Both the position numbers and the translations under genes were made by a program. The notes under the pieces are model-generated. The model ran no database searches and had not been told where the DNA came from. It saw nothing but the letters and a program-made list of their open reading frames with translations. From assembly GCA_020404895.1 (NCBI GenBank), contig JADBWK010000063.1, positions 1 to 64,000 on the forward strand: a stretch of DNA of 64,000 nucleotides, written 5' to 3'. Position 1 is the first letter of the stretch, and the number at the start of each line of letters is the position of its first letter. The stretch comes from Pseudanabaena sp. M085S1SP2A07QC (GTDB lineage: Bacteria > Cyanobacteriota > Cyanobacteriia > Pseudanabaenales > Pseudanabaenaceae). Positions 1 through 64,000 of the stretch are shown here, one piece after another.

Positions 1-522
1 CGCTTGGATAAAAAAACATTTGGCACGTTAAATCGCTTGACTGTTAACGCTCAAGGCAATAAGCAGGTGGACTACGCTTACAATGCCATTAGTCAAGTCA
101 CCAACAAATATCGATACAGTGACAATAATCTCGTTGCTGAGACAAATCACATTTACGACCAGAGCGATCGCCTCACCAATATCATTCACAGCAATGGAAC
201 TGATGTCATCGCATCCTACAGTCAAACCTATGATCAAGGCGACAGAATCACGGGTGTCACTAGCAATGATGGAAATTCTAGTTATACCTATGACAACACC
301 AATCAGCTAATTTCGGGTGAATATGATTTTCAAGACAATGAGAATTATAGCTATGACAGCAATGGGAATAGAACGAATGATGGCTATGTCACGGGTGTAA
401 ATAATCAACTCTTGGAAGATAACAAATATCTCTATGAGCATGACATCGTGGGTAATAGAACTAAGCGCACTGATAAATCCACTAATGAGGTGATGGAATA
501 TCGTTGGGATAGGGATAGATAG
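1..522 (+). CDS. RHS/YD-repeat protein, C-terminal fragment (5' end outside window)
   Basis: The frame is open from the first base, so the 5' part of the gene lies upstream. The translation is rich in YD-type repeats (YDQSDRLTNI, YDNTNQLISGEY, YDSNGNRTNDG, EHDIVGNRTKR), the hallmark of RHS-family proteins. These form a large shell that usually encloses a C-terminal toxin or adhesion domain. The reading frame stops just after EYRWDRDR, where family members normally continue into the core motif and a variable tip. The protein therefore looks truncated and may be a degenerate RHS fragment. A role in contact-dependent competition cannot be assigned from this piece. Confidence 0.7.
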   Translation, partial: RLDKKTFGTLNRLTVNAQGNKQVDYAYNAISQVTNKYRYSDNNLVAETNHIYDQSDRLTNIIHSNGTDVIASYSQTYDQGDRITGVTSNDGNSSYTYDNTNQLISGEYDFQDNENYSYDSNGNRTNDGYVTGVNNQLLEDNKYLYEHDIVGNRTKRTDKSTNEVMEYRWDRDR

Positions 523-540
523 TGAATATAGGCTTACTTC

Positions 541-1455
541 TTATTTTGGTAAATTATTCTGCGATTTAAATGTGGGCGTATGGCTTTCAATCAAACTATT
601 AATATCTAATACTTTTGAGGTGCTTTCACCAACAACTAAAGGCAGATTGCCATTCCACTTGTCGATCGCTTGTTTTTGTAATAACTCAGGCGATAACGTC
701 TCCCGCAAAATACGCTGGGATTCTCCCTCACCGCGTGCGAGATTCACCTTTGCTTCCGCCTCTTTGATCGCTTTCAGGGCAATAAAATCCGCCCGCTTTG
801 CCTCCTGTTCAGCAATTTGCTTCGCTTCGACTGCATCACGAAACTTGGGCGAAAAATGCACATGAACTAAGGAAATATCATCGACGGCAATGTTGTAGCC
901 CGATAGTCGATTAGTGAGCAAAGTATCCACTTCATCCTTGACATTGCCGCGTTTGGTGATAATTTCTTCGGCAGTATATTTCGCCATCACTGCCTTCAAA
1001 ACCTCCTCTACAGCAGGATCAATGATGCGATCAATAATTGCCAATTTCTCCCCAATTTGTTGGTAGATCATATTGGCATGGTCTGGGGCAATATGCCAAT
1101 TAAGTGCCACATCGGTAAAGACTTCTTGCAAATCCTTAGATGATGCCTCGGCAGTAATTTCCTGCTTTTGGACACGCACGCTCATCTTCTTGACCGTTTG
1201 GGCGATCGGGATGATTGGGTGAATCCCTTCTTCTAGAACCTGCGGCTGCACTTGCCCAAACTGCATCAAGACCCCACGCTCTCCTGCATTGATCACCACA
1301 AAAAATGAACAAACAAAAGCGGTCAAGATCATTAGTCCTGCCACAAATTGAAACATGGCAAAATCGGCAGCTTTGCGATCGCGTTGGCGCTTAACTTGTT
1401 GATTAATCTGCACAGGTTTTGGGGAGATTTCGGGAGCTTGTTCGGGAATTTGCAT
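541..1455 (-). CDS. Prohibitin/SPFH (band 7) domain membrane protein
   Basis: The protein has about 304 residues. A cytoplasmic N-terminus is followed by one membrane segment (FVAGLMILTAFVCSFFVVI), then an SPFH domain beginning NAGERGVLMQFGQV. A long charged helical region rich in Ala, Glu and Lys (EAKQIAEQEAKRADFIALKAIKEAEAK) follows, as in prohibitins. Prohibitins form ring-shaped membrane scaffolds that influence FtsH proteases and membrane organisation. I chose the ATG at 1455 (MQIPEQ), because the longer frame adds an unusual 21-residue extension. It is divergent from cysA and shows no sign of belonging to the sulfur genes. Confidence 0.85.
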   Translation of the reverse strand: MQIPEQAPEISPKPVQINQQVKRQRDRKAADFAMFQFVAGLMILTAFVCSFFVVINAGERGVLMQFGQVQPQVLEEGIHPIIPIAQTVKKMSVRVQKQEITAEASSKDLQEVFTDVALNWHIAPDHANMIYQQIGEKLAIIDRIIDPAVEEVLKAVMAKYTAEEIITKRGNVKDEVDTLLTNRLSGYNIAVDDISLVHVHFSPKFRDAVEAKQIAEQEAKRADFIALKAIKEAEAKVNLARGEGESQRILRETLSPELLQKQAIDKWNGNLPLVVGESTSKVLDINSLIESHTPTFKSQNNLPK

Positions 1456-1585
1456 ATTACTGTTTAGCAAGAACGAGGCTAATCCACTGTAGTGTACCGC
1501 ATAATCTACGGTAAACACATAGACATAACGTACTTTTGATGCTAGAAATATTTTAAATTACATAATTTTGATGCTGTGAGTCACA

Positions 1586-2593
1586 ATGAGCATTCTGGTT
1601 CAAGATATTACCAAGCAGTTTGGCGATTTTTTAGCAGTTGATAACGTTAGTTTGAAAGTAGAGAGTGATTCTTTGGTGGCTTTGCTAGGTCCATCAGGTT
1701 CAGGTAAGTCAACTCTCTTGAGAATTATGGCTGGTTTAGAGGCTCCCGATCGCGGTCAAGTTTGGATTGAAAATGAAGACGCAACTTACCGCTCAGTGCA
1801 AGAACGCCAGATCGGTTTCGTATTTCAGCACTATGCTTTGTTTAAGCATTTGACAGTGCGTAACAATATTGCCTTTGGCTTAAATATTCGTAAGGCATCT
1901 AAAAGCCTAGTTAAACAAAAGGTTGATGAATTGCTGGACTTAATCCAACTCAGAGGATTGGGCGATCGCTATCCATCTCAACTATCGGGCGGTCAGCGGC
2001 AGCGCGTAGCTCTGGCGCGATCGCTAGCAGCGCAGCCCAAAACGCTCCTGCTCGATGAACCCTTCGGCGCATTGGATGCTAAGGTACGGAAGGAGCTACG
2101 CACATGGCTCCGTCAACTTCATGAACAAGTTCATGTGACCACAATTTTTGTAACCCATGACCAAGAAGAAGCGATGGAAGTCGCCGATCAGGTGGTGATT
2201 ATGAACAATGGCAGAATTGAACAAATTGGCACACCTGCCGAAATCTATGATCAACCAGCTTCTGAATTTGTAATGCGCTTTATCGGCGAGACTAACATTA
2301 TCTCTAGCGCCCGTCGCCATTTCCCCGATCTTGAAATTGCAGATCATCATCAAGTATTCTTGCGTCCCCACGATCTGGCGATTAGAGCCGAACCAGAAGA
2401 AACCTTTGCCCCTGCAACTGTCAGCTATGCCTTTAATCTCGGTTGGGAAGGTCAAGCAGAATTAGTATTGTCAGACAACCAAAAGTTGATTGTAAAGTTG
2501 GAACGCGATCGCTTTGACAGTCTCTCGCTCTATCCCCAAAAAGAAGTCTATGTCAAACCTCTAAAAACCAAAATCTTTGCTGAAGTTGCTTAG
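1586..2593 (+). CDS. cysA: Sulfate/thiosulfate ABC transporter ATPase CysA
   Basis: This 335-residue ABC ATPase has a Walker [10 protein letters not shown] at residues 35-43, a signature [13 protein letters not shown], Walker [20 protein letters not shown] and a switch His in [13 protein letters not shown]. The C-terminal third is a TOBE-like regulatory domain, giving the usual CysA length. It energises sulfate uptake together with SbpA (periplasmic binding) and CysT/CysW (membrane). Those permease genes lie 24 kb away at 26-27.8 kb rather than next to cysA, which is unusual. Assignment to sulfate rather than another CysA-like substrate rests on family resemblance plus the neighbouring cysR, cysK and sbpA. 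Confidence 0.9.
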
Positions 2594-2599
2594 TACAAA

Positions 2600-2632
2600 A
2601 CAAAAAAGCGCCCTCAAAGGGTGCTTTTTTGT
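2600..2632. terminator. Bidirectional hairpin terminator between cysA and cysR
   Basis: A 15-base inverted repeat is flanked by A- and T-runs (AAAAAAGCGCCCT / AGGGTGCTTTTTT). It lies exactly between the convergent cysA and cysR stop codons and can serve both strands. Confidence 0.85.
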
Positions 2633-3205
2633 CTAAATTTCATAATGCCATTGTTCAGTAGACTCTGCCAAAAATCTGAGCTTGCGTCCTTTACGAGACA
2701 AGAACCCAATCTTCTCAAGATCATTGATAATGCGCGTGACTGTGACGCGAGTAGAGCCGATTAATTCCGCGATTTCTTGATGGGTTAATTGCAGACCGAT
2801 CAACCTGCCATGACGCTGATCGTCTTCACCAAAGCGATCAGTCAGCCAAGCTAATAACAACCTTAAAGCCTCATCTTTAGCTCGGCTATGGGCAATTTTC
2901 AACAAAAACTCACTGGTTTGGTTACGACGGATAATCACATCGACATGATCGCCCCACTCCGATCGCGGGATTTCTATTAACTGCACATCCGTTAGGCATT
3001 CCATTTCATGAGGATGCAAGTTAGATAATTCACTGCCAATGAGATCGCCCTCAGCCCATAAACCTGAGCAAATTACTTGACCATCCTCATTCCATGTGAG
3101 CGATCGCACCACGCCCGACTCAATTTTCCAGAGGTAATTAGTTTTGCGAGGTAGCATTTCACGACGCTTATAGGTAGTGCCAGTGGTCTTTTCAAGATAA
3201 ATCAT
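2633..3205 (-). CDS. cysR: Crp/Fnr-family regulator, CysR-like
   Basis: About 190 residues. The N-terminal cyclic-nucleotide-type beta-roll (LWKIESGVVRSLTWNEDGQVICSG...) is followed by a winged helix-turn-helix near the C-terminus (LTHQEIAELIGSTRVTVTRIINDLEK). CysR, known from Synechococcus elongatus, is a Crp-family protein needed for growth on alternative sulfur sources and is encoded among the sulfate permease genes. The location between cysA and cysK fits that role. I chose ATG 3205 (MIYLEKTTG), since the longer frame starts inside the control region shared with cysK. The shared two-part element of the divergent region begins only 17 bases upstream of this start, so autoregulation is plausible. 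Confidence 0.8.
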   Translation of the reverse strand: MIYLEKTTGTTYKRREMLPRKTNYLWKIESGVVRSLTWNEDGQVICSGLWAEGDLIGSELSNLHPHEMECLTDVQLIEIPRSEWGDHVDVIIRRNQTSEFLLKIAHSRAKDEALRLLLAWLTDRFGEDDQRHGRLIGLQLTHQEIAELIGSTRVTVTRIINDLEKIGFLSRKGRKLRFLAESTEQWHYEI

Positions 3206-3221
3206 CAGATACCCTATCGAC

Positions 3222-3298
3222 AAACAGTAGATTTTATTTGTATTACGTTGAAAAGTATTGTATCTTACTAAGTACGGTATTCCCACGAAGTTACCGTA
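3222..3298 (+). promoter_or_regulatory. Two-part sulfur control element in the cysR/cysK divergent region
   Basis: Box 1 is AAACAGTAGATTT at 3222-3234. A TATTGTAT sequence that could be a -10 box follows at 3256-3263. Box 2 is the palindrome TACGGTA-N12-TACCGTA at 3273-3298. The same order and near-identical spacing (51 bases from box 1 to box 2) recur upstream of both sbpA genes and of ssuD. The orientation points toward cysK. That this is an operator is inferred from conservation. Confidence 0.75.
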
Positions 3299-3355
3299 TT
3301 TTTATTAATTGCTACTTTTTGCTCTCCACAGAGTCCTCACCCCCCAACAACTTTT

Positions 3356-4318
3356 ATGAAAATTGCTCAAAATATTACGCAACTCATCGGCGGTACGCCC
3401 CTCGTTGCTCTCAATAACATCCCTAAAAAAGATGGTTCTCTCGCCAAAATTGTCTTGAAATTAGAAAGTATTAATCCTTCTTCTTCTGTTAAGGATCGTA
3501 TCGGCTTAGCGATGATTGAAGATGCTGAAGCTCAAGGTTTGATTAGTCCTGCCAAAACTATATTGGTGGAGCCAACTTCGGGTAACACAGGGATTGCCTT
3601 AGCAATGGTGGCGGCGGCTAAGGGCTATCGTTTGATTTTGACTATGCCTGAAACTATGAGCTTAGAACGCCGAGCTATGCTCAGAGCCTATGGTGCAGAG
3701 CTAGAGTTGACCAATGCTAGTGAAGGGATGCGTGGCGCGATTCGGCGGGCTGGAGAAATCGCTAGTTCTACGCCCGATGCTTATATGCTGCAACAGTTTA
3801 ATAATCCAGCCAATCCTGCTGTGCATCGGCGCACCACTGCGGAAGAAATTTGGAATGATACGGATGGGCAAGTGGATATTGTGATTGCGGGTGTGGGAAC
3901 TGGCGGCACGATTACTGGGGTTGCTGAAGTGATTAAGCAGCGTAAGCCGAGTTTTAAAGCGATCGCTGTGGAGCCATTAAATAGTCCTGTGTTAGCTGGT
4001 GGTACACCAGGAGCGCATCGGATTCAAGGCATCGGGGCAGGATTTATCCCCCAAGTTTTACGCACGGATTTGATTGACGAAATTATTGGTATTTCTGATG
4101 ATGAGGCGATCGCTTACGGTCGTCGCTTAGCCCGTGAGGAAGGTTTACTATCAGGGATTTCGTCAGGTGCAGCTCTTGCGGCGGCGATCGCTGTGGGCAA
4201 GCGGGAAGAAAATCGCGATCGCTTAATAGTGGTAATTCAACCAAGTTTTGGTGAGCGCTATCTTAGTACACCTCTATTCCAAGAAGTTGAATTTGCGACT
4301 TCTGCTTCTACTAGATAA
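3356..4318 (+). CDS. cysK: Cysteine synthase (O-acetylserine sulfhydrylase)
   Basis: A 320-residue fold-type II PLP enzyme that makes L-cysteine from O-acetylserine and sulfide. The PLP lysine lies in [11 protein letters not shown] (Lys46). The substrate loop [11 protein letters not shown], the phosphate-binding [10 protein letters not shown] and the SGISSGAA motif are all intact. Length and motifs are those of CysK/CysM. It is the first gene downstream of the regulatory element at 3222-3298, and a CymR-like Rrf2 regulator follows 89 bases later. In firmicutes CymR forms a complex with CysK, so this enzyme may double as a sensor of cysteine status. That second role is inference. Confidence 0.93.
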
Positions 4319-4332
4319 AAGTATTCATCTCT

Positions 4333-4373
4333 AAATCAATTAATGCTGTGCTACGCATAGCATTAATTGATTT
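4333..4373. terminator. Hairpin after cysK
   Basis: An inverted repeat with about 15-base arms around ATGCTGTGCTACGCATAGCAT, ending in a T-run, lies between cysK and the Rrf2 gene. It probably terminates or attenuates cysK transcripts. Confidence 0.7.
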
Positions 4374-4407
4374 TTAAAAATATCTATAAACCGAATCTAG
4401 AAAACTA

Positions 4408-4842
4408 ATGGAACTATCTTGTAAGGTGGATTACGCCTGTATTGCTCTGATGCAATTAGCTATACGTCATGGACAAGGACAACCAATATCCGTTAACGAA
4501 ATTGCTCATAGTCAAAATATTCCTATTCGCTACCTCGATCAAGTCATGGGAATGCTAAGGAGAGCAGGTATTATTAATAGTCAAAGGGGAGCCAAAGGAG
4601 GCTATCACCTTGCTCAAGAACCTTGGCAAATTAAAATCATTGACGTAGTGATTGCTCTTAATGGTAACGACTATAGAGAATCTCCAAACGAAAACCTAAC
4701 CACACCTGAGAAGTCTGTAATCTTGGATATGCGAGAGCTTGCAAGAAAAGGGGCTGCTGATGTTTTGAGCAATCACACTTTAGAAGATTTAGTGAGAAAA
4801 TGTGAGGAGAAAAAACGTTCCGATATCATGTTCTATATTTGA
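4408..4842 (+). CDS. Rrf2-family regulator, CymR-like
   Basis: This 144-residue Rrf2 winged-helix protein has an N-terminal HTH (ISVNEIAHSQNIPIRYLDQVMGMLRRAGIINSQRG) followed by GGYHLAQEP. It lacks the three-cysteine cluster that binds Fe-S in IscR and NsrR. It therefore resembles CymR, the firmicute repressor of cysteine metabolism, which works as a complex with CysK. It sits directly after cysK and ends in the tetrapeptide MFYI. A C-terminal isoleucine is how serine acetyltransferase inserts into the CysK active site, and as I recall B. subtilis CymR has the same ending. Regulation of the local sulfur genes is inference from context. I have left the symbol blank because cyanobacterial members are poorly characterised. 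Confidence 0.8.
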   Translation: MELSCKVDYACIALMQLAIRHGQGQPISVNEIAHSQNIPIRYLDQVMGMLRRAGIINSQRGAKGGYHLAQEPWQIKIIDVVIALNGNDYRESPNENLTTPEKSVILDMRELARKGAADVLSNHTLEDLVRKCEEKKRSDIMFYI

Positions 4843-4846
4843 ATTT

Positions 4847-4887
4847 CCAAATAAAAGAGCGGTGCTTCGCGCCGCTCTTTTATTTGG
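4847..4887. terminator. Bidirectional hairpin between the Rrf2 gene and sbpA1
   Basis: Arms CCAAATAAAAGAGCGG and their complement surround a TGCTTCGCG loop, between two convergent genes. It has the unique-stem plus GCGGYGCTTCGCGCCGC core seen repeatedly later in the window. Confidence 0.85.
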
Positions 4888-4933
4888 GTTTTATGCCTTA
4901 ACTAGGACGACAGCTAGCTATAAGAATAAGTTT

Positions 4934-6115
4934 CTATCGCTTGATTTTGGCTTGAATTTGGTCAAAGGCTGCGCCATCAGCAAAGAATTTCTTATTGATG
5001 GCATCCCAACCACCAAGATCCTTGACGGTTGAAAGATTTTTAACCACAGGATAAAGCTCAACAAATTGCTTTTCCTTGGCTACAGTTTCATCAACAGGAC
5101 GAAATCCAACCTTGGCAAATTCAGTTTGAGCTTCAGGAGAATATAGGAATTTCACAAAGGCTTCGGCGACTTCCTTAGTGCCATGCTTAGCAGTATTTTT
5201 ATCAACCACAGCGATCGGATTATCGATAGAGAAGTTAATTTCGGGAATTACATAATTAACCTTAGTTCCTTTTTGGGAAGCAAGAATGATTTCATTCTCA
5301 TAGTTAATCAGGGCATCGCCTTGACCTTGTTTAAAGAAAGCATCAGTAGCTTCTCTAGCATCTTTAGTCAGAATCGGTACATTGGTATATACCTTAGTTA
5401 ATGCTTCTAAAGCCTTTTCATCACTACCACCTTTCTTAAAAGCAGCATTCCAGAGGGCAAGGAAGTTCCATCGAGCTACACCTGATGTTTTAGGATCAGC
5501 CGTAATTAGGCTAATGCCATCTTTCTCCAGATCAGCCCAGTCTTTAATGCTCTTGGGATTGCCATCGCGAGTTACAATCACAGGCACAGACTTAGAAACG
5601 ATGCCATCATTGGGATATTCTTGTTCCCAGCCTTTGTCAATTAGTCCAGCTTTTTCGATTTTACTAGTATCAGCCGCTAGCGCCAGATGGACAATATCGG
5701 CTTCAAGTCCATCAATGACTGCACGAGTTTGAGAACCTGAACCACCATAACTTTGTTTAAAGGTAACTTTTTGGTTTTGTTCTTTTTGCCATTTCTCGAC
5801 AAATTTAGGAATAATTGCTTCGTGAGCCTGCTTAGTTACAGCAAAAGACACAAGAGTTAGTTCAACATCCTTTTTGGGTGTGCCTGCGGGTGATGCTGCT
5901 GTAGTTGTTTTGGACGCAGGACTACCTGCGGTAGGAGGAGGCGTAGGTGTGGTAGCAGTGCAGGCTGCCATGGTGACGCTGATGAGTGCGCCTGCAAGAA
6001 AGAAGGAAATAAATTTACGTGCAAACTGACGGCTAAATGTATTGCTGATTAGACTAGCGATCGCTTGAATTGCCGATTTGGACTTACCCAAAGGCTGCTG
6101 ATACCTTGAACTCAT
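4934..6115 (-). CDS. sbpA: Sulfate-binding lipoprotein SbpA (copy 1)
   Basis: This 393-residue periplasmic sulfate-binding protein has an N-terminal basic region, a hydrophobic stretch and a lipobox (SVTMAAC, Cys52), then a Thr/Pro-rich linker and the binding domain. SbpA-family signatures include TLVSFAVTKQAHEAIIPKF, QSYGGSGSQTRAVIDGLEADIV and GVARWNFLALWNAA. The mature protein contains no methionine and no cysteine other than the lipidated one, a sulfur-sparing composition expected of a protein made in bulk during sulfur starvation. It is nearly identical in its binding domain to copy 2 at 24805-25989. The upstream control element is also conserved between the two copies. Confidence 0.93.
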   Translation of the reverse strand: MSSRYQQPLGKSKSAIQAIASLISNTFSRQFARKFISFFLAGALISVTMAACTATTPTPPPTAGSPASKTTTAASPAGTPKKDVELTLVSFAVTKQAHEAIIPKFVEKWQKEQNQKVTFKQSYGGSGSQTRAVIDGLEADIVHLALAADTSKIEKAGLIDKGWEQEYPNDGIVSKSVPVIVTRDGNPKSIKDWADLEKDGISLITADPKTSGVARWNFLALWNAAFKKGGSDEKALEALTKVYTNVPILTKDAREATDAFFKQGQGDALINYENEIILASQKGTKVNYVIPEINFSIDNPIAVVDKNTAKHGTKEVAEAFVKFLYSPEAQTEFAKVGFRPVDETVAKEKQFVELYPVVKNLSTVKDLGGWDAINKKFFADGAAFDQIQAKIKR

Positions 6116-6140
6116 ATGCTTATATCTCCAAATTTAAATC

Positions 6141-6217
6141 TACGATATCTTAGTGGGATTACCGTATTTAAACACAATACAATAATTTTGAATAATGCAC
6201 AAAAAAATCTACGGTTT
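6141..6217 (-). promoter_or_regulatory. Two-part sulfur control element upstream of sbpA1
   Basis: Read on the minus strand, AAACCGTAGATTT (6217-6205) is followed by TATTGTAT and then TACGGTA-N12-TATCGTA (6166-6141). The palindrome ends 25 bases before the sbpA1 ATG, the same distance as at sbpA2. Confidence 0.8.
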
Positions 6218-6403
6218 ATACGTTGGGTATTTGTAGATTTTTTTTAGCATTGGTTGAATTTAAGTAGTTTTCAAGCTAATCAATTGAGTATGTGCAGCAG
6301 CAATTGGAGTATTTATTTCATTTTCGTCGGTATGACATAGAGATTGCAGTAAAAATTTATCTTTAAAATCTCCAATATTCAAATCATCTAAATCTTTGTG
6401 TGT

Positions 6404-6484
6404 AAACCGTACATTTGTTGATCTTATGTAATTGTTTATGTAATACTCTCTTAATAACTACGATTTCACCGTGTATTTACCGTA
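6404..6484 (+). promoter_or_regulatory. Two-part sulfur control element upstream of ssuD
   Basis: AAACCGTACATTT (6404-6416) is followed 55 bases downstream (start to start) by TACGATT-N12-TACCGTA (6459-6484), 21 bases before the ssuD start. The whole 390-base gap 6116-6505 appears to be the divergent control region of sbpA1 and the ssu genes, and I see no gene in it. Confidence 0.75.
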
Positions 6485-6505
6485 GTTTAGAAATAGGAGA
6501 TCTTC

Positions 6506-7687
6506 GTGCAGGTTTTTTGGTTTATTCCTACCCATGGTGATGGACGCTATCTGGGAACAAGTGTTGGCGGACGCTCAACCGATCTGAGCTACCTTCAACA
6601 AATCGCCCAAGCTGTCGATCGCCTTGGATATGTGGGCGCACTTTTGCCAACGGGGCGCTCCTGCGATGATGCGTGGGTAGTTGCATCATCATTGATAGCT
6701 GTTACGCAACGCATGAAGTTTTTGGTTGCTGTGCGTCCAGGACTAATGTCCCCAGGGGTAGCGGCAAGAATGGCGGCAACTTTCGATCGCCTATCGGGTG
6801 GTCGGTTATTAATTAACGTCGTCACAGGCGGCGATCCTGTGGAATTAGCGGGCGATGGCTTACACCTCGGTCACACAGAAAGATACGAATTAACCGATGA
6901 GTTTTTGACCGCTTGGCGTGAAATCTGTTCGGGAACTTCTGATTTTAAAGGTGAATACTTAGATATTCGTGATGGCAAATTGCTATTTACACCAGTTCAA
7001 AAGCCCCATCCTCCACTTTGGTTTGGTGGATCGTCTGAAATTGCCCAAAAAATAGCCAGTAAACATATTGACACCTATCTCTCGTGGGGTGAGCCGCCTG
7101 CACAGGTTGCCGAAAAAATTAATGCTGTTAAAAAACTCGCCGATCAAGAGGGAAGAGAGATTAAGTTTGGTATCCGTCTCCATGTCATTGTGCGTGAGAC
7201 GAAGAGCGAAGCTTGGGAAGCTGCCAATAATCTGATTCGCTATGTTGATGAAGCATCTATCCAAAAAGCGCAACAGGTTTATGCCCGTATGGATTCCGTT
7301 GGACAGCAACGGATGTCTCAATTGCATGGCGGCAAACGTGAGAATTTAGAAATCAGTCCCGATTTGTGGTCAGGGGTTGGCTTGGTACGTGGCGGCGCAG
7401 GAACAGCCCTTGTGGGAGATCCTGACACGATCGCTAAGAGAATGCAGGAGTATGCGGATATTGGCATTGAGAGCTTTATTTTCTCTGGCTATCCCCATTT
7501 AGAAGAAGCCTATCGCGTTGCCGAGTTGTTATTCCCTCGATTGCCTTTGGATCATGTTCCCGATCGCGATCGCCAAGTGATGACAGGACCTTTCGGTGAG
7601 ATTTTGGCTAATGATGAGCTTCCCCAGACGGTTAAGCCCATTCAAAACAAATCTCCTTCCAAAGAACTTCAACCAACGGTGGATTAA
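6506..7687 (+). CDS. ssuD: FMNH2-dependent alkanesulfonate monooxygenase
   Basis: A 393-residue bacterial-luciferase-type monooxygenase that cleaves alkanesulfonates to aldehyde and sulfite using FMNH2 from SsuE. The GTG start gives [18 protein letters not shown], the typical SsuD N-terminus. [17 protein letters not shown] and [19 protein letters not shown] are further family motifs. AGGAGA lies 5-10 bases before the start. It is the first gene of a long same-strand series, and its stop codon abuts the ATG of ssuC. A sulfur-type control element lies just upstream, so induction by sulfur limitation is expected. Confidence 0.93.
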
Positions 7688-8551
7688 ATGCAACATTCCT
7701 TTGATAATCCTATCGATCAGCCTAATAATCGATCGCCCAATAAATCTGACAATCCATCCCTTAAACAGCGATCAGGAAATGTTGCCTACAAAGTTTGGCG
7801 TGGCTTTTTGCCTTGGCTAGTACCAATCATTACTGTAATTGTTTGGCAGATTCTTTCGCAAGGAGGGGTAATCTCGGCAAAAGTTTTGCCTGCTCCCCTT
7901 GAGGTCTTGCAAGTTGGGATTAAGCTAACCCAGTCAGGAGAGCTAGTCAAGCATCTAGCCATTAGTGGCACGCGAGCTTTTATTGGTTTTGCGATCGGTG
8001 GTGGTATTGGTTTTTTGTTGGGATTAATCAACGGTTCATCTGCGATCGCCGAAACTTTGCTTGACACCTCAATGCAAATGCTTCGCAACATTCCTCACCT
8101 TGCACTAATTCCTTTGGTCATTCTCTGGTTTGGCATTGGTGAAGAAGCAAAAATCTTTCTCGTTATCATCGGCGTAATGTTTCCCATTTATCTCAATACC
8201 TATCACGGTATTCGCACCGTCGATTCAGGCTTAATTGAGATGGGTCGAGTCTATGGTCTGAATCCTCTCCAAATATTTTGGAAGATTGTGCTTCCCGGAG
8301 CCTTACCTTCCGTTCTTATTGGAGTTCGTTTTGCTTTAGGCATCATGTGGTTAACCCTAATTGTTGCCGAGACGATCGCCTCTGATTCAGGGATTGGCTA
8401 TCTGGCGATGAATGCAAGGGAATTTTTGCAAACCGATGTGGTGGTATTTGCGATTCTTCTCTATGCCTTACTTGGCAAACTAGCTGATGTCGCCGCCCGA
8501 TTTTTAGAATCAATTTTGCTGCAATGGCATCCTTCCTACGCTTCGGCATAG
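7688..8551 (+). CDS. ssuC: Sulfonate ABC transporter permease
   Basis: A 287-residue BPD_transp_1 permease. Hydrophobic segments start near residue 37 (GFLPWLVPIITVIVWQIL), and the EAA loop lies around EMGRVYGLNPLQIFWKIVLPGALP. It forms the membrane channel for SsuA-delivered sulfonates, with SsuB on the cytoplasmic side. The ATG directly follows the ssuD stop, which suggests translational coupling. Confidence 0.92.
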   Translation: MQHSFDNPIDQPNNRSPNKSDNPSLKQRSGNVAYKVWRGFLPWLVPIITVIVWQILSQGGVISAKVLPAPLEVLQVGIKLTQSGELVKHLAISGTRAFIGFAIGGGIGFLLGLINGSSAIAETLLDTSMQMLRNIPHLALIPLVILWFGIGEEAKIFLVIIGVMFPIYLNTYHGIRTVDSGLIEMGRVYGLNPLQIFWKIVLPGALPSVLIGVRFALGIMWLTLIVAETIASDSGIGYLAMNAREFLQTDVVVFAILLYALLGKLADVAARFLESILLQWHPSYASA

Positions 8552-8598
8552 GCAGGATGCCAACAAACTTAACATGTTCAATCTAAGGGATAAAAACT

Positions 8599-9378
8599 AT
8601 GACTGTATCTACGGCAACTATTGACGGGATCAGCTTAAAAATTGAGAATCTAGCCAAGCAATTTGGAAACCATATTGTTTTGCATGATCTCAGCTTAACC
8701 ATTAATGTGGGTGAATTTGTGACAATTGTTGGGCGCAGTGGTTGCGGTAAAACTACTCTGCTAAGACTGATTGCAGGATTAGAAAAGCTTACAAATGGTC
8801 GCATCTTTCTCGATGAGCAAATCACGACTTCTCTCCATCCAGAAATCAAAATCATGTTTCAGGACTCTCGTCTTTTACCTTGGCAAAAGGTACTCGATAA
8901 CGTGCGTCTGGGACTAACAAAAGATTCACGCTCCAAAGCAATGGAAGTGCTGCATCATGTGGGTTTAGCAGCGAAAGCAAAAGAATATCCATCCACTCTA
9001 TCAGGTGGGCAAAAACAAAGAGTAGCCCTTGCCAGAGCTTTGGTAAGCAATCCGCGTTTACTCCTGCTAGATGAGCCTTTAGGTGCTCTTGATGCCTTAA
9101 CTCGCATTGAGATGCAGAGGCTCTTAGAAAATCTTTGGCAAGAGCAACAATTCACCGCTTTCTTAATTACCCACGATGTCGAAGAAGCGGTTGCCTTAGG
9201 CGATCGCGTAATTCTCCTCGAAGAAGGTCGAGTTGTGCTGGATGTGAAGATTGACTTACCCCGACCCAGAGCAAGGGGTAATGCTGAATTTGCGTCTCTC
9301 GTCGATCGCATCCGCGATCGCGTCATGGGAAATAATACAGGTCATCATAATTTTGACCTCCAGTTAAATGCTGCCTAA
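8599..9378 (+). CDS. ssuB: Sulfonate ABC transporter ATPase
   Basis: This 259-residue ATPase has Walker A GRSGCGKTT (45-53), signature LSGGQKQRVALARAL, Walker B LLLDEPLGALD and switch His in LITHDVEEAVALGD. The sequence IMFQDSRLLPWQKVLDNV is typical of the SsuB/TauB/NrtD subgroup. It powers SsuC-mediated import. The gene lies 47 bases after ssuC on the same strand. Confidence 0.93.
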   Translation: MTVSTATIDGISLKIENLAKQFGNHIVLHDLSLTINVGEFVTIVGRSGCGKTTLLRLIAGLEKLTNGRIFLDEQITTSLHPEIKIMFQDSRLLPWQKVLDNVRLGLTKDSRSKAMEVLHHVGLAAKAKEYPSTLSGGQKQRVALARALVSNPRLLLLDEPLGALDALTRIEMQRLLENLWQEQQFTAFLITHDVEEAVALGDRVILLEEGRVVLDVKIDLPRPRARGNAEFASLVDRIRDRVMGNNTGHHNFDLQLNAA

Positions 9379-9420
9379 ATCTATCAAATCTAACTCTCAA
9401 GTTAATTTTTATTTTGAATC

Positions 9421-9951
9421 ATGACTAATATTCTCTTAATTAATGGAAGTCCTTCTGCACCTTCGCGATCGCAAGGCATTTTGGAATATGCGATCGCCTT
9501 ACTCAATGAACAAGGCGTAAAAACAGACCTGATCTCAGTGCGCGATTTACCCGCCGAAGATTTGGTGTTTGGCAAGTACAACAGCCCTAACTTAGAGCCA
9601 ATCAAGGCTTTACTAGCAGAAGCTGATGCGGTGATTATCTCCACCCCAATTTATAAGGCTTCTTATACTGGGTTACTCAAAACTTTTCTAGATTTATTAC
9701 CGCAAAAGGCTTTATCCAACAAGGTAATTCTACCCGTCGCCACTGGCGGCACGATCGCCCATTTATTAGCGATCGACTTCACTCTCAAACCTGTGTTAGC
9801 TGAGTTGGGAGCGCGTCATATTCTCGGTGTGGTCTATGCCGTGGATAAGCAAGTAACTTGGAGCGAGACCCAGACTGTGATTCTCGAAGAAGAAATTGAT
9901 CAAAGATTGAAGAATTCTTTGGAGACTTTGGTCAAATCTGCCAAGCACTAA
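9421..9951 (+). CDS. ssuE: NAD(P)H-dependent FMN reductase
   Basis: A 176-residue flavodoxin-like reductase: LINGSPSAPSRSQGILEYA binds the FMN phosphate and ISTPIYKASYTGLLKTFLDLLP is the conserved SsuE motif. It supplies reduced FMN to SsuD and possibly to the DszC-like enzyme at the end of this gene series. It lies between ssuB and ssuA, giving the order D-C-B-E-A instead of the E. coli order E-A-D-C-B. Confidence 0.92.
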   Translation: MTNILLINGSPSAPSRSQGILEYAIALLNEQGVKTDLISVRDLPAEDLVFGKYNSPNLEPIKALLAEADAVIISTPIYKASYTGLLKTFLDLLPQKALSNKVILPVATGGTIAHLLAIDFTLKPVLAELGARHILGVVYAVDKQVTWSETQTVILEEEIDQRLKNSLETLVKSAKH

Positions 9952-9957
9952 CACATA

Positions 9958-10014
9958 TTTTTCGCGCATTTTTTAATTTTACCCGTTTTTTCGCGCATTT
10001 TTTAATTTTACCCG
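9958..10014. repeat. Tandem duplication of about 29 bases upstream of ssuA
   Basis: The unit TTTTTCGCGCATTTTTTAAT followed by TTTACCCG occurs twice back to back with one extra T between copies. It fills the gap between ssuE and the ssuA ribosome-binding site. Confidence 0.9.
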
Positions 10015-10029
10015 TGAGGAGTCTATTTG

Positions 10030-11106
10030 ATGTTTACAACTATTCTTTTTAATCAATTTCAGAAATCGCCCATTCAAGCGCTTGCTAAACTCTCCGCATT
10101 TGTCGTTGGTGCGAGCTTATTTGCTTCAGGTTGCGCCCCTCAAGCTAACAACAATGCCACTACCACTTCTACGCCTACTACAGCCGCAAGTCCAACCACA
10201 ACAGCAAAAACTGATAGTCCAGCCCCAAGCGCTACAGGTGTCAAGCTGCGAATTGGATTCCAAAAATCGGCAACGGTTCTTTTCTCCTTGAAAGGTAAAG
10301 GAACTTTAGAAACGGTTTTTAAAGCCGCCGATGGAACCGTTACTTGGTCAGAATTTCCTGCGGGTTTACCAATGGTTGAAGCGTTGAATGCTGGAGCGAT
10401 CGATGTCGCCTATGTCGGTGAAGCACCGCCAGTGTTTGCCCAAGCAGCCAAAGGTTCGACAGTGCGCTACATTGCTTACGATCCCTATGGTGTTGAAGCT
10501 GAAGGTATTGTCGTTCATAAGGATTCGCCAATTCAGACCCTTGCTGACCTTAAGGGCAAAAAGCTTGCTGTGCAGAAAGGATCTAATGCTCACTATCTAT
10601 CAGTAAAGGCGATCGAATCCGCAGGCTTACAAGTGAGTGATGTAGACATTTCCTTTGTGAAACCCTCCGATGGTCGTGCGGCTTTTGAGAAGAAGAATAT
10701 TGATGCTTGGGCAGTTTGGGACCCTTTTCTTGCGGCTGTGGAAGTAGATACAGGCGCAAGAGTTCTCACCAGTGCTAAGGGATTAGCCCCCAATCGAGGT
10801 TACTATCTGGCTTCTAAGGAATTCATTGAGAAGAATCCTGAAGCAGTAAAAACTTTCTTGAATGAACTCAAGAAAGAAAGTGAGTATGTCAAGAAAAATC
10901 CCGCAGAAGTTGCAAAATTTCTTTCCCCCGTTCTTGGTGTTGATGCTGCGATTCTGGAAAAGGCAGAGAAACGCCGTGATTATGACATCCTGCCCCTCAC
11001 TGAAGAAGTGATTGCCAAGCAGCAGGATATCGCTGATACCTTCGCCAGACTCAAGCTGATTCCTCAGCCCATCGTTGTCAAGGAAGCGGTTTGGGACTGG
11101 AAGTAA
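10030..11106 (+). CDS. ssuA: Aliphatic sulfonate-binding lipoprotein (copy 1)
   Basis: A 358-residue SsuA-type binding protein with a signal sequence, lipobox FASGC (Cys35), Thr/Ala-rich linker, and NMT1/SsuA domain (VKLRIGFQKSATV..., GEAPPVFAQAA, DLKGKKLAVQKGSNAHY, DAWAVWDPFLAAV). I chose ATG 10030, which follows GAGGA at 9-base spacing, over the TTG three bases upstream. The mature chain has one Met and no further Cys. It most resembles the third binding protein at 19296-20342. Confidence 0.9.
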   Translation: MFTTILFNQFQKSPIQALAKLSAFVVGASLFASGCAPQANNNATTTSTPTTAASPTTTAKTDSPAPSATGVKLRIGFQKSATVLFSLKGKGTLETVFKAADGTVTWSEFPAGLPMVEALNAGAIDVAYVGEAPPVFAQAAKGSTVRYIAYDPYGVEAEGIVVHKDSPIQTLADLKGKKLAVQKGSNAHYLSVKAIESAGLQVSDVDISFVKPSDGRAAFEKKNIDAWAVWDPFLAAVEVDTGARVLTSAKGLAPNRGYYLASKEFIEKNPEAVKTFLNELKKESEYVKKNPAEVAKFLSPVLGVDAAILEKAEKRRDYDILPLTEEVIAKQQDIADTFARLKLIPQPIVVKEAVWDWK

Positions 11107-11142
11107 GACTTATTCTTTGTTCTTCTTTCGCAAGATGCTAAA

Positions 11143-11217
11143 GATCCCCCCAGCACCCCTTGTAAAGGGGGAAGAAGATTATATTCTCACCCCTTTACAA
11201 GGGGTGCTGGGGGGATC
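11143..11217. repeat. C-rich MITE-like inverted repeat
   Basis: Arms of about 28 bases beginning GATCCCCCCAGCACCCCTTG pair across a 19-base spacer. It lies between ssuA and the AprA-like gene. Similar C-rich palindromes recur at 13272, 16684 and 20355. Confidence 0.8.
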
Positions 11218-11256
11218 GCAAACCTAAATCGATTCAATTCCCCATTCGCAATTACC

Positions 11257-12981
11257 ATGACTATTTCTGATCACAATATCAAAACTCAACGCCTCATCAC
11301 CGATGTCCTTGTCATTGGTGGCGGTACGGCTGGCACTATGGCAGGAATTAAGGCAAAACAAGCGAATCCCGATCGCGATGTCTTGATTCTCGAAAAAGCA
11401 AATATCCGTCGTAGCGGTGCGATCGCGATGGGTATGGATGGAGTTAATACCGCCGTCATCCCTGGAAATTCTACGCCAGAGCAGTATGTGCGTGAAGTGA
11501 CATTGGCTAATGATGGCATTGTCGAGCAGAAGACAGTTTATCAAACGGGTAAGCTGGGTTTTGAAGTGATTAAAGAATTAGAAAGTTGGGGTGTGAAGTT
11601 TCAAAAGGATGCTCAAGGAGAATACGACCTCAAGCAGGTGCATCGCATCGGTAAATATGTGTTACCTATGCCTGAAGGGAAAGATCTAAAAACAATTTTG
11701 GCGCGGCAAGTGAAGCGTCATAAGGTTCGGGTCACTAATCGGGTGATGGCAACGCGGGTCTTAGTGGAAAATGGTCGGGCGATCGGCGCAGTTGGTTTTG
11801 ATGTTCGTAGTGGCGATTTTGTCGTCATCCAAGCAAAAGCGGTGATTCTCTGTACGGGAGCCTCTGGCAGATTAGGATTGCCTGCTTCGGGCTATCTCTA
11901 TGGAACCTACGAGAATCCTACCAATGCAGGCGATGGCTACTCGATGGCTTACCACGCAGGTGCGGAACTCTCGAATATTGAATGCTTCCAAATCAATCCT
12001 CTGATCAAGGATTACAATGGTCCCGCCTGTGCTTATGTTGCAGGACCTTTTGGCGCACATACGGTGAATGCGGAAGGACATCGCTTTATTAATTGTGACT
12101 ATTGGAGTGGTCAGATGATGCTAGAGGTCTGGAAAGAACTGAACTCTGGTAAAGGACCTGTGCAGCTAAAAATGACCCACCTCGATCCTGACACGATTTC
12201 GGAAATTGAATCGATCATGTGGTCAAATGAACGCCCCAGTCGTGAGCGATTTCATGCGGGGCGAGGTGAAGATTATCGCACTCACGGAATTGAGATGAAC
12301 ATTTCCGAAATTGGACTATGTAGCGGTCACAGTGCTTCGGGAGTGTGGGTAAATGAACGCGCCGAAACTACGGTAGCAGGACTATATGCGGCAGGTGACA
12401 TGGCGAGTGTGCCGCACAATTACATGATCGGTGCGTTTGTGTTTGGCAGAATTGCGGGAATTGAGGGTATGAAGTATAGCGAAAATCTGGAACACGTTGA
12501 GCCAAATTTCGAGTTTTTGGAAGCTGAGAAAGAACGAATTTATGCTCCGTTAACGCGACCTAATGGAGTTCCGCATACGCAAGTGGAATATAAATTACGC
12601 CGTTTGGTGAATGATTATCTACAACCACCAAAGTCTACAAACAAGATGGAGATTGGCTTAGGACTATTCGATCGCTATCAAGAAACTCTCGATATTATGG
12701 GCGCTCAAGATCCCCATGAATTAATGCGTTGTATGGAAGTGCATTTCATTCGCGATTGTGCAGAGATGGCGGCGCGGGCTTCGCTATTTCGTAAGGAGAC
12801 AAGATGGGGACTTTATCATTATCGGTTGGATTATCCAGAGAAGAATAATGATGAGTGGTTCTGTCATGTCAATTTGAAGAAGGATGAATCGGGACAAATG
12901 ACGCTATTTAAGCGTGAGGTTTCGCCTTACATCATTCCTGTTGATGTGCGTCAAGAAGTTTATGATGTCGCAGTTCGATAA
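11257..12981 (+). CDS. AprA-like FAD flavoprotein of the fumarate reductase/APS reductase alpha family
   Basis: A 574-residue flavoprotein with an N-terminal dinucleotide motif DVLVIGGGTAGTMAGIKAK (16-34). The segment RRSGAIAMGMDGVNTA resembles the SGAVAQG...INT stretch of adenylylsulfate reductase alpha. The late FAD motif is TTVAGLYAAGDMASVPHNYMIGAFVFG. A 75-residue ferredoxin with an AprB-like second cluster motif follows. In dissimilatory sulfur bacteria AprAB interconverts APS and sulfite plus AMP, a pathway not expected in an oxygenic cyanobacterium. The location inside a sulfonate operon suggests a redox step on an organosulfur compound or sulfite. I cannot identify the substrate, and catalytic residues need a structural alignment. 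The general family is secure. Confidence 0.85.
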   Translation: MTISDHNIKTQRLITDVLVIGGGTAGTMAGIKAKQANPDRDVLILEKANIRRSGAIAMGMDGVNTAVIPGNSTPEQYVREVTLANDGIVEQKTVYQTGKLGFEVIKELESWGVKFQKDAQGEYDLKQVHRIGKYVLPMPEGKDLKTILARQVKRHKVRVTNRVMATRVLVENGRAIGAVGFDVRSGDFVVIQAKAVILCTGASGRLGLPASGYLYGTYENPTNAGDGYSMAYHAGAELSNIECFQINPLIKDYNGPACAYVAGPFGAHTVNAEGHRFINCDYWSGQMMLEVWKELNSGKGPVQLKMTHLDPDTISEIESIMWSNERPSRERFHAGRGEDYRTHGIEMNISEIGLCSGHSASGVWVNERAETTVAGLYAAGDMASVPHNYMIGAFVFGRIAGIEGMKYSENLEHVEPNFEFLEAEKERIYAPLTRPNGVPHTQVEYKLRRLVNDYLQPPKSTNKMEIGLGLFDRYQETLDIMGAQDPHELMRCMEVHFIRDCAEMAARASLFRKETRWGLYHYRLDYPEKNNDEWFCHVNLKKDESGQMTLFKREVSPYIIPVDVRQEVYDVAVR

Positions 12982-12982
12982 A

Positions 12983-13017
12983 TACTCAAGGGTAGCGCGA
13001 AGCGCTGCCCTTAAGTA
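12983..13017. repeat. Hairpin between the AprA-like gene and the ferredoxin
   Basis: A near-perfect inverted repeat of 16-base arms (TACTCAAGGGTAGCGC) lies around GAA. There is no strong T-run, so it may modulate rather than terminate read-through. Confidence 0.75.
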
Positions 13018-13041
13018 ATCACTAATTATTATTTTAAAACT

Positions 13042-13269
13042 ATGGCTTTAATTAAACAACGTATTGATGTTCCTGTAATTGTCGATGAATCGAAATGTTT
13101 AGAAAAATGTGTCGCTTGCATTGAAGTTTGTCCCCTTGATGTATTAGCTAAGAACCCCGAAACAGGCAAAGCATATATGAAATATGACGAGTGCTGGTTC
13201 TGCTTGCCCTGCGAGAAAGAATGCCCGACAGGTGCGATTACGGTACAGATTCCGTTTTTATTGAGGTAA
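13042..13269 (+). CDS. AprB-like 2x[4Fe-4S] ferredoxin
   Basis: This 75-residue ferredoxin has two cluster motifs: C19-x3-C23-x2-C26-x3-C30-P and C51-x2-C54-x2-C57-x3-C61-P. The second, CWFCLPCEKECPTGAI, closely resembles the CW-C--C-K-CP-GAI segment of adenylylsulfate reductase beta. The protein is half the usual AprB length because the C-terminal extension is missing. It very likely passes electrons to or from the preceding flavoprotein. Confidence 0.9.
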   Translation: MALIKQRIDVPVIVDESKCLEKCVACIEVCPLDVLAKNPETGKAYMKYDECWFCLPCEKECPTGAITVQIPFLLR

Positions 13270-13271
13270 AT

Positions 13272-13378
13272 GCCCTCACCCCCCAGCCCCCTCTCCCAGT
13301 GGGAGAGGGGGAGTAAGATAAGATTCCTGTTCCCCTCTCCTGCAGGAGAGGACCTAGGGGTGAGGGGCTTAGAAAACG
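13272..13378. repeat. C-rich MITE-like inverted repeat
   Basis: The element starts CCCTCACCCCCCAGCCCC and ends with the roughly complementary CCTAGGGGTGAGGGG. Two smaller hairpins lie inside. It fills the gap between the ferredoxin and the HEAT-repeat gene and resembles noncoding repeats common in cyanobacterial intergenic regions. Confidence 0.8.
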
Positions 13379-13399
13379 TTAGCAAAACAACTATTACTT

Positions 13400-14389
13400 A
13401 TGTCTACAACCGATCCCGAATTACAAGAATGGATAGAATTATTACAGTCAGACGATCTGAGCGATCGCTTGGTTGCGATCAAAAGCCTACAACACCTTGG
13501 CGATGAAGCTGCCCTTGATGTGGTGGTACTCGCCCTCAACGATGAAAGCCCTGCTGTCCAAAAAATTGCGATCGCTACGCTCTGGGAATTTGCCAATCCC
13601 AAAGTAATTCCTAAGCTGATTCCTAGTCTTGGATCACCTGATGAAGAAATTCGTGCAGCATCTCTATCGGCGCTTGGTGAATTAGTTTCTCAAGGTTCAC
13701 TCTTATTATTACTGGATGCTTTACACCAAAACAATCTCCACCTTCAACGCAATATTTTAATCCTGTTACGCAAGATCCATGACGCGCAATCTTTACCCTA
13801 TTTATTGCCATTTCTAGAGTCAGACTATCCTGAACTGAGAGAAGCGGCGATTACGACTTTGCGTTATCTCAATCAGGTCAAAACTAGTCCCACAGCTTTA
13901 CCACTACTGCAAGATCCTATTGATTTTGTGCGCCGTGAAGCTGCCCTGACTTTAGGACATCTCGCTGATGCCGAAGTCATTCCCAGCTTGAGTAAAGCTC
14001 TAAAGGAAGATCCCGATTGGCAAGTGCGGCGCAATGTTACGAAAGCATTAGCGATTCATGGCGATGGTGTCGCGATTCCAGTACTAATTGAAGCGATCGC
14101 CGATGAGCATTGGCAAGTGAGACGCTTTGCGGCTCAGGCTTTGCAGAAAATTTTTCAGACAATTAAAAATGAAGATGCAATTCCTGCTTTGGTGAATGCT
14201 CTTGCCGATGAATATGCGGATGTGCGTAAGGATGTGGCGATCGCATTAGGAAATCTCGGCAGTCAATTAGCAATCTCTTCTTTGCAACAAGCTCTAGACG
14301 ATCCCGATCGTGAAGTTAGCATTCAAGCTGAGAGATCAATTCAGCGTATTAAGGATTATTCATCAGTTAGCGCGGGGCAACCGTCATGA
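13400..14389 (+). CDS. HEAT-repeat protein
   Basis: A 329-residue protein made almost entirely of about nine HEAT/PBS-lyase-like repeats (for example SDDLSDRLVAIKSLQHLGDEAALDVVVLAL, DEHWQVRRFAAQALQKI, DEYADVRKDVAIALGNLG). Such alpha-solenoids are protein-binding scaffolds; related ones act as chaperones or lyases in cyanobacteria. The stop codon overlaps the mrp-like ATG (ATGA), so the two are translationally coupled. A role in assembling or docking the AprAB-like enzyme is inference. Confidence 0.88.
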   Translation: MSTTDPELQEWIELLQSDDLSDRLVAIKSLQHLGDEAALDVVVLALNDESPAVQKIAIATLWEFANPKVIPKLIPSLGSPDEEIRAASLSALGELVSQGSLLLLLDALHQNNLHLQRNILILLRKIHDAQSLPYLLPFLESDYPELREAAITTLRYLNQVKTSPTALPLLQDPIDFVRREAALTLGHLADAEVIPSLSKALKEDPDWQVRRNVTKALAIHGDGVAIPVLIEAIADEHWQVRRFAAQALQKIFQTIKNEDAIPALVNALADEYADVRKDVAIALGNLGSQLAISSLQQALDDPDREVSIQAERSIQRIKDYSSVSAGQPS

Positions 14390-15444
14390 TCGAAACAGTA
14401 CCTAACATCGCATCTACGGATTTAGCTGACCTTCGCAAAGTGGAGGTTACGAAATTACTGAAACGGGTAATTGTGCCGATCCTCAACAATGACATTGTGA
14501 GTTTAGGTATGGTGCGTAATCTGCGAATCGTTGATGATTATGTCTATTTACGCCTCTATGTCGGTTCCCATCAACCGGAATTAAAAGAGCAAGTTATTTC
14601 AACTCTTTCTAATTTAAACTGGTGTAAGAAAACCTATGTGGAACTCTGCACAATCCCAAAAGTCCGCACGACCTTAGCAGTTTCCAGTGGTAAAGGCGGT
14701 GTGGGTAAATCGACAGTTGCCGTAAACCTAGCCGCAGCCCTCAGCCTCACAGGGGCAAAAGTGGGATTACTTGATGCTGATGTTTATGGTCCCAATGTGC
14801 CGCAAATGTTGGGCTTAGGATATTTCGATATTCAAGTAATTGAAACTGCTGACGGTCAGCGCTTCATTCCCTTAGAGGCACATGGTATCAAAGTGATGTC
14901 TGTCGGTTTATTAGCCGAACCCGATCATCCCCTTGCTTGGCGAGGTCCAGTCCTGCACAAAATTATCACCCAATTTATTCATCAAGTGGAATGGGGAGAA
15001 TTAGATTATTTGCTCATTGATTTGCCCCCAGGTACTGGTGACGCACAGATTACGATTGTGCAGGAAAGTCCAATCTGTGGTGTGATCCTTGTGACGACAC
15101 CACAACAGGTAGCGATCGCGGATGTGCGCCGTAGCGTCTATATGTTCCGTCAGGTGGGTGTACCTGTATTAGGCATTGTCGAGAATATGAGCTATTTGCT
15201 TACGGAGGAGGGAAAAGATTCCCAATTTATTTTCGGTAAAGGAGGTGGTCAGCAATTATCGACTGAATTACAAGCACCTTTGTTGGGACAGATTCCGATT
15301 CACGCCCGTATTTGTGAAGGTGGCGATCGCGGATTGCCTATAACTTTAAGCGATCGCGATTTTCTCCCCAGTCAGTTTTTTGCTGAAATTGCGAAGACTC
15401 TGATAGCTACATTCACCAAACCCACAGTGTTAAACAGTGGCTAA
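14386..15444 (+). CDS. Mrp/NBP35-family P-loop ATPase (Fe-S carrier type)
   Basis: This 352-residue protein combines an N-terminal MIP18/DUF59-like domain (about 20-90) with a ParA-type ATPase. The deviant Walker A is SGKGGVGKST (101-110), followed by LLDADVYGPNVPQMLG and LIDLPPGTGDAQIT. Family members bind and transfer Fe-S clusters to apoproteins. The usual CxxC that bridges the cluster, normally just after ENMSY, is absent here (VENMSYLLTEEGKD). The location next to a 2x[4Fe-4S] ferredoxin suggests dedicated cluster delivery. It probably is not the housekeeping Mrp, but I cannot check for a second copy. Confidence 0.88.
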   Translation: MIETVPNIASTDLADLRKVEVTKLLKRVIVPILNNDIVSLGMVRNLRIVDDYVYLRLYVGSHQPELKEQVISTLSNLNWCKKTYVELCTIPKVRTTLAVSSGKGGVGKSTVAVNLAAALSLTGAKVGLLDADVYGPNVPQMLGLGYFDIQVIETADGQRFIPLEAHGIKVMSVGLLAEPDHPLAWRGPVLHKIITQFIHQVEWGELDYLLIDLPPGTGDAQITIVQESPICGVILVTTPQQVAIADVRRSVYMFRQVGVPVLGIVENMSYLLTEEGKDSQFIFGKGGGQQLSTELQAPLLGQIPIHARICEGGDRGLPITLSDRDFLPSQFFAEIAKTLIATFTKPTVLNSG

Positions 15445-15465
15445 ACTATCTACTTCAAGATTATT

Positions 15466-15542
15466 TGTAGGATGCATTAGTGCGACGTAACGCATCAACT
15501 GGTTAAAGACGATGGGTTACGCTGTCGCTAACCCATCCTACA
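15466..15542. repeat. MITE-like repeat with TGTAGGATG ends
   Basis: Inverted ends TGTAGGATG / CATCCTACA enclose GGGTTACGCTGTCGCTAACCC, a motif typical of short noncoding cyanobacterial repeats. It lies between the mrp-like gene and the second binding protein. Confidence 0.8.
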
Positions 15543-15599
15543 TTTATCTTACCTAGCAAGGTTTAACACATTTCTGAACTAAATTGAGGAGTATAAATA

Positions 15600-16685
15600 A
15601 TGTCAAATAGAAGAAATCTAAATCGCAGAAAGAAATCAGGATTGCTCAGTCGTAAGCGATTCACGGGCTGGTTGTTGTCGTTTATGGCAGTTTTTGCAGT
15701 TTTCGTACTCAATAGTTGCAGCAATCCCCAACAGACTGCAACTCCTAGCGATCAACCCAATGCCACTAATCCCCCTGCCCAAGTCAGCAAACCTGCGGTA
15801 ATCAAGCTGGACTATGCCTATTACAATCCTGTTAGCTTAGTTCTCAAAGAGAAAGGCTGGTTAGAAGAAGACCTCAGCAAAGATAATGTGAAAGTGGAAT
15901 GGGTCTTGAGCCAAGGTAGCAATAAGGCTTTAGAATTCTTGAATGGAAGTAGTCTTGATTTCGGCTCTACGGCTGGGGCGGCGGCTTTGATTGGTAAGGC
16001 AAATGGCAACCCGATTAAGTCGATTTATGTTTATTCCAAACCTGAATGGGCAGCCCTCGTAGTTGGTGCAAATTCCACAATTAAGACTGTGCCTGAACTT
16101 AAGGGTAAGAAAATCGCGGCAACTCGTGGAACCGATCCATTTATCTTCTTACTCCGTGCTTTGGATAAGTTTGGTTTAACTGATAAGGATGTGGAAATTG
16201 TGCCATTGCAGCACGCTGATGGTCGCGCTGCCCTTGAAAAAGGTGATGTTGATGCATGGGCAGGTCTCGATCCCCACATGGCAAAGTCGGAATTAGAACA
16301 AGGATCTAAGCTGTTTTTTCGTGAAACTTCCTTTAATAGCTATGGAGTGCTGAATGTACGCGAAGCCTTTGCTAAGCAATATCCTGAATATGTAACCAAG
16401 GTTTTGCAAGCTTACGAAAAAGGACGCGACTGGTCAATTAAGAATCCTGCGGAGTTGAAGCAAATCTTAATCAAGGCTTCTAAGTTAACAGATGCTGTTG
16501 CTGCTAAGCAATTTGAGCGGACTGATCTCACTAATTCGGCGATCGGTGAAGATCAGAAAACTGTCATTTTAGCGGCGGGTGATGTTCTCAAAAAGAGTGG
16601 TGTGATTAAGGCAGACACTGATGTAGCTAAGGTTGTAGGTGATTTAATCGATCCGCAATACTCGGCGAAGTTGTCGGCGAAGTAA
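15600..16685 (+). CDS. SsuA-like sulfonate-type binding lipoprotein (copy 2)
   Basis: A 361-residue binding protein with an Arg-rich N-terminus, hydrophobic segment and lipobox FVLNSC (Cys40). The SsuA/NMT1 domain includes YAYYNPVSLVLKEKGWLEED, GSTAGAAALIGKANG, LKGKKIAATRGTDP and DVDAWAGLDPHMA. It differs markedly from copies 1 and 3, so its ligand probably differs too. The mature part contains a single Met and no other Cys. It directly precedes its own permease and ATPase (16801-18420), which form a second importer. Confidence 0.88.
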   Translation: MSNRRNLNRRKKSGLLSRKRFTGWLLSFMAVFAVFVLNSCSNPQQTATPSDQPNATNPPAQVSKPAVIKLDYAYYNPVSLVLKEKGWLEEDLSKDNVKVEWVLSQGSNKALEFLNGSSLDFGSTAGAAALIGKANGNPIKSIYVYSKPEWAALVVGANSTIKTVPELKGKKIAATRGTDPFIFLLRALDKFGLTDKDVEIVPLQHADGRAALEKGDVDAWAGLDPHMAKSELEQGSKLFFRETSFNSYGVLNVREAFAKQYPEYVTKVLQAYEKGRDWSIKNPAELKQILIKASKLTDAVAAKQFERTDLTNSAIGEDQKTVILAAGDVLKKSGVIKADTDVAKVVGDLIDPQYSAKLSAK

Positions 16686-16766
16686 CCCCCTCTGACTCCC
16701 CCTTTTAAAGGGGGAGAACTTAATCTATTTCCCTTTCCTTTGCAAGGGGAGAGCTAGGGAGTGGTT
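16684..16766. repeat. C-rich MITE-like inverted repeat
   Basis: The element starts AACCCCCTCTGACTCCCCC and ends GGGGAGAGCTAGGGAGTGGTT, roughly inverted to each other. It fills the gap before the second permease and begins within the last two bases of the preceding gene's stop codon. Confidence 0.75.
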
Positions 16767-16800
16767 CTAAAAGAAAATTTAATACATAGCAACAAACATT

Positions 16801-17652
16801 ATGAGTAGTTCTCTATCGCCTAATCAAATAAATGAAGAATATAGAGATAGGCGATCGCTTAATTTACTAATACTAATTGAACGATCGCTGAACAAATTAG
16901 GCTGGTTTAAAGGCGCGATCGTGCCAGTGACTCTGCTGATTATTTGGGAAATTGCTTCTAAATCTGGATGGGTTGCGCCAAATCTATTGCCAGCACCATC
17001 GACAGTACTAGGAACAATTAACGACCTAGCCAAATCTGGTGATCTCTGGAAACATATTGGTATTACTCTTTATCGCGTATTTTTGGGATTTCTGATTGGT
17101 GTGGGAGTTGCTACGGTTTTGGGTGCAATTACAGGCTATTCCAAAATTCTGCATGACCTCATCGATCCATTACTGCAATCCCTGCGAAGTATTCCATCTC
17201 TAGCATGGGTTCCATTATTTTTATTATGGATGGGAATCCAAGAAACGCCGCGTATCGCACTGATTGCTGTGGGTGTATTTTTTCCTGTTTATTTGAGCTT
17301 AATGAGTGGAATTCGTTCGGTCGATCGCAAACTCGTAGAAGTTGGCAAAATATACCGTCTAACAGGATTACAGCTAATTCAGCGTGTATTCTTACCCGCG
17401 ACAATTCCTGATTATATTGTGGGATTACGAAGCGGCTTAGGACTAGGATGGATGTTTGTAGTTGCTGCTGAACTCACAGGAGCTAGTCAGGGCTTAGGAT
17501 TCCTGCTTGTAGACGGACAAACTACGGGTCGTCCAGAGCTAACAATAGCCAGCATTTTGTTATTTGCGGTACTGGGAAAACTTAGTGATGGCGCGATCGC
17601 TTTGTCATCGAAAAAACTTCTGCATTGGCGCGATGCCTATGGACAGCATTAA
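16801..17652 (+). CDS. SsuC-like ABC transporter permease (second system)
   Basis: A 283-residue BPD_transp_1 permease with about six hydrophobic segments, starting at GAIVPVTLLIIWEIASKSG. An EAA-type loop lies around LVEVGKIYRLTGLQLIQRVFLPATIP. It is homologous to ssuC at 7688 but clearly diverged. It acts with the binding protein upstream and the ATPase 12 bases downstream. Confidence 0.9.
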   Translation: MSSSLSPNQINEEYRDRRSLNLLILIERSLNKLGWFKGAIVPVTLLIIWEIASKSGWVAPNLLPAPSTVLGTINDLAKSGDLWKHIGITLYRVFLGFLIGVGVATVLGAITGYSKILHDLIDPLLQSLRSIPSLAWVPLFLLWMGIQETPRIALIAVGVFFPVYLSLMSGIRSVDRKLVEVGKIYRLTGLQLIQRVFLPATIPDYIVGLRSGLGLGWMFVVAAELTGASQGLGFLLVDGQTTGRPELTIASILLFAVLGKLSDGAIALSSKKLLHWRDAYGQH

Positions 17653-17664
17653 GGAGGAAACACG

Positions 17665-18420
17665 ATGCTCTTAATTGAAGGATTACATAAGCGATTTAGT
17701 AACGGTTTTGTGGGCTTAGAGTCGGTCGATCTCTCGGTCAATAAGACGGAAATTGTCAGCTTGATCGGAACCAGTGGCTGTGGTAAAAGTACCATCCTCC
17801 GCATCATTGCAGGGCTAGATTTTCCCACTCGCGGCACGGTTCGCATTGATGAGCAGATTATCACCAACCCCCATGCCGATATTAGTATTATTTTCCAAGA
17901 AGCGCGGCTGATGCCTTGGCTGACGGTTTGGGAAAATATTCAATTCGGCTTGCAGCGTCAACCGAAAACCCAACGCAATCTCTTAACAGGCGAAGTCATT
18001 GCCAAAGTTGGCTTAACGGAATTTGCGAAGGCTTTGCCAAGGCAGCTATCAGGAGGTATGGCACAGAGAGTCGCGATCGCTCGCGCCCTTGTGGCTAATC
18101 CTTCGCTCCTATTACTTGATGAACCCTTTAGCGCCCTTGATGCCTTTACTCGTTTGAGTTTACAGGATCATCTCTTGGAAATTTGGAGCTATGCTCAACC
18201 AACGATGATTCTGGTTACTCACGATGTGGAAGAGGCAGTGATGCTGAGCGATCGCGTAATTGTGATGCGTGGCAATCCTGGACGGATTCATCAAGAATTT
18301 GCGATCGATCTGCCCCGTCCTCGCCGCCGCACTGATCAGCATCTTCAATATTGGAAAGAACAACTTTTGGAAGCTTTGGATTTATCCACAGGCGAAATAA
18401 AACAAAAAATAAAACTATGA
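17665..18420 (+). CDS. SsuB-like ABC transporter ATPase (second system)
   Basis: This 251-residue ATPase has Walker A GTSGCGKST (35-43), IIFQEARLMPWLTVWENI, signature LSGGMAQRVAIARAL, Walker B LLLDEPFSALD and switch His in LVTHDVEEAVMLSD. AGGAGG lies 7 bases before the ATG. The stop overlaps the start of the methyltransferase (ATGA), which suggests translational coupling. Confidence 0.92.
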   Translation: MLLIEGLHKRFSNGFVGLESVDLSVNKTEIVSLIGTSGCGKSTILRIIAGLDFPTRGTVRIDEQIITNPHADISIIFQEARLMPWLTVWENIQFGLQRQPKTQRNLLTGEVIAKVGLTEFAKALPRQLSGGMAQRVAIARALVANPSLLLLDEPFSALDAFTRLSLQDHLLEIWSYAQPTMILVTHDVEEAVMLSDRVIVMRGNPGRIHQEFAIDLPRPRRRTDQHLQYWKEQLLEALDLSTGEIKQKIKL

Positions 18421-19238
18421 CATTCACTTCTACTCATTCAACCTATGATCCTAACCTCTTTGCAGGTGTGGCAAAGTATTACTGCCAATTTCGTCCACGT
18501 TATAACGATGATCTTTATCAATTACTGATCAAAGAATTTCAACTAGATGGAACTGGGCGCTTACTCGATCTTGGAACTGGTACGGGACTAATCGCGATCG
18601 CCCTCAGCCCACATTTTAAGGAGGTAATTGCCCTTGATCCTGATCCTGAAATGCTGAAGGAGGCACAGCAAGAAGCAGAACTAGACAATATTCAAAATAT
18701 CCGATGGGTAAATACTCAGGCGGAAAATATTTCCCAAGAGTTAGGAGAGTTTCGTCTAATTACCATTGGTCGCGCCTATCACTGGTTCCATAAGCCAAAG
18801 GTGCTGCAACTAGCCAGCGATCGCCTAGTTCAAGGTGGTGGTATTGCCATTACTTACAGTCATCAAGATATTTGGCACAGTACGGAACTTTGGAAAATCA
18901 ATGTTCTAGATATTGTCAAAAAATATCTTGGTGAGAAGCGTCGTGTTGGTAATAGCACCATCGAAAACCTTGATGATACTTACTCCGCACTGCCTAGCTT
19001 GCTAAAACAATCGGGTTTCAGCGCTCCCAAATTTCAAAGGCTTACCATTATCAAAACTTGGACAGTTAATAGCTGGATTGGTTATCTCTATTCCACCGCT
19101 TTTGCCCGTCCCGCCTATTTTGGCGATCGCCTTGCCGAATTTGAGAAAGACATTGAACAAACTCTACTCACACTCTTTCCATCAGGCGAATTTGTCGAGC
19201 AAATTCCCATTGACGTTTATCTAGCCCATAAAAATTAA
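18417..19238 (+). CDS. Class I SAM-dependent methyltransferase
   Basis: A 273-residue methyltransferase with motif I LLDLGTGTGLIAIALS and motif II region VIALDPDPEMLKEA. GRAYHWFHKPKVL resembles UbiE/Tam-like small-molecule methyltransferases. I chose the ATG that overlaps the ssuB-like stop codon, since the longer frame adds 22 residues read from within ssuB. Its place between two sulfonate-type transport parts suggests methylation of an imported organosulfur compound or of a thiol released from it. The substrate is unknown. Confidence 0.82.
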   Translation: MTFTSTHSTYDPNLFAGVAKYYCQFRPRYNDDLYQLLIKEFQLDGTGRLLDLGTGTGLIAIALSPHFKEVIALDPDPEMLKEAQQEAELDNIQNIRWVNTQAENISQELGEFRLITIGRAYHWFHKPKVLQLASDRLVQGGGIAITYSHQDIWHSTELWKINVLDIVKKYLGEKRRVGNSTIENLDDTYSALPSLLKQSGFSAPKFQRLTIIKTWTVNSWIGYLYSTAFARPAYFGDRLAEFEKDIEQTLLTLFPSGEFVEQIPIDVYLAHKN

Positions 19239-19244
19239 ATCTCT

Positions 19245-19275
19245 AGTGTTTGCGGCGCTTCGCGCCGCAAACACT
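19245..19275. repeat. Hairpin before the third binding protein
   Basis: A perfect inverted repeat, arms AGTGTTTGCGGCG, lies around CTTCG. It is a short member of the GCGGCG-core hairpin family that is abundant in the second half of the window. Confidence 0.85.
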
Positions 19276-19295
19276 CAACCTAAATCTAAATTACT

Positions 19296-20342
19296 ATGCT
19301 AAAAACATTCACTCACAACTTTCCTAAGCTAATCCAAAGTTCTACGATCCGCTTTGCTACTGGACTAACCATCAGCCTTGCCATTGTCTCCTGCACCCCT
19401 ACCGCCACCACTAATACAACCCCAGCCACCCCTAGCGCAAACCAACCCGCCGCCACTCCCGACAGCAAAGAAGCGATCGTGGTGAGAATTGGGCATCAGA
19501 AGTTCGATCCCTTAACTTTAGTAAAAAATAAGGGCAAATTGGAGGCACGCCTCAAGCCTCTTGGTGTCACCGAAGTTAAATGGACAGAATTTCCTTCGGG
19601 ACCTCCGCAAATGGAAGCACTAGCTGCGGGTAGTATTGACATTGCCCGTACAGGTGATGCGCCGCCTGTGGCAGCCCAAGCCGCAGGTTCTGATTTTGTC
19701 TATGTAGGAACTAGCGCTCCTAAAGATAGTAGCTCGGCTTTGCTAGTTAAGGAAGAATCACCCATCAAAACCGTTGCTGATCTCAAGGGTAAAAAAGTCG
19801 CCTTTGCAAAAGGTTCTAGCGCCAATTACTTGATCGTCAGAATTCTCGAATCTGAAGGCTTGAAATGGGAAGATATCACCCCCGTTTATCTCTCTCCTGC
19901 CGATGCCAGAGCCGCCTTTGAGCAGGATAATGTCGATGCTTGGGTGATTTGGGACCCCTTCTATGCCTTAGTACAGTCTAAAACTCCTGTGCGTGTAATC
20001 CGTGACAGTAAAGGCTTAGTCACCAATCGTGATTTTTATCTTGCACCTAAGTCTTTTGCCGACAAGAATGCCAAAATCATTGAGGCAATTCGTGAGGAAA
20101 CTGAAGAAGTAGCGACTTGGGCAAAGGCAAATCCCGATCAAGTGGCTGATTTCTTGTCACCTCTCCTCAAGATTGAGAAGCCTGTTCTTCTCACTGTCAC
20201 CAATCGCCGTACCTATGGCTTTGAGACAATTCCTCCTGCCGTTGTTGCCGAACAACAGGCGATCGCTGATTCGTTCTTCAAGCTAAAATTGATTCCTAAA
20301 GAAATCAAAGTTTCTGAAGTGATCTGGCAAGCACCTAAATAA
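19296..20342 (+). CDS. SsuA-like sulfonate-binding lipoprotein (copy 3)
   Basis: A 348-residue binding protein with lipobox LAIVSC (Cys33), Thr/Pro linker and SsuA domain (VVRIGHQKFDPLTLVKNKG, FPSGPPQMEALAAGSIDIA, GDAPPVAAQAAG, DAWVIWDPFYALV). It is closer to copy 1 than to copy 2. It has one Met and no Cys after the lipid cysteine. No permease follows, so it presumably feeds one of the two upstream importers. Confidence 0.88.
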   Translation: MLKTFTHNFPKLIQSSTIRFATGLTISLAIVSCTPTATTNTTPATPSANQPAATPDSKEAIVVRIGHQKFDPLTLVKNKGKLEARLKPLGVTEVKWTEFPSGPPQMEALAAGSIDIARTGDAPPVAAQAAGSDFVYVGTSAPKDSSSALLVKEESPIKTVADLKGKKVAFAKGSSANYLIVRILESEGLKWEDITPVYLSPADARAAFEQDNVDAWVIWDPFYALVQSKTPVRVIRDSKGLVTNRDFYLAPKSFADKNAKIIEAIREETEEVATWAKANPDQVADFLSPLLKIEKPVLLTVTNRRTYGFETIPPAVVAEQQAIADSFFKLKLIPKEIKVSEVIWQAPK

Positions 20343-20354
20343 CCCACCTCCCCA

Positions 20355-20373
20355 CCTCTCCCAGTGGGAGAGG
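20355..20373. repeat. Short C-rich hairpin
   Basis: CCTCTCCCAGTGGGAGAGG lies just after the third binding protein. It matches the central hairpin of the repeat at 13272-13378 and is probably a shortened copy. Confidence 0.7.
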
Positions 20374-20398
20374 GAATAAATGTTGTTGATGCAAAAAT

Positions 20399-21574
20399 AT
20401 GACTCAAGATTATTTAGAAATTGCCACTGCATACGTTAAAAAATTAGCGGCTGAATTTGCGACAACCTCTATAGAACGCGATAAAAATGGTGGCACACCT
20501 AAATATGAACGCGATCGCATTCGGGATAGTGGCTTACTCAAAATAGCGATACCGAAAGCCTATGGTGGTTGGGAATTACCTTGGCATGAAGTATTTAAAA
20601 TCAGTCGTGAATTTGCCAAAGTTGATAGCGCAATCGCCCATGTCTATTCCTACCATCATTTAGGAGTAACAATTCCGCATATCTTTGGTTCTGAAGAACA
20701 GAAAGAAAAATTCTATTTGGAAACAGTCAACAGTAATTGGTTTTGGTGCAATGCGCTCAATCCTCTAGATAGAAGGGCAACCCTGACGAGAGATGGCGAT
20801 ATCTGGCGATTGAATGGTGCTAAAAGTTTCTGCTCTGGTTCTATCGATTCTGATATCTTACCGATCGCTGCCGTTAATCAAGACACTAATACCTTAACGG
20901 TTTTAGCAATTCCCACAAATCGTATAGGCGTTACCGTTCATGACGATTGGGATAACATCGGGCAACGTCAAACTTCTAGCGGTACTGTCAGTTTTGAGCA
21001 AGTACAGGTATTTCCCCAAGAAATATTTGGCGATCGCAGTCAAAGCGATCTCCCATTTAAAACAATTCGTGCTTGTCTAACCCAATTAAATTTAGCGAAT
21101 ATTTATCTAGGAATTGCGATTGGCGCTTTTGAAGCCGCAAGGGAATATACCCAGACAGAAACTAGACCTTTTATTAGTTCAGGTGTAGATAATGCGACTC
21201 AAGATCCGTACATATTAGAAAAGTATGGTGATATGTGGGTACATCTCCAAGCTACAGAAGCACTCACCGATCGCGCAGGACTAGCATTACAAGCAGCGTG
21301 GGAACAGAAATGGGATCTCACAGAGCAACAACGAGGCGAAACGGCGATCTCGATCGCTACGGCAAAAGTTGCAGCGCATAAAGTCGGGTTAGAGGTAACC
21401 AATCGCATTTTTGAAGTGATGGGCGCGAGATCAACCTCTGCTAAATATGGTTTTGATCGATATTGGCGCAATTTACGCACTTTCACGCTGCATGATCCTG
21501 TGGAATACAAAATTAAAGCGATCGGTGATTGGGCGTTAAATCATCAAATTCCTAAACCTGATTTCTATATCTAA
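20399..21574 (+). CDS. DszC/SfnB-like flavin monooxygenase (acyl-CoA dehydrogenase fold)
   Basis: This 391-residue acyl-CoA-dehydrogenase-fold protein has the C-terminal signature RYWRNLRTFTLHDPVEYK. That signature is typical of DszC, SfnB and related flavin-dependent desulfurisation enzymes rather than true acyl-CoA dehydrogenases. Members use reduced FMN to oxygenate sulfur compounds. The middle domain starts near WFWCNALNPLDRRATL. It closes the long sulfur gene series, just before a strong terminator, and SsuE could provide its FMNH2. The substrate is unknown; sulfones or organosulfides are reasonable guesses. Confidence 0.85.
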   Translation: MTQDYLEIATAYVKKLAAEFATTSIERDKNGGTPKYERDRIRDSGLLKIAIPKAYGGWELPWHEVFKISREFAKVDSAIAHVYSYHHLGVTIPHIFGSEEQKEKFYLETVNSNWFWCNALNPLDRRATLTRDGDIWRLNGAKSFCSGSIDSDILPIAAVNQDTNTLTVLAIPTNRIGVTVHDDWDNIGQRQTSSGTVSFEQVQVFPQEIFGDRSQSDLPFKTIRACLTQLNLANIYLGIAIGAFEAAREYTQTETRPFISSGVDNATQDPYILEKYGDMWVHLQATEALTDRAGLALQAAWEQKWDLTEQQRGETAISIATAKVAAHKVGLEVTNRIFEVMGARSTSAKYGFDRYWRNLRTFTLHDPVEYKIKAIGDWALNHQIPKPDFYI

Positions 21575-21602
21575 AAAAAGGGGCGCTTAGCGCCCCTTTT
21601 TT
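21573..21602. terminator. Terminator of the long sulfur gene series
   Basis: AAAAAAGGGGCGCT is paired with AGCGCCCC and followed by T6. It sits between the convergent monooxygenase and porin genes. Confidence 0.9.
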
Positions 21603-21604
21603 AG

Positions 21605-23284
21605 TTAGAAAGTAAAAGTAGTCCGAATCACACCAACAGTTGCTGTGCCATTGGCACTATCGCTATTAGCGTTGAATACGAAGTATACCCCAGGAGTAAT
21701 ACTAATGTTTTTGGAGATACGGAAGCGATATAGAGCTTCAAGATGATAGGGGGTGTTGGGGCTGTCAACCTTAGTTGCTGTGCCACTCACACTGTTTTTA
21801 TACAATGGTTGTCCAAAAATAATTGCGGCAAGATCGCCCTCGCTGAATATATCTTTGAAAGAGAAAGCAGTTGACCAACTTGTAAATGTAGTTGAACCAG
21901 CAGAACTTACAGCATCAGTAAAAATATAAGACCCCCATGTGTTGAAGGTAACTTTGTTTGTGATATCCCAAACAAGACTACCTACAACAGTATTAGCCCT
22001 AATACCTGTAATTCCAGCCGAAGTAATTGATTCTCTATTTAGACCAGAATCAAGACTGTTAGTTTGGTGATAGCTATTGGCATAACCAATTCCCAACTTC
22101 AACGCATCGCTAGGCTTCCAGACCAACTGAGCCGCCGCCACAGTTGAACCACCAAACAAACCACCCTGTCCACCAAGAGTTGGAGCTGCCGCATTATTTG
22201 CCGAATAAGCGACTTGTAAGTTGCCCTGTGGCGATAACTTCCAATCAAAACCCAATACAGCAACACTAGGACCACCGCTACCAATCCGTAGCAATGGATT
22301 GAGCCGACCAAACCGAGAAAGTGTTCCCTGTCCGTCGTTGTTAAGTGGATTGAGAGGGTCGATAATGTCTTCTGTTTGACCGATTGGCGCGACATAACCT
22401 GTAAAAGCATCACCAATTGGGAATTTATACCATAAACGATTCAGGTTAAACTCATTGGCTGCACCACCAGTGTCATAGGAAAGCCTTGTACCATTACCGC
22501 TATTGAGAGCAGGAGCAATTAAGTTTTGCGTATTACTGGCTTGCAGACGAGTTCTCAATAAATCTTTGCCTGTAAAGCTAGTGTCCAAGTTGAGGCGAAC
22601 GCGGTAGCTAAAGGTGGTATTAGTGAGATCGCTACCCACAGGAACATTGCTACCATCGGAAGCTGCCGCCAAGCTAAAGATGGCTTCACCACGAAGCTTT
22701 GTTGTTGTCGAAAACTGCTGAGCTTCTAGCTTAGCTGTCTTGGCATCAAGGGCATCAACACGACCACGAAGAGTAGCGAGTTCTGCTGCAAATTCTTCTT
22801 GAAGTTTTTGCAACGTTGCGAGATCTTCTTTGCTGACTTTATCAGCTAGTCCAGCAGAAATTATTTCATTAATTTTATCTAATGCAGAGTTCAAACCTGC
22901 TGCAAATTCGTAACGAGAGAGGGATTGCCTACCTCGAAATGTGCGATCGGGATAGCCTGCAATCACACCATAACGCTCTACTAACGATTGCAATGCGGTA
23001 AAAGCCCAGTCCGTAGAACGCACATCACTGAGTTGAGATACAGAAGTTACATTTTGCGAAATCCTACGGTTTGATAGAGGATCAGTACTCGCAGAACGAA
23101 TTAGTTCGGATTCTTTGATGACTACATTATTATTAGTTGTCTTCACGGTGCTAACAGATAGACTTTCTGCATTAGCAACATTGGGCGCGATCGCTATGCC
23201 AACAATACCTGTAGTCAAGGTTACAGTTATAACAGAACCTAGAAAGCGATCGCTGACATCTTTTTGATGTTTAAATTTGGACAT
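21605..23284 (-). CDS. Outer-membrane porin with SLH domain (cyanobacterial iron-uptake-porin family)
   Basis: A 559-residue protein with a signal peptide (cleavage probably after ANA near residue 39) and an SLH domain (VRSTDWAFTALQSLVERYGVIAGYPDRTFRG). A coiled-coil region follows (ISAGLADKVSKEDLATLQKLQEEFAAELATLRGRV), then an OprB-like beta-barrel ending in aromatic TFTF. This is the usual cyanobacterial major-porin layout, with SLH anchoring to peptidoglycan. The family is often named iron uptake porin, but inside this island it may simply admit sulfate or sulfonates. Confidence 0.9.
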   Translation of the reverse strand: MSKFKHQKDVSDRFLGSVITVTLTTGIVGIAIAPNVANAESLSVSTVKTTNNNVVIKESELIRSASTDPLSNRRISQNVTSVSQLSDVRSTDWAFTALQSLVERYGVIAGYPDRTFRGRQSLSRYEFAAGLNSALDKINEIISAGLADKVSKEDLATLQKLQEEFAAELATLRGRVDALDAKTAKLEAQQFSTTTKLRGEAIFSLAAASDGSNVPVGSDLTNTTFSYRVRLNLDTSFTGKDLLRTRLQASNTQNLIAPALNSGNGTRLSYDTGGAANEFNLNRLWYKFPIGDAFTGYVAPIGQTEDIIDPLNPLNNDGQGTLSRFGRLNPLLRIGSGGPSVAVLGFDWKLSPQGNLQVAYSANNAAAPTLGGQGGLFGGSTVAAAQLVWKPSDALKLGIGYANSYHQTNSLDSGLNRESITSAGITGIRANTVVGSLVWDITNKVTFNTWGSYIFTDAVSSAGSTTFTSWSTAFSFKDIFSEGDLAAIIFGQPLYKNSVSGTATKVDSPNTPYHLEALYRFRISKNISITPGVYFVFNANSDSANGTATVGVIRTTFTF

Positions 23285-23617
23285 TATTAGACTTTCCTCA
23301 CACAGTGGAAATCAATGAAAATAATTGGAAGTTAGAATATGGAGCAAAACCTCGCGAAGTAATTGTTAAATAGAAGCATAGCAAAATGGGCAAAAGCCTC
23401 AGATATTGGCGTTTTTGCTAAGATGACTCGATTCAATTTATTAAATTTATTACTTCGCTGTTATTAAAAATACAGTAGCAGGAAGAACTATTCAAAAGTA
23501 AGTATAGTAGAAGACATTATAGAAATTTCTAGAAAAAGTTTTTTGATTGAGCTATGTTCTACAATAAAATTTGAATTCAATAAGATGTTAAAAAGCAAAA
23601 AATTCTATAAAGAAGGT
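23285..23617. other. Porin upstream region, no gene seen
   Basis: This AT-rich 333-base gap should contain the porin promoter. I found no convincing small ORF, hairpin or sulfur control element in it. Confidence 0.5.
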
Positions 23618-24646
23618 GGCTCAATAGGTGTTTCGGGGAGGTAAAGAGAGTAGTGAGTCTAGCAAAGCACTCAGCAAAGCTTTGCCCCTCCTCTTGGCAT
23701 TATGAACAAACTCAAAGAAGCTCCAATACAAAGGTAACTTTTCTTGAGAAATACCACGATGAGGTCGTAACCAAGAGCGTAAAAGCGACCAGAAGCCTTC
23801 TATTGTATTGACATAAACTTCTCAAAAGCCATCACCATCTTCATCTCTTGCATATTCTCCCACTCCATGACAAACAGATTTGTGAGCATAGCCCCAAACT
23901 TGTAAAGGGTAATAGATAGCATATTCGTCAGTGTAAACCATAGTACCAAGAGCAATCGTTGCTTTAATCAGAGGCTCAATAGTCCGTTGTTGAACGTTTT
24001 CCATCATGCGAATTACCACTTCACCACCACGCTGAATCATGCCGAAGATGGGTGGTTTTTCTTTTTCAAGTGTCCCCCGCCCCCCCTTGAGGCGATTACG
24101 TCTTCCTTTGCGACTTTTTTTAACTGCTTCGGAGTTGCCTTTGTGTCCTGCTGTCACATATACCTCGTCACACTCGACTGTGCCAGATAAGTTTACTTCA
24201 GGCTTACTTAGGTCAATACCTTCTCTCAATTGGGTGGTCATATCTTGCACCACATCCTTATCTAGGTCTAGTTCTTGGGCAATTTGTCGGTTTGAGAGGT
24301 TTAATCCCATCAAGTATAGGCACAATATCCACATCCGTAGTGGTTGATGGTGTCCTGCAAATATTGTGTCGGTTAAATCGTCAAAGTTAATGCTGCAAGT
24401 TTTACACTGGTATCGTTGACGGGCAGGTTGTGTTTCATCTTTGCCTCGCTTGATTACCTCTGTACTTTTACATTTTGGACAACTTACTCCTCCTGTCCAT
24501 CTCATCTGACGAACTGTTTCGTAACATTTTTCATCATCAATTAGATGGGTTAAGTTCACACTCAGCATAGTGTTGCTGCTTCTGGATTTCGCTACAATTT
24601 TATCAATTTCTCCCTTTCTTTACTTCCCCGAATCACCTATTGAGCC
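23618..24646 (-). mobile_element. IS1595-family (ISXO2-type) insertion sequence
   Basis: Terminal inverted repeats GGCTCAATAGGTGTTTCGGG (left) and GGCTCAATAGGTGATTCGGG (right, reversed) bound a 1029-base element with a single transposase frame. I could not find an obvious 8-base target duplication. It lies just upstream of the sbpA2 control region. Confidence 0.85.
23621..24568 (-). pseudogene. IS1595-type transposase interrupted by a stop codon
   Basis: Residues 1-248 contain a zinc-ribbon (CPKCKS...CKTC) and a DDE-type catalytic domain (TVECDEVYVTAGHKG, MVYTDEYAIYY). After DEDGDGF an in-frame TGA occurs at 23822-23824. Reading through it gives EVYVNTIEGFWSLLRSWLRP and HRGISQEKLPLYW, the expected C-terminal part with its catalytic Glu, ending at 23621. 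The element is therefore probably inactive on its own. Confidence 0.85.
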
Positions 24647-24701
24647 TTTTTTATATCTAGCATTAAAAACCTTGTCTGCAATTTACTAATACCTACCGTA
24701 T

Positions 24702-24779
24702 AAACCGTAGATTTTACTTGCGTCTTGCCCAAAAGTATTGTATGGTGTTTAAATACGGTAATTACATCAAGATATCGTA
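24702..24779 (+). promoter_or_regulatory. Two-part sulfur control element upstream of sbpA2
   Basis: AAACCGTAGATTT (24702-24714), TATTGTAT (24736-24743) and TACGGTA-N12-TATCGTA (24754-24779) lie in the same order and spacing as at sbpA1. GGAGG (24791-24795) and the GTG start at 24805 follow. Confidence 0.8.
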
Positions 24780-24804
24780 GATTATTTTTTGGAGGTTCAA
24801 GCTC

Positions 24805-25989
24805 GTGAGTTCAAGACAACATCCTTTTAGCAATTCAAAACTTGGGATCAAGGCGATCGCTTGCTTATTTGGCAATATATTTAGTCATAAATGGGGACGT
24901 AAATTTGTCTCTTTCTTCTTGGCTGGTGCATTGATCAGTGTCACGATGGCAGCTTGCACAGCCACTACCGACACCAAACCCACAGCAGCAACTAGCCCAA
25001 CAACAGGTGGTAGTCCTGCCGCTCAAACCAAACCAGCAGGCGAACCTAAAAAGGATGTTGAATTAACCCTTGTATCTTTTGCTGTAACCAAACAAGCCCA
25101 CGAGGCAATTATCCCTAAATTTGTCGAGAAATGGCAAAAAGAACAAAACCAAAAAGTTACTTTTAAACAAAGCTATGGTGGTTCAGGTTCACAAACCCGT
25201 GCTGTAATTGATGGACTAGAAGCTGACATTGTTCACCTCGCTCTTGCAGCTGATACTAGCAAAATTGAGAAAGCAGGCTTGATCGATAAAGGTTGGGAAA
25301 AAGAATACCCTAACGATGGAATTGTCTCTAAATCTATTCCAGTACTAGTGACCCGCGATGGAAATCCTAAAAACATTAAGGATTGGTCAGATTTAGAAAA
25401 AGATGGCATTAGCCTAATCACCGCCGATCCTAAAACTTCGGGTGTGGCTCGTTGGAACTTCCTCGCTTTGTGGAATGCCGCAGTCAAAAAAGGCGGTAGC
25501 GATGAAAAAGCGCTAGAAGCATTGACAAAAGTATATACAAATGTGCCAATTTTGACCAAAGACGCCAGAGAAGCTACCGATGCTTTCTTTAAGCAAGGTC
25601 AAGGCGATGCATTGATCAATTATGAAAACGAGATTATTCTTGCTTCTCAAAAGGGTCAGAAGGTTAACTACGTCATTCCTGATGTGAATTTCTCCATTGA
25701 TAATCCGATCGCTGTAGTTGATAAAAATGTCGCAAAACATGGAACCAAAGAAGTCGCAGAAGCTTTTGTGAAATTCCTTTATTCGCCTGAAGCCCAAACT
25801 GAATTTGCTAAAGTTGGTTTCCGTCCTGTAGATGAGACTGTGGCTAAAGAAAAACAATTTGTCGATCTTTATCCTAAAGTAAAAGATCTTTCAACCGTTA
25901 AAGATCTTGGTGGTTGGGATGCGATCAACAAAAAATTCTTTGCTGATGGCGCAGCTTTTGACCAAATTCAATCAAAAATTAAGCGTTAG
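24805..25989 (+). CDS. sbpA: Sulfate-binding lipoprotein SbpA (copy 2)
   Basis: A 394-residue GTG-started protein, nearly identical to copy 1 through the binding domain. It differs mainly in the signal peptide and Thr/Pro linker. Lipobox SVTMAAC is followed by TLVSFAVTKQAHEAIIPKF and QSYGGSGSQTRAVIDG. Apart from the lipid Cys, the mature part has neither Met nor Cys. It heads the sbpA-cysT-cysW gene set, the classical permease order, and is preceded by the same control element as copy 1. The copy-1 duplicate lies 19 kb away in the opposite orientation. Confidence 0.93.
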   Translation: MSSRQHPFSNSKLGIKAIACLFGNIFSHKWGRKFVSFFLAGALISVTMAACTATTDTKPTAATSPTTGGSPAAQTKPAGEPKKDVELTLVSFAVTKQAHEAIIPKFVEKWQKEQNQKVTFKQSYGGSGSQTRAVIDGLEADIVHLALAADTSKIEKAGLIDKGWEKEYPNDGIVSKSIPVLVTRDGNPKNIKDWSDLEKDGISLITADPKTSGVARWNFLALWNAAVKKGGSDEKALEALTKVYTNVPILTKDAREATDAFFKQGQGDALINYENEIILASQKGQKVNYVIPDVNFSIDNPIAVVDKNVAKHGTKEVAEAFVKFLYSPEAQTEFAKVGFRPVDETVAKEKQFVDLYPKVKDLSTVKDLGGWDAINKKFFADGAAFDQIQSKIKR

Positions 25990-26071
25990 AGACTAAATTT
26001 AGGTTATCCATGAACAAGGGGCTTAATCCCCTTGTTTGATACAAGATTAATATAAGTTTAATGCAAGCTTT

Positions 26072-26950
26072 GTGAAAATTAAAGATGACATGGTAACAAC
26101 ACCTTCCGCTATAACCAACCGAAAGCAAAGATCTAACCCTTTTCTAAAGCTTCTCGGTAAAATCCCTTGGACATGGGTAATTACTTTTACTTACCTCGCC
26201 TTTTTGCTGATTTTACCGATCGCCGCATTACTAACAAAAGCTGCTACTGAGCCGTTAGAGAGTTTCTGGAAAACAGCGACTAGCCCACTAGCTCTATCTA
26301 GCTATGAGATTACCTTTGTCACCGCCTTTGCCGCCGCCGCTGTTAATGGCATATTCGGAACTTTGATTGCATGGGTTTTAGTGCGTTATGAGTTCTTTGG
26401 CAAAAGGTTCCTAGAAGCTGTAGTAGATTTACCGTTTGCTCTGCCCACGGCGGTCGCAGGTTTAACCCTAGCAACGGTCTATAGTGAAAAAGGTTGGATT
26501 GGATCAATGGTTGCACCGTTCGGCATCAAAATTGCTTTCACACGGATTGGGGTGTGGATCGCGATGATGTTTATCTCCCTACCTTTTATCGTGCGGACAG
26601 TTCAGCCCGTACTCACCGAATTAGAAAAGGAAATCGAAGAAGCAGCTTGGTCATTGGGAGCTTCTAAATTACAAACTTTTATACAGGTAATTCTCCCGCC
26701 GCTCACACCTGCTATCTTGACAGGCGTAGCCCTCGGCTTTTCCCGTGCTGTCGGTGAATATGGCTCCACGGTAATTATTGCCTCCAATACTCCATTTAGG
26801 GATCTAATCACGCCAATTTTGATCTTCCAACGTCTAGAGCAGTATGACTATGTGGGCGCAACAGTGCTTGGAACGGTAATGTTAGGCATTTCTTTTGTGA
26901 GCTTACTCGCAATTAATCTATTACAAGCATGGAGCAAACGCTATGGCTAA
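26072..26950 (+). CDS. cysT: Sulfate ABC transporter permease CysT
   Basis: A 292-residue permease with six hydrophobic segments (WVITFTYLAFLLILPIAALL first). DLPFALPTAVAGLTLATVY and EEAAWSLGASKLQTFIQVILPPLTP (EAA loop) are CysT signatures. It pairs with CysW in the membrane and uses CysA at 1586. The start is uncertain: GTG 26072 or ATG 26090, neither with a good ribosome-binding site. It overlaps cysW by 8 bases. Confidence 0.92.
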   Translation: MKIKDDMVTTPSAITNRKQRSNPFLKLLGKIPWTWVITFTYLAFLLILPIAALLTKAATEPLESFWKTATSPLALSSYEITFVTAFAAAAVNGIFGTLIAWVLVRYEFFGKRFLEAVVDLPFALPTAVAGLTLATVYSEKGWIGSMVAPFGIKIAFTRIGVWIAMMFISLPFIVRTVQPVLTELEKEIEEAAWSLGASKLQTFIQVILPPLTPAILTGVALGFSRAVGEYGSTVIIASNTPFRDLITPILIFQRLEQYDYVGATVLGTVMLGISFVSLLAINLLQAWSKRYG

Positions 26951-27818
26951 TCTCAATTCTTCCATAATCGATCGCCCCAGCGATTTACCAGAACCCACAA
27001 AAATTGCTAAAAAGAAAAGTTGGGTTCCGACTATATTAATTGCGATTTCTTTTATTTATCTGGGACTAGTGCTGCTAATTCCTGCGGCAAACGTTTTTGT
27101 CACCGCCTTTAGCAAAGGCTTCAGCCCCATATTGGCGGCGGTTCAACGTCCTGACTTCCAAAATGCAATCAAGCTCACCGTCAGCCTAGCGGTAATTGCC
27201 TTACCTCTAAATACGATTTTTGGTTTAAGTGCTGCTTGGGCGATCGCTCGTAACAAATTTCCTGGAAAAGCTTTATTACTTAGCATCATCGATTTGCCAT
27301 TCTCGATTTCGCCTGTAGTTGCGGGTTTAATGATCGTCTTGCTATATGGTCGTCTAGGCTGGTTTGGCTCATGGCTGGAATCGAATGATATCAAGATCGT
27401 ATTTGCCTTTCCTGGAATGTTACTTGCCACCATTTTTGTGAGTATGCCCTTTATTGCTCGTGAAGTGATTCCTGTACTTGACGAAATGGGTACTGACCAA
27501 GAAGAAGCTGCACGTACCCTTGGCGCAAATGATTGGCAAATTTTCTGGCGAGTTGTTGTTCCCAATATTCGCTGGGGACTACTCTATGGATTGGTTTTAA
27601 CCAATGCTAGAGCCATGGGTGAATTTGGAGCTGTATCTGTAGTTTCAGGCAATATCGCCAGTAAGACCCAGAGTTTACCGCTCTTTGTTGAAGAAACTTA
27701 TAAACAGTATGAAACGGAAGTAGCTTATTCCGCAGCTGTGCTGCTTGCATTGCTGGCAGTAGTTACACTAATTCTCAAAGAAATCCTAGAACGCAGAACC
27801 AGTAAAGCTCAAAAATAG
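26943..27818 (+). CDS. cysW: Sulfate ABC transporter permease CysW
   Basis: This 291-residue permease has six hydrophobic segments. It contains DLPFSISPVVAGLMIVLLYG, EEAARTLGANDWQIFWRVVVP (EAA loop) and RAMGEFGAVSVVSG, all CysW-type. It overlaps cysT, so the two subunits are coupled. No cysA follows; the only ATPase gene of this type in the window is at 1586. Confidence 0.92.
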   Translation: MANLNSSIIDRPSDLPEPTKIAKKKSWVPTILIAISFIYLGLVLLIPAANVFVTAFSKGFSPILAAVQRPDFQNAIKLTVSLAVIALPLNTIFGLSAAWAIARNKFPGKALLLSIIDLPFSISPVVAGLMIVLLYGRLGWFGSWLESNDIKIVFAFPGMLLATIFVSMPFIAREVIPVLDEMGTDQEEAARTLGANDWQIFWRVVVPNIRWGLLYGLVLTNARAMGEFGAVSVVSGNIASKTQSLPLFVEETYKQYETEVAYSAAVLLALLAVVTLILKEILERRTSKAQK

Positions 27819-27831
27819 ATAGTGATAAATA

Positions 27832-27870
27832 GTTAAGGATAGGCGGCGCAAAGCGCCGTCCATCCTTAAC
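27832..27870. terminator. Hairpin after cysW
   Basis: Arms GTTAAGGATAGGCGGCG and near-complement lie around a CAAAG loop, directly after the permease genes. It belongs to the GGCGGCG-core hairpin family. Confidence 0.8.
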
Positions 27871-27982
27871 AAGGATAAATTCTTCCCTTTTTAGGGCTAC
27901 CCAAAAATAAATGAAGATCACAGAATCCATAAAATGTGATTCACGAAGCGTCAAAAATTAGTCCCAGCAAGGAGTTTCTGTG

Positions 27983-28252
27983 ATGACTGTTGATACTCGT
28001 ACTGTAATTAAAGATATTCGCCTTCGCATTCCTGAAAGTTTACATGGGGAACCTGTGATTTCACAGTTAACTTCCCATTGTGGTGTAATTGTGAATATCG
28101 TTTCCGCAACTTTAGGTGTAAATGCTGGCAGTGGCTGGTTTCATCTCAGCCTCAAAGGTAATTCTGCTCAAATTCAAACAGCGATCGCTTACCTTAATGA
28201 TCTTGATATCGAAATTTGGCAAGGAAATATTGAAACCCATACATCTTTCTAA
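27983..28252 (+). CDS. NIL-domain protein
   Basis: An 89-residue protein consisting of one ferredoxin-like-fold NIL domain (VIKDIRLRIPESLHGEPVIS, LGVNAGSGWFHLSLKGN). The NIL domain is the ligand-sensing C-terminal domain of the methionine importer ATPase MetN. Freestanding copies occur in cyanobacteria. AAGGAG lies 8 bases before ATG 27983, which is preferred over the GTG one codon earlier. The place after cysTW suggests a small regulator of sulfate or methionine uptake; this is inference. Confidence 0.82.
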   Translation: MTVDTRTVIKDIRLRIPESLHGEPVISQLTSHCGVIVNIVSATLGVNAGSGWFHLSLKGNSAQIQTAIAYLNDLDIEIWQGNIETHTSF

Positions 28253-28256
28253 TACC

Positions 28257-28388
28257 AAATCACAAAATGGCGTAGCCATTTTGTGATTTTAAAACCCTTT
28301 CTGGGTTGGGTTTTATGCCAAACCCAGAAAGGGTTTGGTTTTCGATTCATAAAAGTGTAGTCACACTTTCGTGAATTGGTATAATTCT
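28257..28388. repeat. Composite palindromic repeat, copy 1
   Basis: Three hairpins lie in series: AAATCACAAAATGGCGTAGCC type (28257-28289), an AAACCCTTTCTGGGTT pair (28292-28337) and an ATTCATAAAAGTGT / ACACTTTCGTGAAT pair (28345-28376). They are followed by TGGTATAATTC. A shortened, diverged copy is at 38621-38720. Confidence 0.8.
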
Positions 28389-28481
28389 ATTTGTGAAAAT
28401 CAGTTGCACAAGAAGAATTTCTGGATTCTCATTTAAAATTTGCAACAAATTACCTTAGTTTGTTATAATTGTCCTCCGTTC

Positions 28482-28552
<71 letters not shown>

Positions 28553-28554
28553 TT

Positions 28555-28595
28555 AACAAAAAAGAGTGAATGCAAAGCATTCACTCTTTTTTGTT
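28555..28595. terminator. Bidirectional terminator between tRNA-Cys and the LysR gene
   Basis: A perfect inverted repeat of 19-base arms (AACAAAAAAGAGTGAATGC) surrounds AAA. It reaches into the LysR stop codon from the other strand. Confidence 0.88.
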
Positions 28596-29538
28596 ACCAA
28601 GTAGTATCTTCAGCAATCTGTTTCCCTTCAGTCTGCAAATATTCCAAAAAAGTCTGAGCTACGACCGATAACTGCTTACCAGCGAGATGAATAACATACC
28701 AGTTACAAGGGATCGGAAAATGCTCCACATCCAAAACCGCAATCTGACCCGAAGCGCCCTCTAAAGCGATCGTATGTCGCGACAAAACTGAGATTCCTAG
28801 ACCACCTGCGATCGCCTGTTTAATCGCCTCATTACTTGCAAGCTCCATTTTTATTTTCGGAGTAACTTTATGCTCATCAAATAGCCTTTTTACATATCCC
28901 CTTGTACCAGAGCCAGACTCTCTGGTGATAAATGGTTCATCTGCCAACTTTTGAATGGGAATATTTTTCTCGTTAGCCAAATGATGATCGTGACTTGCTA
29001 GAACCACTAATGGGTTTGACAAAAACTGATGAGACGTTACATCTGGCTCATCAGGAACTTGACTAAGAATATATAAATCATCCTTATTCTCAGCAAGCCT
29101 CTCTAAAACACCGCTATGGTTAGTTACCTTCAAAGATATTTCTACCCCAGGATAACGCTGACAAAATGGTCCCAGTAAACGCGGGATTACATATTTTGCT
29201 GTTGTTACCACCGTAATCTTTAAATATCCCTGTTTTAGTCCTTTCATATCGGCAACACTCATCTCAAATTGAGATATGCGACCAAATATCTCTTGACAAG
29301 TTGCAAACAACTCTCGACCAGCCTGAGTTAAAAAAAGTTTTTTGCCCACCTGCTCAAACAAGGGCATCCCGATTGCCTTTGTCAAATGCTTAATCTGCAT
29401 CGAAACAGTGGGTTGTGTTAGAAATAGCTCCTCGGCGGCACGAGTATAGCTGCCATGACGAGCCGCTACTTCAAAGACCTGCAACTGATGCAGGGTGATA
29501 TGAGTAGCTAATTGAGCATCAGATAGGCGGTAACTCAT
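28594..29538 (-). CDS. LysR-type regulator of the CbbR/RbcR/CmpR group
   Basis: A 314-residue LysR protein: N-terminal HTH ITLHQLQVFEVAARHGSYTR plus AAEELFLTQPTVSMQI, then a PBP2 effector domain (YLKITVVTTAKYVIPRLLGPF). The HTH is typical of the CbbR/RbcR/CmpR group, which controls carbon fixation and inorganic carbon uptake. A 13-residue extension precedes the usual start, and no ribosome-binding site is visible because a long palindrome occupies that place. Which of RbcR, CmpR or CcmR it is cannot be settled from sequence alone. Confidence 0.88.
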   Translation of the reverse strand: MSYRLSDAQLATHITLHQLQVFEVAARHGSYTRAAEELFLTQPTVSMQIKHLTKAIGMPLFEQVGKKLFLTQAGRELFATCQEIFGRISQFEMSVADMKGLKQGYLKITVVTTAKYVIPRLLGPFCQRYPGVEISLKVTNHSGVLERLAENKDDLYILSQVPDEPDVTSHQFLSNPLVVLASHDHHLANEKNIPIQKLADEPFITRESGSGTRGYVKRLFDEHKVTPKIKMELASNEAIKQAIAGGLGISVLSRHTIALEGASGQIAVLDVEHFPIPCNWYVIHLAGKQLSVVAQTFLEYLQTEGKQIAEDTTW

Positions 29539-29584
29539 ATTAGTGATAAAACCATAGATTATGTTCTATGATTTTATCACTAAT
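29539..29584. promoter_or_regulatory. 19-base-arm palindrome at the LysR start codon
   Basis: ATTAGTGATAAAACCATAG and its reverse complement (18 of 19 positions) flank an 8-base spacer. The left arm begins at the base next to the LysR ATG. It contains TTA/TAA half-sites of the sort LysR regulators bind, so an autoregulatory operator is likely. Confidence 0.7.
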
Positions 29585-29721
29585 ATACATTTTTAGTCTA
29601 TGCATTTAATCTATATAATCTTTTCTAGAGCGATTACCAGTAAATTTATTCGGAGATGTTTTGACATCGCCATCTATATTCTGGTTCTGACGAATAAAAA
29701 ATTAAAAGGTGTGGGTCTGGA

Positions 29722-30195
29722 ATGAGATTAAGGCAACAAATTACAAATTTATTTCGCTTTTTGACTCTTGCCTGTAAAGATGAGAGCTTTTTAAAAGCAA
29801 TTAGAACAGTCGAAAACGTTGTTTCTAAAATAATGGCGATCGCGCTAGTATTTGTCATTTTTGGCGCACTATTTGACTTGTTGCGGATACTAACCTTTGA
29901 TCTTTTTGTTAATGAACCAAGAGGAGCTTTTAGCATCCCTTTACTCAAAATATTTGGGATGTTTCTGAATGTATTGATTGCCCTTGAACTCATGGAAAAC
30001 GTGACGGCCTACTTGCGCCATCACACAATCCAGCTAGAGCTAGTAATCATTACCGCTTTAACTGCGGTTGCGCGTAAAGTCATTATCTTTGATAGCAAAG
30101 CTGATGGTGACCTTACAGGGCTCGCGATCGCAGTGCTTTCTCTGTCTATCAGTTACTGGATTGTTCGCAGCCAAAACAAAATTCATAAACATTAA
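29722..30195 (+). CDS. psiE: PsiE-like membrane protein (phosphate-starvation-inducible family)
   Basis: A 157-residue protein with four hydrophobic segments (MAIALVFVIFGALFDLLRIL, IPLLKIFGMFLNVLIALELM, LELVIITALTAVARKVIIF, LTGLAIAVLSLSISYWIV). The ENVTAYLRHHTIQLELVI and ARKVIIFD stretches are typical of PsiE. The molecular role of the family is unknown. It is divergent from the LysR gene. Confidence 0.82.
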   Translation: MRLRQQITNLFRFLTLACKDESFLKAIRTVENVVSKIMAIALVFVIFGALFDLLRILTFDLFVNEPRGAFSIPLLKIFGMFLNVLIALELMENVTAYLRHHTIQLELVIITALTAVARKVIIFDSKADGDLTGLAIAVLSLSISYWIVRSQNKIHKH

Positions 30196-30214
30196 GGGAA
30201 CTCCAATGTTCCCT

Positions 30215-30269
30215 ATCAACCAAAAAAAATAGCGGTGGGCTAAGCCCACCGCTATTTTTTTTGGTTGAT
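30215..30269. terminator. Hairpin after psiE
   Basis: A perfect inverted repeat of 26-base arms beginning ATCAACCAAAAAAAATAGCG surrounds TAA. The right arm carries a run of eight T. Confidence 0.88.
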
Positions 30270-30278
30270 TAGTTTGTC

Positions 30279-30335
30279 AAAACCAATTTTTATGTTTGCT
30301 GTGCTTACAGCACAGCAAACATAAAAATTGGTTTT
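30279..30335. repeat. Second perfect hairpin downstream of psiE
   Basis: Arms of 26 bases, beginning AAAACCAATTTTTATGTTTG, surround TTACA, only 9 bases after the previous hairpin. Two strong palindromes in series separate psiE from psbX. Confidence 0.88.
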
Positions 30336-30422
30336 AATGCGAAGAGCTGACTCCATAGCTTTTTAAGCTAAAATTATGTCAAGGATTTAATCTGTATATC
30401 AAAACTTTACCTACATATCTAT

Positions 30423-30542
30423 ATGACACAATCATTAACTAATTTTCTAGGCAGCCTTGTCGCAGGTGGCGTAGTTCTTGGTCTGATCTTCGCAGCAGTG
30501 TTGCTCGTTAGCAGAAAAGACCGCGTCATCCGTCGCGGTTAA
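30423..30542 (+). CDS. psbX: Photosystem II reaction-centre protein X
   Basis: This 39-residue single-span protein starts MTQSLTNFLGSLVAGGVVLG, continues as a hydrophobic segment and ends with a basic tail SRKDRVIRRG. Length, the N-terminal TxSLxNFLxSLV and the S-K-D tail match PsbX, a low-molecular-mass subunit at the periphery of photosystem II that affects quinone turnover. The gene is too short for ordinary ORF cut-offs. The next gene is ycf66, a common neighbour in cyanobacteria. The stop codon lies in the first bases of a terminator hairpin. Confidence 0.9.
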   Translation: MTQSLTNFLGSLVAGGVVLGLIFAAVLLVSRKDRVIRRG

Positions 30543-30603
30543 TCAAAACCCAAAAGACAAGAGGCGGCGCAAAGCGCTGCCTCTTGTCTTTTGGGTTTTG
30601 ATT
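30541..30603. terminator. Terminator of psbX
   Basis: Arms of 30 bases starting AATCAAAACCCAAAAGACAA and including GGCGGCGC surround AAA. It is a full-length member of the hairpin family with AAAACCCAAA ends and GGCGGCGC core. Confidence 0.9.
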
Positions 30604-30685
30604 AAGAGAAATTTGCGCCATGGCAAAGCTCTCTGTTGTTATACTGAATGACGTAGATAGACTGAAAGCACTTGACTAGTAAAGA

Positions 30686-30785
30686 AGCTAAGCATAATTA
30701 AACATAAAATCCCAAAATCTGTACCGACTGTGCATCTAGCGGTACAGATTTTGGCTCTGCTGCCTTAATTATGCCGAAGTACTTA
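30686..30785 (-). repeat. Dispersed 100-base repeat, copy A (upstream of ycf66)
   Basis: On the minus strand it reads TAAGTACTTCGGCATAATTA, then a CCAAAATCTGTACCG palindrome and ATTATGCTTAGCT. Copy B with the same order is at 48911-49000. An outer GCATAATTAA/TTAATTATGC inverted repeat encloses the inner one. Confidence 0.85.
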
Positions 30786-30840
30786 TACTCTCAATGTTTG
30801 AGTCAAAAAAATGCAGGTACTTTAGGAGAAATATAGAGCC

Positions 30841-31590
30841 ATGATCAACATCGGTGGCAACCCGCTAATGATTCTTTTGGCAATTGTTGCCGCTTTAGGA
30901 GGCGTGGGTTTATATTTTGTGCGGAACTTTCGCCCTGAACTAGCCCGTGACCATGATATTTTTTTCTCAGCGATCGCCTTGGTCTATGGCATCATCTTGT
31001 TAGCTTTTAATTTTCGGATGGAAATTACTACTCAGCTAGCCCAAGTCTTAGTAGTAGGATTCGCAGGCTGGTTTGCTGTAGAGTCATTAGTACTACGCCA
31101 AGCTCTAGCCAATCAAGCCCGAAGAGCACCTTCTAGTCCCCTTGTTGATGATGAAGAACCCATAGGATCGGATTATCGAGTTGAGATTGATCCCACTCGT
31201 GAAATTGCGCCTCGTCGTGATCGCGATCCTTCTAGACGGATGCGCGGTTCTATTTCAAACAGTGCTGAAGCAAGTGAACTTCGTGGAGATACAGCAGATA
31301 GCCGCCGTTCACGTCGTCCAAAGAGGAGTAGTGGCGATTCTAATGGCAATGATTCAGTGATTGATATTGACGAAAGTGATATTCGTCCTGTTAGCCCCAA
31401 GCGTCGCCCACGACCTAGCGATGATAATATAAGCGGAGAACGCCCCAGAAATCGCAATAACGAATCTGACAACTTTGGTACTGGTGAATCTAGCAAAGAT
31501 AATGCTGCTAAATCTGGGCGCAGGCGAAGACAATCAGGTCGTCCTTCACCATATGTCAATAATGATGGAGCAAATACTGATGATTTTTAG
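30841..31590 (+). CDS. ycf66: Ycf66-family membrane protein
   Basis: A 249-residue protein with about three N-terminal membrane segments (PLMILLAIVAALGGVGLYFV, IFFSAIALVYGIILLAF, LAQVLVVGFAGWFAVESLVL). A long, Arg/Ser/Asp-rich, presumably disordered tail follows. The N-terminal part is the Ycf66 domain, conserved in cyanobacteria and many plastids; the function is unknown. Association with psbX suggests a photosynthetic membrane role. Confidence 0.85.
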   Translation: MINIGGNPLMILLAIVAALGGVGLYFVRNFRPELARDHDIFFSAIALVYGIILLAFNFRMEITTQLAQVLVVGFAGWFAVESLVLRQALANQARRAPSSPLVDDEEPIGSDYRVEIDPTREIAPRRDRDPSRRMRGSISNSAEASELRGDTADSRRSRRPKRSSGDSNGNDSVIDIDESDIRPVSPKRRPRPSDDNISGERPRNRNNESDNFGTGESSKDNAAKSGRRRRQSGRPSPYVNNDGANTDDF

Positions 31591-31833
31591 ATTTATTTGC
31601 TAAATTTAATTACAAATATACTTTTGATTTTATCCAGATTCGCTGAAATTAAAGTTGTGTAAATATTTCCCAAGAATTGCTATTTTGTCTATGCAAGTCT
31701 TAAAGGTTTAAAAAATCCCCAGATTTTTTGAAATTGATATAAGCTTTGAGTCTGCGTAGGGCAGTGACATATTAAACTGTTATTATCCCTGCAAATTGAT
31801 TTGATCAACCATCACTTGGGCTTTCGATCAACC

Positions 31834-33462
31834 GTGAGTTATTGCGTTAATCCAAACTGTGCTAATCCGAATAATGAACCATTTGCCATGAATTGTGCGG
31901 CTTGTGGTTCTAGTTTAAAGCTGCGAAATCGTTACCGAGCTAGTCGTCCACTAGGCAAAGGTGGATTTGGAGCAACTTTTTTGGCTGCTGATGAGGGGCT
32001 GCCTGGATTCCCATCCTGTGTAGTCAAACAATTGCGCCCAAATACTCAATCCGCCAGCGTGATGAAAATGGCGCGAGAATTATTTGAGAGAGAAGCCTTT
32101 ACTCTTGGCAAAATCGGCAGTCATCCTCAGATTCCGCGCTTACTAGATTATTTTGAAGAATATGGTAATTTTTATCTTGTTCAAGAATTCGTCGATGGGG
32201 AAACTTTAAAACAAGAATTTGAGCGTCGGGGTACATTCAACGAAATTGAAATTCGGAAAATACTTGCAGAAATATTCCCTGCACTAGGGTTTATGCATGA
32301 AAACGGGGTGATCCATCGTGATATTAAGCCTGCTAACATAATGCGTCGTAAACAAGATGGACAGCTTGTATTAATTGACTTTGGTGCAGTTTCTAGCCAA
32401 GTTAATAAACCATCGCCGGATGATGATCCTAGTGGTTTATTAACTAATTTTGCGATCGGTACACCAGGATTTGCGCCGCCAGAACAGATGGCAATGCGTC
32501 CTGTTTACTCTAGCGATTTGTATGCTACAGCGATGAGTTGTCTGTATCTTATGACAGGCCGATCGCCTAAGGATTTACCCCATGATCCATATACAGGTGA
32601 AATTAATTGGAAATCGCAAGTTAAGCTAAGCGATCGGCTCAGAGTAGTTTTTGAGAAGCTCCTTCAGCAATCTGTTTCGCAGCGCTTTCGCTCAACCGAA
32701 GAAGCTTTGCGGGCTCTTGAATCGGGTGGAATTCCTGAAGAACCACCCAAATCTACAAACCAATCCACAAATTATGCACCCCTTAGTGCACCTTCTTCTG
32801 TGACTGTGAGACCTTCCACACAGATATCCAACTCGCGCATTCAATCACAGAAACATGGCAATGGTCAGGGAACACAATTTGATAACAGTGGCATGTTGAC
32901 CTCTGGTAGTACCAGATCAGGCAGTCGGATTGGTACTGGTGATCTGAAAGGTGGGCGTAAAGTTATTGTTGAATACAATCAAGGCAAGCGAAACTTTGCC
33001 AATCAAGATTACTCTAAAGCTGCATTTGGTAGTGCAAACCTATCGGGTATTGTGATGAGCCGGTCTAAATTAGTTGAGGCAGATTTTTGTCATAGTGACT
33101 TAACGGGTGCTAGTTTTCAAGGGGCTAATTTATCTCAGGCTAAGTTAAATAGTGCTAATTTACGGGAAGCAAAAATGCAACGCGCTATCCTGATAAAGTG
33201 TGATTTGGGCAGTGCTTCGATGATTTTGGCTGATTTACGTGAGGCAAATCTCCAATCAGCTTATATGAGTAAAGCTGATTTGTCTGGAGCGAATTTAAGT
33301 GGAGCTAACTTGAAGGGAGCATATTTAAGTCAAGCAAACTTAAATGGGACGAATCTTTGTGGTGCAGATTTAAAAGGAGCTAAGATCTCTGAAGATCAAT
33401 TAGCTCAAGCCAAAACAAATTGGGGTACGATTCGCCCTGATGGTAGTAAACGCTTATTTTAA
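31834..33462 (+). CDS. spkB: Ser/Thr protein kinase with Cys motif and pentapeptide repeats, SpkB-like
   Basis: About 542 residues. The N-terminal cysteine motif is C4-x4-C9 ... C21-x2-C24. The kinase domain has GKGGFG (41-46), Lys65 in CVVKQLRP, HRDIKPANIM and DFG (LIDFGAV). The C-terminal pentapeptide repeats (ANLSQAKLNSANLREAKMQ, ADLSGANLSGANLKGAYLS) form a right-handed helix. This three-part layout is that of Synechocystis SpkB. I chose GTG 31834, giving VSYCVNPNC, because the TTG-started longer frame adds 11 non-conserved residues. Confidence 0.87.
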   Translation: MSYCVNPNCANPNNEPFAMNCAACGSSLKLRNRYRASRPLGKGGFGATFLAADEGLPGFPSCVVKQLRPNTQSASVMKMARELFEREAFTLGKIGSHPQIPRLLDYFEEYGNFYLVQEFVDGETLKQEFERRGTFNEIEIRKILAEIFPALGFMHENGVIHRDIKPANIMRRKQDGQLVLIDFGAVSSQVNKPSPDDDPSGLLTNFAIGTPGFAPPEQMAMRPVYSSDLYATAMSCLYLMTGRSPKDLPHDPYTGEINWKSQVKLSDRLRVVFEKLLQQSVSQRFRSTEEALRALESGGIPEEPPKSTNQSTNYAPLSAPSSVTVRPSTQISNSRIQSQKHGNGQGTQFDNSGMLTSGSTRSGSRIGTGDLKGGRKVIVEYNQGKRNFANQDYSKAAFGSANLSGIVMSRSKLVEADFCHSDLTGASFQGANLSQAKLNSANLREAKMQRAILIKCDLGSASMILADLREANLQSAYMSKADLSGANLSGANLKGAYLSQANLNGTNLCGADLKGAKISEDQLAQAKTNWGTIRPDGSKRLF

Positions 33463-33473
33463 AAACTTATATA

Positions 33474-33500
33474 TTGGGGCAGCACTTCGTGCTGCCCCAA
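33474..33500. terminator. Hairpin after spkB
   Basis: A perfect inverted repeat, TTGGGGCAGCAC around TTC, lies in the 66-base gap between spkB and the glcE-like gene. Confidence 0.85.
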
Positions 33501-33528
33501 GTAGCATGTATGTACGGACATTAATTTT

Positions 33529-34911
33529 GTGAGACTTACTGATAATCAACTGATTGCGTTATTTACTGACTTGCTTGGAGTGGATAATGTCGTTTTATTC
33601 GATCGCTTAATACCAAATTTGCATCAGCGGATTGTGAATAGCCTTACACCTGATAGCCTCTCGCCTGCCTGTGTACTTTATCCTCAGACGATCGCCGAAC
33701 TATCGAAGGTGATCGCCTTAACATCCGAAAATAGGTTACGAGTACTGCCTTGTGGTAATGCTACTAAGTTAGATTGGGGTGGCTTAGTGAGTAGAGCGGA
33801 TGTAGTAATCAGTATATCAAAGTTTAATCGGGTGATTGAGCATTGCGTTGGGGATCTTACTGTCACAGTCGAGGCAGGGGTGAAGTATCAGGATTTGCAA
33901 ACAGTCTTAGCAAAAGCAGGACAGTTTTTAGCGATCAATCCTCCTTATAGAGCTAATGCGACTATTGGCGGAATTCTAGCCACTGCTAGCGCTGGTTCGT
34001 TGAGACATCGCTATAACAGTGTTCGGGACATGTGCTTGGGTATTGAGTTTGTGCGAGCCGATGGTGAAGTCGTGAAGGCAGGTGGGCGTGTAGTCAAAAA
34101 TGTGGCTGGCTATGACCTGATGAAATTATTGACAGGTTCTTATGGAACTTTGGGAATTGTATCTAAGGTTACTTTTCGGCTCTATCCTTTGCCTGAGTAT
34201 ACGCAAATTGTGGTGGTTACTGGCACCGCCGAGACGATCGCCCAAGCTCAGCAAAAAATTGGAGCCTCGGTACTTACACCCACTGCTTGCGATCTACTAT
34301 CGGCAAATGCGATCGCAGATCTTGGGTTGGGACAAGGGATCGGCTTAGTTCTACAATTTGCTAGTCTCAAAGCTAGTGTGATTGAGCAGTGCGATCGCAT
34401 TGCTGTATTGGCGAAAGAATTGAATTTAGAAGTGCAAATGTTGGGTACGGCTGAAGAATTCTGGGAATTGTTAGAGATTATGATCTGGCAGGAAGAGCTG
34501 CGTAATTCAGATCAGTCTGAAGACGATGCTTCTATGGTTTGTAAGTTAGGTATATTGCCCTCGACTAGCGTGTCATTCCTGCAAGAATGCGAACAAATTT
34601 TTGATGAGCAATCCTATTATTTGCAAATACATGCTGGTAGTGGTTTAGGCGTTTTGCGTCTAGAAGATTTACAGGATTTAGGTGCGATCGCTTTGCAAAT
34701 CGCTAAAGTGAGAAGCATTGCCGAATCCCATAGTGGATTTTTGACTATTCTTGAAGCTCCTTATGAGTTGAAGTTTAAAGCTAATGTTTGGGGATATACA
34801 GGCAATGCAATCGATGTTATGGATAAAATTCGCCAACAGTTTGATGCACAAGGCTTATTGAGTCCAGACCGAATGTTTTCTTACAGCTCAAAACGCTCAA
34901 TCCCAAACTGA
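33529..34911 (+). CDS. FAD-binding subunit of glycolate dehydrogenase, GlcE-like
   Basis: This 460-residue, GTG-started flavoprotein has a PCMH-type FAD domain: VLPCGNATKLDWGG, NATIGGILATASAGSLRHRYN and GGRVVKNVAGYDLMKLLTGSYGTLGIV. It matches GlcE rather than the GlcD subunit, because the extended C-terminal oxidase domain is reduced. With the iron-sulfur protein encoded next it should oxidise glycolate to glyoxylate in photorespiration. The catalytic GlcD subunit is not in the window. Confidence 0.85.
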   Translation: MRLTDNQLIALFTDLLGVDNVVLFDRLIPNLHQRIVNSLTPDSLSPACVLYPQTIAELSKVIALTSENRLRVLPCGNATKLDWGGLVSRADVVISISKFNRVIEHCVGDLTVTVEAGVKYQDLQTVLAKAGQFLAINPPYRANATIGGILATASAGSLRHRYNSVRDMCLGIEFVRADGEVVKAGGRVVKNVAGYDLMKLLTGSYGTLGIVSKVTFRLYPLPEYTQIVVVTGTAETIAQAQQKIGASVLTPTACDLLSANAIADLGLGQGIGLVLQFASLKASVIEQCDRIAVLAKELNLEVQMLGTAEEFWELLEIMIWQEELRNSDQSEDDASMVCKLGILPSTSVSFLQECEQIFDEQSYYLQIHAGSGLGVLRLEDLQDLGAIALQIAKVRSIAESHSGFLTILEAPYELKFKANVWGYTGNAIDVMDKIRQQFDAQGLLSPDRMFSYSSKRSIPN

Positions 34912-34957
34912 TAAATCCCTTAAAAGTGTTGCTTTGCAATACTTTTAAGGGATTTAT
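34911..34957. repeat. Hairpin between the glcE-like and glcF-like genes
   Basis: ATAAATCCCTTAAAAGTGTT and its near-complement surround a GCTTTGC loop, beginning at the last base of the glcE-like stop codon. The TTGCTTTGCAA core also occurs at 39022. Confidence 0.85.
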
Positions 34958-35020
34958 TGCCGTAAATGATTCTTTTTAATAATTCTTTTTTTCGTGGATT
35001 AAGTTAATAAACAGGTACAT

Positions 35021-36403
35021 ATGCAAATTTCCGACAAGCCAAACTCTGAAAACCTAACGCAAAATTTGATTGAGCCAAACTCTCAAATCTTCTTACAAAC
35101 CTTTGATGCTAAGAATCCACCAAATCCACAGCTAATTGATGCTTGTGTACATTGTGGATTTTGTTTATCTACTTGCCCTAGTTATCGTGTCATTGGAAAA
35201 GAAACAGATTCGCCTCGCGGCAGAATTTATTTAATGGATGGAATCAATGAAGGTGATATTCCTTTGTCGCCTGCGATCGCGCAGCATTTTGATACTTGTT
35301 TAGGATGTCTAGCCTGTGTAACCACTTGCCCTTCAGGTGTGCAATATGACCAATTAATTGAATCAACTCGCGCTCAAGTTGAGAGAAATCATCCGCGATC
35401 GCTACCTGAAAGACTATTACGCCAATTTATCTTTTCAACTTTCCCCTATCCCAATCGTTTGAGGATTTTGCTTGCCCCGCTACTGGCTTATCAGAAACTA
35501 GGCTTACAAAAATTAGTGAGATCTCAAGGTTGGTTAGAAAAGTTTTTGCCTAAGCAACTAGCTGCAATGGAATCAGTGCTACCCGAATTGACTCCCCAAG
35601 CTTTTCAGGATAATTTACCTGAAGTAATTGCTGCTCAAGGAGAAAAGCGTTACCGTGTGGGAATGCTCTTGGGTTGTGTGCAGCGTGTATTTTTGCCAGA
35701 GGTGAATAATGCGACAGTGCGCGTACTAACGGCAAATGGATGTGAAGTTGTAGTCCCCAAATTGCAAGGTTGCTGTGGTGCATTATCCCATCACCAAGGA
35801 CAGGAATTCCAAACTCTAGAACTTGCAAAGCAGACCATTGATGCTTTTGCCGAATTAAAACTTGATGCAGTGTTGGTCAATGCTTCAGGCTGTGGACATA
35901 CATTGAAAGAATATGGTCATATTTTGAAAGATGATCCTAACTATGCAGAAAGAGCGAAACTCTTCTCTCAAAAAGTAAAGGATGTTCAAGAGTTTCTAGA
36001 TCATGTGGGATTGACAGCAAAGCTCTCGCCATTGCAGGATCAGCCTTTAGCGATCGCATACCAAGATGCTTGCCATATGCTCCATGGACAAAAGATTAGC
36101 CTAGAACCACGCCGTTTACTTCGTCAAATTCCTAATGTGCAACTAAGGGAATCGGTAGATGCTTCTCTCTGCTGTGGCAGTGCAGGAATCTACAATATTT
36201 TGCAGCCAGAAGTTGGAAATGAATTGGGAGAGATGAAGGTGACTAATCTTACGGATACTGGCGCTCAATTAATTGCATCCGCAAATGTGGGCTGCATTAC
36301 CCAAATTTGCAAGCATTTGAAGTTGCAAAATAAAAATATTCTTCTAATGCATCCAATGGAGCTATTAGATTATTCTATCCAAGGCAAGAAATTAGACAAA
36401 TAA
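35021..36403 (+). CDS. glcF: Iron-sulfur subunit of glycolate dehydrogenase, GlcF-like
   Basis: A 460-residue protein with two [4Fe-4S] motifs, CVHCGFCLSTCPSY and CLGCLACVTTCPSG. Two CCG domains follow (LQGCCGALSHHQG and SLCCGSAGIYN). This is the GlcF/LutA-type electron-transfer subunit, linking the FAD subunits to the quinone pool. ACAGG lies 6-10 bases before the ATG. Its position right after the GlcE-like gene supports a shared enzyme. Confidence 0.9.
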   Translation: MQISDKPNSENLTQNLIEPNSQIFLQTFDAKNPPNPQLIDACVHCGFCLSTCPSYRVIGKETDSPRGRIYLMDGINEGDIPLSPAIAQHFDTCLGCLACVTTCPSGVQYDQLIESTRAQVERNHPRSLPERLLRQFIFSTFPYPNRLRILLAPLLAYQKLGLQKLVRSQGWLEKFLPKQLAAMESVLPELTPQAFQDNLPEVIAAQGEKRYRVGMLLGCVQRVFLPEVNNATVRVLTANGCEVVVPKLQGCCGALSHHQGQEFQTLELAKQTIDAFAELKLDAVLVNASGCGHTLKEYGHILKDDPNYAERAKLFSQKVKDVQEFLDHVGLTAKLSPLQDQPLAIAYQDACHMLHGQKISLEPRRLLRQIPNVQLRESVDASLCCGSAGIYNILQPEVGNELGEMKVTNLTDTGAQLIASANVGCITQICKHLKLQNKNILLMHPMELLDYSIQGKKLDK

Positions 36404-36615
36404 AGCTGAGCCACAGTAGCTGCTCCATTTTCAGCGATATAGAAAAGTGTACGCTCCGAGACTCTCTGCCATTGTGGATTTTCTACAAACTGGCGACCAC
36501 AATCACGACATTTATAATTTTGTTTCCCATGGCGTGTACTGCCGTTCTTAACTACTGATATAGCAATGAAAGTTTTGCTTAGGACATAAAAACCAAATAA
36601 ATGAAGGCGGAGCAA
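36370..36615 (-). pseudogene. Fragment of an IS1-type transposase (InsA-like)
   Basis: The stretch VVKNGSTRHGKQNYKCRDCG followed by RQFVENPQWQ (roughly 36470-36555) is the zinc-ribbon part of cyanobacterial IS1-type InsA proteins. The upstream CPxC pair and the rest of the transposase are missing. It overlaps the 3' end of the glcF-like gene on the other strand and looks like a decayed remnant. Confidence 0.75.
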
Positions 36616-36642
36616 AGCTCCGCCTTCATTTATTTGGTTTTT
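36588..36642. repeat. Long hairpin, AAAAACCAAA type
   Basis: A perfect inverted repeat of 26-base arms starting AAAAACCAAATAAATGAAGG surrounds AAA, preceded by TTAGGACAT. It is a full-length member of the hairpin family, inside the IS1 remnant region. Confidence 0.88.
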
Positions 36643-37476
36643 GAATTGTCCTATCTATCTCTTACGTTGCTATAAGCTAATAGGCATTTAAGTTGCATGA
36701 AAGTGGGCGAGAAACTTATATTAAGGGATATAGCTTGAAAGACAAATGCCGATCAGCTTATAGATTGGCAGGTTGGACAAGATGGTCTTATTTCGGTCAT
36801 TACTTTGCTTCTTAATAACTATCTAAAACATTTTCCTACATCCTTTCCTTTTTAGGACTACCGAAAATTATGCCGCTGTAAATACTGATATTAGGTAGAT
36901 CTTACTTTTCCCGTTATCTTTAATTATTCCAGCGTAAATACCAATGTTCCTAACCCTATAAGCTATATTCTACCGTTGCACATTCTCAAGAATAATTAGG
37001 CGTGTGCGGCAAAGCCGCACACGCCTAATTATTCTCTGGGAAGGGAGTATTGTTAATATAGCTGATCTTAAAATCCTTGACTAAAGAGCAATTCAGAAAT
37101 ATAGTTTTAGCCTCGGAAGTTTAGGTGTCTAAAACGCCCGTCATTAAAAGCATTGAGCCTATATCATGTTTGACCTCTTATGACATTAACGTTTCTTCGC
37201 TCATGTTTTCGACCTTACCTAATCTTGTGCCCTCTAATCCTTAATTTTCGTTAACTCCTTGGACGGTTACTAGGGAATATTCAATCGAATCATGTAACAT
37301 CAGGAATATAGTGCGATCGCTCACCAAAAGCATTTGGACTATAGAAAAAAACAATTTTTTGCCGAATAAAACACAAATTTGAGTTTAAGTTTTAATTACC
37401 CAAGGTTTTGTGAGACTTTAGGTAATTAGTATAAGTAAAAAATTATAAATACGATATTGATTAGAAATGGTAAAAG
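36643..37476. other. 834-base intergenic region, no gene seen
   Basis: AT-rich sequence with scattered stop codons in all frames. Apart from the perfect hairpin at 36989-37035 I see no gene or RNA element. The last 100 bases should contain the desaturase promoter. Confidence 0.5.
36989..37035. repeat. Perfect 22-base-arm hairpin
   Basis: AGAATAATTAGGCGTGTGCGGC and its exact complement surround AAA, in the middle of the gene-free gap, far from any stop codon. This argues against a purely terminator role for the family. Confidence 0.9.
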
Positions 37477-38622
37477 ATGCAAGAGCGAAATGAATCTCAG
37501 CAATTTGTGATTAGTCAAGAGAAAGAACCAGCAAAAAAACTAAAATTTGCTAAGAACAGTGGCTTTCAGGCTGAACTAAGACGACGTGTTGACGAACTTT
37601 TCCAAAGTAGTGATCTTAGAGAACGTGATTGCCCACAAATGTATATCAAGACAATAGTCTTGTTGCTGAGCTTTTTTGGAATATATGCTGGATTGGTCTT
37701 CGCAGCTAAGTCATGGTGGCAAGTAATTCCTCTTTGTATTGTGCTAGGTATTATCACCGCAGGAATCGGATTTAGTATTCAGCACGATGGTGCACACCAT
37801 GCTTATTCCAGTTATGCATGGGTAAATAAACTTATGTCAATGAGTTTAGATTTGATTGGTGGCAGTTCTTATGTTTGGCATTGGAAACATGATGTGCTAC
37901 ATCATACCTATGTGAATATTGCTGGGTACGATATGGATTTAGAAGTGGGAATTTTTGGGCGACTTTCTCCCTCTCATGCCAGACTTCCATTTCATCGTTG
38001 GCAACAATATTATCTGTGGCTGTTGTATGGTTTGTTGGCGATCAAATGGCATTTTTATGATGATTTTTATTGCCTGATTACTGGCAAAATTGGCGATCGC
38101 AGTTATCCTCGCCCAAAACAAGTTAATCTCGCCATATTTTTTATTGGAAAGCTAGTCTTTTTTACGATTGCCTTTGTAGTTCCTTTGCTATTCCATTCAC
38201 TATGGCTAGTTTTGGCTAGTTATGGAATAGTTGCAGTAACTTTAGGAATCGTGCTTAGTGTAGTATTCCAACTAGCGCATGTTGTAGAAGAGGCAAATTT
38301 TCCGACACCAGTTGCAGAATCTAGCGTTATTGAGACTGATTGGGCAATTCATCAGATCGAAACTACGGTAAACTTTTCGCGCAATAATGCTTATGTGACA
38401 TGGCTACTGGGTGGGCTCAATTTCCAAATTGAGCATCATCTATTCCCTAACATTTGCCATGTTAATTACCCAGCAGTTTCTAAAGTGGTTGAGCAGACTT
38501 GTAAAGAATTTGGGGTGAAATATAATCAGCATAGTTCTGTCTGGGCGGGATTTCTATCTCACTATCGTTGGTTAAGACGTATGGGAACATACAGCGCTTT
38601 GCGATCAAATCCGAACCAATAA
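37477..38622 (+). CDS. Membrane fatty-acid desaturase, delta-6 (DesD)-like
   Basis: A 381-residue membrane desaturase. The three histidine boxes are HDGAHH (103-108), HWKHDVLHH (135-143) and QIEHH (317-321). The Gln in place of the first His of box three is the mark of front-end desaturases such as DesD. No cytochrome b5 domain is fused, as usual in cyanobacteria, where ferredoxin is the donor. It would insert a double bond near the carboxyl end of membrane lipid acyl chains. The exact position (delta-6 or delta-5) cannot be read from sequence. Confidence 0.87.
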   Translation: MQERNESQQFVISQEKEPAKKLKFAKNSGFQAELRRRVDELFQSSDLRERDCPQMYIKTIVLLLSFFGIYAGLVFAAKSWWQVIPLCIVLGIITAGIGFSIQHDGAHHAYSSYAWVNKLMSMSLDLIGGSSYVWHWKHDVLHHTYVNIAGYDMDLEVGIFGRLSPSHARLPFHRWQQYYLWLLYGLLAIKWHFYDDFYCLITGKIGDRSYPRPKQVNLAIFFIGKLVFFTIAFVVPLLFHSLWLVLASYGIVAVTLGIVLSVVFQLAHVVEEANFPTPVAESSVIETDWAIHQIETTVNFSRNNAYVTWLLGGLNFQIEHHLFPNICHVNYPAVSKVVEQTCKEFGVKYNQHSSVWAGFLSHYRWLRRMGTYSALRSNPNQ

Positions 38623-38720
38623 AAATGGCATAGCCATTTTGTGTTTTTATAGACTTACATTACAGGGTTTGTTTTTTAATTCGCGGAAGTGTTGCCACAC
38701 TTTTGTGAATTGTTATAATT
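38621..38720. repeat. Composite palindromic repeat, copy 2
   Basis: AAAATGGCATAGCCATTTTG, then CAGGGTTTG, then an AATTCGCGGAAGTGT / ACACTTTTGTGAATT pair and TGTTATAATTT. The order matches 28257-28388, but the middle hairpin is reduced to one arm. Confidence 0.75.
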
Positions 38721-38725
38721 TATTG

Positions 38726-38770
38726 TCGCAAAAAAAGAAAGAGCGCAAAGCGCTCTTTCTTTTTTTGCGA
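38726..38770. terminator. Hairpin at the end of the 73-residue ORF
   Basis: A perfect inverted repeat, TCGCAAAAAAAGAAAGAGCG arms around the loop, carries T-runs on both strands. It lies between the convergent desaturase and the small ORF on the other strand. Confidence 0.85.
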
Positions 38771-38992
38771 TTAATAACTATCGGTTTTACTAACTGTAGT
38801 ATTAATTAGTTGCTGATTGGCTTGATTGAGGCGATCTGCGATCGCTTCTCGAACATCGCAGGCAACTCCAGAGTCAGCCAGAACTTCCTGCGCCATTTCA
38901 CGATATTCAGCACTGGTGGTGAGGTCAACTTGATCAAGTTGATTGAGATTCGCATATACAGTCTCTGGGGAGACTAACACATTACTTTTCAT
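38771..38992 (-). CDS. Small hypothetical protein (73 residues)
   Basis: I do not recognise a family. The protein is acidic and soluble-looking, with no membrane segment. AAGGGA precedes the ATG at moderate spacing and the gene is flanked by hairpins, as expected for an independent small transcription unit. Confidence 0.6.
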   Translation of the reverse strand: MKSNVLVSPETVYANLNQLDQVDLTTSAEYREMAQEVLADSGVACDVREAIADRLNQANQQLINTTVSKTDSY

Positions 38993-39021
38993 AAATTATC
39001 CCTTGATTTATAAGAACCATG

Positions 39022-39068
39022 ATAAATTTTTTAAAAGATTTGCTTTGCAACACTTTTAAAAAATTTAT
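39022..39068. repeat. Hairpin, TTGCTTTGCAA core
   Basis: ATAAATTTTTTAAAAGATTT and its near-complement surround GCTTTGC. The core and ends match 34911-34957 (ATAAAT...TTAAAAG-GCTTTGC-...ATTTAT), while intermediate bases differ. Confidence 0.85.
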
Positions 39069-39109
39069 TGGTTTGTGTTTGAGCACAAAGAGCTTTCGGC
39101 AACTTGTTA

Positions 39110-40594
39110 CTAGGGTAAATCTGTGTCACCCATGAGATAACGATCACATTCACGCGCAGCACCACGACCTTCGTTAATCGCCCAGACGATTAGACTTTGA
39201 CCACGGCGACAGTCTCCCGCAGCAAAAACACTGGGAAGACTGGTAGTGAATTGACCATGATTAGCTTTGACGTTACTACGAGGATCGCGCTCCACACCCA
39301 AAGAATCAAGGAGTAGTTGCTCTGGACCAAGGAAACCCATTGCTAATAGGATAATCTGAGCAGGAATTACCTTTTCAGTACCAGCCACTTGCTTAGGAAT
39401 GAACTGACCTTTGTCATTTCTCTCCCATTGCACTTGTACAGTGTGGACAGCTTTAACCTGTCCGTTTTCGTCTCCCTCGATCTTAGTTGCTGTAGTGATG
39501 TAAGCTCTGGGATCGTCACCAAACTTTGCACTTGCTTCCTCTTGTCCGTAGTCCATTTTGTAGACTTTCGGCCATTCTGGCCAAGGATTATCTTTAGCGC
39601 GGGTTTCTGGTGGCTTGGGCATGATTTCCAACTGAACGACACTATTGCATCCATGGCGGATTGATGTGCCAACGCAGTCGGTTCCTGTGTCACCGCCGCC
39701 GATGATTACGACATCCTTACCCTGTGCAGAAATGAAGTCATCTCCTGACTTACCATTTATTACTGCCTTAGTATTTGCTGTCAAGAATTCCATTGCAAAA
39801 TGAATCCCTTTGAATTCTCGTCCTTCGATACTTAAATCACGGGGCTTGGTTGCGCCAGTACAAATTACAACAGCATCAAATTCTTTGAGTAAGTTTTCCG
39901 CAGACATATCTTTGCCAATTTCGGTATTACAAACAAATTTCACACCTTCTTTCTCAAGGATATTCAAGCGGCGCAATACTACTTTCTGCTTGTCCAACTT
40001 CATATTGGGAATGCCATACATTAATAGTCCGCCTGGGCGATCGGCTCGTTCATAGACTGTTACCCAATGCCCTGCCTTATTTAGCTGGGCAGCGGCGCTC
40101 AATCCAGCAGGACCAGAACCAATGACTGCAACTTTTTTGCCAGTACGTTTGGCGGGAGGTTCGGGAACGATCCAGCCCTCTTCCCAGCCCTTGTCGATGA
40201 TCGAATATTCGATATTCTTAATTGTTACAGGTGGATTCGTGATCCCCAGTACACAGGAGCCTTCACATGGTGCTGGACAAACGCGACCAGTAAATTCTGG
40301 AAAATTGTTGGTTTTATGCAGACGATCAAGGGCTTCGCGCCAAAGTCCGCGATATACCAAGTCATTCCATTCAGGAATTAGGTTATTGACTGGGCAGCCG
40401 CTTGCCATGCCACTGATTAGGTTACCTGTATGACAAAAGGGCGTGCCACAGTCCATGCATCGAGCGCCCTGTGTACGGAGATTTTCATCGGGCATGTGGA
40501 CATGAAATTCATCCCAATTTTTGATGCGATCGCTTGGTGGTATTTCCGTCGGAGCTTCGCGGAGGTACTCAATAAATCCTGTCGGTTTTCCCAT
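39110..40594 (-). CDS. gltD: Glutamate synthase small subunit (NAD(P)H type)
   Basis: A 494-residue GltD with N-terminal Fe-S cysteines ([32 protein letters not shown]). A first dinucleotide site ([16 protein letters not shown]) and a second ([17 protein letters not shown]) follow, with C-terminal [14 protein letters not shown]. It feeds electrons from NAD(P)H to the large subunit GltB for glutamate formation. gltB is not in the window. I found no NtcA-type GTA-N8-TAC site in the upstream bases I scanned. Confidence 0.93.
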
Positions 40595-40849
40595 TAGTTT
40601 ACTTTTTAAGTTTTGCGAAATAGCCTATAAATCATTTTTAAACCGCTTAACTTGTTCTAAGCGAATTTTGCGGATTTCCTTAACATTAGTTAATATTACC
40701 GCCTTAGCAACTTGTCAATCTAACCTAGTTTAACCATGTTCACAAAGCGCTGTAATTCTTTTGAGTGAATTGCGATGGGGCTGGGGCAAATTCTTTTGAT
40801 CTGACTCAAGGCTCTACCGTTATAGCTGTCGCCATTCTTGTTAGGACAT

Positions 40850-40904
40850 AAAACCCAAATAGTGAGAGGCGGCGCGAAGCACCGCCTCTCACTATTTGGG
40901 TTTT
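40850..40904. repeat. Long hairpin, AAAACCCAAA type, in the gltD-to-glutaredoxin gap
   Basis: Arms of 26 bases starting AAAACCCAAATAGTGAGAGG, with a GGCGGCGC-type core, are preceded by TTAGGACAT. The remaining 510-base gap (40595-41104) holds only promoter-like AT-rich sequence; no gene was seen. Confidence 0.88.
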
Positions 40905-41104
40905 GATTTGTCTTGATAAAAGTGGCTAAGGCTATATTTCTTTGAGTAGTTCATCAATTTTGCAAAATACTGCAATGATAAAATATTCTATAGAAAACAT
41001 GATGCTCACCGCTAATGGCGTTAGTACTATTTTCTAACACTTTGGGCTGTGAGTTTTTTTACACTTTCTTAGTTGCACATCACGTTTATATTTAACAAAA
41101 ATCT

Positions 41105-41362
41105 ATGAAATTAATTTTGTATAATAAGCAAGATTGCTGTCTGTGTGAAGGATTGCTAACAAAATTACAACAGGTTAAACAAGTTGCCTTCGAGCTAGAA
41201 ATTAGGGATATCACTAGTAACCCAAGCTGGTTCGATCGCTATCAATACGAAATACCTGTACTTTGCCTGCTAAATGATCGCCAACAAGAACAAGAATTAC
41301 CAAGATTTCCGCCGCGATCTCCTGTAGAGAAATTAGAAGCATTACTTCAGCGCTATTGCTAA
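41105..41362 (+). CDS. Glutaredoxin-family protein (DUF836)
   Basis: An 85-residue thioredoxin-fold protein: LILYNKQDCCLCEGLLTKL has a CxxC (C-L-C preceded by a further Cys), and YEIPVLCL contains the cis-Pro. DUF836 proteins are small glutaredoxin-like proteins of uncertain role, common in cyanobacteria. It converges with the proA-like gene two bases away. Confidence 0.85.
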   Translation: MKLILYNKQDCCLCEGLLTKLQQVKQVAFELEIRDITSNPSWFDRYQYEIPVLCLLNDRQQEQELPRFPPRSPVEKLEALLQRYC

Positions 41363-41364
41363 AT

Positions 41365-42678
41365 TTATTGCATCCATGAATTTGTCAGTACTTGCTTAGT
41401 CGTCGTCAGCGCATAGATATCAATCAATCCAGGATATCTGGATGCACCGCGAGTTTTTAAACTGGACATCCCCAAAGCAATCTTGGCATTGCCACTATCA
41501 CCAAGCTTAAAACAACGACTAAAGCGACTATGGGCATTGACAAAAATCGTGCTGCTATTAATACGACTAACAAAGCGATCGCGCTCGGATAGGGAATCAG
41601 TCAGCAATACATCGGCATGACCACTGCTGTATTGATTGATCCAAGCGATCGCCTCTTCCGTATCATTGACAATTTTGATCGCGATCGTCTCATCTAAATA
41701 CGCATGTCCCCAGATATCCTCGGACTCGATCGATTGGTCAATGAGGACTTGACTTGGTTTGTCGGTTTCCTCACTATGGGATTCTTCTAGAAATTGCCGA
41801 AAATAAGCAGTTGTCTCCGCACAGCCACGCACTACCAAACCTTGCTTTTTGAGACTGCTGATCCACTCACCTAATCCATGATCGATTAAAGCACGATCAA
41901 GCCATGACCGATGTACAACGACCTTTTCGATCGCATTAACCGCATCAGGATCACCCCTACGACTATTGAGAATAATTTCTTTGGCAAAGTCCAACTTACC
42001 CGAATTCGATAAATATAAGTAGCAATTGCCCATTGAAATTGGTAAAGCGGAAACTGTGGCCTGCTTGCTCACCTGCTGGACAAAGCTAGGACGACCATAA
42101 GGAATAACTAAGCGTAAATATTTTTCTTGAACAATTAATTCTTTGAGCGTCACCCCTTTGGGCACACAGGTTATACATGCCTCAGGAAAACCTCTGGCAA
42201 TGAGGATATCTTTGGAGATCGCGGCGATCGCTTCTTGGGTGTTTGTACTTTCATTGCCTCCCTTAAGAATAATCGTATTACCAACTTTAAGACACATGCC
42301 TGCTGCAATTAAGCTGAGTTGCGGAAAACCCTCATAGACAAAAGCTACCACTCCAAGAGGTACACGTTGATAGCCATTAATGCCGACATGTAGTGTTAGC
42401 GGATCGGGCAGATTGGCAAGTTGGAGCAGACATTCGATCGCATTGTTAAGCCGTTCGGGAGTTAGTTTTAGCCACTCAAGTACTAATTCGGGTACTGCCA
42501 TATCTCGACTTGCTTCTAAATCCAGCGTATTAGCTTCTAAAATCGCATTTTTATGCTTTTTAACGCCATTGGCAATTTCTATCAACAAACCATCCCGTTC
42601 TCTGGTGGAAACTTGCATGAGTTGCAGCGCCGCCGCATGGGATTTATAAATGAAGCCTGTAAGGTCTTCTGGTGACAT
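41365..42678 (-). CDS. ProA-like glutamate-5-semialdehyde dehydrogenase paralogue lacking the catalytic Cys
   Basis: A 437-residue protein of the ProA family, which reduces gamma-glutamyl phosphate in proline synthesis. The nucleotide-binding region (VPLGVVAFVYEGFPQLSLIAAG, GNTIILKGGNESTNT) and the C-terminal fold are intact. The segment that normally reads RPSVCNTVET with the catalytic cysteine reads DPDAVNAIEK here (residues 244-252), putting Val247 in the Cys position. Other Cys residues (171, 219) are not at the active site by this comparison. It may be a non-catalytic or altered paralogue; a canonical proA is probably elsewhere in the genome. Confidence 0.8.
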   Translation of the reverse strand: MSPEDLTGFIYKSHAAALQLMQVSTRERDGLLIEIANGVKKHKNAILEANTLDLEASRDMAVPELVLEWLKLTPERLNNAIECLLQLANLPDPLTLHVGINGYQRVPLGVVAFVYEGFPQLSLIAAGMCLKVGNTIILKGGNESTNTQEAIAAISKDILIARGFPEACITCVPKGVTLKELIVQEKYLRLVIPYGRPSFVQQVSKQATVSALPISMGNCYLYLSNSGKLDFAKEIILNSRRGDPDAVNAIEKVVVHRSWLDRALIDHGLGEWISSLKKQGLVVRGCAETTAYFRQFLEESHSEETDKPSQVLIDQSIESEDIWGHAYLDETIAIKIVNDTEEAIAWINQYSSGHADVLLTDSLSERDRFVSRINSSTIFVNAHSRFSRCFKLGDSGNAKIALGMSSLKTRGASRYPGLIDIYALTTTKQVLTNSWMQ

Positions 42679-42697
42679 ACTCTGTAATAAATAATTG

Positions 42698-43114
42698 TTA
42701 AATATCGCGCTGACGAATCACGAGCAATCGCCATATTAGCAAACCCAAAAGGGTAAACAACAAAATAGCTAAAGGAATACCTAAAGTTGACTTTAGATTT
42801 AGTACCCAGACAATGATTAGCGCAAAAAATAATAGCGAAACCGTGTACATCAAAATTGTTTCTAATCGAGTCTTCTGATCATTTCCCCGAATAGATTGCC
42901 ATTTGCCCGTCCATTGCCATGTATGTTGTTGAGATTCAATACCGCCTAATTGCAATAGACTATAGCCATCATTTTCTATTTGAAAGAGCAAAGAGCAGCG
43001 ATCGCAACCAAAAGCATCAGTCAGTGCGATCGGCTTCAGCTTTCCACGCTTGCGGGGACAAGGACAAGGGTAAATTTGTTCTAGATCAATTTTTTGAGGC
43101 TTATGGATATGCAC
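42698..43114 (-). CDS. Zinc-ribbon-like protein with two membrane segments
   Basis: This 138-residue protein has N-terminal CPCP and CDRC pairs suggesting a zinc ribbon, and a hydrophilic middle. Two C-terminal membrane segments follow (ILMYTVSLLFFALIIVWVL and LGIPLAILLFTLLGLLIWRLLV). No family is recognised. It lies 19 bases upstream of the proA-like gene and probably shares its transcript. Confidence 0.7.
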   Translation of the reverse strand: MHIHKPQKIDLEQIYPCPCPRKRGKLKPIALTDAFGCDRCSLLFQIENDGYSLLQLGGIESQQHTWQWTGKWQSIRGNDQKTRLETILMYTVSLLFFALIIVWVLNLKSTLGIPLAILLFTLLGLLIWRLLVIRQRDI

Positions 43115-43322
43115 TAGATAGACATACTCAACAAGGTTGCTAAAGGTAGGCTAATGGCAGAAATATAGATCGAGCACTAAATCAGAATGATTGTATATTA
43201 CTAAAACCAAGAAGGTAAAGGCAGCGTTTTAGATCTTTCTTATCTCTTACTTAAAAAATTTGTGTCCCAATTCACCCATATTGATGTATTATTTGATTCG
43301 GTGCAAAAAACACCTTACACAA

Positions 43323-43403
43323 GCGGATGTGGCGGAATTGGTAGACGCGCTAGATTTAGGTTCTAGTATCTTTGATGTGAGAGTTCGAGTCTCTCCATCC
43401 GCA
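43323..43403 (+). tRNA. tRNA-Leu (UAG)
   Basis: A class II tRNA of 81 bases: acceptor GCGGATG/CATCCGC with discriminator A, D-loop GGCGGAATTGGTAGACGC, anticodon stem CTAGA/TCTAG with loop TTTAGGT (anticodon TAG), long variable arm and T-arm AGTTCGAGTC. No CCA is encoded. Confidence 0.96.
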
Positions 43404-43422
43404 TATATAGCGCTTTGCGCTC

Positions 43423-43483
43423 AAACCCATAAGAAACTTTAAAAGCGTTGCTAAGCAACGCTTTTAAAGTTTCTTATGGGTTT
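43423..43483. terminator. Perfect 30-base-arm hairpin after tRNA-Leu
   Basis: Arms beginning AAACCCATAAGAAACTTTAA are exactly complementary with a single-base loop. The core AAAGCGTTGCT/AGCAACGCTTT is that of the second hairpin subfamily. Confidence 0.92.
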
Positions 43484-43495
43484 AGGGCTTCTATT

Positions 43496-43978
43496 TTATT
43501 TAAGCCATTCTTCGAGGCTAGTGGTTAATTTACCTGTGATTTGAGCAGTAAGCTGATCGCGCTTTTGTTTACGTAGCCATTTTTGAAATTGTTTGTCGTA
43601 CTCTTCGCTTTCTGATTGGTAAATAACCCATGAATCTAGTGCAATGCCCAATCCCCAAAACAATAGAGGATAGATTGCCCAACCGATTCGGCCAGATGTA
43701 AAAAGGTTCAGTGCTACTAAAAAAGAATTAACGATCGCATATTTCAATACATTTGCTTGCAAAGACTTCTTTTTATATTTGTCAAACTCTAACTGTTCTT
43801 TGCGAACAGCTTGCGTAGATTGCCATTCTTGCACGGATGCTAAGAAATCAGCTTCACTAACTCCCATGTCTGAGGCAATCTCATATATTTGCTGTTTGGT
43901 CAGGTTTTGACCGTTAGTTCTCTTGGCAAGTGCATAGCGGAGAATCTGATCGACTTGTTCTTCTGAATAAGTTTCCAT
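43496..43978 (-). CDS. 2TM-domain protein
   Basis: A 160-residue protein with an N-terminal helical region (YSEEQVDQILRYALAKR) resembling a SHOCT/UBA-like segment. A pair of membrane helices (VLKYAIVNSFLVALNLFTSG, IGWAIYPLLFWGLGIALDSW) of the 2TM family follows, then a basic tail. ATG 43978 is preceded by GGAGG at 6-base spacing, so the longer frame is rejected. The function is unknown. Confidence 0.8.
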   Translation of the reverse strand: METYSEEQVDQILRYALAKRTNGQNLTKQQIYEIASDMGVSEADFLASVQEWQSTQAVRKEQLEFDKYKKKSLQANVLKYAIVNSFLVALNLFTSGRIGWAIYPLLFWGLGIALDSWVIYQSESEEYDKQFQKWLRKQKRDQLTAQITGKLTTSLEEWLK

Positions 43979-44024
43979 ATTTTCCTCCATAAAGATCAAT
44001 TCAAGTATAGCTATCAATTTTAAA

Positions 44025-44051
44025 GAGTTGCGGCGCAAAGCGCCGCAACTC
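44025..44051. repeat. Hairpin, GCGGCG core
   Basis: A perfect inverted repeat, GAGTTGCGGCG arms around CAAAG, lies upstream of the 2TM gene. Confidence 0.85.
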
Positions 44052-44080
44052 TCTTTTGGTGTTATGCATTTATATTTATC

Positions 44081-44665
44081 CTAGTCGAGTTCAAAATAAA
44101 ACAACCCTTCGGGTTGTTTTATTCGCACTAGCTCAGCAATAAAGCGATCGCAGCAATCGCGCAGCCAATAGGTATAAGATTGTGGATTTTCTTGTATATC
44201 TGTTTGCAAAACTTTTAAATCTATCCATTTCCAATCTTCGGCTTCTTCAGGATTGAGAACAGGCTCACGATCGCTATAGCCTACAAATACATGATCAAAT
44301 TCATACTCGGTTAACTCATTATCTAATTTGGCTTGATATATAAAACTAAAAAGTTCACGCAACTCACAATCAAAGCCCATTTCTTCTTGAAGTCGGCGAT
44401 GGGCGGCTAGTAAGGTTGTCTCTTCATGGCGCGGATGACTACAACAGGTATTTGTCCAGAGTCCACCCGAATGATATTTATGTTTAGCTCGTTTTTGTAG
44501 TAATAGTTGATTTTGTGAGTTGAGCACAAAAATTGAAAAAGCTCGATGCAGTAGCCCTTTGCGATGTGCTTGTAATTTTTCAGCAATCCCTATTTGGCGA
44601 TCGCTGGTATCTACTAAAATAACTTCTTCTTCTAATTGCTGAGTTAGTTGCGATGTTACATTCAT
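44081..44665 (-). CDS. idi: Isopentenyl-diphosphate delta-isomerase, type I
   Basis: A 194-residue Nudix-fold enzyme. TNTCCSHPRH (catalytic Cys75) and EYEFDHVFVG (catalytic Glu region) mark type I IDI, which interconverts IPP and DMAPP for isoprenoid synthesis with Mg2+. The N-terminus VDTSDRQIGIAEKLQAHRKGLLHRAFSI is also typical. Many cyanobacteria use the unrelated flavin-dependent type II enzyme, so type I is noteworthy here. The last residues are encoded by a palindrome (44095-44123). Confidence 0.9.
   Translation of the reverse strand: MNVTSQLTQQLEEEVILVDTSDRQIGIAEKLQAHRKGLLHRAFSIFVLNSQNQLLLQKRAKHKYHSGGLWTNTCCSHPRHEETTLLAAHRRLQEEMGFDCELRELFSFIYQAKLDNELTEYEFDHVFVGYSDREPVLNPEEAEDWKWIDLKVLQTDIQENPQSYTYWLRDCCDRFIAELVRIKQPEGLFYFELD
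44095..44123. repeat. Palindrome inside the 3' end of idi
   Basis: AATAAAACAACCC and its complement surround TTCG. It encodes residues IKQPEGLFY near the IDI C-terminus, so the hairpin is part of the coding sequence. Confidence 0.85.
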
Positions 44666-44693
44666 AATATTTACAAAAATAATATTTACAAAA

Positions 44694-44738
44694 ATAATAT
44701 TTTAAAAGACTTGTGAAACAAAGCTTTTAAAATATTAT
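44694..44738. repeat. AT-rich hairpin upstream of idi
   Basis: ATAATATTTTAAAAGACTTG and its imperfect complement, preceded by two tandem copies of AATATTTACAAAAAT. Confidence 0.7.
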
Positions 44739-44774
44739 CTGGTTTTGCCCAGAGGACAAGCATGTTCAGACATA

Positions 44775-44829
44775 AAACCCGAAGAAGCGGAGAGCGGCGC
44801 TTTGTGCCGCTCTCCGCTTCTTCGGGTTT
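44775..44829. terminator. Long hairpin between surE and idi
   Basis: Arms of 26 bases starting AAACCCGAAGAAGCGGAGAG end in a GCGGCGC core. It lies just beyond the surE stop codon and is preceded by GACATA, as at other family members. Confidence 0.9.
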
Positions 44830-44852
44830 CTTCACCATTTGGTACTTTAGAA

Positions 44853-45548
44853 TCAAATGTTCATTTGTGTGACAGCTATTTTGCCAGAAAAGCAAACGTC
44901 AACATCAGTATTAGGAGAGCGATCGCGAAGGTTATAACGACCTGTATAAGTAACACCATCGCCATCGGATTTAAACTCTAGAGGCAATGGTTGACTCGAT
45001 TTTTCGCAAAATATAATCTCTGGAATTTCTTTGCTCTCAGTTGGATCAATATGGGGCAAATTCACATTCCAATATGACTGAGGTGGGAGTTTAATTTCTA
45101 AAAGTTGCTTAATGACGACAGCCGTTGTATATGCTGCCCAATCCCAATCAAAAGCTTTGCGACGATCTTGATAATGGGAAATAGCGATCGCAGGAATGTT
45201 GTGAAAAGCTGCTTCGCGCACTGCTGCTACTGTCCCCGACATATAGACATCCACGCCCATGTTGCCACCATGATTAATGCCTGACAGTACCAATTTCACA
45301 TCACTATACAAATGCGCGATCGCCACCCTTACACAGTCAGCAGGTGAACCAGCGATCGCATAGACATGTTCGTTGCGTTTAGCAATTGAGATCGGCTCAT
45401 TGGTGGTTACTTGATGTCCACAGCCTGAATATTGGCGAGATGGGGCTGCGATCGCGCCTTTAAACCCAAATACTAATTCAGTAGCTTTTTGCAAAGACCA
45501 AATGCCCTCAGCATCAATACCATCATCATTGGTCAAAATAATTGTCAT
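44853..45548 (-). CDS. surE: 5'/3'-nucleotidase SurE
   Basis: A 231-residue SurE-type nucleotidase. The N-terminal ILTNDDGIDAEGI carries the metal-binding Asp pair; SRQYSGCGHQVT and LVLSGINHGGNMGVDVYMSGTVAAVREA are family signatures. It removes phosphate from nucleoside monophosphates. ATG 45548 is preceded by GGGAGG-like sequence, so the longer frame (8 extra residues) is rejected. The tail diverges from the family. Confidence 0.92.
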   Translation of the reverse strand: MTIILTNDDGIDAEGIWSLQKATELVFGFKGAIAAPSRQYSGCGHQVTTNEPISIAKRNEHVYAIAGSPADCVRVAIAHLYSDVKLVLSGINHGGNMGVDVYMSGTVAAVREAAFHNIPAIAISHYQDRRKAFDWDWAAYTTAVVIKQLLEIKLPPQSYWNVNLPHIDPTESKEIPEIIFCEKSSQPLPLEFKSDGDGVTYTGRYNLRDRSPNTDVDVCFSGKIAVTQMNI

Positions 45549-45561
45549 ACTCCCTTCCCTT

Positions 45562-45624
45562 TTAAACAGCAATAAACTTCAAAAGCCTTGCATTGCAAGG
45601 CTTTTGAAGTTTATTGCTGTTTAA
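45562..45624. repeat. Perfect 31-base-arm hairpin between ndhO and surE
   Basis: Arms beginning TTAAACAGCAATAAACTTCA are fully complementary around one T. The right arm contains the ndhO stop codon. The core is AAAAGCCTTGCATTGCAAGG. Confidence 0.92.
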
Positions 45625-45839
45625 GCTGCCTGTTCTTCTAATTGATCCTTATGCAGCCAAATTACAGGGGTCGATACTTTACCAAATTTAATCTGGACAT
45701 AATCACCACGAAACTCTAACACTTCACCCCAAGTCTCAAACAGGTATGACGACCAGCGAATATCATTAGCGGTTGCTTCTGGGCTATTTTCTAATTTTTC
45801 GCGAATAGCGCGAACAAGTGTGCCTTTTTTTAGTGCCAT
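45621..45839 (-). CDS. ndhO: NAD(P)H-quinone oxidoreductase subunit O
   Basis: This 72-residue protein starts [20 protein letters not shown] and contains [16 protein letters not shown] and [10 protein letters not shown], the full-length NdhO pattern. NdhO is a small cytoplasmic-side subunit of the cyanobacterial NDH-1 complex that acts in cyclic electron flow and respiration. It is divergent from ycf34. Confidence 0.95.
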
Positions 45840-45992
45840 AGTGTTTAATGCAACAAATTATTAAGGATTTAAAACTACTAGTAGGTATTGTATAGCAAAC
45901 CGATATGTTGTTCTCAGCGCCTAAATCAGTAAAAACAAAATCGACCCAAGTATTTTTTGTTAACATAGCCCCATGAATTAGGTATAACTGCC

Positions 45993-46241
45993 ATGTGCAT
46001 CTGCATCAACTGCACCTATGTCGATCGCTGCATCACCTATCACGCTGTTGAAGCACAACATTTGCAACCGCATCTGACTGAGTATCCAGACTTTGAGGCA
46101 AACTCACCAACTGTTAATGTCAATATTAAAACGACATCTAGCGATATTCAAATGGAATGGGATGTTGTTGGTTGTGAGAGTTTCTCCGCAGAGATGGGGA
46201 AATGGATAAAATTACGCCCTGGGGAACTTGTTCCCACTTGA
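45993..46241 (+). CDS. ycf34: Ycf34-family Fe-S protein
   Basis: An 82-residue protein starting MCICINCTYVDRCITYHAVE with the four clustered cysteines typical of Ycf34. VNVNI and the central EWDVVGCESFSAEMGKW follow. Ycf34 is a thylakoid-associated Fe-S protein reported to influence photosynthetic electron transport under iron limitation. The length matches the family. Confidence 0.92.
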   Translation: MCICINCTYVDRCITYHAVEAQHLQPHLTEYPDFEANSPTVNVNIKTTSSDIQMEWDVVGCESFSAEMGKWIKLRPGELVPT

Positions 46242-46331
46242 TTTCAGGGATATGAAATAGAGATGTAGTATTTTGTACTGCTTTTCTATTTCTTGTCAAA
46301 GAGTTTTGAAGAAGTCATAAATTAGGAATTC

Positions 46332-47300
46332 ATGTCTCAAATTATCAAACCATTATTACTATGTACCTTACTAGGAATATCCTTTAGCGATTACTTCCTC
46401 CCTAATATTAAAGATATTGACCACAAAGATTCAGTTCTTGTAACTGCTAAAAGTAACCCATCAATCCATCAAAATTCATCTCAAACTAATTCTGAGAATC
46501 TATCGAGTTTAGATACTTCTGCAACTAAAGGCGAATATCAACGATTGATGCAGACATTAAGCGATCGTAAAATTATCATACTCTCTATAGAAGAAGTTCT
46601 GCAAACTGTTTCTACTAAATTTCTTGGTGCAACCTACCGCGAAGGTTTATTAGATCAAGATACAACTGAAAAGCTATTTGTATCACTTACAGAATTTGAC
46701 TGTGTGCTATTTGTGGAGACAGTTTTAGCATTCTCTCGCAACTTGCTATCGTCAAGTCCCAGCTACGAAAACTTTGTAGAGAAAGTCCAAGAAGTTCGTT
46801 ATGCAGATGGCAAGCTAGATGGCTATTGCAGTCGTTTACATTATTTTTCAGAATGGATACGCAACAATCAGAAACGTAATATTGTGCGTGACCTTACATC
46901 TGAATTAGGAGGAATACCTTTCAACAAGAAATTAAACTTTATGAGTAGCAACTGGCAGAAATATCCACGCCTAAAAAATAATGAAGCTAATCACCAGTGT
47001 ATTTTAGCAATGGAGCAGAAGATGGAGCAAGAGACGCGATCGCAACCATTACGATATATCCCATCTCATAAGCTACGTTCTATTTATTCATTACTCAAAG
47101 CTGGCGACATTATTGCTGTGACTACGGATCTGAAAGGGCTGGATGCTACACATACAGGCTTTGTCTATCCTACTGCCAATGGAATAGGGTTCATCCATGC
47201 GTCACCATCAGGCAAAGTCAAAGTCTCTCCCGATTTACAACGTTACGTTGAAGGCGTTGATCATGCGATCGGAATTATGGTAGCGCGTCCCGTCAATTAA
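46332..47300 (+). CDS. DUF1460 (NlpC/P60-like amidase) exported protein
   Basis: A 322-residue protein with a signal-like N-terminus (IIKPLLLCTLLGISFSDYF), a linker and a DUF1460 domain. The probable catalytic Cys is in EFDCVLFVETVLAFSRN, with His candidates in THTGFVYP and IGFIHASPSGKV. DUF1460 proteins are related to N-acetylmuramoyl-L-alanine amidases and probably act on peptidoglycan in the periplasm. Confidence 0.82.
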   Translation: MSQIIKPLLLCTLLGISFSDYFLPNIKDIDHKDSVLVTAKSNPSIHQNSSQTNSENLSSLDTSATKGEYQRLMQTLSDRKIIILSIEEVLQTVSTKFLGATYREGLLDQDTTEKLFVSLTEFDCVLFVETVLAFSRNLLSSSPSYENFVEKVQEVRYADGKLDGYCSRLHYFSEWIRNNQKRNIVRDLTSELGGIPFNKKLNFMSSNWQKYPRLKNNEANHQCILAMEQKMEQETRSQPLRYIPSHKLRSIYSLLKAGDIIAVTTDLKGLDATHTGFVYPTANGIGFIHASPSGKVKVSPDLQRYVEGVDHAIGIMVARPVN

Positions 47301-47309
47301 CCAATTGCA

Positions 47310-47372
47310 ACGTAAAGCCCAAAAGATGAGTGGCGGCGCGAATCGCCGCCACTCATCTTTTGGGCTTTACGT
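47310..47372. terminator. Long hairpin between the DUF1460 gene and prmA
   Basis: Arms of about 29 bases starting ACGTAAAGCCCAAAAGATGA, with a GGCGGCG core around CGAAT, lie between convergent genes. Confidence 0.92.
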
Positions 47373-47402
47373 CTTAAGCTAAACTTACATTGATAGATTT
47401 TG

Positions 47403-48326
47403 TTAATATTCTGACCGCCTAATCGTTAAACATGCCCATTCTTGACGCTTCCAGAATGTAGCGATCGTCCATTTATGAGCATCAAGAGCCTCGGCAACTT
47501 TCTGTACTTGCTCAACTAAAATTCCGCTTAAAATTCCCCAGCCATTTTCGTCAACGAGCTGATCGAAATAGGGAACCATATCAACAATGATGTCAACAAG
47601 GATGTTGCAAGTAAACCCATTCGCAGGTGCAGGCATATTCGCAATCAAATCTTGAATACTGCCCACTTGTACCCAGATTTTACCTTCAGGAATATCATTA
47701 AGTTGGCGATTATGGTTAGTTGCCTTGATCGCCAAAATATCGTTATCGATCGCATAGGTCTGACTCGCTCCAATCAGTAATGCCCCGATACTGAGAATAC
47801 CTGAACCACAACCAACGTCAGCAACCACGATATTGTCTTCGGGCTTTACACCCCATAAGCGCATTTCTAAGGCTTCTAAACAAAGTTGAGTGGTGGCATG
47901 AGCGCCCGTACCAAAGGCGCTACCAGGATCGAGACGCAAGATTTTGCGATCGCTATCAGTCGGCGGATCAATCCAAGCAGGATAAATCACCAACATATCG
48001 CCAATTTCTTGTGGACTCCAATGTTGTTTCCAGCTTGATGACCAGTCCTCATCGTTAATTACCGTCCATTGAGTAGCTGGTGCTTCGTAATCTAACGAGA
48101 TCGCATCCTGCTTTAGCCATAAAGCAAGCGCCGCCAGATCCAAAACATTGCCCTTCTCAACTGGTAAATAACTACTAACACTTATATGCCCATCTTTTTT
48201 CTGGCTTGCCATTCCTTGACAGCCAAAATTTTGTAACCGCCAAAAAATCTGCTCTTCTAGAGACTGCTCGGCTATAACTTGGATTTCCCACCAACTGTTG
48301 TTTGGTGCGATCAGCGAAAGTGACAT
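47403..48326 (-). CDS. prmA: Ribosomal protein L11 methyltransferase
   Basis: A 307-residue methyltransferase. DPGSAFGTGAHATTQLCLEAL and motif I VADVGCGSGILSIGALLIGA are PrmA hallmarks. The N-terminal substrate domain (WWEIQVIAEQSLEEQIFWRLQNFG) recognises L11. I chose ATG 48326 (MSLSLIAPNNSW), since the extra 19 residues of the longer frame are not typical. The target is ribosomal protein L11 lysines. Confidence 0.92.
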   Translation of the reverse strand: MSLSLIAPNNSWWEIQVIAEQSLEEQIFWRLQNFGCQGMASQKKDGHISVSSYLPVEKGNVLDLAALALWLKQDAISLDYEAPATQWTVINDEDWSSSWKQHWSPQEIGDMLVIYPAWIDPPTDSDRKILRLDPGSAFGTGAHATTQLCLEALEMRLWGVKPEDNIVVADVGCGSGILSIGALLIGASQTYAIDNDILAIKATNHNRQLNDIPEGKIWVQVGSIQDLIANMPAPANGFTCNILVDIIVDMVPYFDQLVDENGWGILSGILVEQVQKVAEALDAHKWTIATFWKRQEWACLTIRRSEY

Positions 48327-48406
48327 CTGGCGCTTATGACTATGAGATGAATAATTATATTTTGGGATAGTATGATCGCGCAAAGCGCTGAATATCGCAA
48401 CAATTT

Positions 48407-48808
48407 CTAGTCTTGGATATATTCCTGTTGTTGCAATAGCGCTAATTCTGCTCGCTGTGCTTCGCGTCCTAGATAGGCAGCATGGTCAAACAGTGTAACA
48501 GGACAAGGTTGGGTTTTTTCAAATATTTCTACGCAGAGTTCCTTAGCAGTTCGCCCTGTAAATAAATGCATTGCTTGGCGATCAACTTTACCTCTAGCAG
48601 GAATGGGTTTACCAGTTTCAGGATCAACTGCTAAGCCTTGGTCATTAATAATGTTGCTGTAGTGTTTAGCACAAATTAAATTTTGTTGGCGATCAACATA
48701 AATAATAAAGTAACCACTGGGATCAAGAGCTAGCGATCGTTTAGATAATTGAGCGTCAATGACATGGAGTTGTTGTGTAAGTGAGTTCGTTTCAGCAGTC
48801 AAATTCAT
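48407..48808 (-). CDS. DUF4346 protein
   Basis: A 133-residue cytoplasmic protein with LDPSGYFIIYVDRQQNLICAKHYSN and LFTGRTAKELCVEIFEK, matching DUF4346, found mainly in cyanobacteria. DHAAYLGREAQRAELAL forms a C-terminal helix. The function is unknown. It lies 80 bases upstream of prmA on the same strand. Confidence 0.8.
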   Translation of the reverse strand: MNLTAETNSLTQQLHVIDAQLSKRSLALDPSGYFIIYVDRQQNLICAKHYSNIINDQGLAVDPETGKPIPARGKVDRQAMHLFTGRTAKELCVEIFEKTQPCPVTLFDHAAYLGREAQRAELALLQQQEYIQD

Positions 48809-48910
48809 TAACTTTGAGGCAAGAGAATATTAATTATTAATTATTAATCTTATGATACGACTTACCGCGCTCAAGTTTTGCAGAACCAACTAATCCTATA
48901 CAATGAGACA

Positions 48911-49000
48911 TAAGTACCTCGGCATAATTAAAAAAACAGAACCAAAATCTGTACCGCCCGCTACGCGGGCGGTACAGATTTTGGGGTTTTGTGCCTAGCT
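48911..49000 (+). repeat. Dispersed 100-base repeat, copy B
   Basis: TAAGTACCTCGGCATAATTA, a CCAAAATCTGTACCG palindrome (48942-48984, loop region CCCGCTACGCGGG) and GTGCCTAGCT match copy A at 30686-30785 in order and sequence. It lies directly upstream of a kinase gene. Confidence 0.85.
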
Positions 49001-49028
49001 ACATAGCCTATAACTAGAGGGGTTCGCC

Positions 49029-50756
49029 ATGCCAGCCAAAGTAATAGATGGACGCTACAAACTGATTAAACAGATTGGAGCTGGTGGATTTGGGCATACA
49101 TTTATTGCTAGGGATATGCGCCGCCCTGGCTCCCCACCTTGTGTAGTTAAGCAACTTAAGCCCGCTAGTGATGATCCAAATTTTATTCGTGAGGCAAGGC
49201 GACTATTTAACACGGAAGCAGAAACCCTAGAAAAACTTGGCAGCCATGATCAAATTCCACAATTGCTTGCCTATTTTGAGGAAGACAAGCAGTTTTTTTT
49301 GGTGCAGGAATTTGTGGAAGGGCGATCGCTTCATGACGAACTGAAAGCAGCCCTGCCTGAAGTATCAGATTTAGGTAATGAATCTCAAGATCGTCTTTTT
49401 GCTGAATTAGACAATATTGACGCACCAATCAGAGACAAACAACTAGCCGAAGTTGAAGTGCTTAAGATTTTGAAAGATGTTCTTGATGTCTTGGACTTTG
49501 TACATTCTGAAGGGGTAATTCATCGAGATATTAAGCCAGACAACTTAATTCGCCGTAAGAAAGATCAAAAGATTGTGCTGATCGATTTTGGTGCGGTCAA
49601 AGCAGTACAAGATGCTAATACGCAACTTGTAGCCAATGAAAAAGGGGAGTCACGATTTACAGTGACCATCGGGACACCTGGCTATATGCCCAGTGAGCAA
49701 TGTGCAGGTCGCCCAACTTATAACAGTGATATATATGCTTTAGGCATGGTGGCGATTAAAGCTCTCACTGGATACAGCCCAACTGATCTCCCAACCGATC
49801 CCGCTACAGGTGAACTAGTCTGGCGGGATAAAGCACAAGTGAGTAACGGATTAGCGATGGTATTAACTCGTATGGTGCGCTATCACTATACTCAACGCTA
49901 CCAGTCAGTGCGTGAAGTCAATCAAGGTATAACCACCTTTGCAACGATGACTGAAGTGGAACGTAAAGCCACTACAAGTAAAATCGTTAGGTCAACAATT
50001 CTAACTGGGACAGAGAATTCAAGCCTCTCCAATGTTCCTACTTCTTACAAATCTAGTTCTCAAACTCGTCGGTCAGTTCCAGCACCATCAACTAGCTCTA
50101 ATTCAGGGATTCTCTTTCTATTTGGTGGGCTTTTGGCAGTAGTAGCAGTAATCGCGGCTTTTGCTTTGCCAGTAATGATGCGAAATAATCAACCTTCAAT
50201 TATTGTCAGTAATCAGCCAATTCCTGCCACTAAGCCTATCTCTACTGACCCTAGCCCTATAACAACGCCTACGAATACAGCAGTAAATCAAGTCCTAAAT
50301 TTGGAAGCCAATAAAGAATCTTTGGTTGTCCCTAACAAAATGGTGGGAGATGCTACTCACACTTATACAGTTCAGGCTAAATCTGGACAATTGCTGAGTA
50401 CTTCGATTACAGGTACTGGACTATTACTTACTGTTCTGAATGCTCAAGGCATACCTCTCTCCAATGCTGTTAATGTTGTAAACGCTGACGTGCCAATCCC
50501 ATCTGATGGAGCCTATGTTGTTCAACTCAAGGGAATTGGGGGGACTACTGAAATTCCCTATCAGTTAAAGTTTAGTCTTAAGGATGCGGCGATCGCACAA
50601 CCAACAGCTATTCCCACAACTCCTCCGTTAACTTCTCCATTAGCATCTCCAACTCCAACGGGAACACCTGCGCCATCTCCAAATACACCTGTGGTAACGC
50701 CAACACAAGCACCTACTCCACCACCACAAATAGAAATCAAAGTTAGAAATAGATAA
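49029..50756 (+). CDS. Membrane-anchored Ser/Thr protein kinase
   Basis: A 575-residue protein. The kinase domain covers about residues 9-310, with GAGGFG (17-22), Lys41, HRDIKPDN from 165 and DFG at 186-188; an acidic insert of about 30 residues lies near 108-138. A Ser-rich linker and one membrane span (ILFLFGGLLAVVAVIAAFAL) follow. An outward-facing domain (LEANKESLVVPNKMVGDATHTYTVQAKSG...) resembles pre-peptidase C-terminal domains, and the tail is Pro/Thr-rich. The signal sensed is unknown. Confidence 0.88.
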   Translation: MPAKVIDGRYKLIKQIGAGGFGHTFIARDMRRPGSPPCVVKQLKPASDDPNFIREARRLFNTEAETLEKLGSHDQIPQLLAYFEEDKQFFLVQEFVEGRSLHDELKAALPEVSDLGNESQDRLFAELDNIDAPIRDKQLAEVEVLKILKDVLDVLDFVHSEGVIHRDIKPDNLIRRKKDQKIVLIDFGAVKAVQDANTQLVANEKGESRFTVTIGTPGYMPSEQCAGRPTYNSDIYALGMVAIKALTGYSPTDLPTDPATGELVWRDKAQVSNGLAMVLTRMVRYHYTQRYQSVREVNQGITTFATMTEVERKATTSKIVRSTILTGTENSSLSNVPTSYKSSSQTRRSVPAPSTSSNSGILFLFGGLLAVVAVIAAFALPVMMRNNQPSIIVSNQPIPATKPISTDPSPITTPTNTAVNQVLNLEANKESLVVPNKMVGDATHTYTVQAKSGQLLSTSITGTGLLLTVLNAQGIPLSNAVNVVNADVPIPSDGAYVVQLKGIGGTTEIPYQLKFSLKDAAIAQPTAIPTTPPLTSPLASPTPTGTPAPSPNTPVVTPTQAPTPPPQIEIKVRNR

Positions 50757-50810
50757 ATTAAAGATTGTGCTTTGCACCATCTTTATAGTTGTTGATAAAC
50801 TAGAACATAA

Positions 50811-50861
50811 AACCCAAAAGAGAATTGCGGCGCGAAACGCCGTAATTCTCTTTTGGGTTTC
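50811..50861. repeat. Long hairpin, AAACCCAAAA type
   Basis: Arms of 23 bases starting AAACCCAAAAGAGAATTGCG surround CGAAA, preceded by GAACATAA. A separate small hairpin (AAAGATTGTGCTTTGCACCATCTTT split into two arms) lies at 50761-50785. Confidence 0.88.
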
Positions 50862-50892
50862 ACTTGGCGACGGATATAGATTTGAGAACATT

Positions 50893-51699
50893 ATGAAAAT
50901 ATATGGAATTGATTTTACTAGTGCACCTAGCAAAAACAAGCCGATCGCTTGTGTAGAAGCTTGGCTAGAATCGGATACTTTACATATTCTAAAGTTCTAT
51001 CGTTTTACAAATTTTCCTTCTTTTATAGACTTTTTGTCGCGATCGCCTGTCTGGATTGCAGGAGTAGATTTTCCATTAGGGCAACCTCGGAAGCTGATCG
51101 AAAACTTGCAATGGGGGAACACTTGGGCAGATTATGTCGATCGCATAGGACAGATGAGTAAACAGGAATTTGTCGAAACTTTAAATCAATATCGTCAGGG
51201 TCGAGCTGTTGGAAATCGCGAACATTTGCGCCATACTGATCGCGGCACAGGTGCAATTAGTCCGATGAAAATCTATGGTGTACCTGTAGGTAAAATGTTT
51301 TTTGAAGGTGCGCCAAGAATGCTTGCCGCAGGATTTAGCATTTTGCCTTGTCATCCCACTAACGATGCACGAATTGTAATTGAGATTTATCCTTCTCTAA
51401 TGTCAAGGAGCATTATCGGTAAACAAAGCTATAAATCTGACGATAAACGCAAACAAACTAATAAAATGCAATTATTACGACAAGAAATAATCAATCAGGT
51501 GCGATCGCCTATATTCAATTCAAAGTATGGCTTTGTTGTCGAAATTGCTCAACAACTTACCTGTGAATGCGTGAGTGATGCTTCGGGCGATACGCTTGAT
51601 GCTGTAATTGCTACAATCCAATGTGCATCAGCTTCTAAACAACCTAATTATGGAATCCCTGAAAACTGCGATCGTCTTGAAGGGTGGATTTGTGCATAA
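50893..51699 (+). CDS. DUF429 protein
   Basis: A 268-residue protein starting MKIYGIDFTSAPSKNKPIAC, with WIAGVDFPLG and IEIYPSL and the late SDASGDTLDAVIATIQC. The acidic residues are arranged as in the RNase H-like DUF429 family. The biochemical function is unknown. I chose ATG 50893, since the upstream extension is read from the preceding hairpin. Confidence 0.82.
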   Translation: MKIYGIDFTSAPSKNKPIACVEAWLESDTLHILKFYRFTNFPSFIDFLSRSPVWIAGVDFPLGQPRKLIENLQWGNTWADYVDRIGQMSKQEFVETLNQYRQGRAVGNREHLRHTDRGTGAISPMKIYGVPVGKMFFEGAPRMLAAGFSILPCHPTNDARIVIEIYPSLMSRSIIGKQSYKSDDKRKQTNKMQLLRQEIINQVRSPIFNSKYGFVVEIAQQLTCECVSDASGDTLDAVIATIQCASASKQPNYGIPENCDRLEGWICA

Positions 51700-51749
51700 A
51701 ACCCAAAATAGAGTTGCAGCGCTTCGCGCTGCAACTCTATTTTGGGTTT
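51699..51749. terminator. Hairpin at the DUF429 stop codon
   Basis: A perfect inverted repeat of 24-base arms starting AAACCCAAAATAGAGTTGCA begins at the last base of the stop codon. Confidence 0.9.
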
Positions 51750-51750
51750 A

Positions 51751-51780
51751 AAAAAGAGCAAACTTGTGCTTGCTCTTTTT
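51751..51780. terminator. T-tailed hairpin adjacent to the DUF429 terminator
   Basis: AAAAAGAGCAA and TTGCTCTTTTT flank ACTTGTGC, directly after the previous hairpin. It reads as a terminator on both strands. Confidence 0.75.
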
Positions 51781-51874
51781 TATTTTAAATTTGATTTACC
51801 TAATTTAATTTATCTAATTTAAGAGTTGATGGATTGTTATTTCCGTTCATAAAAGAAACTCCAAAAGCCAATCT

Positions 51875-52087
51875 CTAAGCATGAACAAATTCGTTACTAG
51901 TTGTTTTTTTCCAACCTCTCGGCAACTTCAAATCGTCAGGATCAACGTAATGACAAGCATAGTCATCTAAACAGATTAAAGCCCAGCCATTGCCATCGAT
52001 ATTGACAAGTTTGTAAGAAGCCTCCAACACAAAAAAACCTTTGTGGTTGCGGGTGTCGGGCTTTACTCTGACATTTTCTAAGATCAT
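51875..52087 (-). CDS. Small hypothetical protein (70 residues)
   Basis: I do not recognise a family. The chain looks compact and mixed alpha/beta (ILENVRVKPDTRNHKGFFVLE...LKLPRGWKKTT), with two Cys and no membrane segment. GGAAG lies a few bases before the ATG, supporting translation. The following 245-base gap to 52333 holds no gene that I can see. Confidence 0.6.
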   Translation of the reverse strand: MILENVRVKPDTRNHKGFFVLEASYKLVNIDGNGWALICLDDYACHYVDPDDLKLPRGWKKTTSNEFVHA

Positions 52088-52332
52088 TTTATTAACTTCC
52101 TTTTAAATAAAAAATTGTCACTTCGCTGTAATTAAAAAATTATCAGCTTCAGTTATTTATATTTATGTAGCCTAGCACCCTTGACAAAAATCCCGTGTTA
52201 AGATTTTCTGACAAAAGAGCTACTCTTATGAAGTTCTATGACGTTAGATAAAGTTATTTATTGAATTTCAACAATTACAATTCACAAATGTTGACAGCAA
52301 TCTGAAGTTAATAAGAATACAAAGACTGGATT

Positions 52333-52755
52333 TTAGCTTAGCACCCAATCTCTAACCTTTTCAAGGGCTTTCCAATCTGGACGACGGCGCAATCCTTCTT
52401 CAAAATTCTCAACAATTTCTGGCTTAATATCTTTCAAAATCATTAGCCAATTTTGAGCAGCTTCAACTTGCTCTCGAACCCCTTTTTGAGATAGCTCTAA
52501 CATGGCGATCGCCAGATTAATGTGACCTTGAGGATCTTCGGGAGCAATTTTGACCGCCTTCTGTCCTGCCTTGATCGCGAGTTTGGCATTGTTGTCTAGC
52601 AAATACAACCAAGATAGACAAATCCAACCGCTAGCAACTTTGGGCTGGCGCTCACATACTTTTTCAAACACAGGAATTAATTCTGCCGCAGATTCACCCT
52701 GTTTGTAGCGCTCTAAACCTTGAGTGAATAAATCTTCTGCAATTTCTGTATTCAT
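52333..52755 (-). CDS. TPR-repeat protein
   Basis: A 140-residue protein of three to four helical TPR units (AEDLFTQGLERYKQGESAAELIPVF, ASGWICLSWLYLLDNNAKLAIKAGQKAVKIAPEDP, GHINLAIAMLELSQKG). TPRs mediate protein-protein contacts; the partner is unknown. ATG 52755 gives MNTEIAEDLF, preferred to the frame starting four codons earlier. Confidence 0.8.
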   Translation of the reverse strand: MNTEIAEDLFTQGLERYKQGESAAELIPVFEKVCERQPKVASGWICLSWLYLLDNNAKLAIKAGQKAVKIAPEDPQGHINLAIAMLELSQKGVREQVEAAQNWLMILKDIKPEIVENFEEGLRRRPDWKALEKVRDWVLS

Positions 52756-52900
52756 TGAGCGAATCAAAACTCCAAAGCCGTATTTTTTGCCTTAATGATA
52801 CTAGCATCAAATGAGAGCACAACTCATCAATTAAAAAGTCTCACTGATTTTTTGTGACGAGGCTTTGCCGCACCACAAAAAATTTAAATCCCAGAACATT

Positions 52901-53701
52901 ATGAGTCAGCGTATATCCATTATTAATGTTGGCATTGACACAACTAGTTATGTAGATACTTGCGATCGCATTGCCGCTCTCGTCCAGCAAGCAACATCTA
53001 GCTACATTGTGGCGGCGAACGTGCATGTGGTAATGACAGCTTATTGGCATCAAGACTATCGCCAAGTATTAGAAAATGCCGAGATAGTTACCCCTGATGG
53101 GATGCCGCTTGTATGGGGGCTACGATCGCTAGGGGTAAAAAACCAGCAGAGAGTTTATGGGCCAGATCTAATGCTTGCTTGGTGCGATCGCGCAGCTCAA
53201 GAAAATCTACCTATTTATCTTTTTGGCGCAACTGACGAAACGCTTAATAAATTAGAGCAGAAATTAAAATTGCGCTTTCCAGATTTAGCGATCGCGGGTA
53301 AACATGCTCCACCTTATTTCGAGCTTGAAAATCCCAACTTTGAATTGCTGTTAGCTGAAGATATCGAACTTATTTCTAAATCAGGTGCAAAAGTTGTATT
53401 TGTTGCCCTTGGTTGCCCTAAGCAAGAATTTTGGATGAGCCACGCCCAACATCGATTGGCAGCAGTGATGATCGGGGTGGGTGCTGCCTTTGACTTTCAT
53501 AGTGGTCAGGTTTCACAAGCTCCACGATGGATGATGGCGATCGGGCTTGAGTGGTTATATCGCTTTAGTCAAGAGCCAAGGCGCTTGTGGCAACGCTATT
53601 TGATAAATAATCCCTGTTTTTTAATTTTATTTGGGACACAACATTTACGGCGAATTTTTCAAAGCCCAAAAGCCAGAGGCGACGCTTCGCGTCACCTTTA
53701 A
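52901..53701 (+). CDS. WecG/TagA/CpsF-family glycosyltransferase
   Basis: A 266-residue GT26 enzyme: ANVHVVMTAYWHQDYRQVLENAEIVTPDGMPLVWG, VYGPDLMLAWCDRA, KVVFVALGCPKQEFWM and VGAAFDFHSGQVSQAPRWM are the family signatures. It transfers a sugar (often N-acetylmannosamine-type) to a lipid-linked acceptor in cell-surface polysaccharide synthesis. A polyprenyl sugar transferase gene follows. Its last residues (FQSPKARGDASRHL) are encoded by a hairpin-family repeat, so the C-terminus has probably been altered by that repeat. Confidence 0.87.
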   Translation: MSQRISIINVGIDTTSYVDTCDRIAALVQQATSSYIVAANVHVVMTAYWHQDYRQVLENAEIVTPDGMPLVWGLRSLGVKNQQRVYGPDLMLAWCDRAAQENLPIYLFGATDETLNKLEQKLKLRFPDLAIAGKHAPPYFELENPNFELLLAEDIELISKSGAKVVFVALGCPKQEFWMSHAQHRLAAVMIGVGAAFDFHSGQVSQAPRWMMAIGLEWLYRFSQEPRRLWQRYLINNPCFLILFGTQHLRRIFQSPKARGDASRHL

Positions 53702-53723
53702 CTTTTGGGCTTTGAAAAATTCG
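53651..53723. repeat. Long hairpin overlapping the glycosyltransferase 3' end
   Basis: Arms starting CGAATTTTTCAAAGCCCAAA pair with TTTGGGCTTTGAAAAATTCG around a GACGCTTCGCGTC core. It covers the last 17 codons including the stop. Confidence 0.9.
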
Positions 53724-53745
53724 TTGCGGCGCTTTGTGCCGCAAC
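53723..53745. repeat. Second hairpin, GTTGCGGC core
   Basis: A perfect inverted repeat GTTGCGGC around GCTTTGT, directly adjoining the preceding hairpin, then TTTAGGTTTTGATTG as at other family ends. Confidence 0.75.
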
Positions 53746-53874
53746 TCTTCTTTAGGTTTTGATTGGTGATAGCTATATGTCTGAACTAATTTCAAATTTG
53801 GGCAAGATAATTAGAAAGTACTGAAACAAAGCAAATCTTGTGATGCACAATCAGATTAAGCGCAAAAGAGGAAT

Positions 53875-55350
53875 ATGAGAGTGAGTAGCGATCGCAAACC
53901 AACAAAGAAACCCACCGCTCAAACCGATCAATGTGAGAAAAAATATGATATTCGAGCAGGTAACCAGATCAAACAATGGTCTATGCTTGAGTTCAATTGG
54001 TTGCGATCGCTATTCCTAATTGCTAGTGACACCTTGGGATTAGGCATAGCATGGCAAATTTCTCAAAGACTTAATCAAGACTTTTCACCCTTACCGCCAG
54101 AACTTAATTGGGGAGAATTTGCTGGATTTACTGGTTTGTTTTGGGCTTTTGCGGCAACAATAGTCACAGCCTTTGCTTATCACAATTTTTATCGCGGAGA
54201 GTCTCAATGGCGTAACTATGTGAAACAAGCTCAAGTGATTAGCAGCGTTTATATGGCATCTTTGGTGGTCAGCTATTTTTATAGTCCGGCAGTTGATGCT
54301 CCGAGATCGCTGTTTTTCCCAGCATGGATTGGCAGCATAGTAATGATTATCGGATTACGTTTGCTATTAACTTTGCTTTTTGATCAGTTCCCAATCGCCC
54401 GAATCCAAACACCAGTTTTTATCATTGCTCCTAGCGATCGCTTGTCATACCTAGCCAAAATTGTCGAAAAAAGAACTGGGCATAAAGTAGTCGGTGTACT
54501 CACTTCTTCTCTCGCTAATACCTCACACGCTATGCAATTCGTAATTAGTTCTGGGGCAAAAGAAGTGATTGCGGAAGGATTACCAGAAACTCAACTTGCC
54601 TCTCAATTATATTGGCAACTTCGCAATGCAGGAATTGGACTAAGGTTAGTTCCATCTAGCTTAATGCTACTTCATCGGCGAGGCACTCCAGAGATTTTTG
54701 CTTCAATGCCCATGATTCGGATTGAGTCATCACTGTTAGCAAATTGGGAGTATATTTTTAAGCGCTGTTTGGATTTGTTTGCAGCCTTTTTCGGGTTAAT
54801 AGTTTTATCACCAGTATTTATTGGAATTGCGATCGCGATTAAAACTAGTTCTAAAGGTAGCGTATTCTATACTCAAGATCGCATTGGTTTACAGGGGCAA
54901 TCTTTCCGTATGTGGAAGTTTCGCAGCATGTTTATGGATGCCGATCGCCGCCAATCAGAACTAGAACACCTTAACAAAAGTTCTGACGGTGTGATGTTCA
55001 AAATCGAACAAGATCCACGCATCATTCCGATCGGACATTTTTTGCGCTCTACAAGCTTGGATGAACTTCCACAACTATTCAATGTTTTGATTGGGCAAAT
55101 GAGTCTGGTTGGGCCTCGTCCACTGCCTGTAAGGGATGTGGCAAGATTCACCAGTTGGCACCATACAAGACATTTAGTTATGCCAGGGATTACAGGTTTA
55201 TGGCAAATTTCAGGGCGATCAGATTTAGATACAATTGATGATGTAGCAAAATTAGATCTGTTCTATATAGATCGCTGGTCATTAAATTTCGATTTGGAAA
55301 TTCTCATTGAGACTCTAAGGCTAGTTTTATTCGGTAAGGGTGCATATTAG
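53875..55350 (+). CDS. Polyprenyl-phosphate sugar phosphotransferase (exopolysaccharide initiation)
   Basis: A 491-residue protein. The N-terminal half has four to five membrane segments and a CoA-binding-like Rossmann part (KVVGVLTSSLANTSHAMQFV). The C-terminal bacterial sugar transferase domain includes YTQDRIGLQGQSFRMWKFRSM, DELPQLFNVLIGQMSLVGPRP and GITGLWQISGRSDL. It attaches the first sugar-1-phosphate to undecaprenyl phosphate, the starting step of capsule or exopolysaccharide. GAGG lies before the ATG. It probably works with the WecG-like enzyme upstream. Confidence 0.9.
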   Translation: MRVSSDRKPTKKPTAQTDQCEKKYDIRAGNQIKQWSMLEFNWLRSLFLIASDTLGLGIAWQISQRLNQDFSPLPPELNWGEFAGFTGLFWAFAATIVTAFAYHNFYRGESQWRNYVKQAQVISSVYMASLVVSYFYSPAVDAPRSLFFPAWIGSIVMIIGLRLLLTLLFDQFPIARIQTPVFIIAPSDRLSYLAKIVEKRTGHKVVGVLTSSLANTSHAMQFVISSGAKEVIAEGLPETQLASQLYWQLRNAGIGLRLVPSSLMLLHRRGTPEIFASMPMIRIESSLLANWEYIFKRCLDLFAAFFGLIVLSPVFIGIAIAIKTSSKGSVFYTQDRIGLQGQSFRMWKFRSMFMDADRRQSELEHLNKSSDGVMFKIEQDPRIIPIGHFLRSTSLDELPQLFNVLIGQMSLVGPRPLPVRDVARFTSWHHTRHLVMPGITGLWQISGRSDLDTIDDVAKLDLFYIDRWSLNFDLEILIETLRLVLFGKGAY

Positions 55351-55414
55351 GGTAAGGGCTGATAGGGAACACGGTTTTACAAAATCTACAGCAATTGCCG
55401 ATCAAATGAGACAC

Positions 55415-55463
55415 AAGATAAATTTTGAAAGCGTTGCTTCGCAACGCTTTCAAAATTTATCTT
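55415..55463. terminator. Perfect 23-base-arm hairpin
   Basis: Arms starting AAGATAAATTTTGAAAGCGT surround TTC, with the core GCGTTGCTTCGCAACGC of the second subfamily. It is the first of two hairpins in the 441-base gap 55351-55791, which holds no gene. Confidence 0.9.
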
Positions 55464-55580
55464 GGTTTGGGTTTAAGCGCAAAGCGTTGTAAGTGTAATC
55501 TCCCTGTCCTAGCAGCAAGATATGCATAAACTGCTTTCCACGCAATGTTGAAAAACTAGTAATTAGGCGTGGCAAAAGCT

Positions 55581-55635
55581 AAACACTAAAAAGAAAAAGC
55601 GCTTGCTGCGTGGGCGCTTTTTCTTTTCAGTGTTT
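55581..55635. repeat. Long hairpin in the same gap
   Basis: AAACACTAAAAAGAAAAAGC and its near-complement surround a GCTTGCTGCGTGGGC loop region, with a T5 run in the right arm. Confidence 0.85.
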
Positions 55636-55791
55636 CAGGTTTCTTCTTAGCTACTTACTGGTAAGCGTCATTTTTCGTCGTTTTTTCGGCAAATTTCTTT
55701 ACGTAGTGTTACAAAAGACATGATTTTTGGAACCTATCCGACTATAATTCAGTAGCATTCATCCTTAAAACTCTTTACGAAGGTAATTAAA

Positions 55792-56052
55792 ATGAGCGAA
55801 GAACAAAATTCAGGACTTGGTGGATTTGTTAGTGGCTTACAGCAAAAGGTTGGAGAAGTCGCTGAAGGGCTCAAAGAAAAGGCTGAAGGAGTTATCGGCG
55901 AAGAAAACGTCAAGAAAGTTTCTGATGTTCTAAACACAGATGTTGGTGTTATGGCTAAAGATTCTGCTGGCAAAGCAGTTGATGCACTAGAGAATCTTAC
56001 TGGTCGTGACATTGACGGTGATGGTGATATTGGTGGTAAGCCTCAAGCTTAG
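55792..56052 (+). CDS. Small CsbD/LEA-like protein with a DxDGDGDxG loop
   Basis: An 86-residue hydrophilic, Lys/Glu/Gly-rich protein with amphipathic helices (VSGLQQKVGEVAEGLKEKAEGVIG), reminiscent of CsbD-type or LEA-type stress proteins. It ends in DIDGDGDIGGKPQA, whose DxDGDGDxG resembles the calcium loop of dockerin or EF-hand motifs. GAAGG precedes the ATG by about 9 bases. The function is not known. Confidence 0.7.
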   Translation: MSEEQNSGLGGFVSGLQQKVGEVAEGLKEKAEGVIGEENVKKVSDVLNTDVGVMAKDSAGKAVDALENLTGRDIDGDGDIGGKPQA

Positions 56053-56075
56053 TAAATTATAAGTACTCACTTAAA

Positions 56076-56114
56076 AAAATATAAATCGCCCGCTGCGCGG
56101 GCGATTTATATTTT
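56076..56114. terminator. Hairpin after the small CsbD-like gene
   Basis: A perfect inverted repeat, AAAATATAAATCGCCCGC arms around TGC, ending in TTTT. Confidence 0.9.
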
Positions 56115-56131
56115 CGGGTTTTACTGTTCGG

Positions 56132-56185
56132 TTCATAATCACTAATAAAGACGGCATTTATGCCGTCTTTATTAGTGATTATGAA
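56132..56185. repeat. Perfect 26-base-arm hairpin at the pentapeptide-gene end
   Basis: TTCATAATCACTAATAAAGA and the rest of the arm pair exactly around TT. It includes the stop codon and last four codons of the pentapeptide protein. Confidence 0.9.
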
Positions 56186-57191
56186 TCGAACCATCGGGCA
56201 TAATCGTTCCAAACAGATTTGCTTCGGATAAACTAACTCCATTCAGATTTACAAGCCGTAAATTAGCTTTAACTAAATTAGTACCAATCAAAAATGCAGC
56301 ATCTAGCTTTGCTGAAACTAGTTGTGCTCCTGTTAAAATTGCCCCGTTTAAATTTGCATTACTTAAATTTGCATTACTTAAAATTGCATCACTTAAGATT
56401 GTATCTTCCAAATTACTATCACTCAGATCAGCATTGCTCAGAATTGCATTGCTCAGAACAGCATTTTTTAAATTTGCGTGCCTTAAATTAGCATTACTTA
56501 AATTGGCATTACTGAGAATTGCATCAGCTAAGTTAGCATGACTAAGATTAGCTTGATGAATAGCAGCATTAATTAAATCACATTCTTGTAAATTAGCATT
56601 ACTCAGATTCGCATTACAAAGCTTTGAGTCTGATAGATTGCTATGACTAAGATCAGCAAATTCTAGATTTGCGTTAGTTAAATCACTGCGGTGGAGATCC
56701 GCATTTGTCAGATTAACATTGCTCAAAATGGCATTGCTTAAGTTTATCTCACTTAAATTTGCATTACTCAAATCACTTTTGTCTAAGTCTGCACCACTCA
56801 AATTAGCACCATTAAAATAAGCCTTAGTAAGATCGGCTCCTTGTAAGTTTGCCATACTCAGATCGCATTTTTCTAAACAAGCTTCTCTTAGATAAGCTTT
56901 GCGCAAATAGGCTTCACTCACTTCAGCATCTTTAAGATTTACTTTATACAAATCTGCTTCTCGCAAATTTGCTTTCACGAGAGCAGAACCACTGAGATTT
57001 GCACCTAATAAATTAGCATTACTCAAATTTGTCCAACGCAAATTTACTCCACTCAAATCCGCTTCGCGGAGATTGTTACGGGTTAAGTTAGTACCACTCA
57101 AATCAGGAATAATCTCAGGATTTTCTAGTCGCCATCTATTCCAAATGACTACCCCTTGTTTCAGTATCGTAAGATGTTCCAAATTTCTCAT
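56172..57191 (-). CDS. Pentapeptide-repeat protein
   Basis: A 339-residue protein consisting of a short N-terminus (VVIWNRWRLENPEIIPDLSG) followed by about 55 tandem A(N/D)LXX pentapeptides (LSNANLLGANLSGSALVKANLREADLY...). These fold as a right-handed quadrilateral beta-helix. GGGAGAG precedes the ATG. No second domain is present. Cyanobacterial pentapeptide proteins are numerous and mostly of unknown role. Confidence 0.9.
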   Translation of the reverse strand: MRNLEHLTILKQGVVIWNRWRLENPEIIPDLSGTNLTRNNLREADLSGVNLRWTNLSNANLLGANLSGSALVKANLREADLYKVNLKDAEVSEAYLRKAYLREACLEKCDLSMANLQGADLTKAYFNGANLSGADLDKSDLSNANLSEINLSNAILSNVNLTNADLHRSDLTNANLEFADLSHSNLSDSKLCNANLSNANLQECDLINAAIHQANLSHANLADAILSNANLSNANLRHANLKNAVLSNAILSNADLSDSNLEDTILSDAILSNANLSNANLNGAILTGAQLVSAKLDAAFLIGTNLVKANLRLVNLNGVSLSEANLFGTIMPDGSIHNH

Positions 57192-57466
57192 AAGTCTCTC
57201 CCTCTTATCCCATGATCTTGTCTAGATGTAGCGGTTATTAGGAGATTATGCTCCCATTAATTATCGCTTGGCGAAACAAGAAAAAGTCAGTAATTAAGGT
57301 GTTTCCCTCATCAGTTTTATTACAACGCTTTGCGCTCAAACCATAACAAAATGAAGTTATTTGTTTACATGTATAGCAAAGTTAACGGAGTATCTTCTAA
57401 CTAGCAATAGCCATAAACCTGTTAAGAATCATGTCTTCCAATTATTCTTAAACTTCTTTAGAGTGG

Positions 57467-57604
57467 ATGCAAGAACGATCGCAAGTTTTGCAGCCCTATC
57501 TAATTACCAAGGCTGAGCGAGAAATTATTGGTAAGAGTCGCTATGCGATGAGGCTTCTTATTTTAGCGATCGCTTTGTGGATAGTTATAGTTGTTCCTAC
57601 GTAA
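57467..57604 (+). CDS. Possible 45-residue single-span membrane protein
   Basis: The frame reads MQERSQVLQPYLITKAEREI followed by a hydrophobic stretch RLLILAIALWIVIVVPT. It lies in the 465-base gap 57192-57656 and ends 5 bases before a hairpin. There is no clear ribosome-binding site, so translation is uncertain. The rest of the gap shows nothing recognisable. Confidence 0.3.
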   Translation: MQERSQVLQPYLITKAEREIIGKSRYAMRLLILAIALWIVIVVPT

Positions 57605-57609
57605 AACAC

Positions 57610-57663
57610 AACATAAAAAAGATAAGAGATGGTGCTTCGCACCATCTCTTATCTTTTTATGTT
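57610..57663. terminator. Hairpin at the glycosyltransferase stop codon
   Basis: Near-perfect arms starting AACATAAAAAAGATAAGAGA surround a GTGCTTCGCAC core. It overlaps the stop codon and the last codons of the glycosyltransferase gene on the minus strand. Confidence 0.9.
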
Positions 57664-58757
57664 GCAATCATCTGATCGTATATTTGGGCAGTTTTTTCAA
57701 GCATGATTTCGCTTGAAAAAAGTTGACGATAGCGACTATAACCATCTTTGGCAAAGCGATCGCGTAGATCTTGATCTGTAATTAGTTCGGCAAGCTTAGC
57801 CGCCAAACTGTCAGGATCGCGAGGCATCACGATAAAACCTGTTTGGCGATCGCTTACTTGTTCAGCAATACCACCCACACAAGTTCCGACTACTGGCTTT
57901 CCTTGAGACATCGCTTCTGCACAGGCAAGACTACAAGCTTCTTGAAGCGAAGGCAATACAAAAATGTCAAAGAGTTCCATCAAGTTTGGTAAGTCATCAA
58001 GATAGCCCGTGAAAATCACGCGATCGCCTATACCTAAATCTTGAGCTTCTTGTTTAAGAGAAGCTTCTAAATCACCATTACCTGCAATTACTAAACGCAG
58101 GTTTTCTCCTTGCAATTTTGCAAAAGCCTGAAGTAAATAGGTTAGCCCTTTTGCCTCATCTAGTCGGGCTGCTGTCCCAAGGATGATTTGATTGGCTGGG
58201 TCTAGTTGAAATTTCTTGGTGAGTTCTAATGATTTATCAGAATCGAGAATTGGCTCTTTGACTCCGTTGTAAATCAAATGGAGCTTTTTTTCACTTAATC
58301 CCAATTCCCATAAAAGATTATATTCAGCTCCACAAACACAAATTACGCGATCGGCAAACCAATTGCTAAACCAGCATGACATTTGATAACTAAATTTTGC
58401 ACTTAATCCGTGATAGCCATGCACAGTGAAAAGTATAGGGACTTTTTTTAATACGAAATAAACTGGTAGCATTAGTTCATGAGCACCATGAATATGGACG
58501 AGATCGATCGCTTGTTCTTTTTGGATTTCTTTAATTCCTGAAATTAGTTCTGGAAGCCCTTTGAAAAAATTGATCTCCCACTTCGTATATTCTCGCTGTG
58601 AAATTGGTAAAGCTCGAAATTTGGGTGCACCTTTGCCATCTGGAGCTAATAGCGATATTTTGTAGCGATCGCGTAGTCCTTCAATGAGGCTAAGGGCTTG
58701 CTTTTCTGTGCCACCTTGATTGAGGTAAGGCAGAATGAATAAAATGTGTTTTTTCAC
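57657..58757 (-). CDS. GT4-family glycosyltransferase
   Basis: A 366-residue GT-B fold enzyme. N-terminal HILFILPYLNQGGTEKQALSLIEGL binds the acceptor; GTAARLDEAKGLTYLLQAFAKL, VIFTGYLDDLPNLMELFDIFVLPSLQEACSLACAEAMSQGKPVVGTCVGG carries the nucleotide-sugar Glu motif. It probably adds a sugar to a surface polysaccharide or lipid. I prefer GTG 58757; the TTG at 58769 would add four residues and overlap the opposite frame. Confidence 0.87.
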   Translation of the reverse strand: MKKHILFILPYLNQGGTEKQALSLIEGLRDRYKISLLAPDGKGAPKFRALPISQREYTKWEINFFKGLPELISGIKEIQKEQAIDLVHIHGAHELMLPVYFVLKKVPILFTVHGYHGLSAKFSYQMSCWFSNWFADRVICVCGAEYNLLWELGLSEKKLHLIYNGVKEPILDSDKSLELTKKFQLDPANQIILGTAARLDEAKGLTYLLQAFAKLQGENLRLVIAGNGDLEASLKQEAQDLGIGDRVIFTGYLDDLPNLMELFDIFVLPSLQEACSLACAEAMSQGKPVVGTCVGGIAEQVSDRQTGFIVMPRDPDSLAAKLAELITDQDLRDRFAKDGYSRYRQLFSSEIMLEKTAQIYDQMIAT

Positions 58758-58858
58758 TGTATATGACAATTACTTTTTGCTATGCTGTCAGCAAATTGAG
58801 TCTAGTTATAGCAGTTATAATTGAGGCAAGTCAAAACCCCAAAGATAGAGGTGTGGCA

Positions 58859-59488
58859 ATGGTGCAAGCATTAGTTAACTGTGATCGCATGACTTTTGAA
58901 GAGTTTATCGATTGGTATCCCGAAGATGGTAGACGCTATGAGTTATATAGAGGAGCAGTTAGAGAAATTATGACCACGGGTACACATGAAGATACTAGCG
59001 GTTTTTTTGTTGCCGAGTTAAATTTTGAAATTCGGAGATGTAGCTTACCATTCTCAATTCCTAGAGCCTGTCTATTAAAACCAGAAATGGCTGAGACAGG
59101 TTTTATTCCTGATGTGGTGGTCATCGATCGGCGGGAATTGGTAAATGAACCTCTTTGGCAGAAGTCTTCAGTAATTCAAAATGGAAAGACTGTGCCTCTG
59201 GTTATTGAGGTGGTGAGTACCAATTGGCGCAATGACTATGCGGTGAAGTTGACAGAATATGAGGCAATGGGAATTGCCGAATATTGGATTGTGGACTATT
59301 TAGCTTTAGGAGCAGTGCGTCATATTGGTAAACCGAAGCAGCCAACGGTGACAGTTTGCAAATTAATCGAAGGAGAGTATCAGCTATTTCTATTTACTGC
59401 TGGTCAAAGGATTGAATCGGATATTTTCCCCGAACTAAATTTGATGACTGATACAATTTTCCAAGCTGCTATTGAGTTTGCAGGATAA
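58859..59488 (+). CDS. Uma2-family (DUF820) putative endonuclease
   Basis: A 209-residue protein: MTFEEFIDWYPEDGRRYELYRGAVREIM, GFIPDVVVIDRREL and VPLVIEVVSTNWRNDYAVKLTEYEAMGIAEYWIVDY give the PD-(D/E)XK-like pattern of the Uma2 family (Asp and the E-V-x-S segment). These genes are highly multiplied in cyanobacteria, with unproved function. ATG 58859 follows GAGG; the longer frame is rejected. Confidence 0.87.
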   Translation: MVQALVNCDRMTFEEFIDWYPEDGRRYELYRGAVREIMTTGTHEDTSGFFVAELNFEIRRCSLPFSIPRACLLKPEMAETGFIPDVVVIDRRELVNEPLWQKSSVIQNGKTVPLVIEVVSTNWRNDYAVKLTEYEAMGIAEYWIVDYLALGAVRHIGKPKQPTVTVCKLIEGEYQLFLFTAGQRIESDIFPELNLMTDTIFQAAIEFAG

Positions 59489-59509
59489 GCCTTGCTGAAG
59501 GTTTTTACG

Positions 59510-60244
59510 CTATCCCAGACTTAATGGCATTTCGAGAGAATGCTCCAACAAAAATTCCCGATCGCATAACACCTTCTTTGTCGCACCATCATAGACAATT
59601 TTACCCTCGCTCAAGACAACAGTGCGATCGCATAGCTCTAGAACTAAGTCCAAATCGTGAGTAGCAATTAATTGAGTTTCGGGCAAAGTATGCAAAAGCT
59701 GGATTAACTGACGGCGCGATCGCGGATCGAGCTGGGCAGATGGCTCATCAAATACTAAGACCTGTGGCTGCATCGCTAAAACCCCTGCGATCGCAACTCG
59801 TTTCTTTTCACCACCAGAGAGGTTGTGGGATAGGCGCTCTCGATACTTAGCGACATCTAGCCCGACTGCCACCAAAGCCTCTGCTACCCTTGTTTTTAGC
59901 TCATCTCCTCGGAGTCCTTGATTCATTAAACCAAAAGCAACATCTTCCCAAACCGTGGGCATAAATAATTGATCATCTGGGTTTTGAAACACTAGCCCGA
60001 CAAAATTCCGAATTACGGCAAAATTGCAGGGTTTGACGACCATCTCACCGACCACGATTTCGCCCTTCTGTGGCATGAGAATGCCGTTCAGATGCAAAAG
60101 TAATGTTGACTTTCCAGAACCATTGGCTCCAATGAGTCCCACCCTCTCGGTTGCAGCGATCTGGAGATTAATCCCTTTTAGCGCCTGAATACCATCAGGA
60201 TAGCAATAACTGAGGTTCTCAATAGAAATAGGATTGTGATGCAA
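59510..60244 (-). CDS. cbiO: Energy-coupling-factor cobalt/nickel importer ATPase
   Basis: A 244-residue ATPase: Walker A GANGSGKST (39-47), signature NLSGGEKKRVAIAGVLA, Walker B LVFDEPSAQLDPRSRRQ, switch His in ATHDLDLVLELC. VFQNPDDQLFMPTVWEDVAFG is the CbiO/EcfA Q-loop. It starts with TTG, 6 bases after cbiQ. It drives uptake of Co2+ or Ni2+ with CbiM/CbiQ and the small PDGLE protein. Confidence 0.92.
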   Translation of the reverse strand: MHHNPISIENLSYCYPDGIQALKGINLQIAATERVGLIGANGSGKSTLLLHLNGILMPQKGEIVVGEMVVKPCNFAVIRNFVGLVFQNPDDQLFMPTVWEDVAFGLMNQGLRGDELKTRVAEALVAVGLDVAKYRERLSHNLSGGEKKRVAIAGVLAMQPQVLVFDEPSAQLDPRSRRQLIQLLHTLPETQLIATHDLDLVLELCDRTVVLSEGKIVYDGATKKVLCDREFLLEHSLEMPLSLG

Positions 60245-60250
60245 AGCGCT

Positions 60251-61063
60251 TTAACTAATAAAAACTTGACCGACTATAATCAAAATCATAACGCAACCAA
60301 TTGCCATGCGATCGCTCCATGTGCTCGTAACTGATTCGAGCATGACAGGAGTACCTTGATAGCCACGGGCTAACATCGCCTGATAAATGCGATCGCCGCG
60401 ATCGTAGGTACGGATAAACAGAACTCCCAACATATTGCCTAGTACTTGCCTTTGCCAAGGTCGATCATGACGTTGGTAGCTGTAGAGATTTTGTGGCGCA
60501 AAATTGCGGGCAGTTGCCGCACGATGCATTGCATTAAATTCGTTAGTTAAGACTCCAATGTAGCGATACATCGAGGCGAGAATGCTAACTAACAGTGGTG
60601 GCATTTTGAGAGTAACTAGAGCTTGGAGTAATAATGGAATAGAAGTACTGAGAGTGAGAATATTTAATAGTAGTAAAGATAAAAACGCTTTGATACTCAC
60701 ACTTCCTAAAATTATTAATCCATTGGTAGTTATTTGTAACCATCCCCATTGCCAAAGTATCTGTCCACCACCACGGAAGAGAGTTCCTAATAGAATCACG
60801 CTAATAAAGGCAAACTCAATCGCCATGCGTTTGGCTAGAATACCTAAATCAACTTTACTCCAGTAGAGAATTGGCAAAACAGTAATTCCATATACTGCCC
60901 AAGTCCACCATCTGCCCATTGGAGTTAGGGCGATCGCAAATACCAGTAGAAATATGCAGATCAAGCGTGTATGTACAGCTAAGCGATTCCATAAATTGAA
61001 GCGTTCGCTCTTTGGTTGAGATAGATGATTGCTTGACTCGATGAGGTGAATATGTAATAGCAT
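60251..61063 (-). CDS. cbiQ: Energy-coupling-factor transmembrane subunit CbiQ
   Basis: This 270-residue protein has four to five N-terminal membrane segments (LICIFLLVFAIALTP...). The coupling motifs of the T-subunit follow: AATARNF and the MLARGY segment near the C-terminus contact CbiO. ATG 61063 (MLLHIHLIESSN) is chosen over the frame that begins inside the upstream hairpin. Confidence 0.9.
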   Translation of the reverse strand: MLLHIHLIESSNHLSQPKSERFNLWNRLAVHTRLICIFLLVFAIALTPMGRWWTWAVYGITVLPILYWSKVDLGILAKRMAIEFAFISVILLGTLFRGGGQILWQWGWLQITTNGLIILGSVSIKAFLSLLLLNILTLSTSIPLLLQALVTLKMPPLLVSILASMYRYIGVLTNEFNAMHRAATARNFAPQNLYSYQRHDRPWQRQVLGNMLGVLFIRTYDRGDRIYQAMLARGYQGTPVMLESVTSTWSDRMAIGCVMILIIVGQVFIS

Positions 61064-61084
61064 AGATTTAGTTTCATAACAGTA

Positions 61085-61133
61085 AGTAGCCAGATTTGGG
61101 AGCACGCTACGCGTGCTCCCAAATCTGGCTACT
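61085..61133. repeat. Perfect hairpin between cbiQ and the PDGLE gene
   Basis: AGTAGCCAGATTTGGGAGCA and its complement surround CGCTACGCG. It interrupts the metal-importer operon and may tune the subunit ratio. Confidence 0.88.
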
Positions 61134-61149
61134 TAGAGGGTTTCGGTCT

Positions 61150-61473
61150 CTATTTCTGTTTTGGTTCAGATTTTCGTACTGCGAGTTTGCCAACTCCCCA
61201 AGCCAAGCCAAATACAACTAATGTCCCTGTAATTCCCGCTAGTGCAGTTGATGCTTTCTGATCGGGAACTGACTTGACAGAATATTCATCAAAAATGTTG
61301 GCAAAGGGAAGTTGTTTTGTTGGTGAGTTCTCAATAGCTTTATCTTCAAATTTTAGATCTTGAGAGACTCGATCTAATCCATCTGGATCTTTGCTAGCAA
61401 AGGGTGAGATGAATGCAGCTATACTTAGAGCTAAAGCTAATCCTGAGAATAGAAAAATACGGTTTTTATGCAT
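61150..61473 (-). CDS. PDGLE-domain protein (CbiN/NikN-like accessory subunit)
   Basis: A 107-residue protein with two membrane segments (IFLFSGLALALSIAAFISPF and TALAGITGTLVVFGLAWGVG) flanking a periplasmic loop. The loop contains the DPDGLDRVSQDL motif that defines the PDGLE family, which replaces or accompanies CbiN in nickel/cobalt importers. It lies 23 bases after cbiM. Confidence 0.87.
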   Translation of the reverse strand: MHKNRIFLFSGLALALSIAAFISPFASKDPDGLDRVSQDLKFEDKAIENSPTKQLPFANIFDEYSVKSVPDQKASTALAGITGTLVVFGLAWGVGKLAVRKSEPKQK

Positions 61474-61496
61474 TTGTTTATGGCTTTTATGGCAAC

Positions 61497-62171
61497 CTAA
61501 AAATGATCTGATTCAGTTTGTTTAATTGCGGATAGAGGAACATCGTAAATTATCTCAGGACGAGTCTTCCAGATAAAGCTAGTTACAGAGAGAGTAATAA
61601 ATGCTTCGCCAATGCCGATCATGAAATGCCAAGAGAGCATAGCAGTCATTCCTAAAGCCAAGGGAACGGTGTCTGAAAGCGCCAACATCACCGCACAAAC
61701 TGCCGATGCCACAACTACACTTGTCCATGAAGCGATCGCAGTGCCAACACTCATGCCTAACCAAGTATTGCGCCCAATCAAAAATCTAATCACTCGATAG
61801 AGATAATAACCACCAAAGGTTCCAATTAATCCCATAATCGTGATGTTTGCACCTAGAGCAGTCAGTCCACCATCCTGAAACATGACGGACTGCACGATGA
61901 AGACCACTGACATTACTAACGAACCTGCCCAAGGACCAAGTAAGATCCCTGCTAGAGTTCCACCCATCAAATGTCCAGATGTACCACCCACAATTGGGAA
62001 ATTAATCATCTGTGCGGCAAAGATAAAAGCAGCACTCACTCCCATGAGCGGAACGGTACGTTCTTTATATTCTGACTGAACTCGATTAAGAGAGAGGGCA
62101 ATCAAAGCGATCGCAATGCCCCCTGTGACTAAACTTACAGGTAAACTCAGATACCCATCGGGAATATGCAT
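61497..62171 (-). CDS. cbiM: Cobalt/nickel importer substrate-specificity subunit CbiM
   Basis: A 224-residue S-component with about seven membrane segments. ATG 62171 gives MHIPDGYLSLPVSLVTGG, the canonical N-terminus in which Met1 and His2 bind the metal. GGTSGHLMGGTLAGILLGPWAGS holds further ligands. An alternative ATG at 62198 has a better ribosome-binding site (GAGG, 6 bases) and would add MFSFPVYLA in front. No cobalamin riboswitch was recognised upstream, where only a hairpin lies. Confidence 0.9.
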   Translation of the reverse strand: MHIPDGYLSLPVSLVTGGIAIALIALSLNRVQSEYKERTVPLMGVSAAFIFAAQMINFPIVGGTSGHLMGGTLAGILLGPWAGSLVMSVVFIVQSVMFQDGGLTALGANITIMGLIGTFGGYYLYRVIRFLIGRNTWLGMSVGTAIASWTSVVVASAVCAVMLALSDTVPLALGMTAMLSWHFMIGIGEAFITLSVTSFIWKTRPEIIYDVPLSAIKQTESDHF

Positions 62172-62223
62172 TGCCAAATAGACTGGGAAAGAAAACATCA
62201 AAGCCTCGTAAGTATTTGGATAG

Positions 62224-62280
62224 TAATCTAGAGGATATGAGGGGCGGCGCTTTGCGCCGCCTCTCATATTCTCTAGATTA
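62224..62280. repeat. Long hairpin upstream of cbiM
   Basis: Near-perfect arms starting TAATCTAGAGGATATGAGGG surround a GGCGGCGCTTTGCGCCGCC core, in the leader of the metal-importer genes. Confidence 0.9.
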
Positions 62281-62352
62281 TGATAAAGATATTTCGCCAG
62301 TTTGGCATCCAAAATAACAGAAGCTTAATGAAGCGATGACAATACGGGTTGT

Positions 62353-62772
62353 CTAGCTGACCGCTACTTGAAAAGGAGCAACGCGCCAGAGTTGTTCTAA
62401 TTTTGTAACAGGCATCGTCAAATAAAGAATATCACCTGCGCTTAGCGAAGCCTCTAATAAATTCCATCCATGAATTGTTTGGCAAGAAGTTTCGATATAA
62501 AGCGGGACAAAATCCGCAGTCATTGAAGCTTCACACACGGGTTTTCCACAGAATGGATGATTAGGAGTAATCATCGTCGCGATCGCAACCCAGAGACTAT
62601 CTGCGACAATGCCATTACCGAGAATGCGTCCACCCAGTGCCGAGGATGCAAAGGCAGGAGCCTCGATTTCAGGAGGACTGAGAACTGACTCGAAATCAAA
62701 TACTTCTTGCGCCATGCTCAAAATCTTATAACCTGTTCGGTCTAAACCACAGATGATAATGCGGGGTTTCAT
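62353..62772 (-). CDS. Shortened TrkA-N/RCK-like nucleotide-binding protein
   Basis: This 139-residue protein begins MKPRIIICGLDRTGYKIL, the first strand and glycine-rich loop of a TrkA-N (RCK) domain, but then passes directly to AQEVFDFESVLSPPEIEAPA. The rest of the Rossmann core is missing. The later part (ALGGRILGNGIVADSLWVAIATMI, AGDILYLTMPVTKLEQL) resembles the C-terminal region of cyanobacterial potassium-channel-associated proteins. It looks like an in-frame internal deletion, so function is doubtful. Confidence 0.6.
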   Translation of the reverse strand: MKPRIIICGLDRTGYKILSMAQEVFDFESVLSPPEIEAPAFASSALGGRILGNGIVADSLWVAIATMITPNHPFCGKPVCEASMTADFVPLYIETSCQTIHGWNLLEASLSAGDILYLTMPVTKLEQLWRVAPFQVAVS

Positions 62773-62882
62773 TGCTTATGTGCGATCGCGATCGCTACCC
62801 ATAGAATTATCGTAACTATTGTGAGCTATAGATGACATTGTGACTGTAGCTGATAGCACGAATCAAAATTTATCGCTTTTGC

Positions 62883-62943
62883 CAAAAAACAAAAAAGACA
62901 AGTGGCGGCGCTTCGTGCCGCCACTTGTCTTTTTTGGTTTTTG
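62883..62943. repeat. Long hairpin, AAAAACAAAAAA type
   Basis: Near-perfect arms starting CAAAAAACAAAAAAGACAAG surround a GGCGGCGCTTCGTGCCGCC core, in the divergent gap before the bioU-like gene. Confidence 0.9.
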
Positions 62944-63049
62944 TTTGCAACACTTTATGAACGCACATATGCCAATGAGTCCAAAAATATGTCAAATTAG
63001 AGGATCGCAGCATAGTTAAAAATTACCTCGACAAACGAAGTTTAAATTA

Positions 63050-64000
63050 ATGACATTAAAAGTTGGAATTTTAGGATTTGGCGGATTAGGTCAGGCGGCG
63101 GCAAAGTTGCTTAGCGCCAAGCAAGAAATGCAGTTGGTCGTAGCCGCCGATAAGGAAGGCTTTGCTTACGATCGCAATGGACTCAACGCCGCAGATGCGA
63201 TCGCGGCTTATCAAAACAAAGGTTCTCTCGGTTATCTCGAACCATCAGGTATTTTGACGCAAGACAGTATCGCTGAGGCGATCGCTACAGCCAAGGATGT
63301 AGATGGCTATTTCTTGGCATTGCCAAATCTACCCAATACTTTCATGGCAAGTGTTGCTAAGCAATTTATTGCTTCGGGCTGGAAGGGTGTGCTAGTTGAC
63401 GCGATCAAACGCACTAGTGCCGTTGAGCAGATGATTTCCCTTGCGCCTGAACTCTCGGTAGCAGGAATTACTTATATGTCTGGTTGTGGCGCAACCCCAG
63501 GGTTGTTGACTGCAGCGGCTGCGATCGCATCTCAGAGCTTTGCGGAAGTCCATAAGGTCGAGATTACTTTTGGGGTCGGCATTGCCAATTGGAATGCCTA
63601 TCGCGCTACGATTCGTGAAGATATTGCGCATATGTCGGGCTATACGGTGGATATGGCTCAGGCGATGACTGATGCGGAAGTGGAAGCTCTGCTCGAAAAG
63701 ACCAATGGTCTAATCGCGTTGGAAAATATGGAACATGCTGATGACATCATGTTGGAGCGTGTGGGTATTTGCGATCGCGATCGGGTGACTGTGGGTGGTG
63801 TTGTTGATACGCGCAATCCGAAGAAGCCTCTGAGCACGAATATGAAGTTGACGGGGCGTACTTTTGAGGGCAAGATTTCGACGCATACTTTCACGCTTGG
63901 CGATGAGACGAGTATGGCGGCGAATGTTTGCGGGCCAGCGTTTGGATATCTTAAGGCTGGGAAGCAGTTCCATCAACGCGGTATTTATGGGTTGATGACT
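63050..64000 (+). CDS. bioU: BioU-like (S)-8-amino-7-oxononanoate synthase, 3' end cut by window
   Basis: The frame is open from ATG 63050 to the window end, 317 codons. N-terminal [19 protein letters not shown] is a dinucleotide-binding motif, and the family is often labelled saccharopine-dehydrogenase-like. [13 protein letters not shown] places Lys120 where, from memory, cyanobacterial BioU carries the lysine that is consumed as amino donor in biotin synthesis (position about 124). [14 protein letters not shown] and [17 protein letters not shown] are further family stretches. The BioU assignment is from recalled similarity, so a search is needed. Confidence 0.75.

Follow-up and report, generated by a model that had tools for sequence, protein, structure and literature searches.

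The Rrf2-family protein encoded 3' of cysK in Pseudanabaena sp. M085S1SP2A07QC belongs to a cyanobacterial subfamily that ends without exception in the motif M[YF][YF]I. With a probability of about two in three, it acts as a CymR-type repressor that docks its C-terminal isoleucine in the active site of the cysteine synthase CysK, with CysK and O-acetylserine (OAS) serving as the sensor. The gene was found in a stretch of 64,000 nucleotides, positions 1 to 64,000 of contig JADBWK010000063.1, in the following called the window (Table 1). We infer binding by the tail, control by OAS and repression, and the steps would be as follows. With plentiful sulfur and low OAS, the flexible MFYI tail would be inserted into the active site of the CysK encoded alongside, and Rrf2, as a repressor bound to CysK, would stay on its operators. 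Under a shortage of sulfide, OAS would accumulate, occupy the CysK site and release Rrf2, and the genes for cysteine synthesis and sulfur uptake would be expressed once the regulator is freed. In most cyanobacteria, the target of Rrf2 would be the rrf2-cysK operon itself; in Pseudanabaena, as for the related copies that have a CysR-like crp gene as neighbour, Rrf2 probably governs a broader sulfur regulon via TACGGTA-N12-TACCGTA.

By analogy to Bacillus, cyanobacteria probably sense their sulfur supply via a CysK-regulator complex of the same kind. If true, the phylum-wide pair of Rrf2 and CysK is a cyanobacterial sulfur-status sensor, and enzyme-gated repression is extended beyond the Firmicutes. 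The literature searched, which did not include the 1995 CysR and 2008 pANL papers, contained no earlier report of a cyanobacterial CymR and no described cyanobacterial cysteine or sulfur-status sensor besides the Crp-type CysR. New aspects should be the competition between CysE and the regulator, expected from the isoleucine tails of both, and the conserved operators of the subfamily.

Gene neighbourhood and linkage to cysK

The product of rrf2 matched the Pfam Rrf2 model (PF02082) with 109 bits against a cut-off of 30 (E=2.6e-31), and a score of 100.9 against a cut-off of 73.3 places it in the Rrf2 superfamily (TIGR00738). The gene starts 89 bp 3' of cysK within a sulfur-gene cluster, and the C-terminal sequence ..KKRSDIMFYI is followed by a TGA stop. 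Cysteines are present only at positions 5, 11 and 132, the IscR cluster loop is free of cysteine, and none of 125 relatives had at least two cysteines in residues 85-112. An Rrf2 protein that lacks the Fe-S cysteines of IscR, follows cysK and ends MFYI had been described in the sequence-only reading, and the open reading frame, the cysteine positions and the family scores confirmed this description. The neighbouring cysK was identified by TIGR01139 (460 bits, cut-off 351). Together with the transport and alkanesulfonate genes, the genes around rrf2 form a sulfur cluster. Translation of crp likely begins at the downstream ATG, because the GTG of the longer reading frame falls within the 26-bp dyad.

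Table 1 Coordinates of genes, candidate operators and stem structures in the window
Feature	Position	Strand	Remark
26-bp dyad upstream of cysA-type ATPase gene	1507..1532	.	1 mismatch
Sulfate ABC transporter ATPase, CysA type	1586..2593	+	curated family match
Crp/Fnr-family regulator, CysR-like (crp)	2633..3205 (ORF from 3286)	-	likely ATG start 3205
26-bp dyad TACGGTA-N12-TACCGTA between crp and cysK	3273..3298	.	perfect; candidate operator
cysK, cysteine synthase A	3356..4318	+	TSGNTG loop residues 74-79, Gln147, PLP-loop SVKDR at 44
AT-rich 19-bp inverted repeat between cysK and rrf2	4333..4373	.	pairing kept in close relative
rrf2, CymR-like Rrf2-family regulator	4408..4842	+	ORF, ATG start, 144 aa
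Codons of C-terminal MFYI tail	4828..4839	+	proposed CysK-active-site ligand; no exception among 124 distinct homologues; shared with CymR of S. aureus and Listeria
Terminator-like 20-bp stem 3' of rrf2	4846..4888	+	
Sulfate-binding protein gene	4934..6115	-	
26-bp dyad upstream of sulfate-binding protein gene (- strand)	6141..6166	.	1 mismatch
26-bp dyad upstream of ssuD	6459..6484	.	2 mismatches
ssuD-ssuC-ssuB	6506..9378	+	alkanesulfonate use
26-bp dyad upstream of second sulfate-binding protein-cysT-cysW operon	24754..24779	.	1 mismatch
Second sulfate-binding protein gene with cysTW	24805..27818	+	

The hairpin between cysK and rrf2 carried compensating changes in both arms in one close relative (L205); another relative had a different hairpin at this place and others had none. 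Directly before the second sulfate-binding protein operon, a transposase-like open reading frame was present (23822-24568; zinc-ribbon, DDE type by eye).

The linkage of rrf2 to cysK is widespread. In 90 of 125 loci, cysK was located no more than 700 bp away on the strand of rrf2, and 35 rrf2 copies were not beside cysK. The gene order in these loci was nearly always rrf2-cysK, the order cysK-rrf2 being seen only in the genus of the window; three Pseudanabaena genomes had both genes in one frame with a single stop between them. For comparison, cymR adjoins cysK in C. acetobutylicum (PMC3828012). Plasmid ABRG53c of Pseudanabaena sp. ABRG5-3 had the order cysA, crp, cysK, cysE, rrf2. In its cysK-cysE-rrf2 operon (L441:8147-10438), the cysE stop and the rrf2 start had a one-base overlap, and the CysE encoded there ended DGAGI. 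On the sulfur plasmid pANL of S. elongatus PCC 7942 (NC_007595.1), a member of only 33 % identity kept the MFYI end, which makes this strain a ready test system. The gene (L442:9947-10381; product WP_011055159.1) was situated between the srp genes, which comprise cysK, an EpsC-type serine acetyltransferase ending GGGI and the SrpI encapsulin, and a second cysK.

Relationship to CymR, IscR and other Rrf2 proteins

The best curated equivalog for Rrf2 was CymR (NF047409) with an alignment reaching the last residue, at 92.6 bits against a cut-off of 195. For IscR (TIGR02010) the score was 71.6 against 207.55 bits, and the three-cysteine [2Fe-2S] loop was missing. All 53 relatives scanned matched the CymR and IscR models alike. 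The predicted fold had its best matches in B. subtilis CymR and T. potens IscR. Among the PDB relatives, the CymR proteins of S. aureus and Listeria (3T8R, 3LWF; both MFYI) and T. potens IscR (MYYI) aligned through the tail, and the match to E. coli IscR ended before it. In a midpoint-rooted tree based on few columns, the tail-bearing cyanobacterial proteins formed a branch of their own (100/100) apart from CymR, T. potens IscR and the Slr0846-like proteins; within it, the window-type Rrf2 grouped (90/94) with the usually Crp-linked copies and not with the common rrf2-cysK group. Membership in the CymR family was ruled out by the curated score and by the placement outside the CymR branch. The term CymR-like, proposed from the sequence, is appropriate for the kind of protein, as true CymRs have the same tail, but does not extend to the equivalog. 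Most likely, Rrf2 works like CymR without being one.

Several features are shared with the CymR of B. subtilis, S. aureus and Listeria: the Rrf2 fold, the lack of cluster cysteines, the adjacency of the regulator gene to cysK known from some clostridia, sulfur genes (cysK, ssu) as likely targets and, for S. aureus and Listeria, the identical terminus. Different from the CymR system, the CysE of the same cyanobacterial cells retains a terminal isoleucine, and the operator of the common group looks local to rrf2-cysK rather than global. T. potens IscR (4CIC), an IscR by its PDB title, has the fold and the MYYI end in common with the cyanobacterial proteins, whereas the [2Fe-2S] cysteine loop is missing from the 125 cyanobacterial relatives, whose genes in the loci examined are associated with cysK rather than with iron-sulfur assembly. 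Slr0846-like proteins belong to the same phylum and superfamily and are co-resident in the same genomes, but differ in their ends (FIV, FVV or FVI), in their position away from cysK and in their separate branch. The Slr0846-type row of one alignment was a composite, and no statement made here is based on it. CysE and the CdiA toxin share the C-terminal isoleucine motif that, according to the literature, enters the CysK active site; neither of the two is a transcription factor, CysE being an acetyltransferase. CysR of Synechococcus elongatus is a cyanobacterial sulfur-gene regulator with a relative beside cysK in the window, but belongs to the Crp family instead of Rrf2, and we know of no link between CysR and CysK.

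The C-terminal tail and CysK

The sample comprised 386 cyanobacterial genomes, 100 of which had an Rrf2 homologue at E<=1e-20. All 124 distinct proteins of the cyanobacterial subfamily, chosen mostly by similarity to the window protein including its tail, had M-[YF]-[YF]-I as the last four residues before the stop codon, whereas residues -5 to -12 were variable. The tail agreed in 80 of 80 loci of named genomes. A tail-blind check with the Pfam Rrf2 model, which ends upstream of the tail, was run on 49 genomes, and 15 of 15 subfamily members among the loci read had MYYI. The members of the other cyanobacterial Rrf2 subfamily, 15 from this check and the copy in the window's own genome, all ended FIV, FVV, FVI or similar (16/16), and none of these 16 had cysK as neighbour. 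Judged by this conservation, the tail is not due to chance. Conservation of the terminal isoleucine among cyanobacterial homologues had been suggested as a check on the CysK hypothesis; the outcome went further, with the whole MYYI/MFYI motif invariant and cysK linkage widespread. The genus Pseudanabaena has a second MYYI-tailed rrf2 copy with no adjoining cysK (C163 in the window's genome).

CysE, the CdiA toxin and CymR have been cited as CysK partners with C-terminal isoleucine motifs; in CysE, the terminal isoleucine supplies most of the binding energy, OAS competes, and CysE-type peptides are competitive CysK inhibitors (PMC12895370). The binding of B. subtilis CymR to DNA is stabilised by CysK, with OAS as the signal (PMC2940859, PMC3828012); a canonical cysteine synthase complex has been cited as absent from this organism (PMC12895370). 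Docking in CysK is supported because MFYI is identical in S. aureus and Listeria CymR and because, of the two cyanobacterial subfamilies, only the cysK-linked one has the tail, and it is on this comparison the most likely reason for the invariance. The structure predicted for the window protein alone, close to CymR and T. potens IscR in fold and with a non-helical, flexible end of lower confidence, also counts in favour of docking.

The tail may have been conserved for another reason, such as dimer packing, stability or another partner, e.g., a cysteine desulfurase, and Rrf2 may regulate cysK locally in the ordinary way and respond to a different signal, e.g., the redox state via Cys5 or Cys132. 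The MYYI end of T. potens IscR shows that such a tail also occurs outside the regulators known to sense CysK. Cys5 was present in 74 and a cysteine at position -16 to the end in 87 of the 124 tail-bearing proteins, and a candidate operator at a 1-Cys peroxiredoxin promoter in three genomes points in the same direction. The prediction for a fusion of CysK and Rrf2 is also compatible with this alternative, although it speaks neither for nor against docking. For AlphaFold2, the natural cysK-stop-rrf2 read-through of P. biceps PCC 7429 was used with the stop read as Gly and an 89-row alignment: the CysK and Rrf2 domains formed, the linker and the CysK C-terminus were poor, and docking was not confident, the last six residues lying undocked with a pLDDT <50. 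However, the cysteines are not universal, the four-residue block is invariant amid drifting surroundings, as expected of a buried ligand, and MFYI/MYYI tracks the cysK-linked subfamily and is identical in CymR, a known CysK partner. We consider such other causes unlikely and CysK binding preferable.

Nearly all cyanobacterial CysE proteins with a readable end, that of Pseudanabaena included, terminated in ..GI (..GAGI, ..GGGI). An Ile-tailed CysE and an Ile-tailed Rrf2 are therefore found in the same cells and both would share, or compete for, the CysK pocket, which would distinguish the cyanobacteria from the CymR system. Tentatively, we propose a three-way contest in which CysE and Rrf2 compete for the CysK active site, OAS and sulfide act as referees, and the competition couples the cysteine synthase complex to transcriptional control. 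The Ile-tailed CysE alongside Rrf2 raises a new and directly testable question. The direction of control may even be reversed, Rrf2 and CysE chiefly regulating CysK activity by plugging its active site, with gene control being secondary; the ..GI ends, the occurrence of cysE in the same operon in some strains and the competitive inhibition by CysE-type peptides fit such an action on CysK. Regulators are, however, normally far less abundant than enzymes, and the winged-helix domain and the conserved operators point to DNA binding, so that we regard a primarily enzymatic role as very improbable compared with CysK-dependent repression.

Candidate operators

A palindromic EM search of the rrf2 upstream regions, compared with shuffles, found two motifs, where a search for exact dyads had yielded weak hits only. 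The candidate operators of the subfamily are conserved and 26-28 bp long. In the common group, ACAAACCCCAGTGGAGAACCGGAGTATA-like sites preceded rrf2 in 62 of 74 loci. The pattern was present in 10 of 12 genomes searched, about once per genome and at rrf2-cysK, and its reversed control had no match in these 12 genomes; from this distribution, the common rrf2-cysK looks like a locally autoregulated operon. Three genomes of one genus (L334, L338 and L340, near 1501) had the common-group site in front of a 1-Cys peroxiredoxin gene as well, which hints at an oxidative-stress target.

For the Crp-linked rrf2 copies, the EM motif cTACggTAAaTCgATcGAtTTAccGTAg was the same dyad as the 26-bp site of the window, which lies upstream of cysK and crp and not directly upstream of rrf2. 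Outside the window, further copies of the dyad preceded a sulfurtransferase and a TauE-type exporter operon. The positions of the dyad in front of sulfur genes are observed, and by this recurrence it marks a sulfur regulon. The sequence alone does not make the dyad rare, as the reversed control was even commoner at two mismatches. The sequence-only reading had named a 26-base candidate operator and compared its length to the CymR site: the dyad is real and repeated before sulfur genes, but relatedness to CymR does not follow from its length, and Rrf2 is no more than its probable binder.

The dyads may be sites of the neighbouring CysR-like Crp protein, or of a LysR protein, with Rrf2 controlling little or nothing through them. 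The crp gene adjoins cysK and usually also the related rrf2 copies, two genomes that lost cysK-rrf2 at this place keep the dyad upstream of crp, and CysR is a known regulator of sulfate in S. elongatus (PMC12016511). Against a Crp site, genomes without crp retain the dyad in front of the gene for the sulfate-binding protein, and in seven related loci where the sequence stretch examined contained no crp, the dyad precedes rrf2. Judged by the sequence, the half-site spacing is unfit for a CRP dimer, and the recognition helix of the Crp protein appears to be NtcA-like. The number of dyads drops where rrf2 is lost and crp is kept: with one mismatch, genomes with a window-type rrf2 had on average 8.0 sites, crp-only genomes 2.25 and the rest 1.3 (p=0.003 versus crp-only, 6e-7 versus all others, values that are indicative only because the genomes are related). 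The dyad count thus follows the window-type rrf2 more closely than it follows crp. Genomes that lack both crp and window-type rrf2 still have the dyad in front of the sulfate-binding protein gene; they retain the other Rrf2 with an MYYI tail, and in the genus the promoter of this other rrf2 has the half-site ACCGTAG in common with the window dyad. A Crp site is the less likely assignment, doubtful without being far-fetched, and the comparison leans towards Rrf2, which we infer to be the binder of the 26-bp dyad.

A natural case of rrf2 loss was encountered in genome G437 (L217 from 1501), where the window-type rrf2 is broken, its reading diverging after about residue 62, and cysK and crp are still present; this genome had just 2 dyad sites. 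The NtcA-like recognition helix of the Crp-family protein (2633-3286, minus strand) reads STRVTVTRIINDLE, and a GTA-N8-TAC sequence (GTATTGTATCTTAC) adjoins the 26-bp dyad near crp.

What the first reader, a model, noticed from the sequence alone, without database searches (positions are those of the whole stretch)
6141..6484. Shared two-part promoter element at four sulfur promoters
AAAC(C/A)GTA(G/C)ATTT followed 51, 51, 52 and 55 bases later by TACGRTA-N12-TAYCGTA occurs upstream of cysK (3222-3298), sbpA1 (6141-6217, minus), ssuD (6404-6484) and sbpA2 (24702-24779). The ssuD left half-site is TACGATT, one base off. A TATTGTAT-like -10 sequence lies between the boxes in three of them. Box 2 would then fall at or just after the transcription start, as for a repressor, and box 1 upstream, as for an activator. 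CysR (Crp type) and the CymR-like Rrf2 protein are the two local candidate regulators.
Basis: partly seen in the sequence, partly recalled or inferred. Interest (0 to 1): 0.8.

Follow-up and report, generated by a model that had tools for sequence, protein, structure and literature searches.

The report
Shared sulfur-gene operator in cyanobacteria
A 26-base palindromic DNA switch sits at the start of nearly all sulfur-uptake and cysteine genes in this cyanobacterium and its relatives, probably read by a CymR-like repressor that teams up with the cysteine-making enzyme CysK, which would say how these photosynthetic bacteria sense sulfur shortage.

Summary
Box 2 (TACGRTA-N12-TAYCGTA) has four exact matches in this Pseudanabaena genome, all at sulfur genes, and none for the reversed control. 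Others precede tauE, rhodanese, cysE, ssuA and ssuC genes in this and related genomes. At sbpA, box 2 is conserved in 26 of 26 Pseudanabaena genomes, and the same operator marks sulfur genes in other cyanobacterial families.

Box 2 covers or directly follows the likely transcription start, a repressor position. The best candidate binder is a CymR-type Rrf2 protein: one occurs in all 26 Pseudanabaena genomes and all 38 motif-bearing outgroup genomes. In two other families rrf2 is directly followed by cysK. All 53 sequences compared end in M(F/Y)YI, the tail of Firmicute CymR, linked to CysK binding.

CysR is equally well associated across the class and remains a rival or partner, but box 2 persists in Pseudanabaena genomes lacking its ortholog. 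Box 1 lies just upstream of the -35 region, either a degenerate second operator or an activator site. Binding itself is untested.

The parts
1507..1532 (+). Box 2 operator upstream of cysA (not in the finding): TACGGTAAACACATAGACATAACGTA
   Evidence: conserved at cysA in G018, G011, G001, G022, G004, G015, G019, G021, G023
3222..3234 (+). Box 1 of cysK (and divergent cysR): AAACAGTAGATTT; within a possible degenerate 26-mer operator 3204-3229 flanked by aatc/gatt
3238..3243 (+). putative -35 TTGTAT of cysK, 17 bp from -10-like TATCTT (3261-3266); assignment is weak
   Evidence: sequence; one search lists it among several equal candidates
3273..3298 (+). Box 2 operator of cysK / cysR: TACGGTATTCCCACGAAGTTACCGTA, about +1 to +26 if the promoter above is right
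   Evidence: conserved in 12 orthologous promoters
6141..6166 (-). Box 2 operator of sbpA1 (reads TACGGTAATCCCACTAAGATATCGTA toward the gene), just upstream of the ribosome-binding site
   Evidence: present at sbpA in 26/26 Pseudanabaena genomes
6205..6217 (-). Box 1 of sbpA1: AAACCGTAGATTT; degenerate 26-mer 6210-6235
   Evidence: 6210 is the sixth-best operator match in the window by weight matrix, at a score within the noise
6404..6416 (+). Box 1 of ssuD: AAACCGTACATTT
6459..6484 (+). Box 2 operator of ssuD: TACGATTTCACCGTGTATTTACCGTA
   Evidence: identical in G018
24702..24714 (+). Box 1 of sbpA2: AAACCGTAGATTT
24754..24779 (+). Box 2 operator of sbpA2(-cysT-cysW): TACGGTAATTACATCAAGATATCGTA
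2633..3205 (-). CysR, Crp/Fnr-family regulator (likely start 3205); shares the intergenic region with cysK
   Evidence: Pfam HTH_Crp_2 7e-13; orthologs >=78% in 17 of 26 Pseudanabaena genomes
3356..4318 (+). cysK, cysteine synthase
   Evidence: ORF; named from the sequence and its conserved neighbourhood, no family scan run on it
4408..4842 (+). CymR-like Rrf2 regulator, C-terminus ...IMFYI, downstream of cysK
   Evidence: Pfam Rrf2 2.6e-31; NCBIfam CymR 2.2e-26 but below cut-off; tail shared with solved Firmicute CymR
1586..2593 (+). cysA, sulfate ABC transporter ATPase
   Evidence: TIGR00968 1.5e-123
4934..6115 (-). sbpA1, sulfate-binding protein
   Evidence: TIGR00971 4.3e-77
6506..7687 (+). 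ssuD, FMNH2-dependent alkanesulfonate monooxygenase; first gene of an ssu cluster
   Evidence: TIGR03565 1.4e-182
24805..25989 (+). sbpA2, followed by two ABC permeases taken as cysT (26072) and cysW (26943)
   Evidence: ORFs; sbpA2 88% identical to sbpA1; permease names from sequence and context

Best explanation
Box 2 is a 26-bp palindromic operator (TACGGTA-N12-TACCGTA with a conserved inner part; outgroup form TACGGTAAnTCGATCRAnTTACCGTA) covering or directly following the transcription start of sulfur-acquisition and cysteine genes. SHOWN: the operator, its sulfur-gene placement and its conservation across cyanobacterial families. INFERRED: it is bound by a dimer of a CymR-type Rrf2 protein (the universal paralog and, where present, the cysK-linked paralog). 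When sulfur is plentiful, CysK docks on the Rrf2 C-terminal M(F/Y)YI tail and the complex holds the operator and blocks transcription. When sulfur is short, O-acetylserine accumulates, CysK lets go, and transporters, sulfonate enzymes, cysK and cysR are switched on. CysR, itself an operator target, probably acts as a second-layer activator. Box 1, just upstream of the -35 region, is either a degenerate second operator or an activator site.
For: Operators beside cysA, cysK/cysR, sbpA, ssuD, ssuA, ssuC, tauE, rhodanese, cysE and a sulfatase-modifying enzyme gene in Pseudanabaena, and beside ssuD, cysK, sbpA, ssuA, tauE and cysR in other families. sbpA operator in 26/26 genus genomes whatever the CysR or local-Rrf2 status, while an Rrf2 of this type is in all 26. 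All 38 motif-bearing outgroup genomes carry an Rrf2 (p 2.5e-5); two or more Rrf2 copies raise motif frequency from 16/299 to 22/53 (p 4.6e-11), and within CysR-positive genomes from 15/125 to 21/50 (p 2.4e-5); CysR+ Rrf2- genomes 0/12 (not corrected for relatedness). rrf2 directly followed by cysK in seven genomes of two other families, and an operator-like site (some weak) ending 41 bp before the rrf2 start in five genomes of one of them. All 53 Rrf2 sequences end MYYI or MFYI; Firmicute CymR does too, its C-terminal isoleucine is noted among CysK partners (PMC12895370, PMC4961446), and the known CymR regulon covers cysK and ssu genes with CysK/O-acetylserine control and a cymR-cysK gene pair in Clostridium (PMC3828012). 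A 26-bp operator suits Rrf2 dimers (general knowledge of IscR/CymR sites).
Against: No binding or expression data. CysR shows an equally strong class-wide association (36/38 motif genomes; p 3.9e-10), and operators often precede cysR. Genomes with an Rrf2 but no CysR outside the genus have essentially no exact operators (2 sites against 7 for the control). The local Rrf2 falls far below the NCBIfam CymR cut-off (92.6 against 195 bits), and its tree position relative to the other-family cysK-linked Rrf2 is unresolved. The universal Rrf2 gene's own promoter shows only a half-site-like match. In Synechocystis this paralog (slr0846) is, from memory, linked to photosystem genes.
Confidence: 0.6

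Rival explanations
1. CysR (Crp/Fnr family) is the direct binder of box 2 (and perhaps box 1); Rrf2 is only a neighbour.
For: Motif presence tracks CysR across the class (36/175 with, 2/177 without; p 3.9e-10). Operators sit upstream of cysR in several families. CysR is the genetically established regulator of sulfate-assimilation genes in Synechococcus elongatus (PMC12016511).
Against: Box 2 at sbpA is kept in all 9 Pseudanabaena genomes lacking the CysR ortholog (two of the nine hold a ~44% CysR-like paralog). Half-sites 19 bp apart do not suit a Crp-type dimer, whose half-sites lie about one helical turn apart (general knowledge). cysR being a target would also produce the association.
Confidence: 0.22
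2. Two-regulator promoter: box 1 bound by CysR as activator, box 2 by Rrf2 as repressor. (This overlaps the best explanation on box 2 and differs only in fixing the role of box 1.)
For: Box 1 lies directly upstream of a -35-like hexamer, an activator-like position. Both regulators contribute statistically. Box 1 core (<=2 mismatches) at the main sbpA gene in 11 of 17 genomes with CysR against 3 of 9 without.
Against: That difference is weak and the genomes are related. The 26-mer ending in box 1 is flanked by aatc/gatt as at many box 2 sites, with the same 26-bp length, in cysK, sbpA and ssuD, suggesting one binder. Six genomes with CysR lack box 1 at the main sbpA gene.
Confidence: 0.3
3. Box 2 acts in RNA: the inverted repeat in the leader forms a hairpin that controls translation or termination.
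For: Box 2 lies in or near the transcribed leader; the arms can pair, and at the variable position G-U occurs more often than A-C (13 against 4). The cysK leader folds somewhat better than shuffles (z -2.0).
Against: sbpA1, sbpA2 and ssuD leaders fold no better than shuffles, and two of them do not form the stem. The spacer, which would be the loop, is sequence-conserved and itself palindromic, as expected of a protein operator.
Confidence: 0.05
4. Another, unidentified sulfur regulator (for example a LysR-type protein) binds the operator.
For: LysR-type genes lie in this window (28594-29538) and beside the tauE operon on C132.
Against: A 26-bp site with 7-bp outer arms is not the usual LysR T-N11-A site (general knowledge). 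Only one outgroup operator locus showed a LysR gene nearby (L176), but the genomic profile of LysR genes was not tested.
Confidence: 0.1

Closest known systems
CymR-CysK regulon of Firmicutes (Bacillus subtilis, Staphylococcus aureus)
   Same: Rrf2 protein without the IscR cluster cysteines, C-terminal M(F/Y)YI tail, gene next to cysK, regulon of cysK, sulfonate (ssu) and sulfur-transport genes, repressor role (PMC3828012, PMC5480029)
   Different: Different phylum; operator sequence TACGGTA-N12-TACCGTA (the Firmicute consensus could not be compared here); regulon centred on sulfate and sulfonate transport; coupled to the cyanobacterial regulator CysR; a second Rrf2 paralog is widespread
CysR regulation of sulfate transport in Synechococcus elongatus PCC 7942
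   Same: CysR gene lies among sulfate transport genes and controls them (PMC12016511)
   Different: No binding site for CysR was found in the papers searched; here cysR is itself an operator target, and box 2 survives in Pseudanabaena genomes without the CysR ortholog
IscR and other Rrf2 operators
   Same: Rrf2 winged-helix family; palindromic sites of about 25-27 bp (general knowledge)
   Different: Different sequence, different regulon, no Fe-S ligands

Membership tests
Rrf2 transcription factor family | Rrf2 winged-helix domain | tested here: met
   Pfam PF02082 109 bits, cut-off 30
CymR (NCBIfam NF047409 equivalog) | score above the curated cut-off | tested here: not met
   92.6 bits against 195; so it is filed as CymR-like, not as CymR
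CymR (functional sense) | C-terminal isoleucine tail able to dock in CysK | tested here: met
   MFYI/MYYI in 53 of 53 sequences; docking itself not tested
CymR (functional sense) | no Fe-S cluster ligands of the IscR type | tested here: met
   local Rrf2 has Cys 5, 11, 132 only, universal paralog Cys 126, 132
CymR (functional sense) | genetic linkage to cysK and a cysteine/sulfonate regulon | tested here: met
   linkage; regulon membership is by operator placement, not by expression
CymR (functional sense) | DNA binding strengthened by CysK and relieved by O-acetylserine | not testable with these tools
   needs biochemistry
Crp/Fnr operator (CysR as box 2 binder) | half-sites about one helical turn apart | tested here: not met
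   half-sites are 19 bp apart centre to centre; rule from general knowledge
Crp/Fnr operator (CysR as box 2 binder) | operator lost when CysR is lost | tested here: inconclusive
   nearly absent outside the genus without CysR (2/177 genomes), kept at sbpA within the genus

The most novel reading that the evidence does not exclude
Most cyanobacteria outside the small-genome lineages carry a CymR-CysK type sulfur sensor: Rrf2 proteins with a CysK-docking tail control a class-wide sulfur regulon through one 26-bp operator and also drive CysR, which would give cyanobacteria and Firmicutes the same cysteine-sensing logic and supply the unidentified sensor above CysR.
Probability: 0.35. Interest if true: 0.75.

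Novelty: new variant of a known kind. Interest (0 to 1): 0.6.

Why it matters
No binding site or sensor for the cyanobacterial sulfur-starvation response was found in the papers searched; only CysR is known genetically. A class-wide operator with a named candidate repressor and a proposed signal (O-acetylserine through CysK) turns that question into a gel-shift experiment. It also predicts regulon membership of poorly annotated genes (tauE-type exporters, rhodanese) from sequence alone.

Tried and rejected
Box 1 as an independent motif: not specific at 2 mismatches. First box 1 alignment script used a wrong offset range; corrected. RNA hairpin reading: weak. A tight link of box 1 to CysR: tested at sbpA in all 26 genomes, not convincing. 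Orthology of the Pseudanabaena cysK-linked Rrf2 to the other-family rrf2-cysK Rrf2: unresolved long branch. Published CymR consensus for a sequence comparison: not obtained from the held library. No paper linking Rrf2 to sulfur regulation in cyanobacteria was found. The C125 one-mismatch hit lies at the 3' end of a fabF-like gene and is taken as chance.

Full report
OBSERVATION. The four two-part elements are present at the stated coordinates and spacings. In the window, box 2 occurs five times at up to two mismatches against 0.37 expected. The fifth copy (1507-1532) precedes cysA and was missed. In the whole genome (4.8 Mb, 190 contigs) there are four exact copies, three in the window and one before a tauE operon on contig C132; the reversed control has none. 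A two-mismatch copy precedes a rhodanese gene on the same contig. With a weight matrix from genus sites the five window sites score 22-36 while shuffled windows peak at 8. The matrix includes three of these sites, so that margin is partly built in.

SURROUNDINGS. The window is a sulfur island: cysA, cysR, cysK, an Rrf2 gene, sbpA1, an ssu cluster with SsuD, SsuE and SsuA-type proteins, and sbpA2 with two permease genes.

CONSERVATION IN THE GENUS. Of 26 Pseudanabaena genomes 21 have at least one exact box 2, and none of the other family members searched does. Nearly all sites lie directly upstream of sulfur genes: cysA, cysK/cysR, sbpA, ssuD, ssuA, ssuC, tauE-type, rhodanese, cysE and a sulfatase-modifying enzyme gene. 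A few precede genes with no obvious sulfur role. When each sbpA promoter was read directly, box 2 or a close variant was found in all 26 genomes; in G007 the automatic scan missed it near a contig end, but it is visible in the printed sequence.

CLASS-WIDE. In 390 cyanobacterial genomes, 38 of 352 outside the family have exact sites (68 sites against 20 for the control). The outgroup loci fetched show the sites beside ssuD, cysK, ssuA, sbpA pairs, tauE operons, nitroreductase/ssuB and cysR; roughly a third had no sulfur neighbour recognised by comparison with the window's proteins. Outgroup consensus: TACGGTAAnTCGATCRAnTTACCGTA.

ANATOMY. In cysK, box 1 sits directly upstream of a -35-like TTGTAT, 17 bp before TATCTT, which ends 6 bp before box 2; similar but weaker arrangements fit the other promoters, and several alternative hexamers score equally. 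At cysA and tauE a TATAAT-like sequence abuts box 2. In these readings box 2 covers the start or lies just after it. The transcription start is not mapped. In cysK, sbpA and ssuD promoters the 26-mer ending at AACCGTA of box 1 carries the aatc/gatt flanks seen at many box 2 sites, 68-73 bp upstream of box 2. Its left arm is poor, so box 1 as a second operator is only a suggestion. A GATTTTATTTGTAT-like stretch just after box 1 is kept at most sbpA genes even where box 1 is lost.

WHICH PROTEIN. Local CysR orthologs are in 17 and full-length local Rrf2 orthologs in 13 of 26 genomes, yet box 2 at sbpA is universal, as is a second Rrf2 of about 40% identity. Across outgroups the motif associates with CysR (p 3.9e-10), with any Rrf2 (p 2.5e-5) and with two or more Rrf2 genes (p 4.6e-11); among genomes with CysR, extra Rrf2 copies still matter (p 2.4e-5), and genomes with CysR but no Rrf2 have none (0/12). 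The handle lists for that test were transcribed by hand, and related genomes are not independent. In seven genomes of two other families rrf2 is followed immediately by cysK; in five genomes of one of them an operator-like site, some weak, ends 41 bp before the rrf2 start, and sites also lie upstream of cysR in several genomes. Part of those loci were chosen because their genomes had motif hits. All 53 Rrf2 sequences compared end in MYYI or MFYI (two of the 53 are Firmicute CymR references), as do the full-length solved CymR chains. The literature notes C-terminal isoleucine peptides, CymR among them, as CysK partners, and CysK stabilises CymR on DNA until O-acetylserine rises (PMC12895370, PMC4961446, PMC3828012).

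CONCLUSION. The operator and its sulfur regulon are well supported by comparison. The Rrf2-CysK mechanism is the best reading but inferred. CysR remains either the alternative binder or, more likely, a partner under the operator's control.

Noticed in passing
L053:10001-10186 and G003:C20:214012: Pseudanabaena sp. FACHB-1998 (and G003, apparently the same genome) carries only the first ~62 residues of the cysK-linked Rrf2 (92-94% identical), an apparently decayed copy, yet its cysK operator is intact.
   Followed up: partly
window 23822-24568 (-): A transposase-like ORF lies directly upstream of the sbpA2 promoter; sbpA2 may have been moved or duplicated with its operator.
   Followed up: no
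window 11257-12981 and 20399-21574: A flavoprotein of the fumarate reductase/APS reductase alpha type and an SfnB/DszC-like monooxygenase lie in the sulfonate cluster, suggesting wider organosulfur use.
   Followed up: no
sbpA promoters of the genus, L192-L221: GATTTTATTTGTAT and AAAGTATTGTATGGTATTTAAA-like stretches are conserved even where box 1 is lost; they may be promoter elements or a further regulator site.
   Followed up: partly
L172-L174, L179, L180, L183 (outgroup loci): rrf2, cysK, cysR and in most of them cysE cluster together in one other family, a compact cysteine-regulation island.
   Followed up: partly
window 28594-29538 (-): LysR-type regulator near the sbpA2-cysT-cysW genes, not analysed further.
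   Followed up: no
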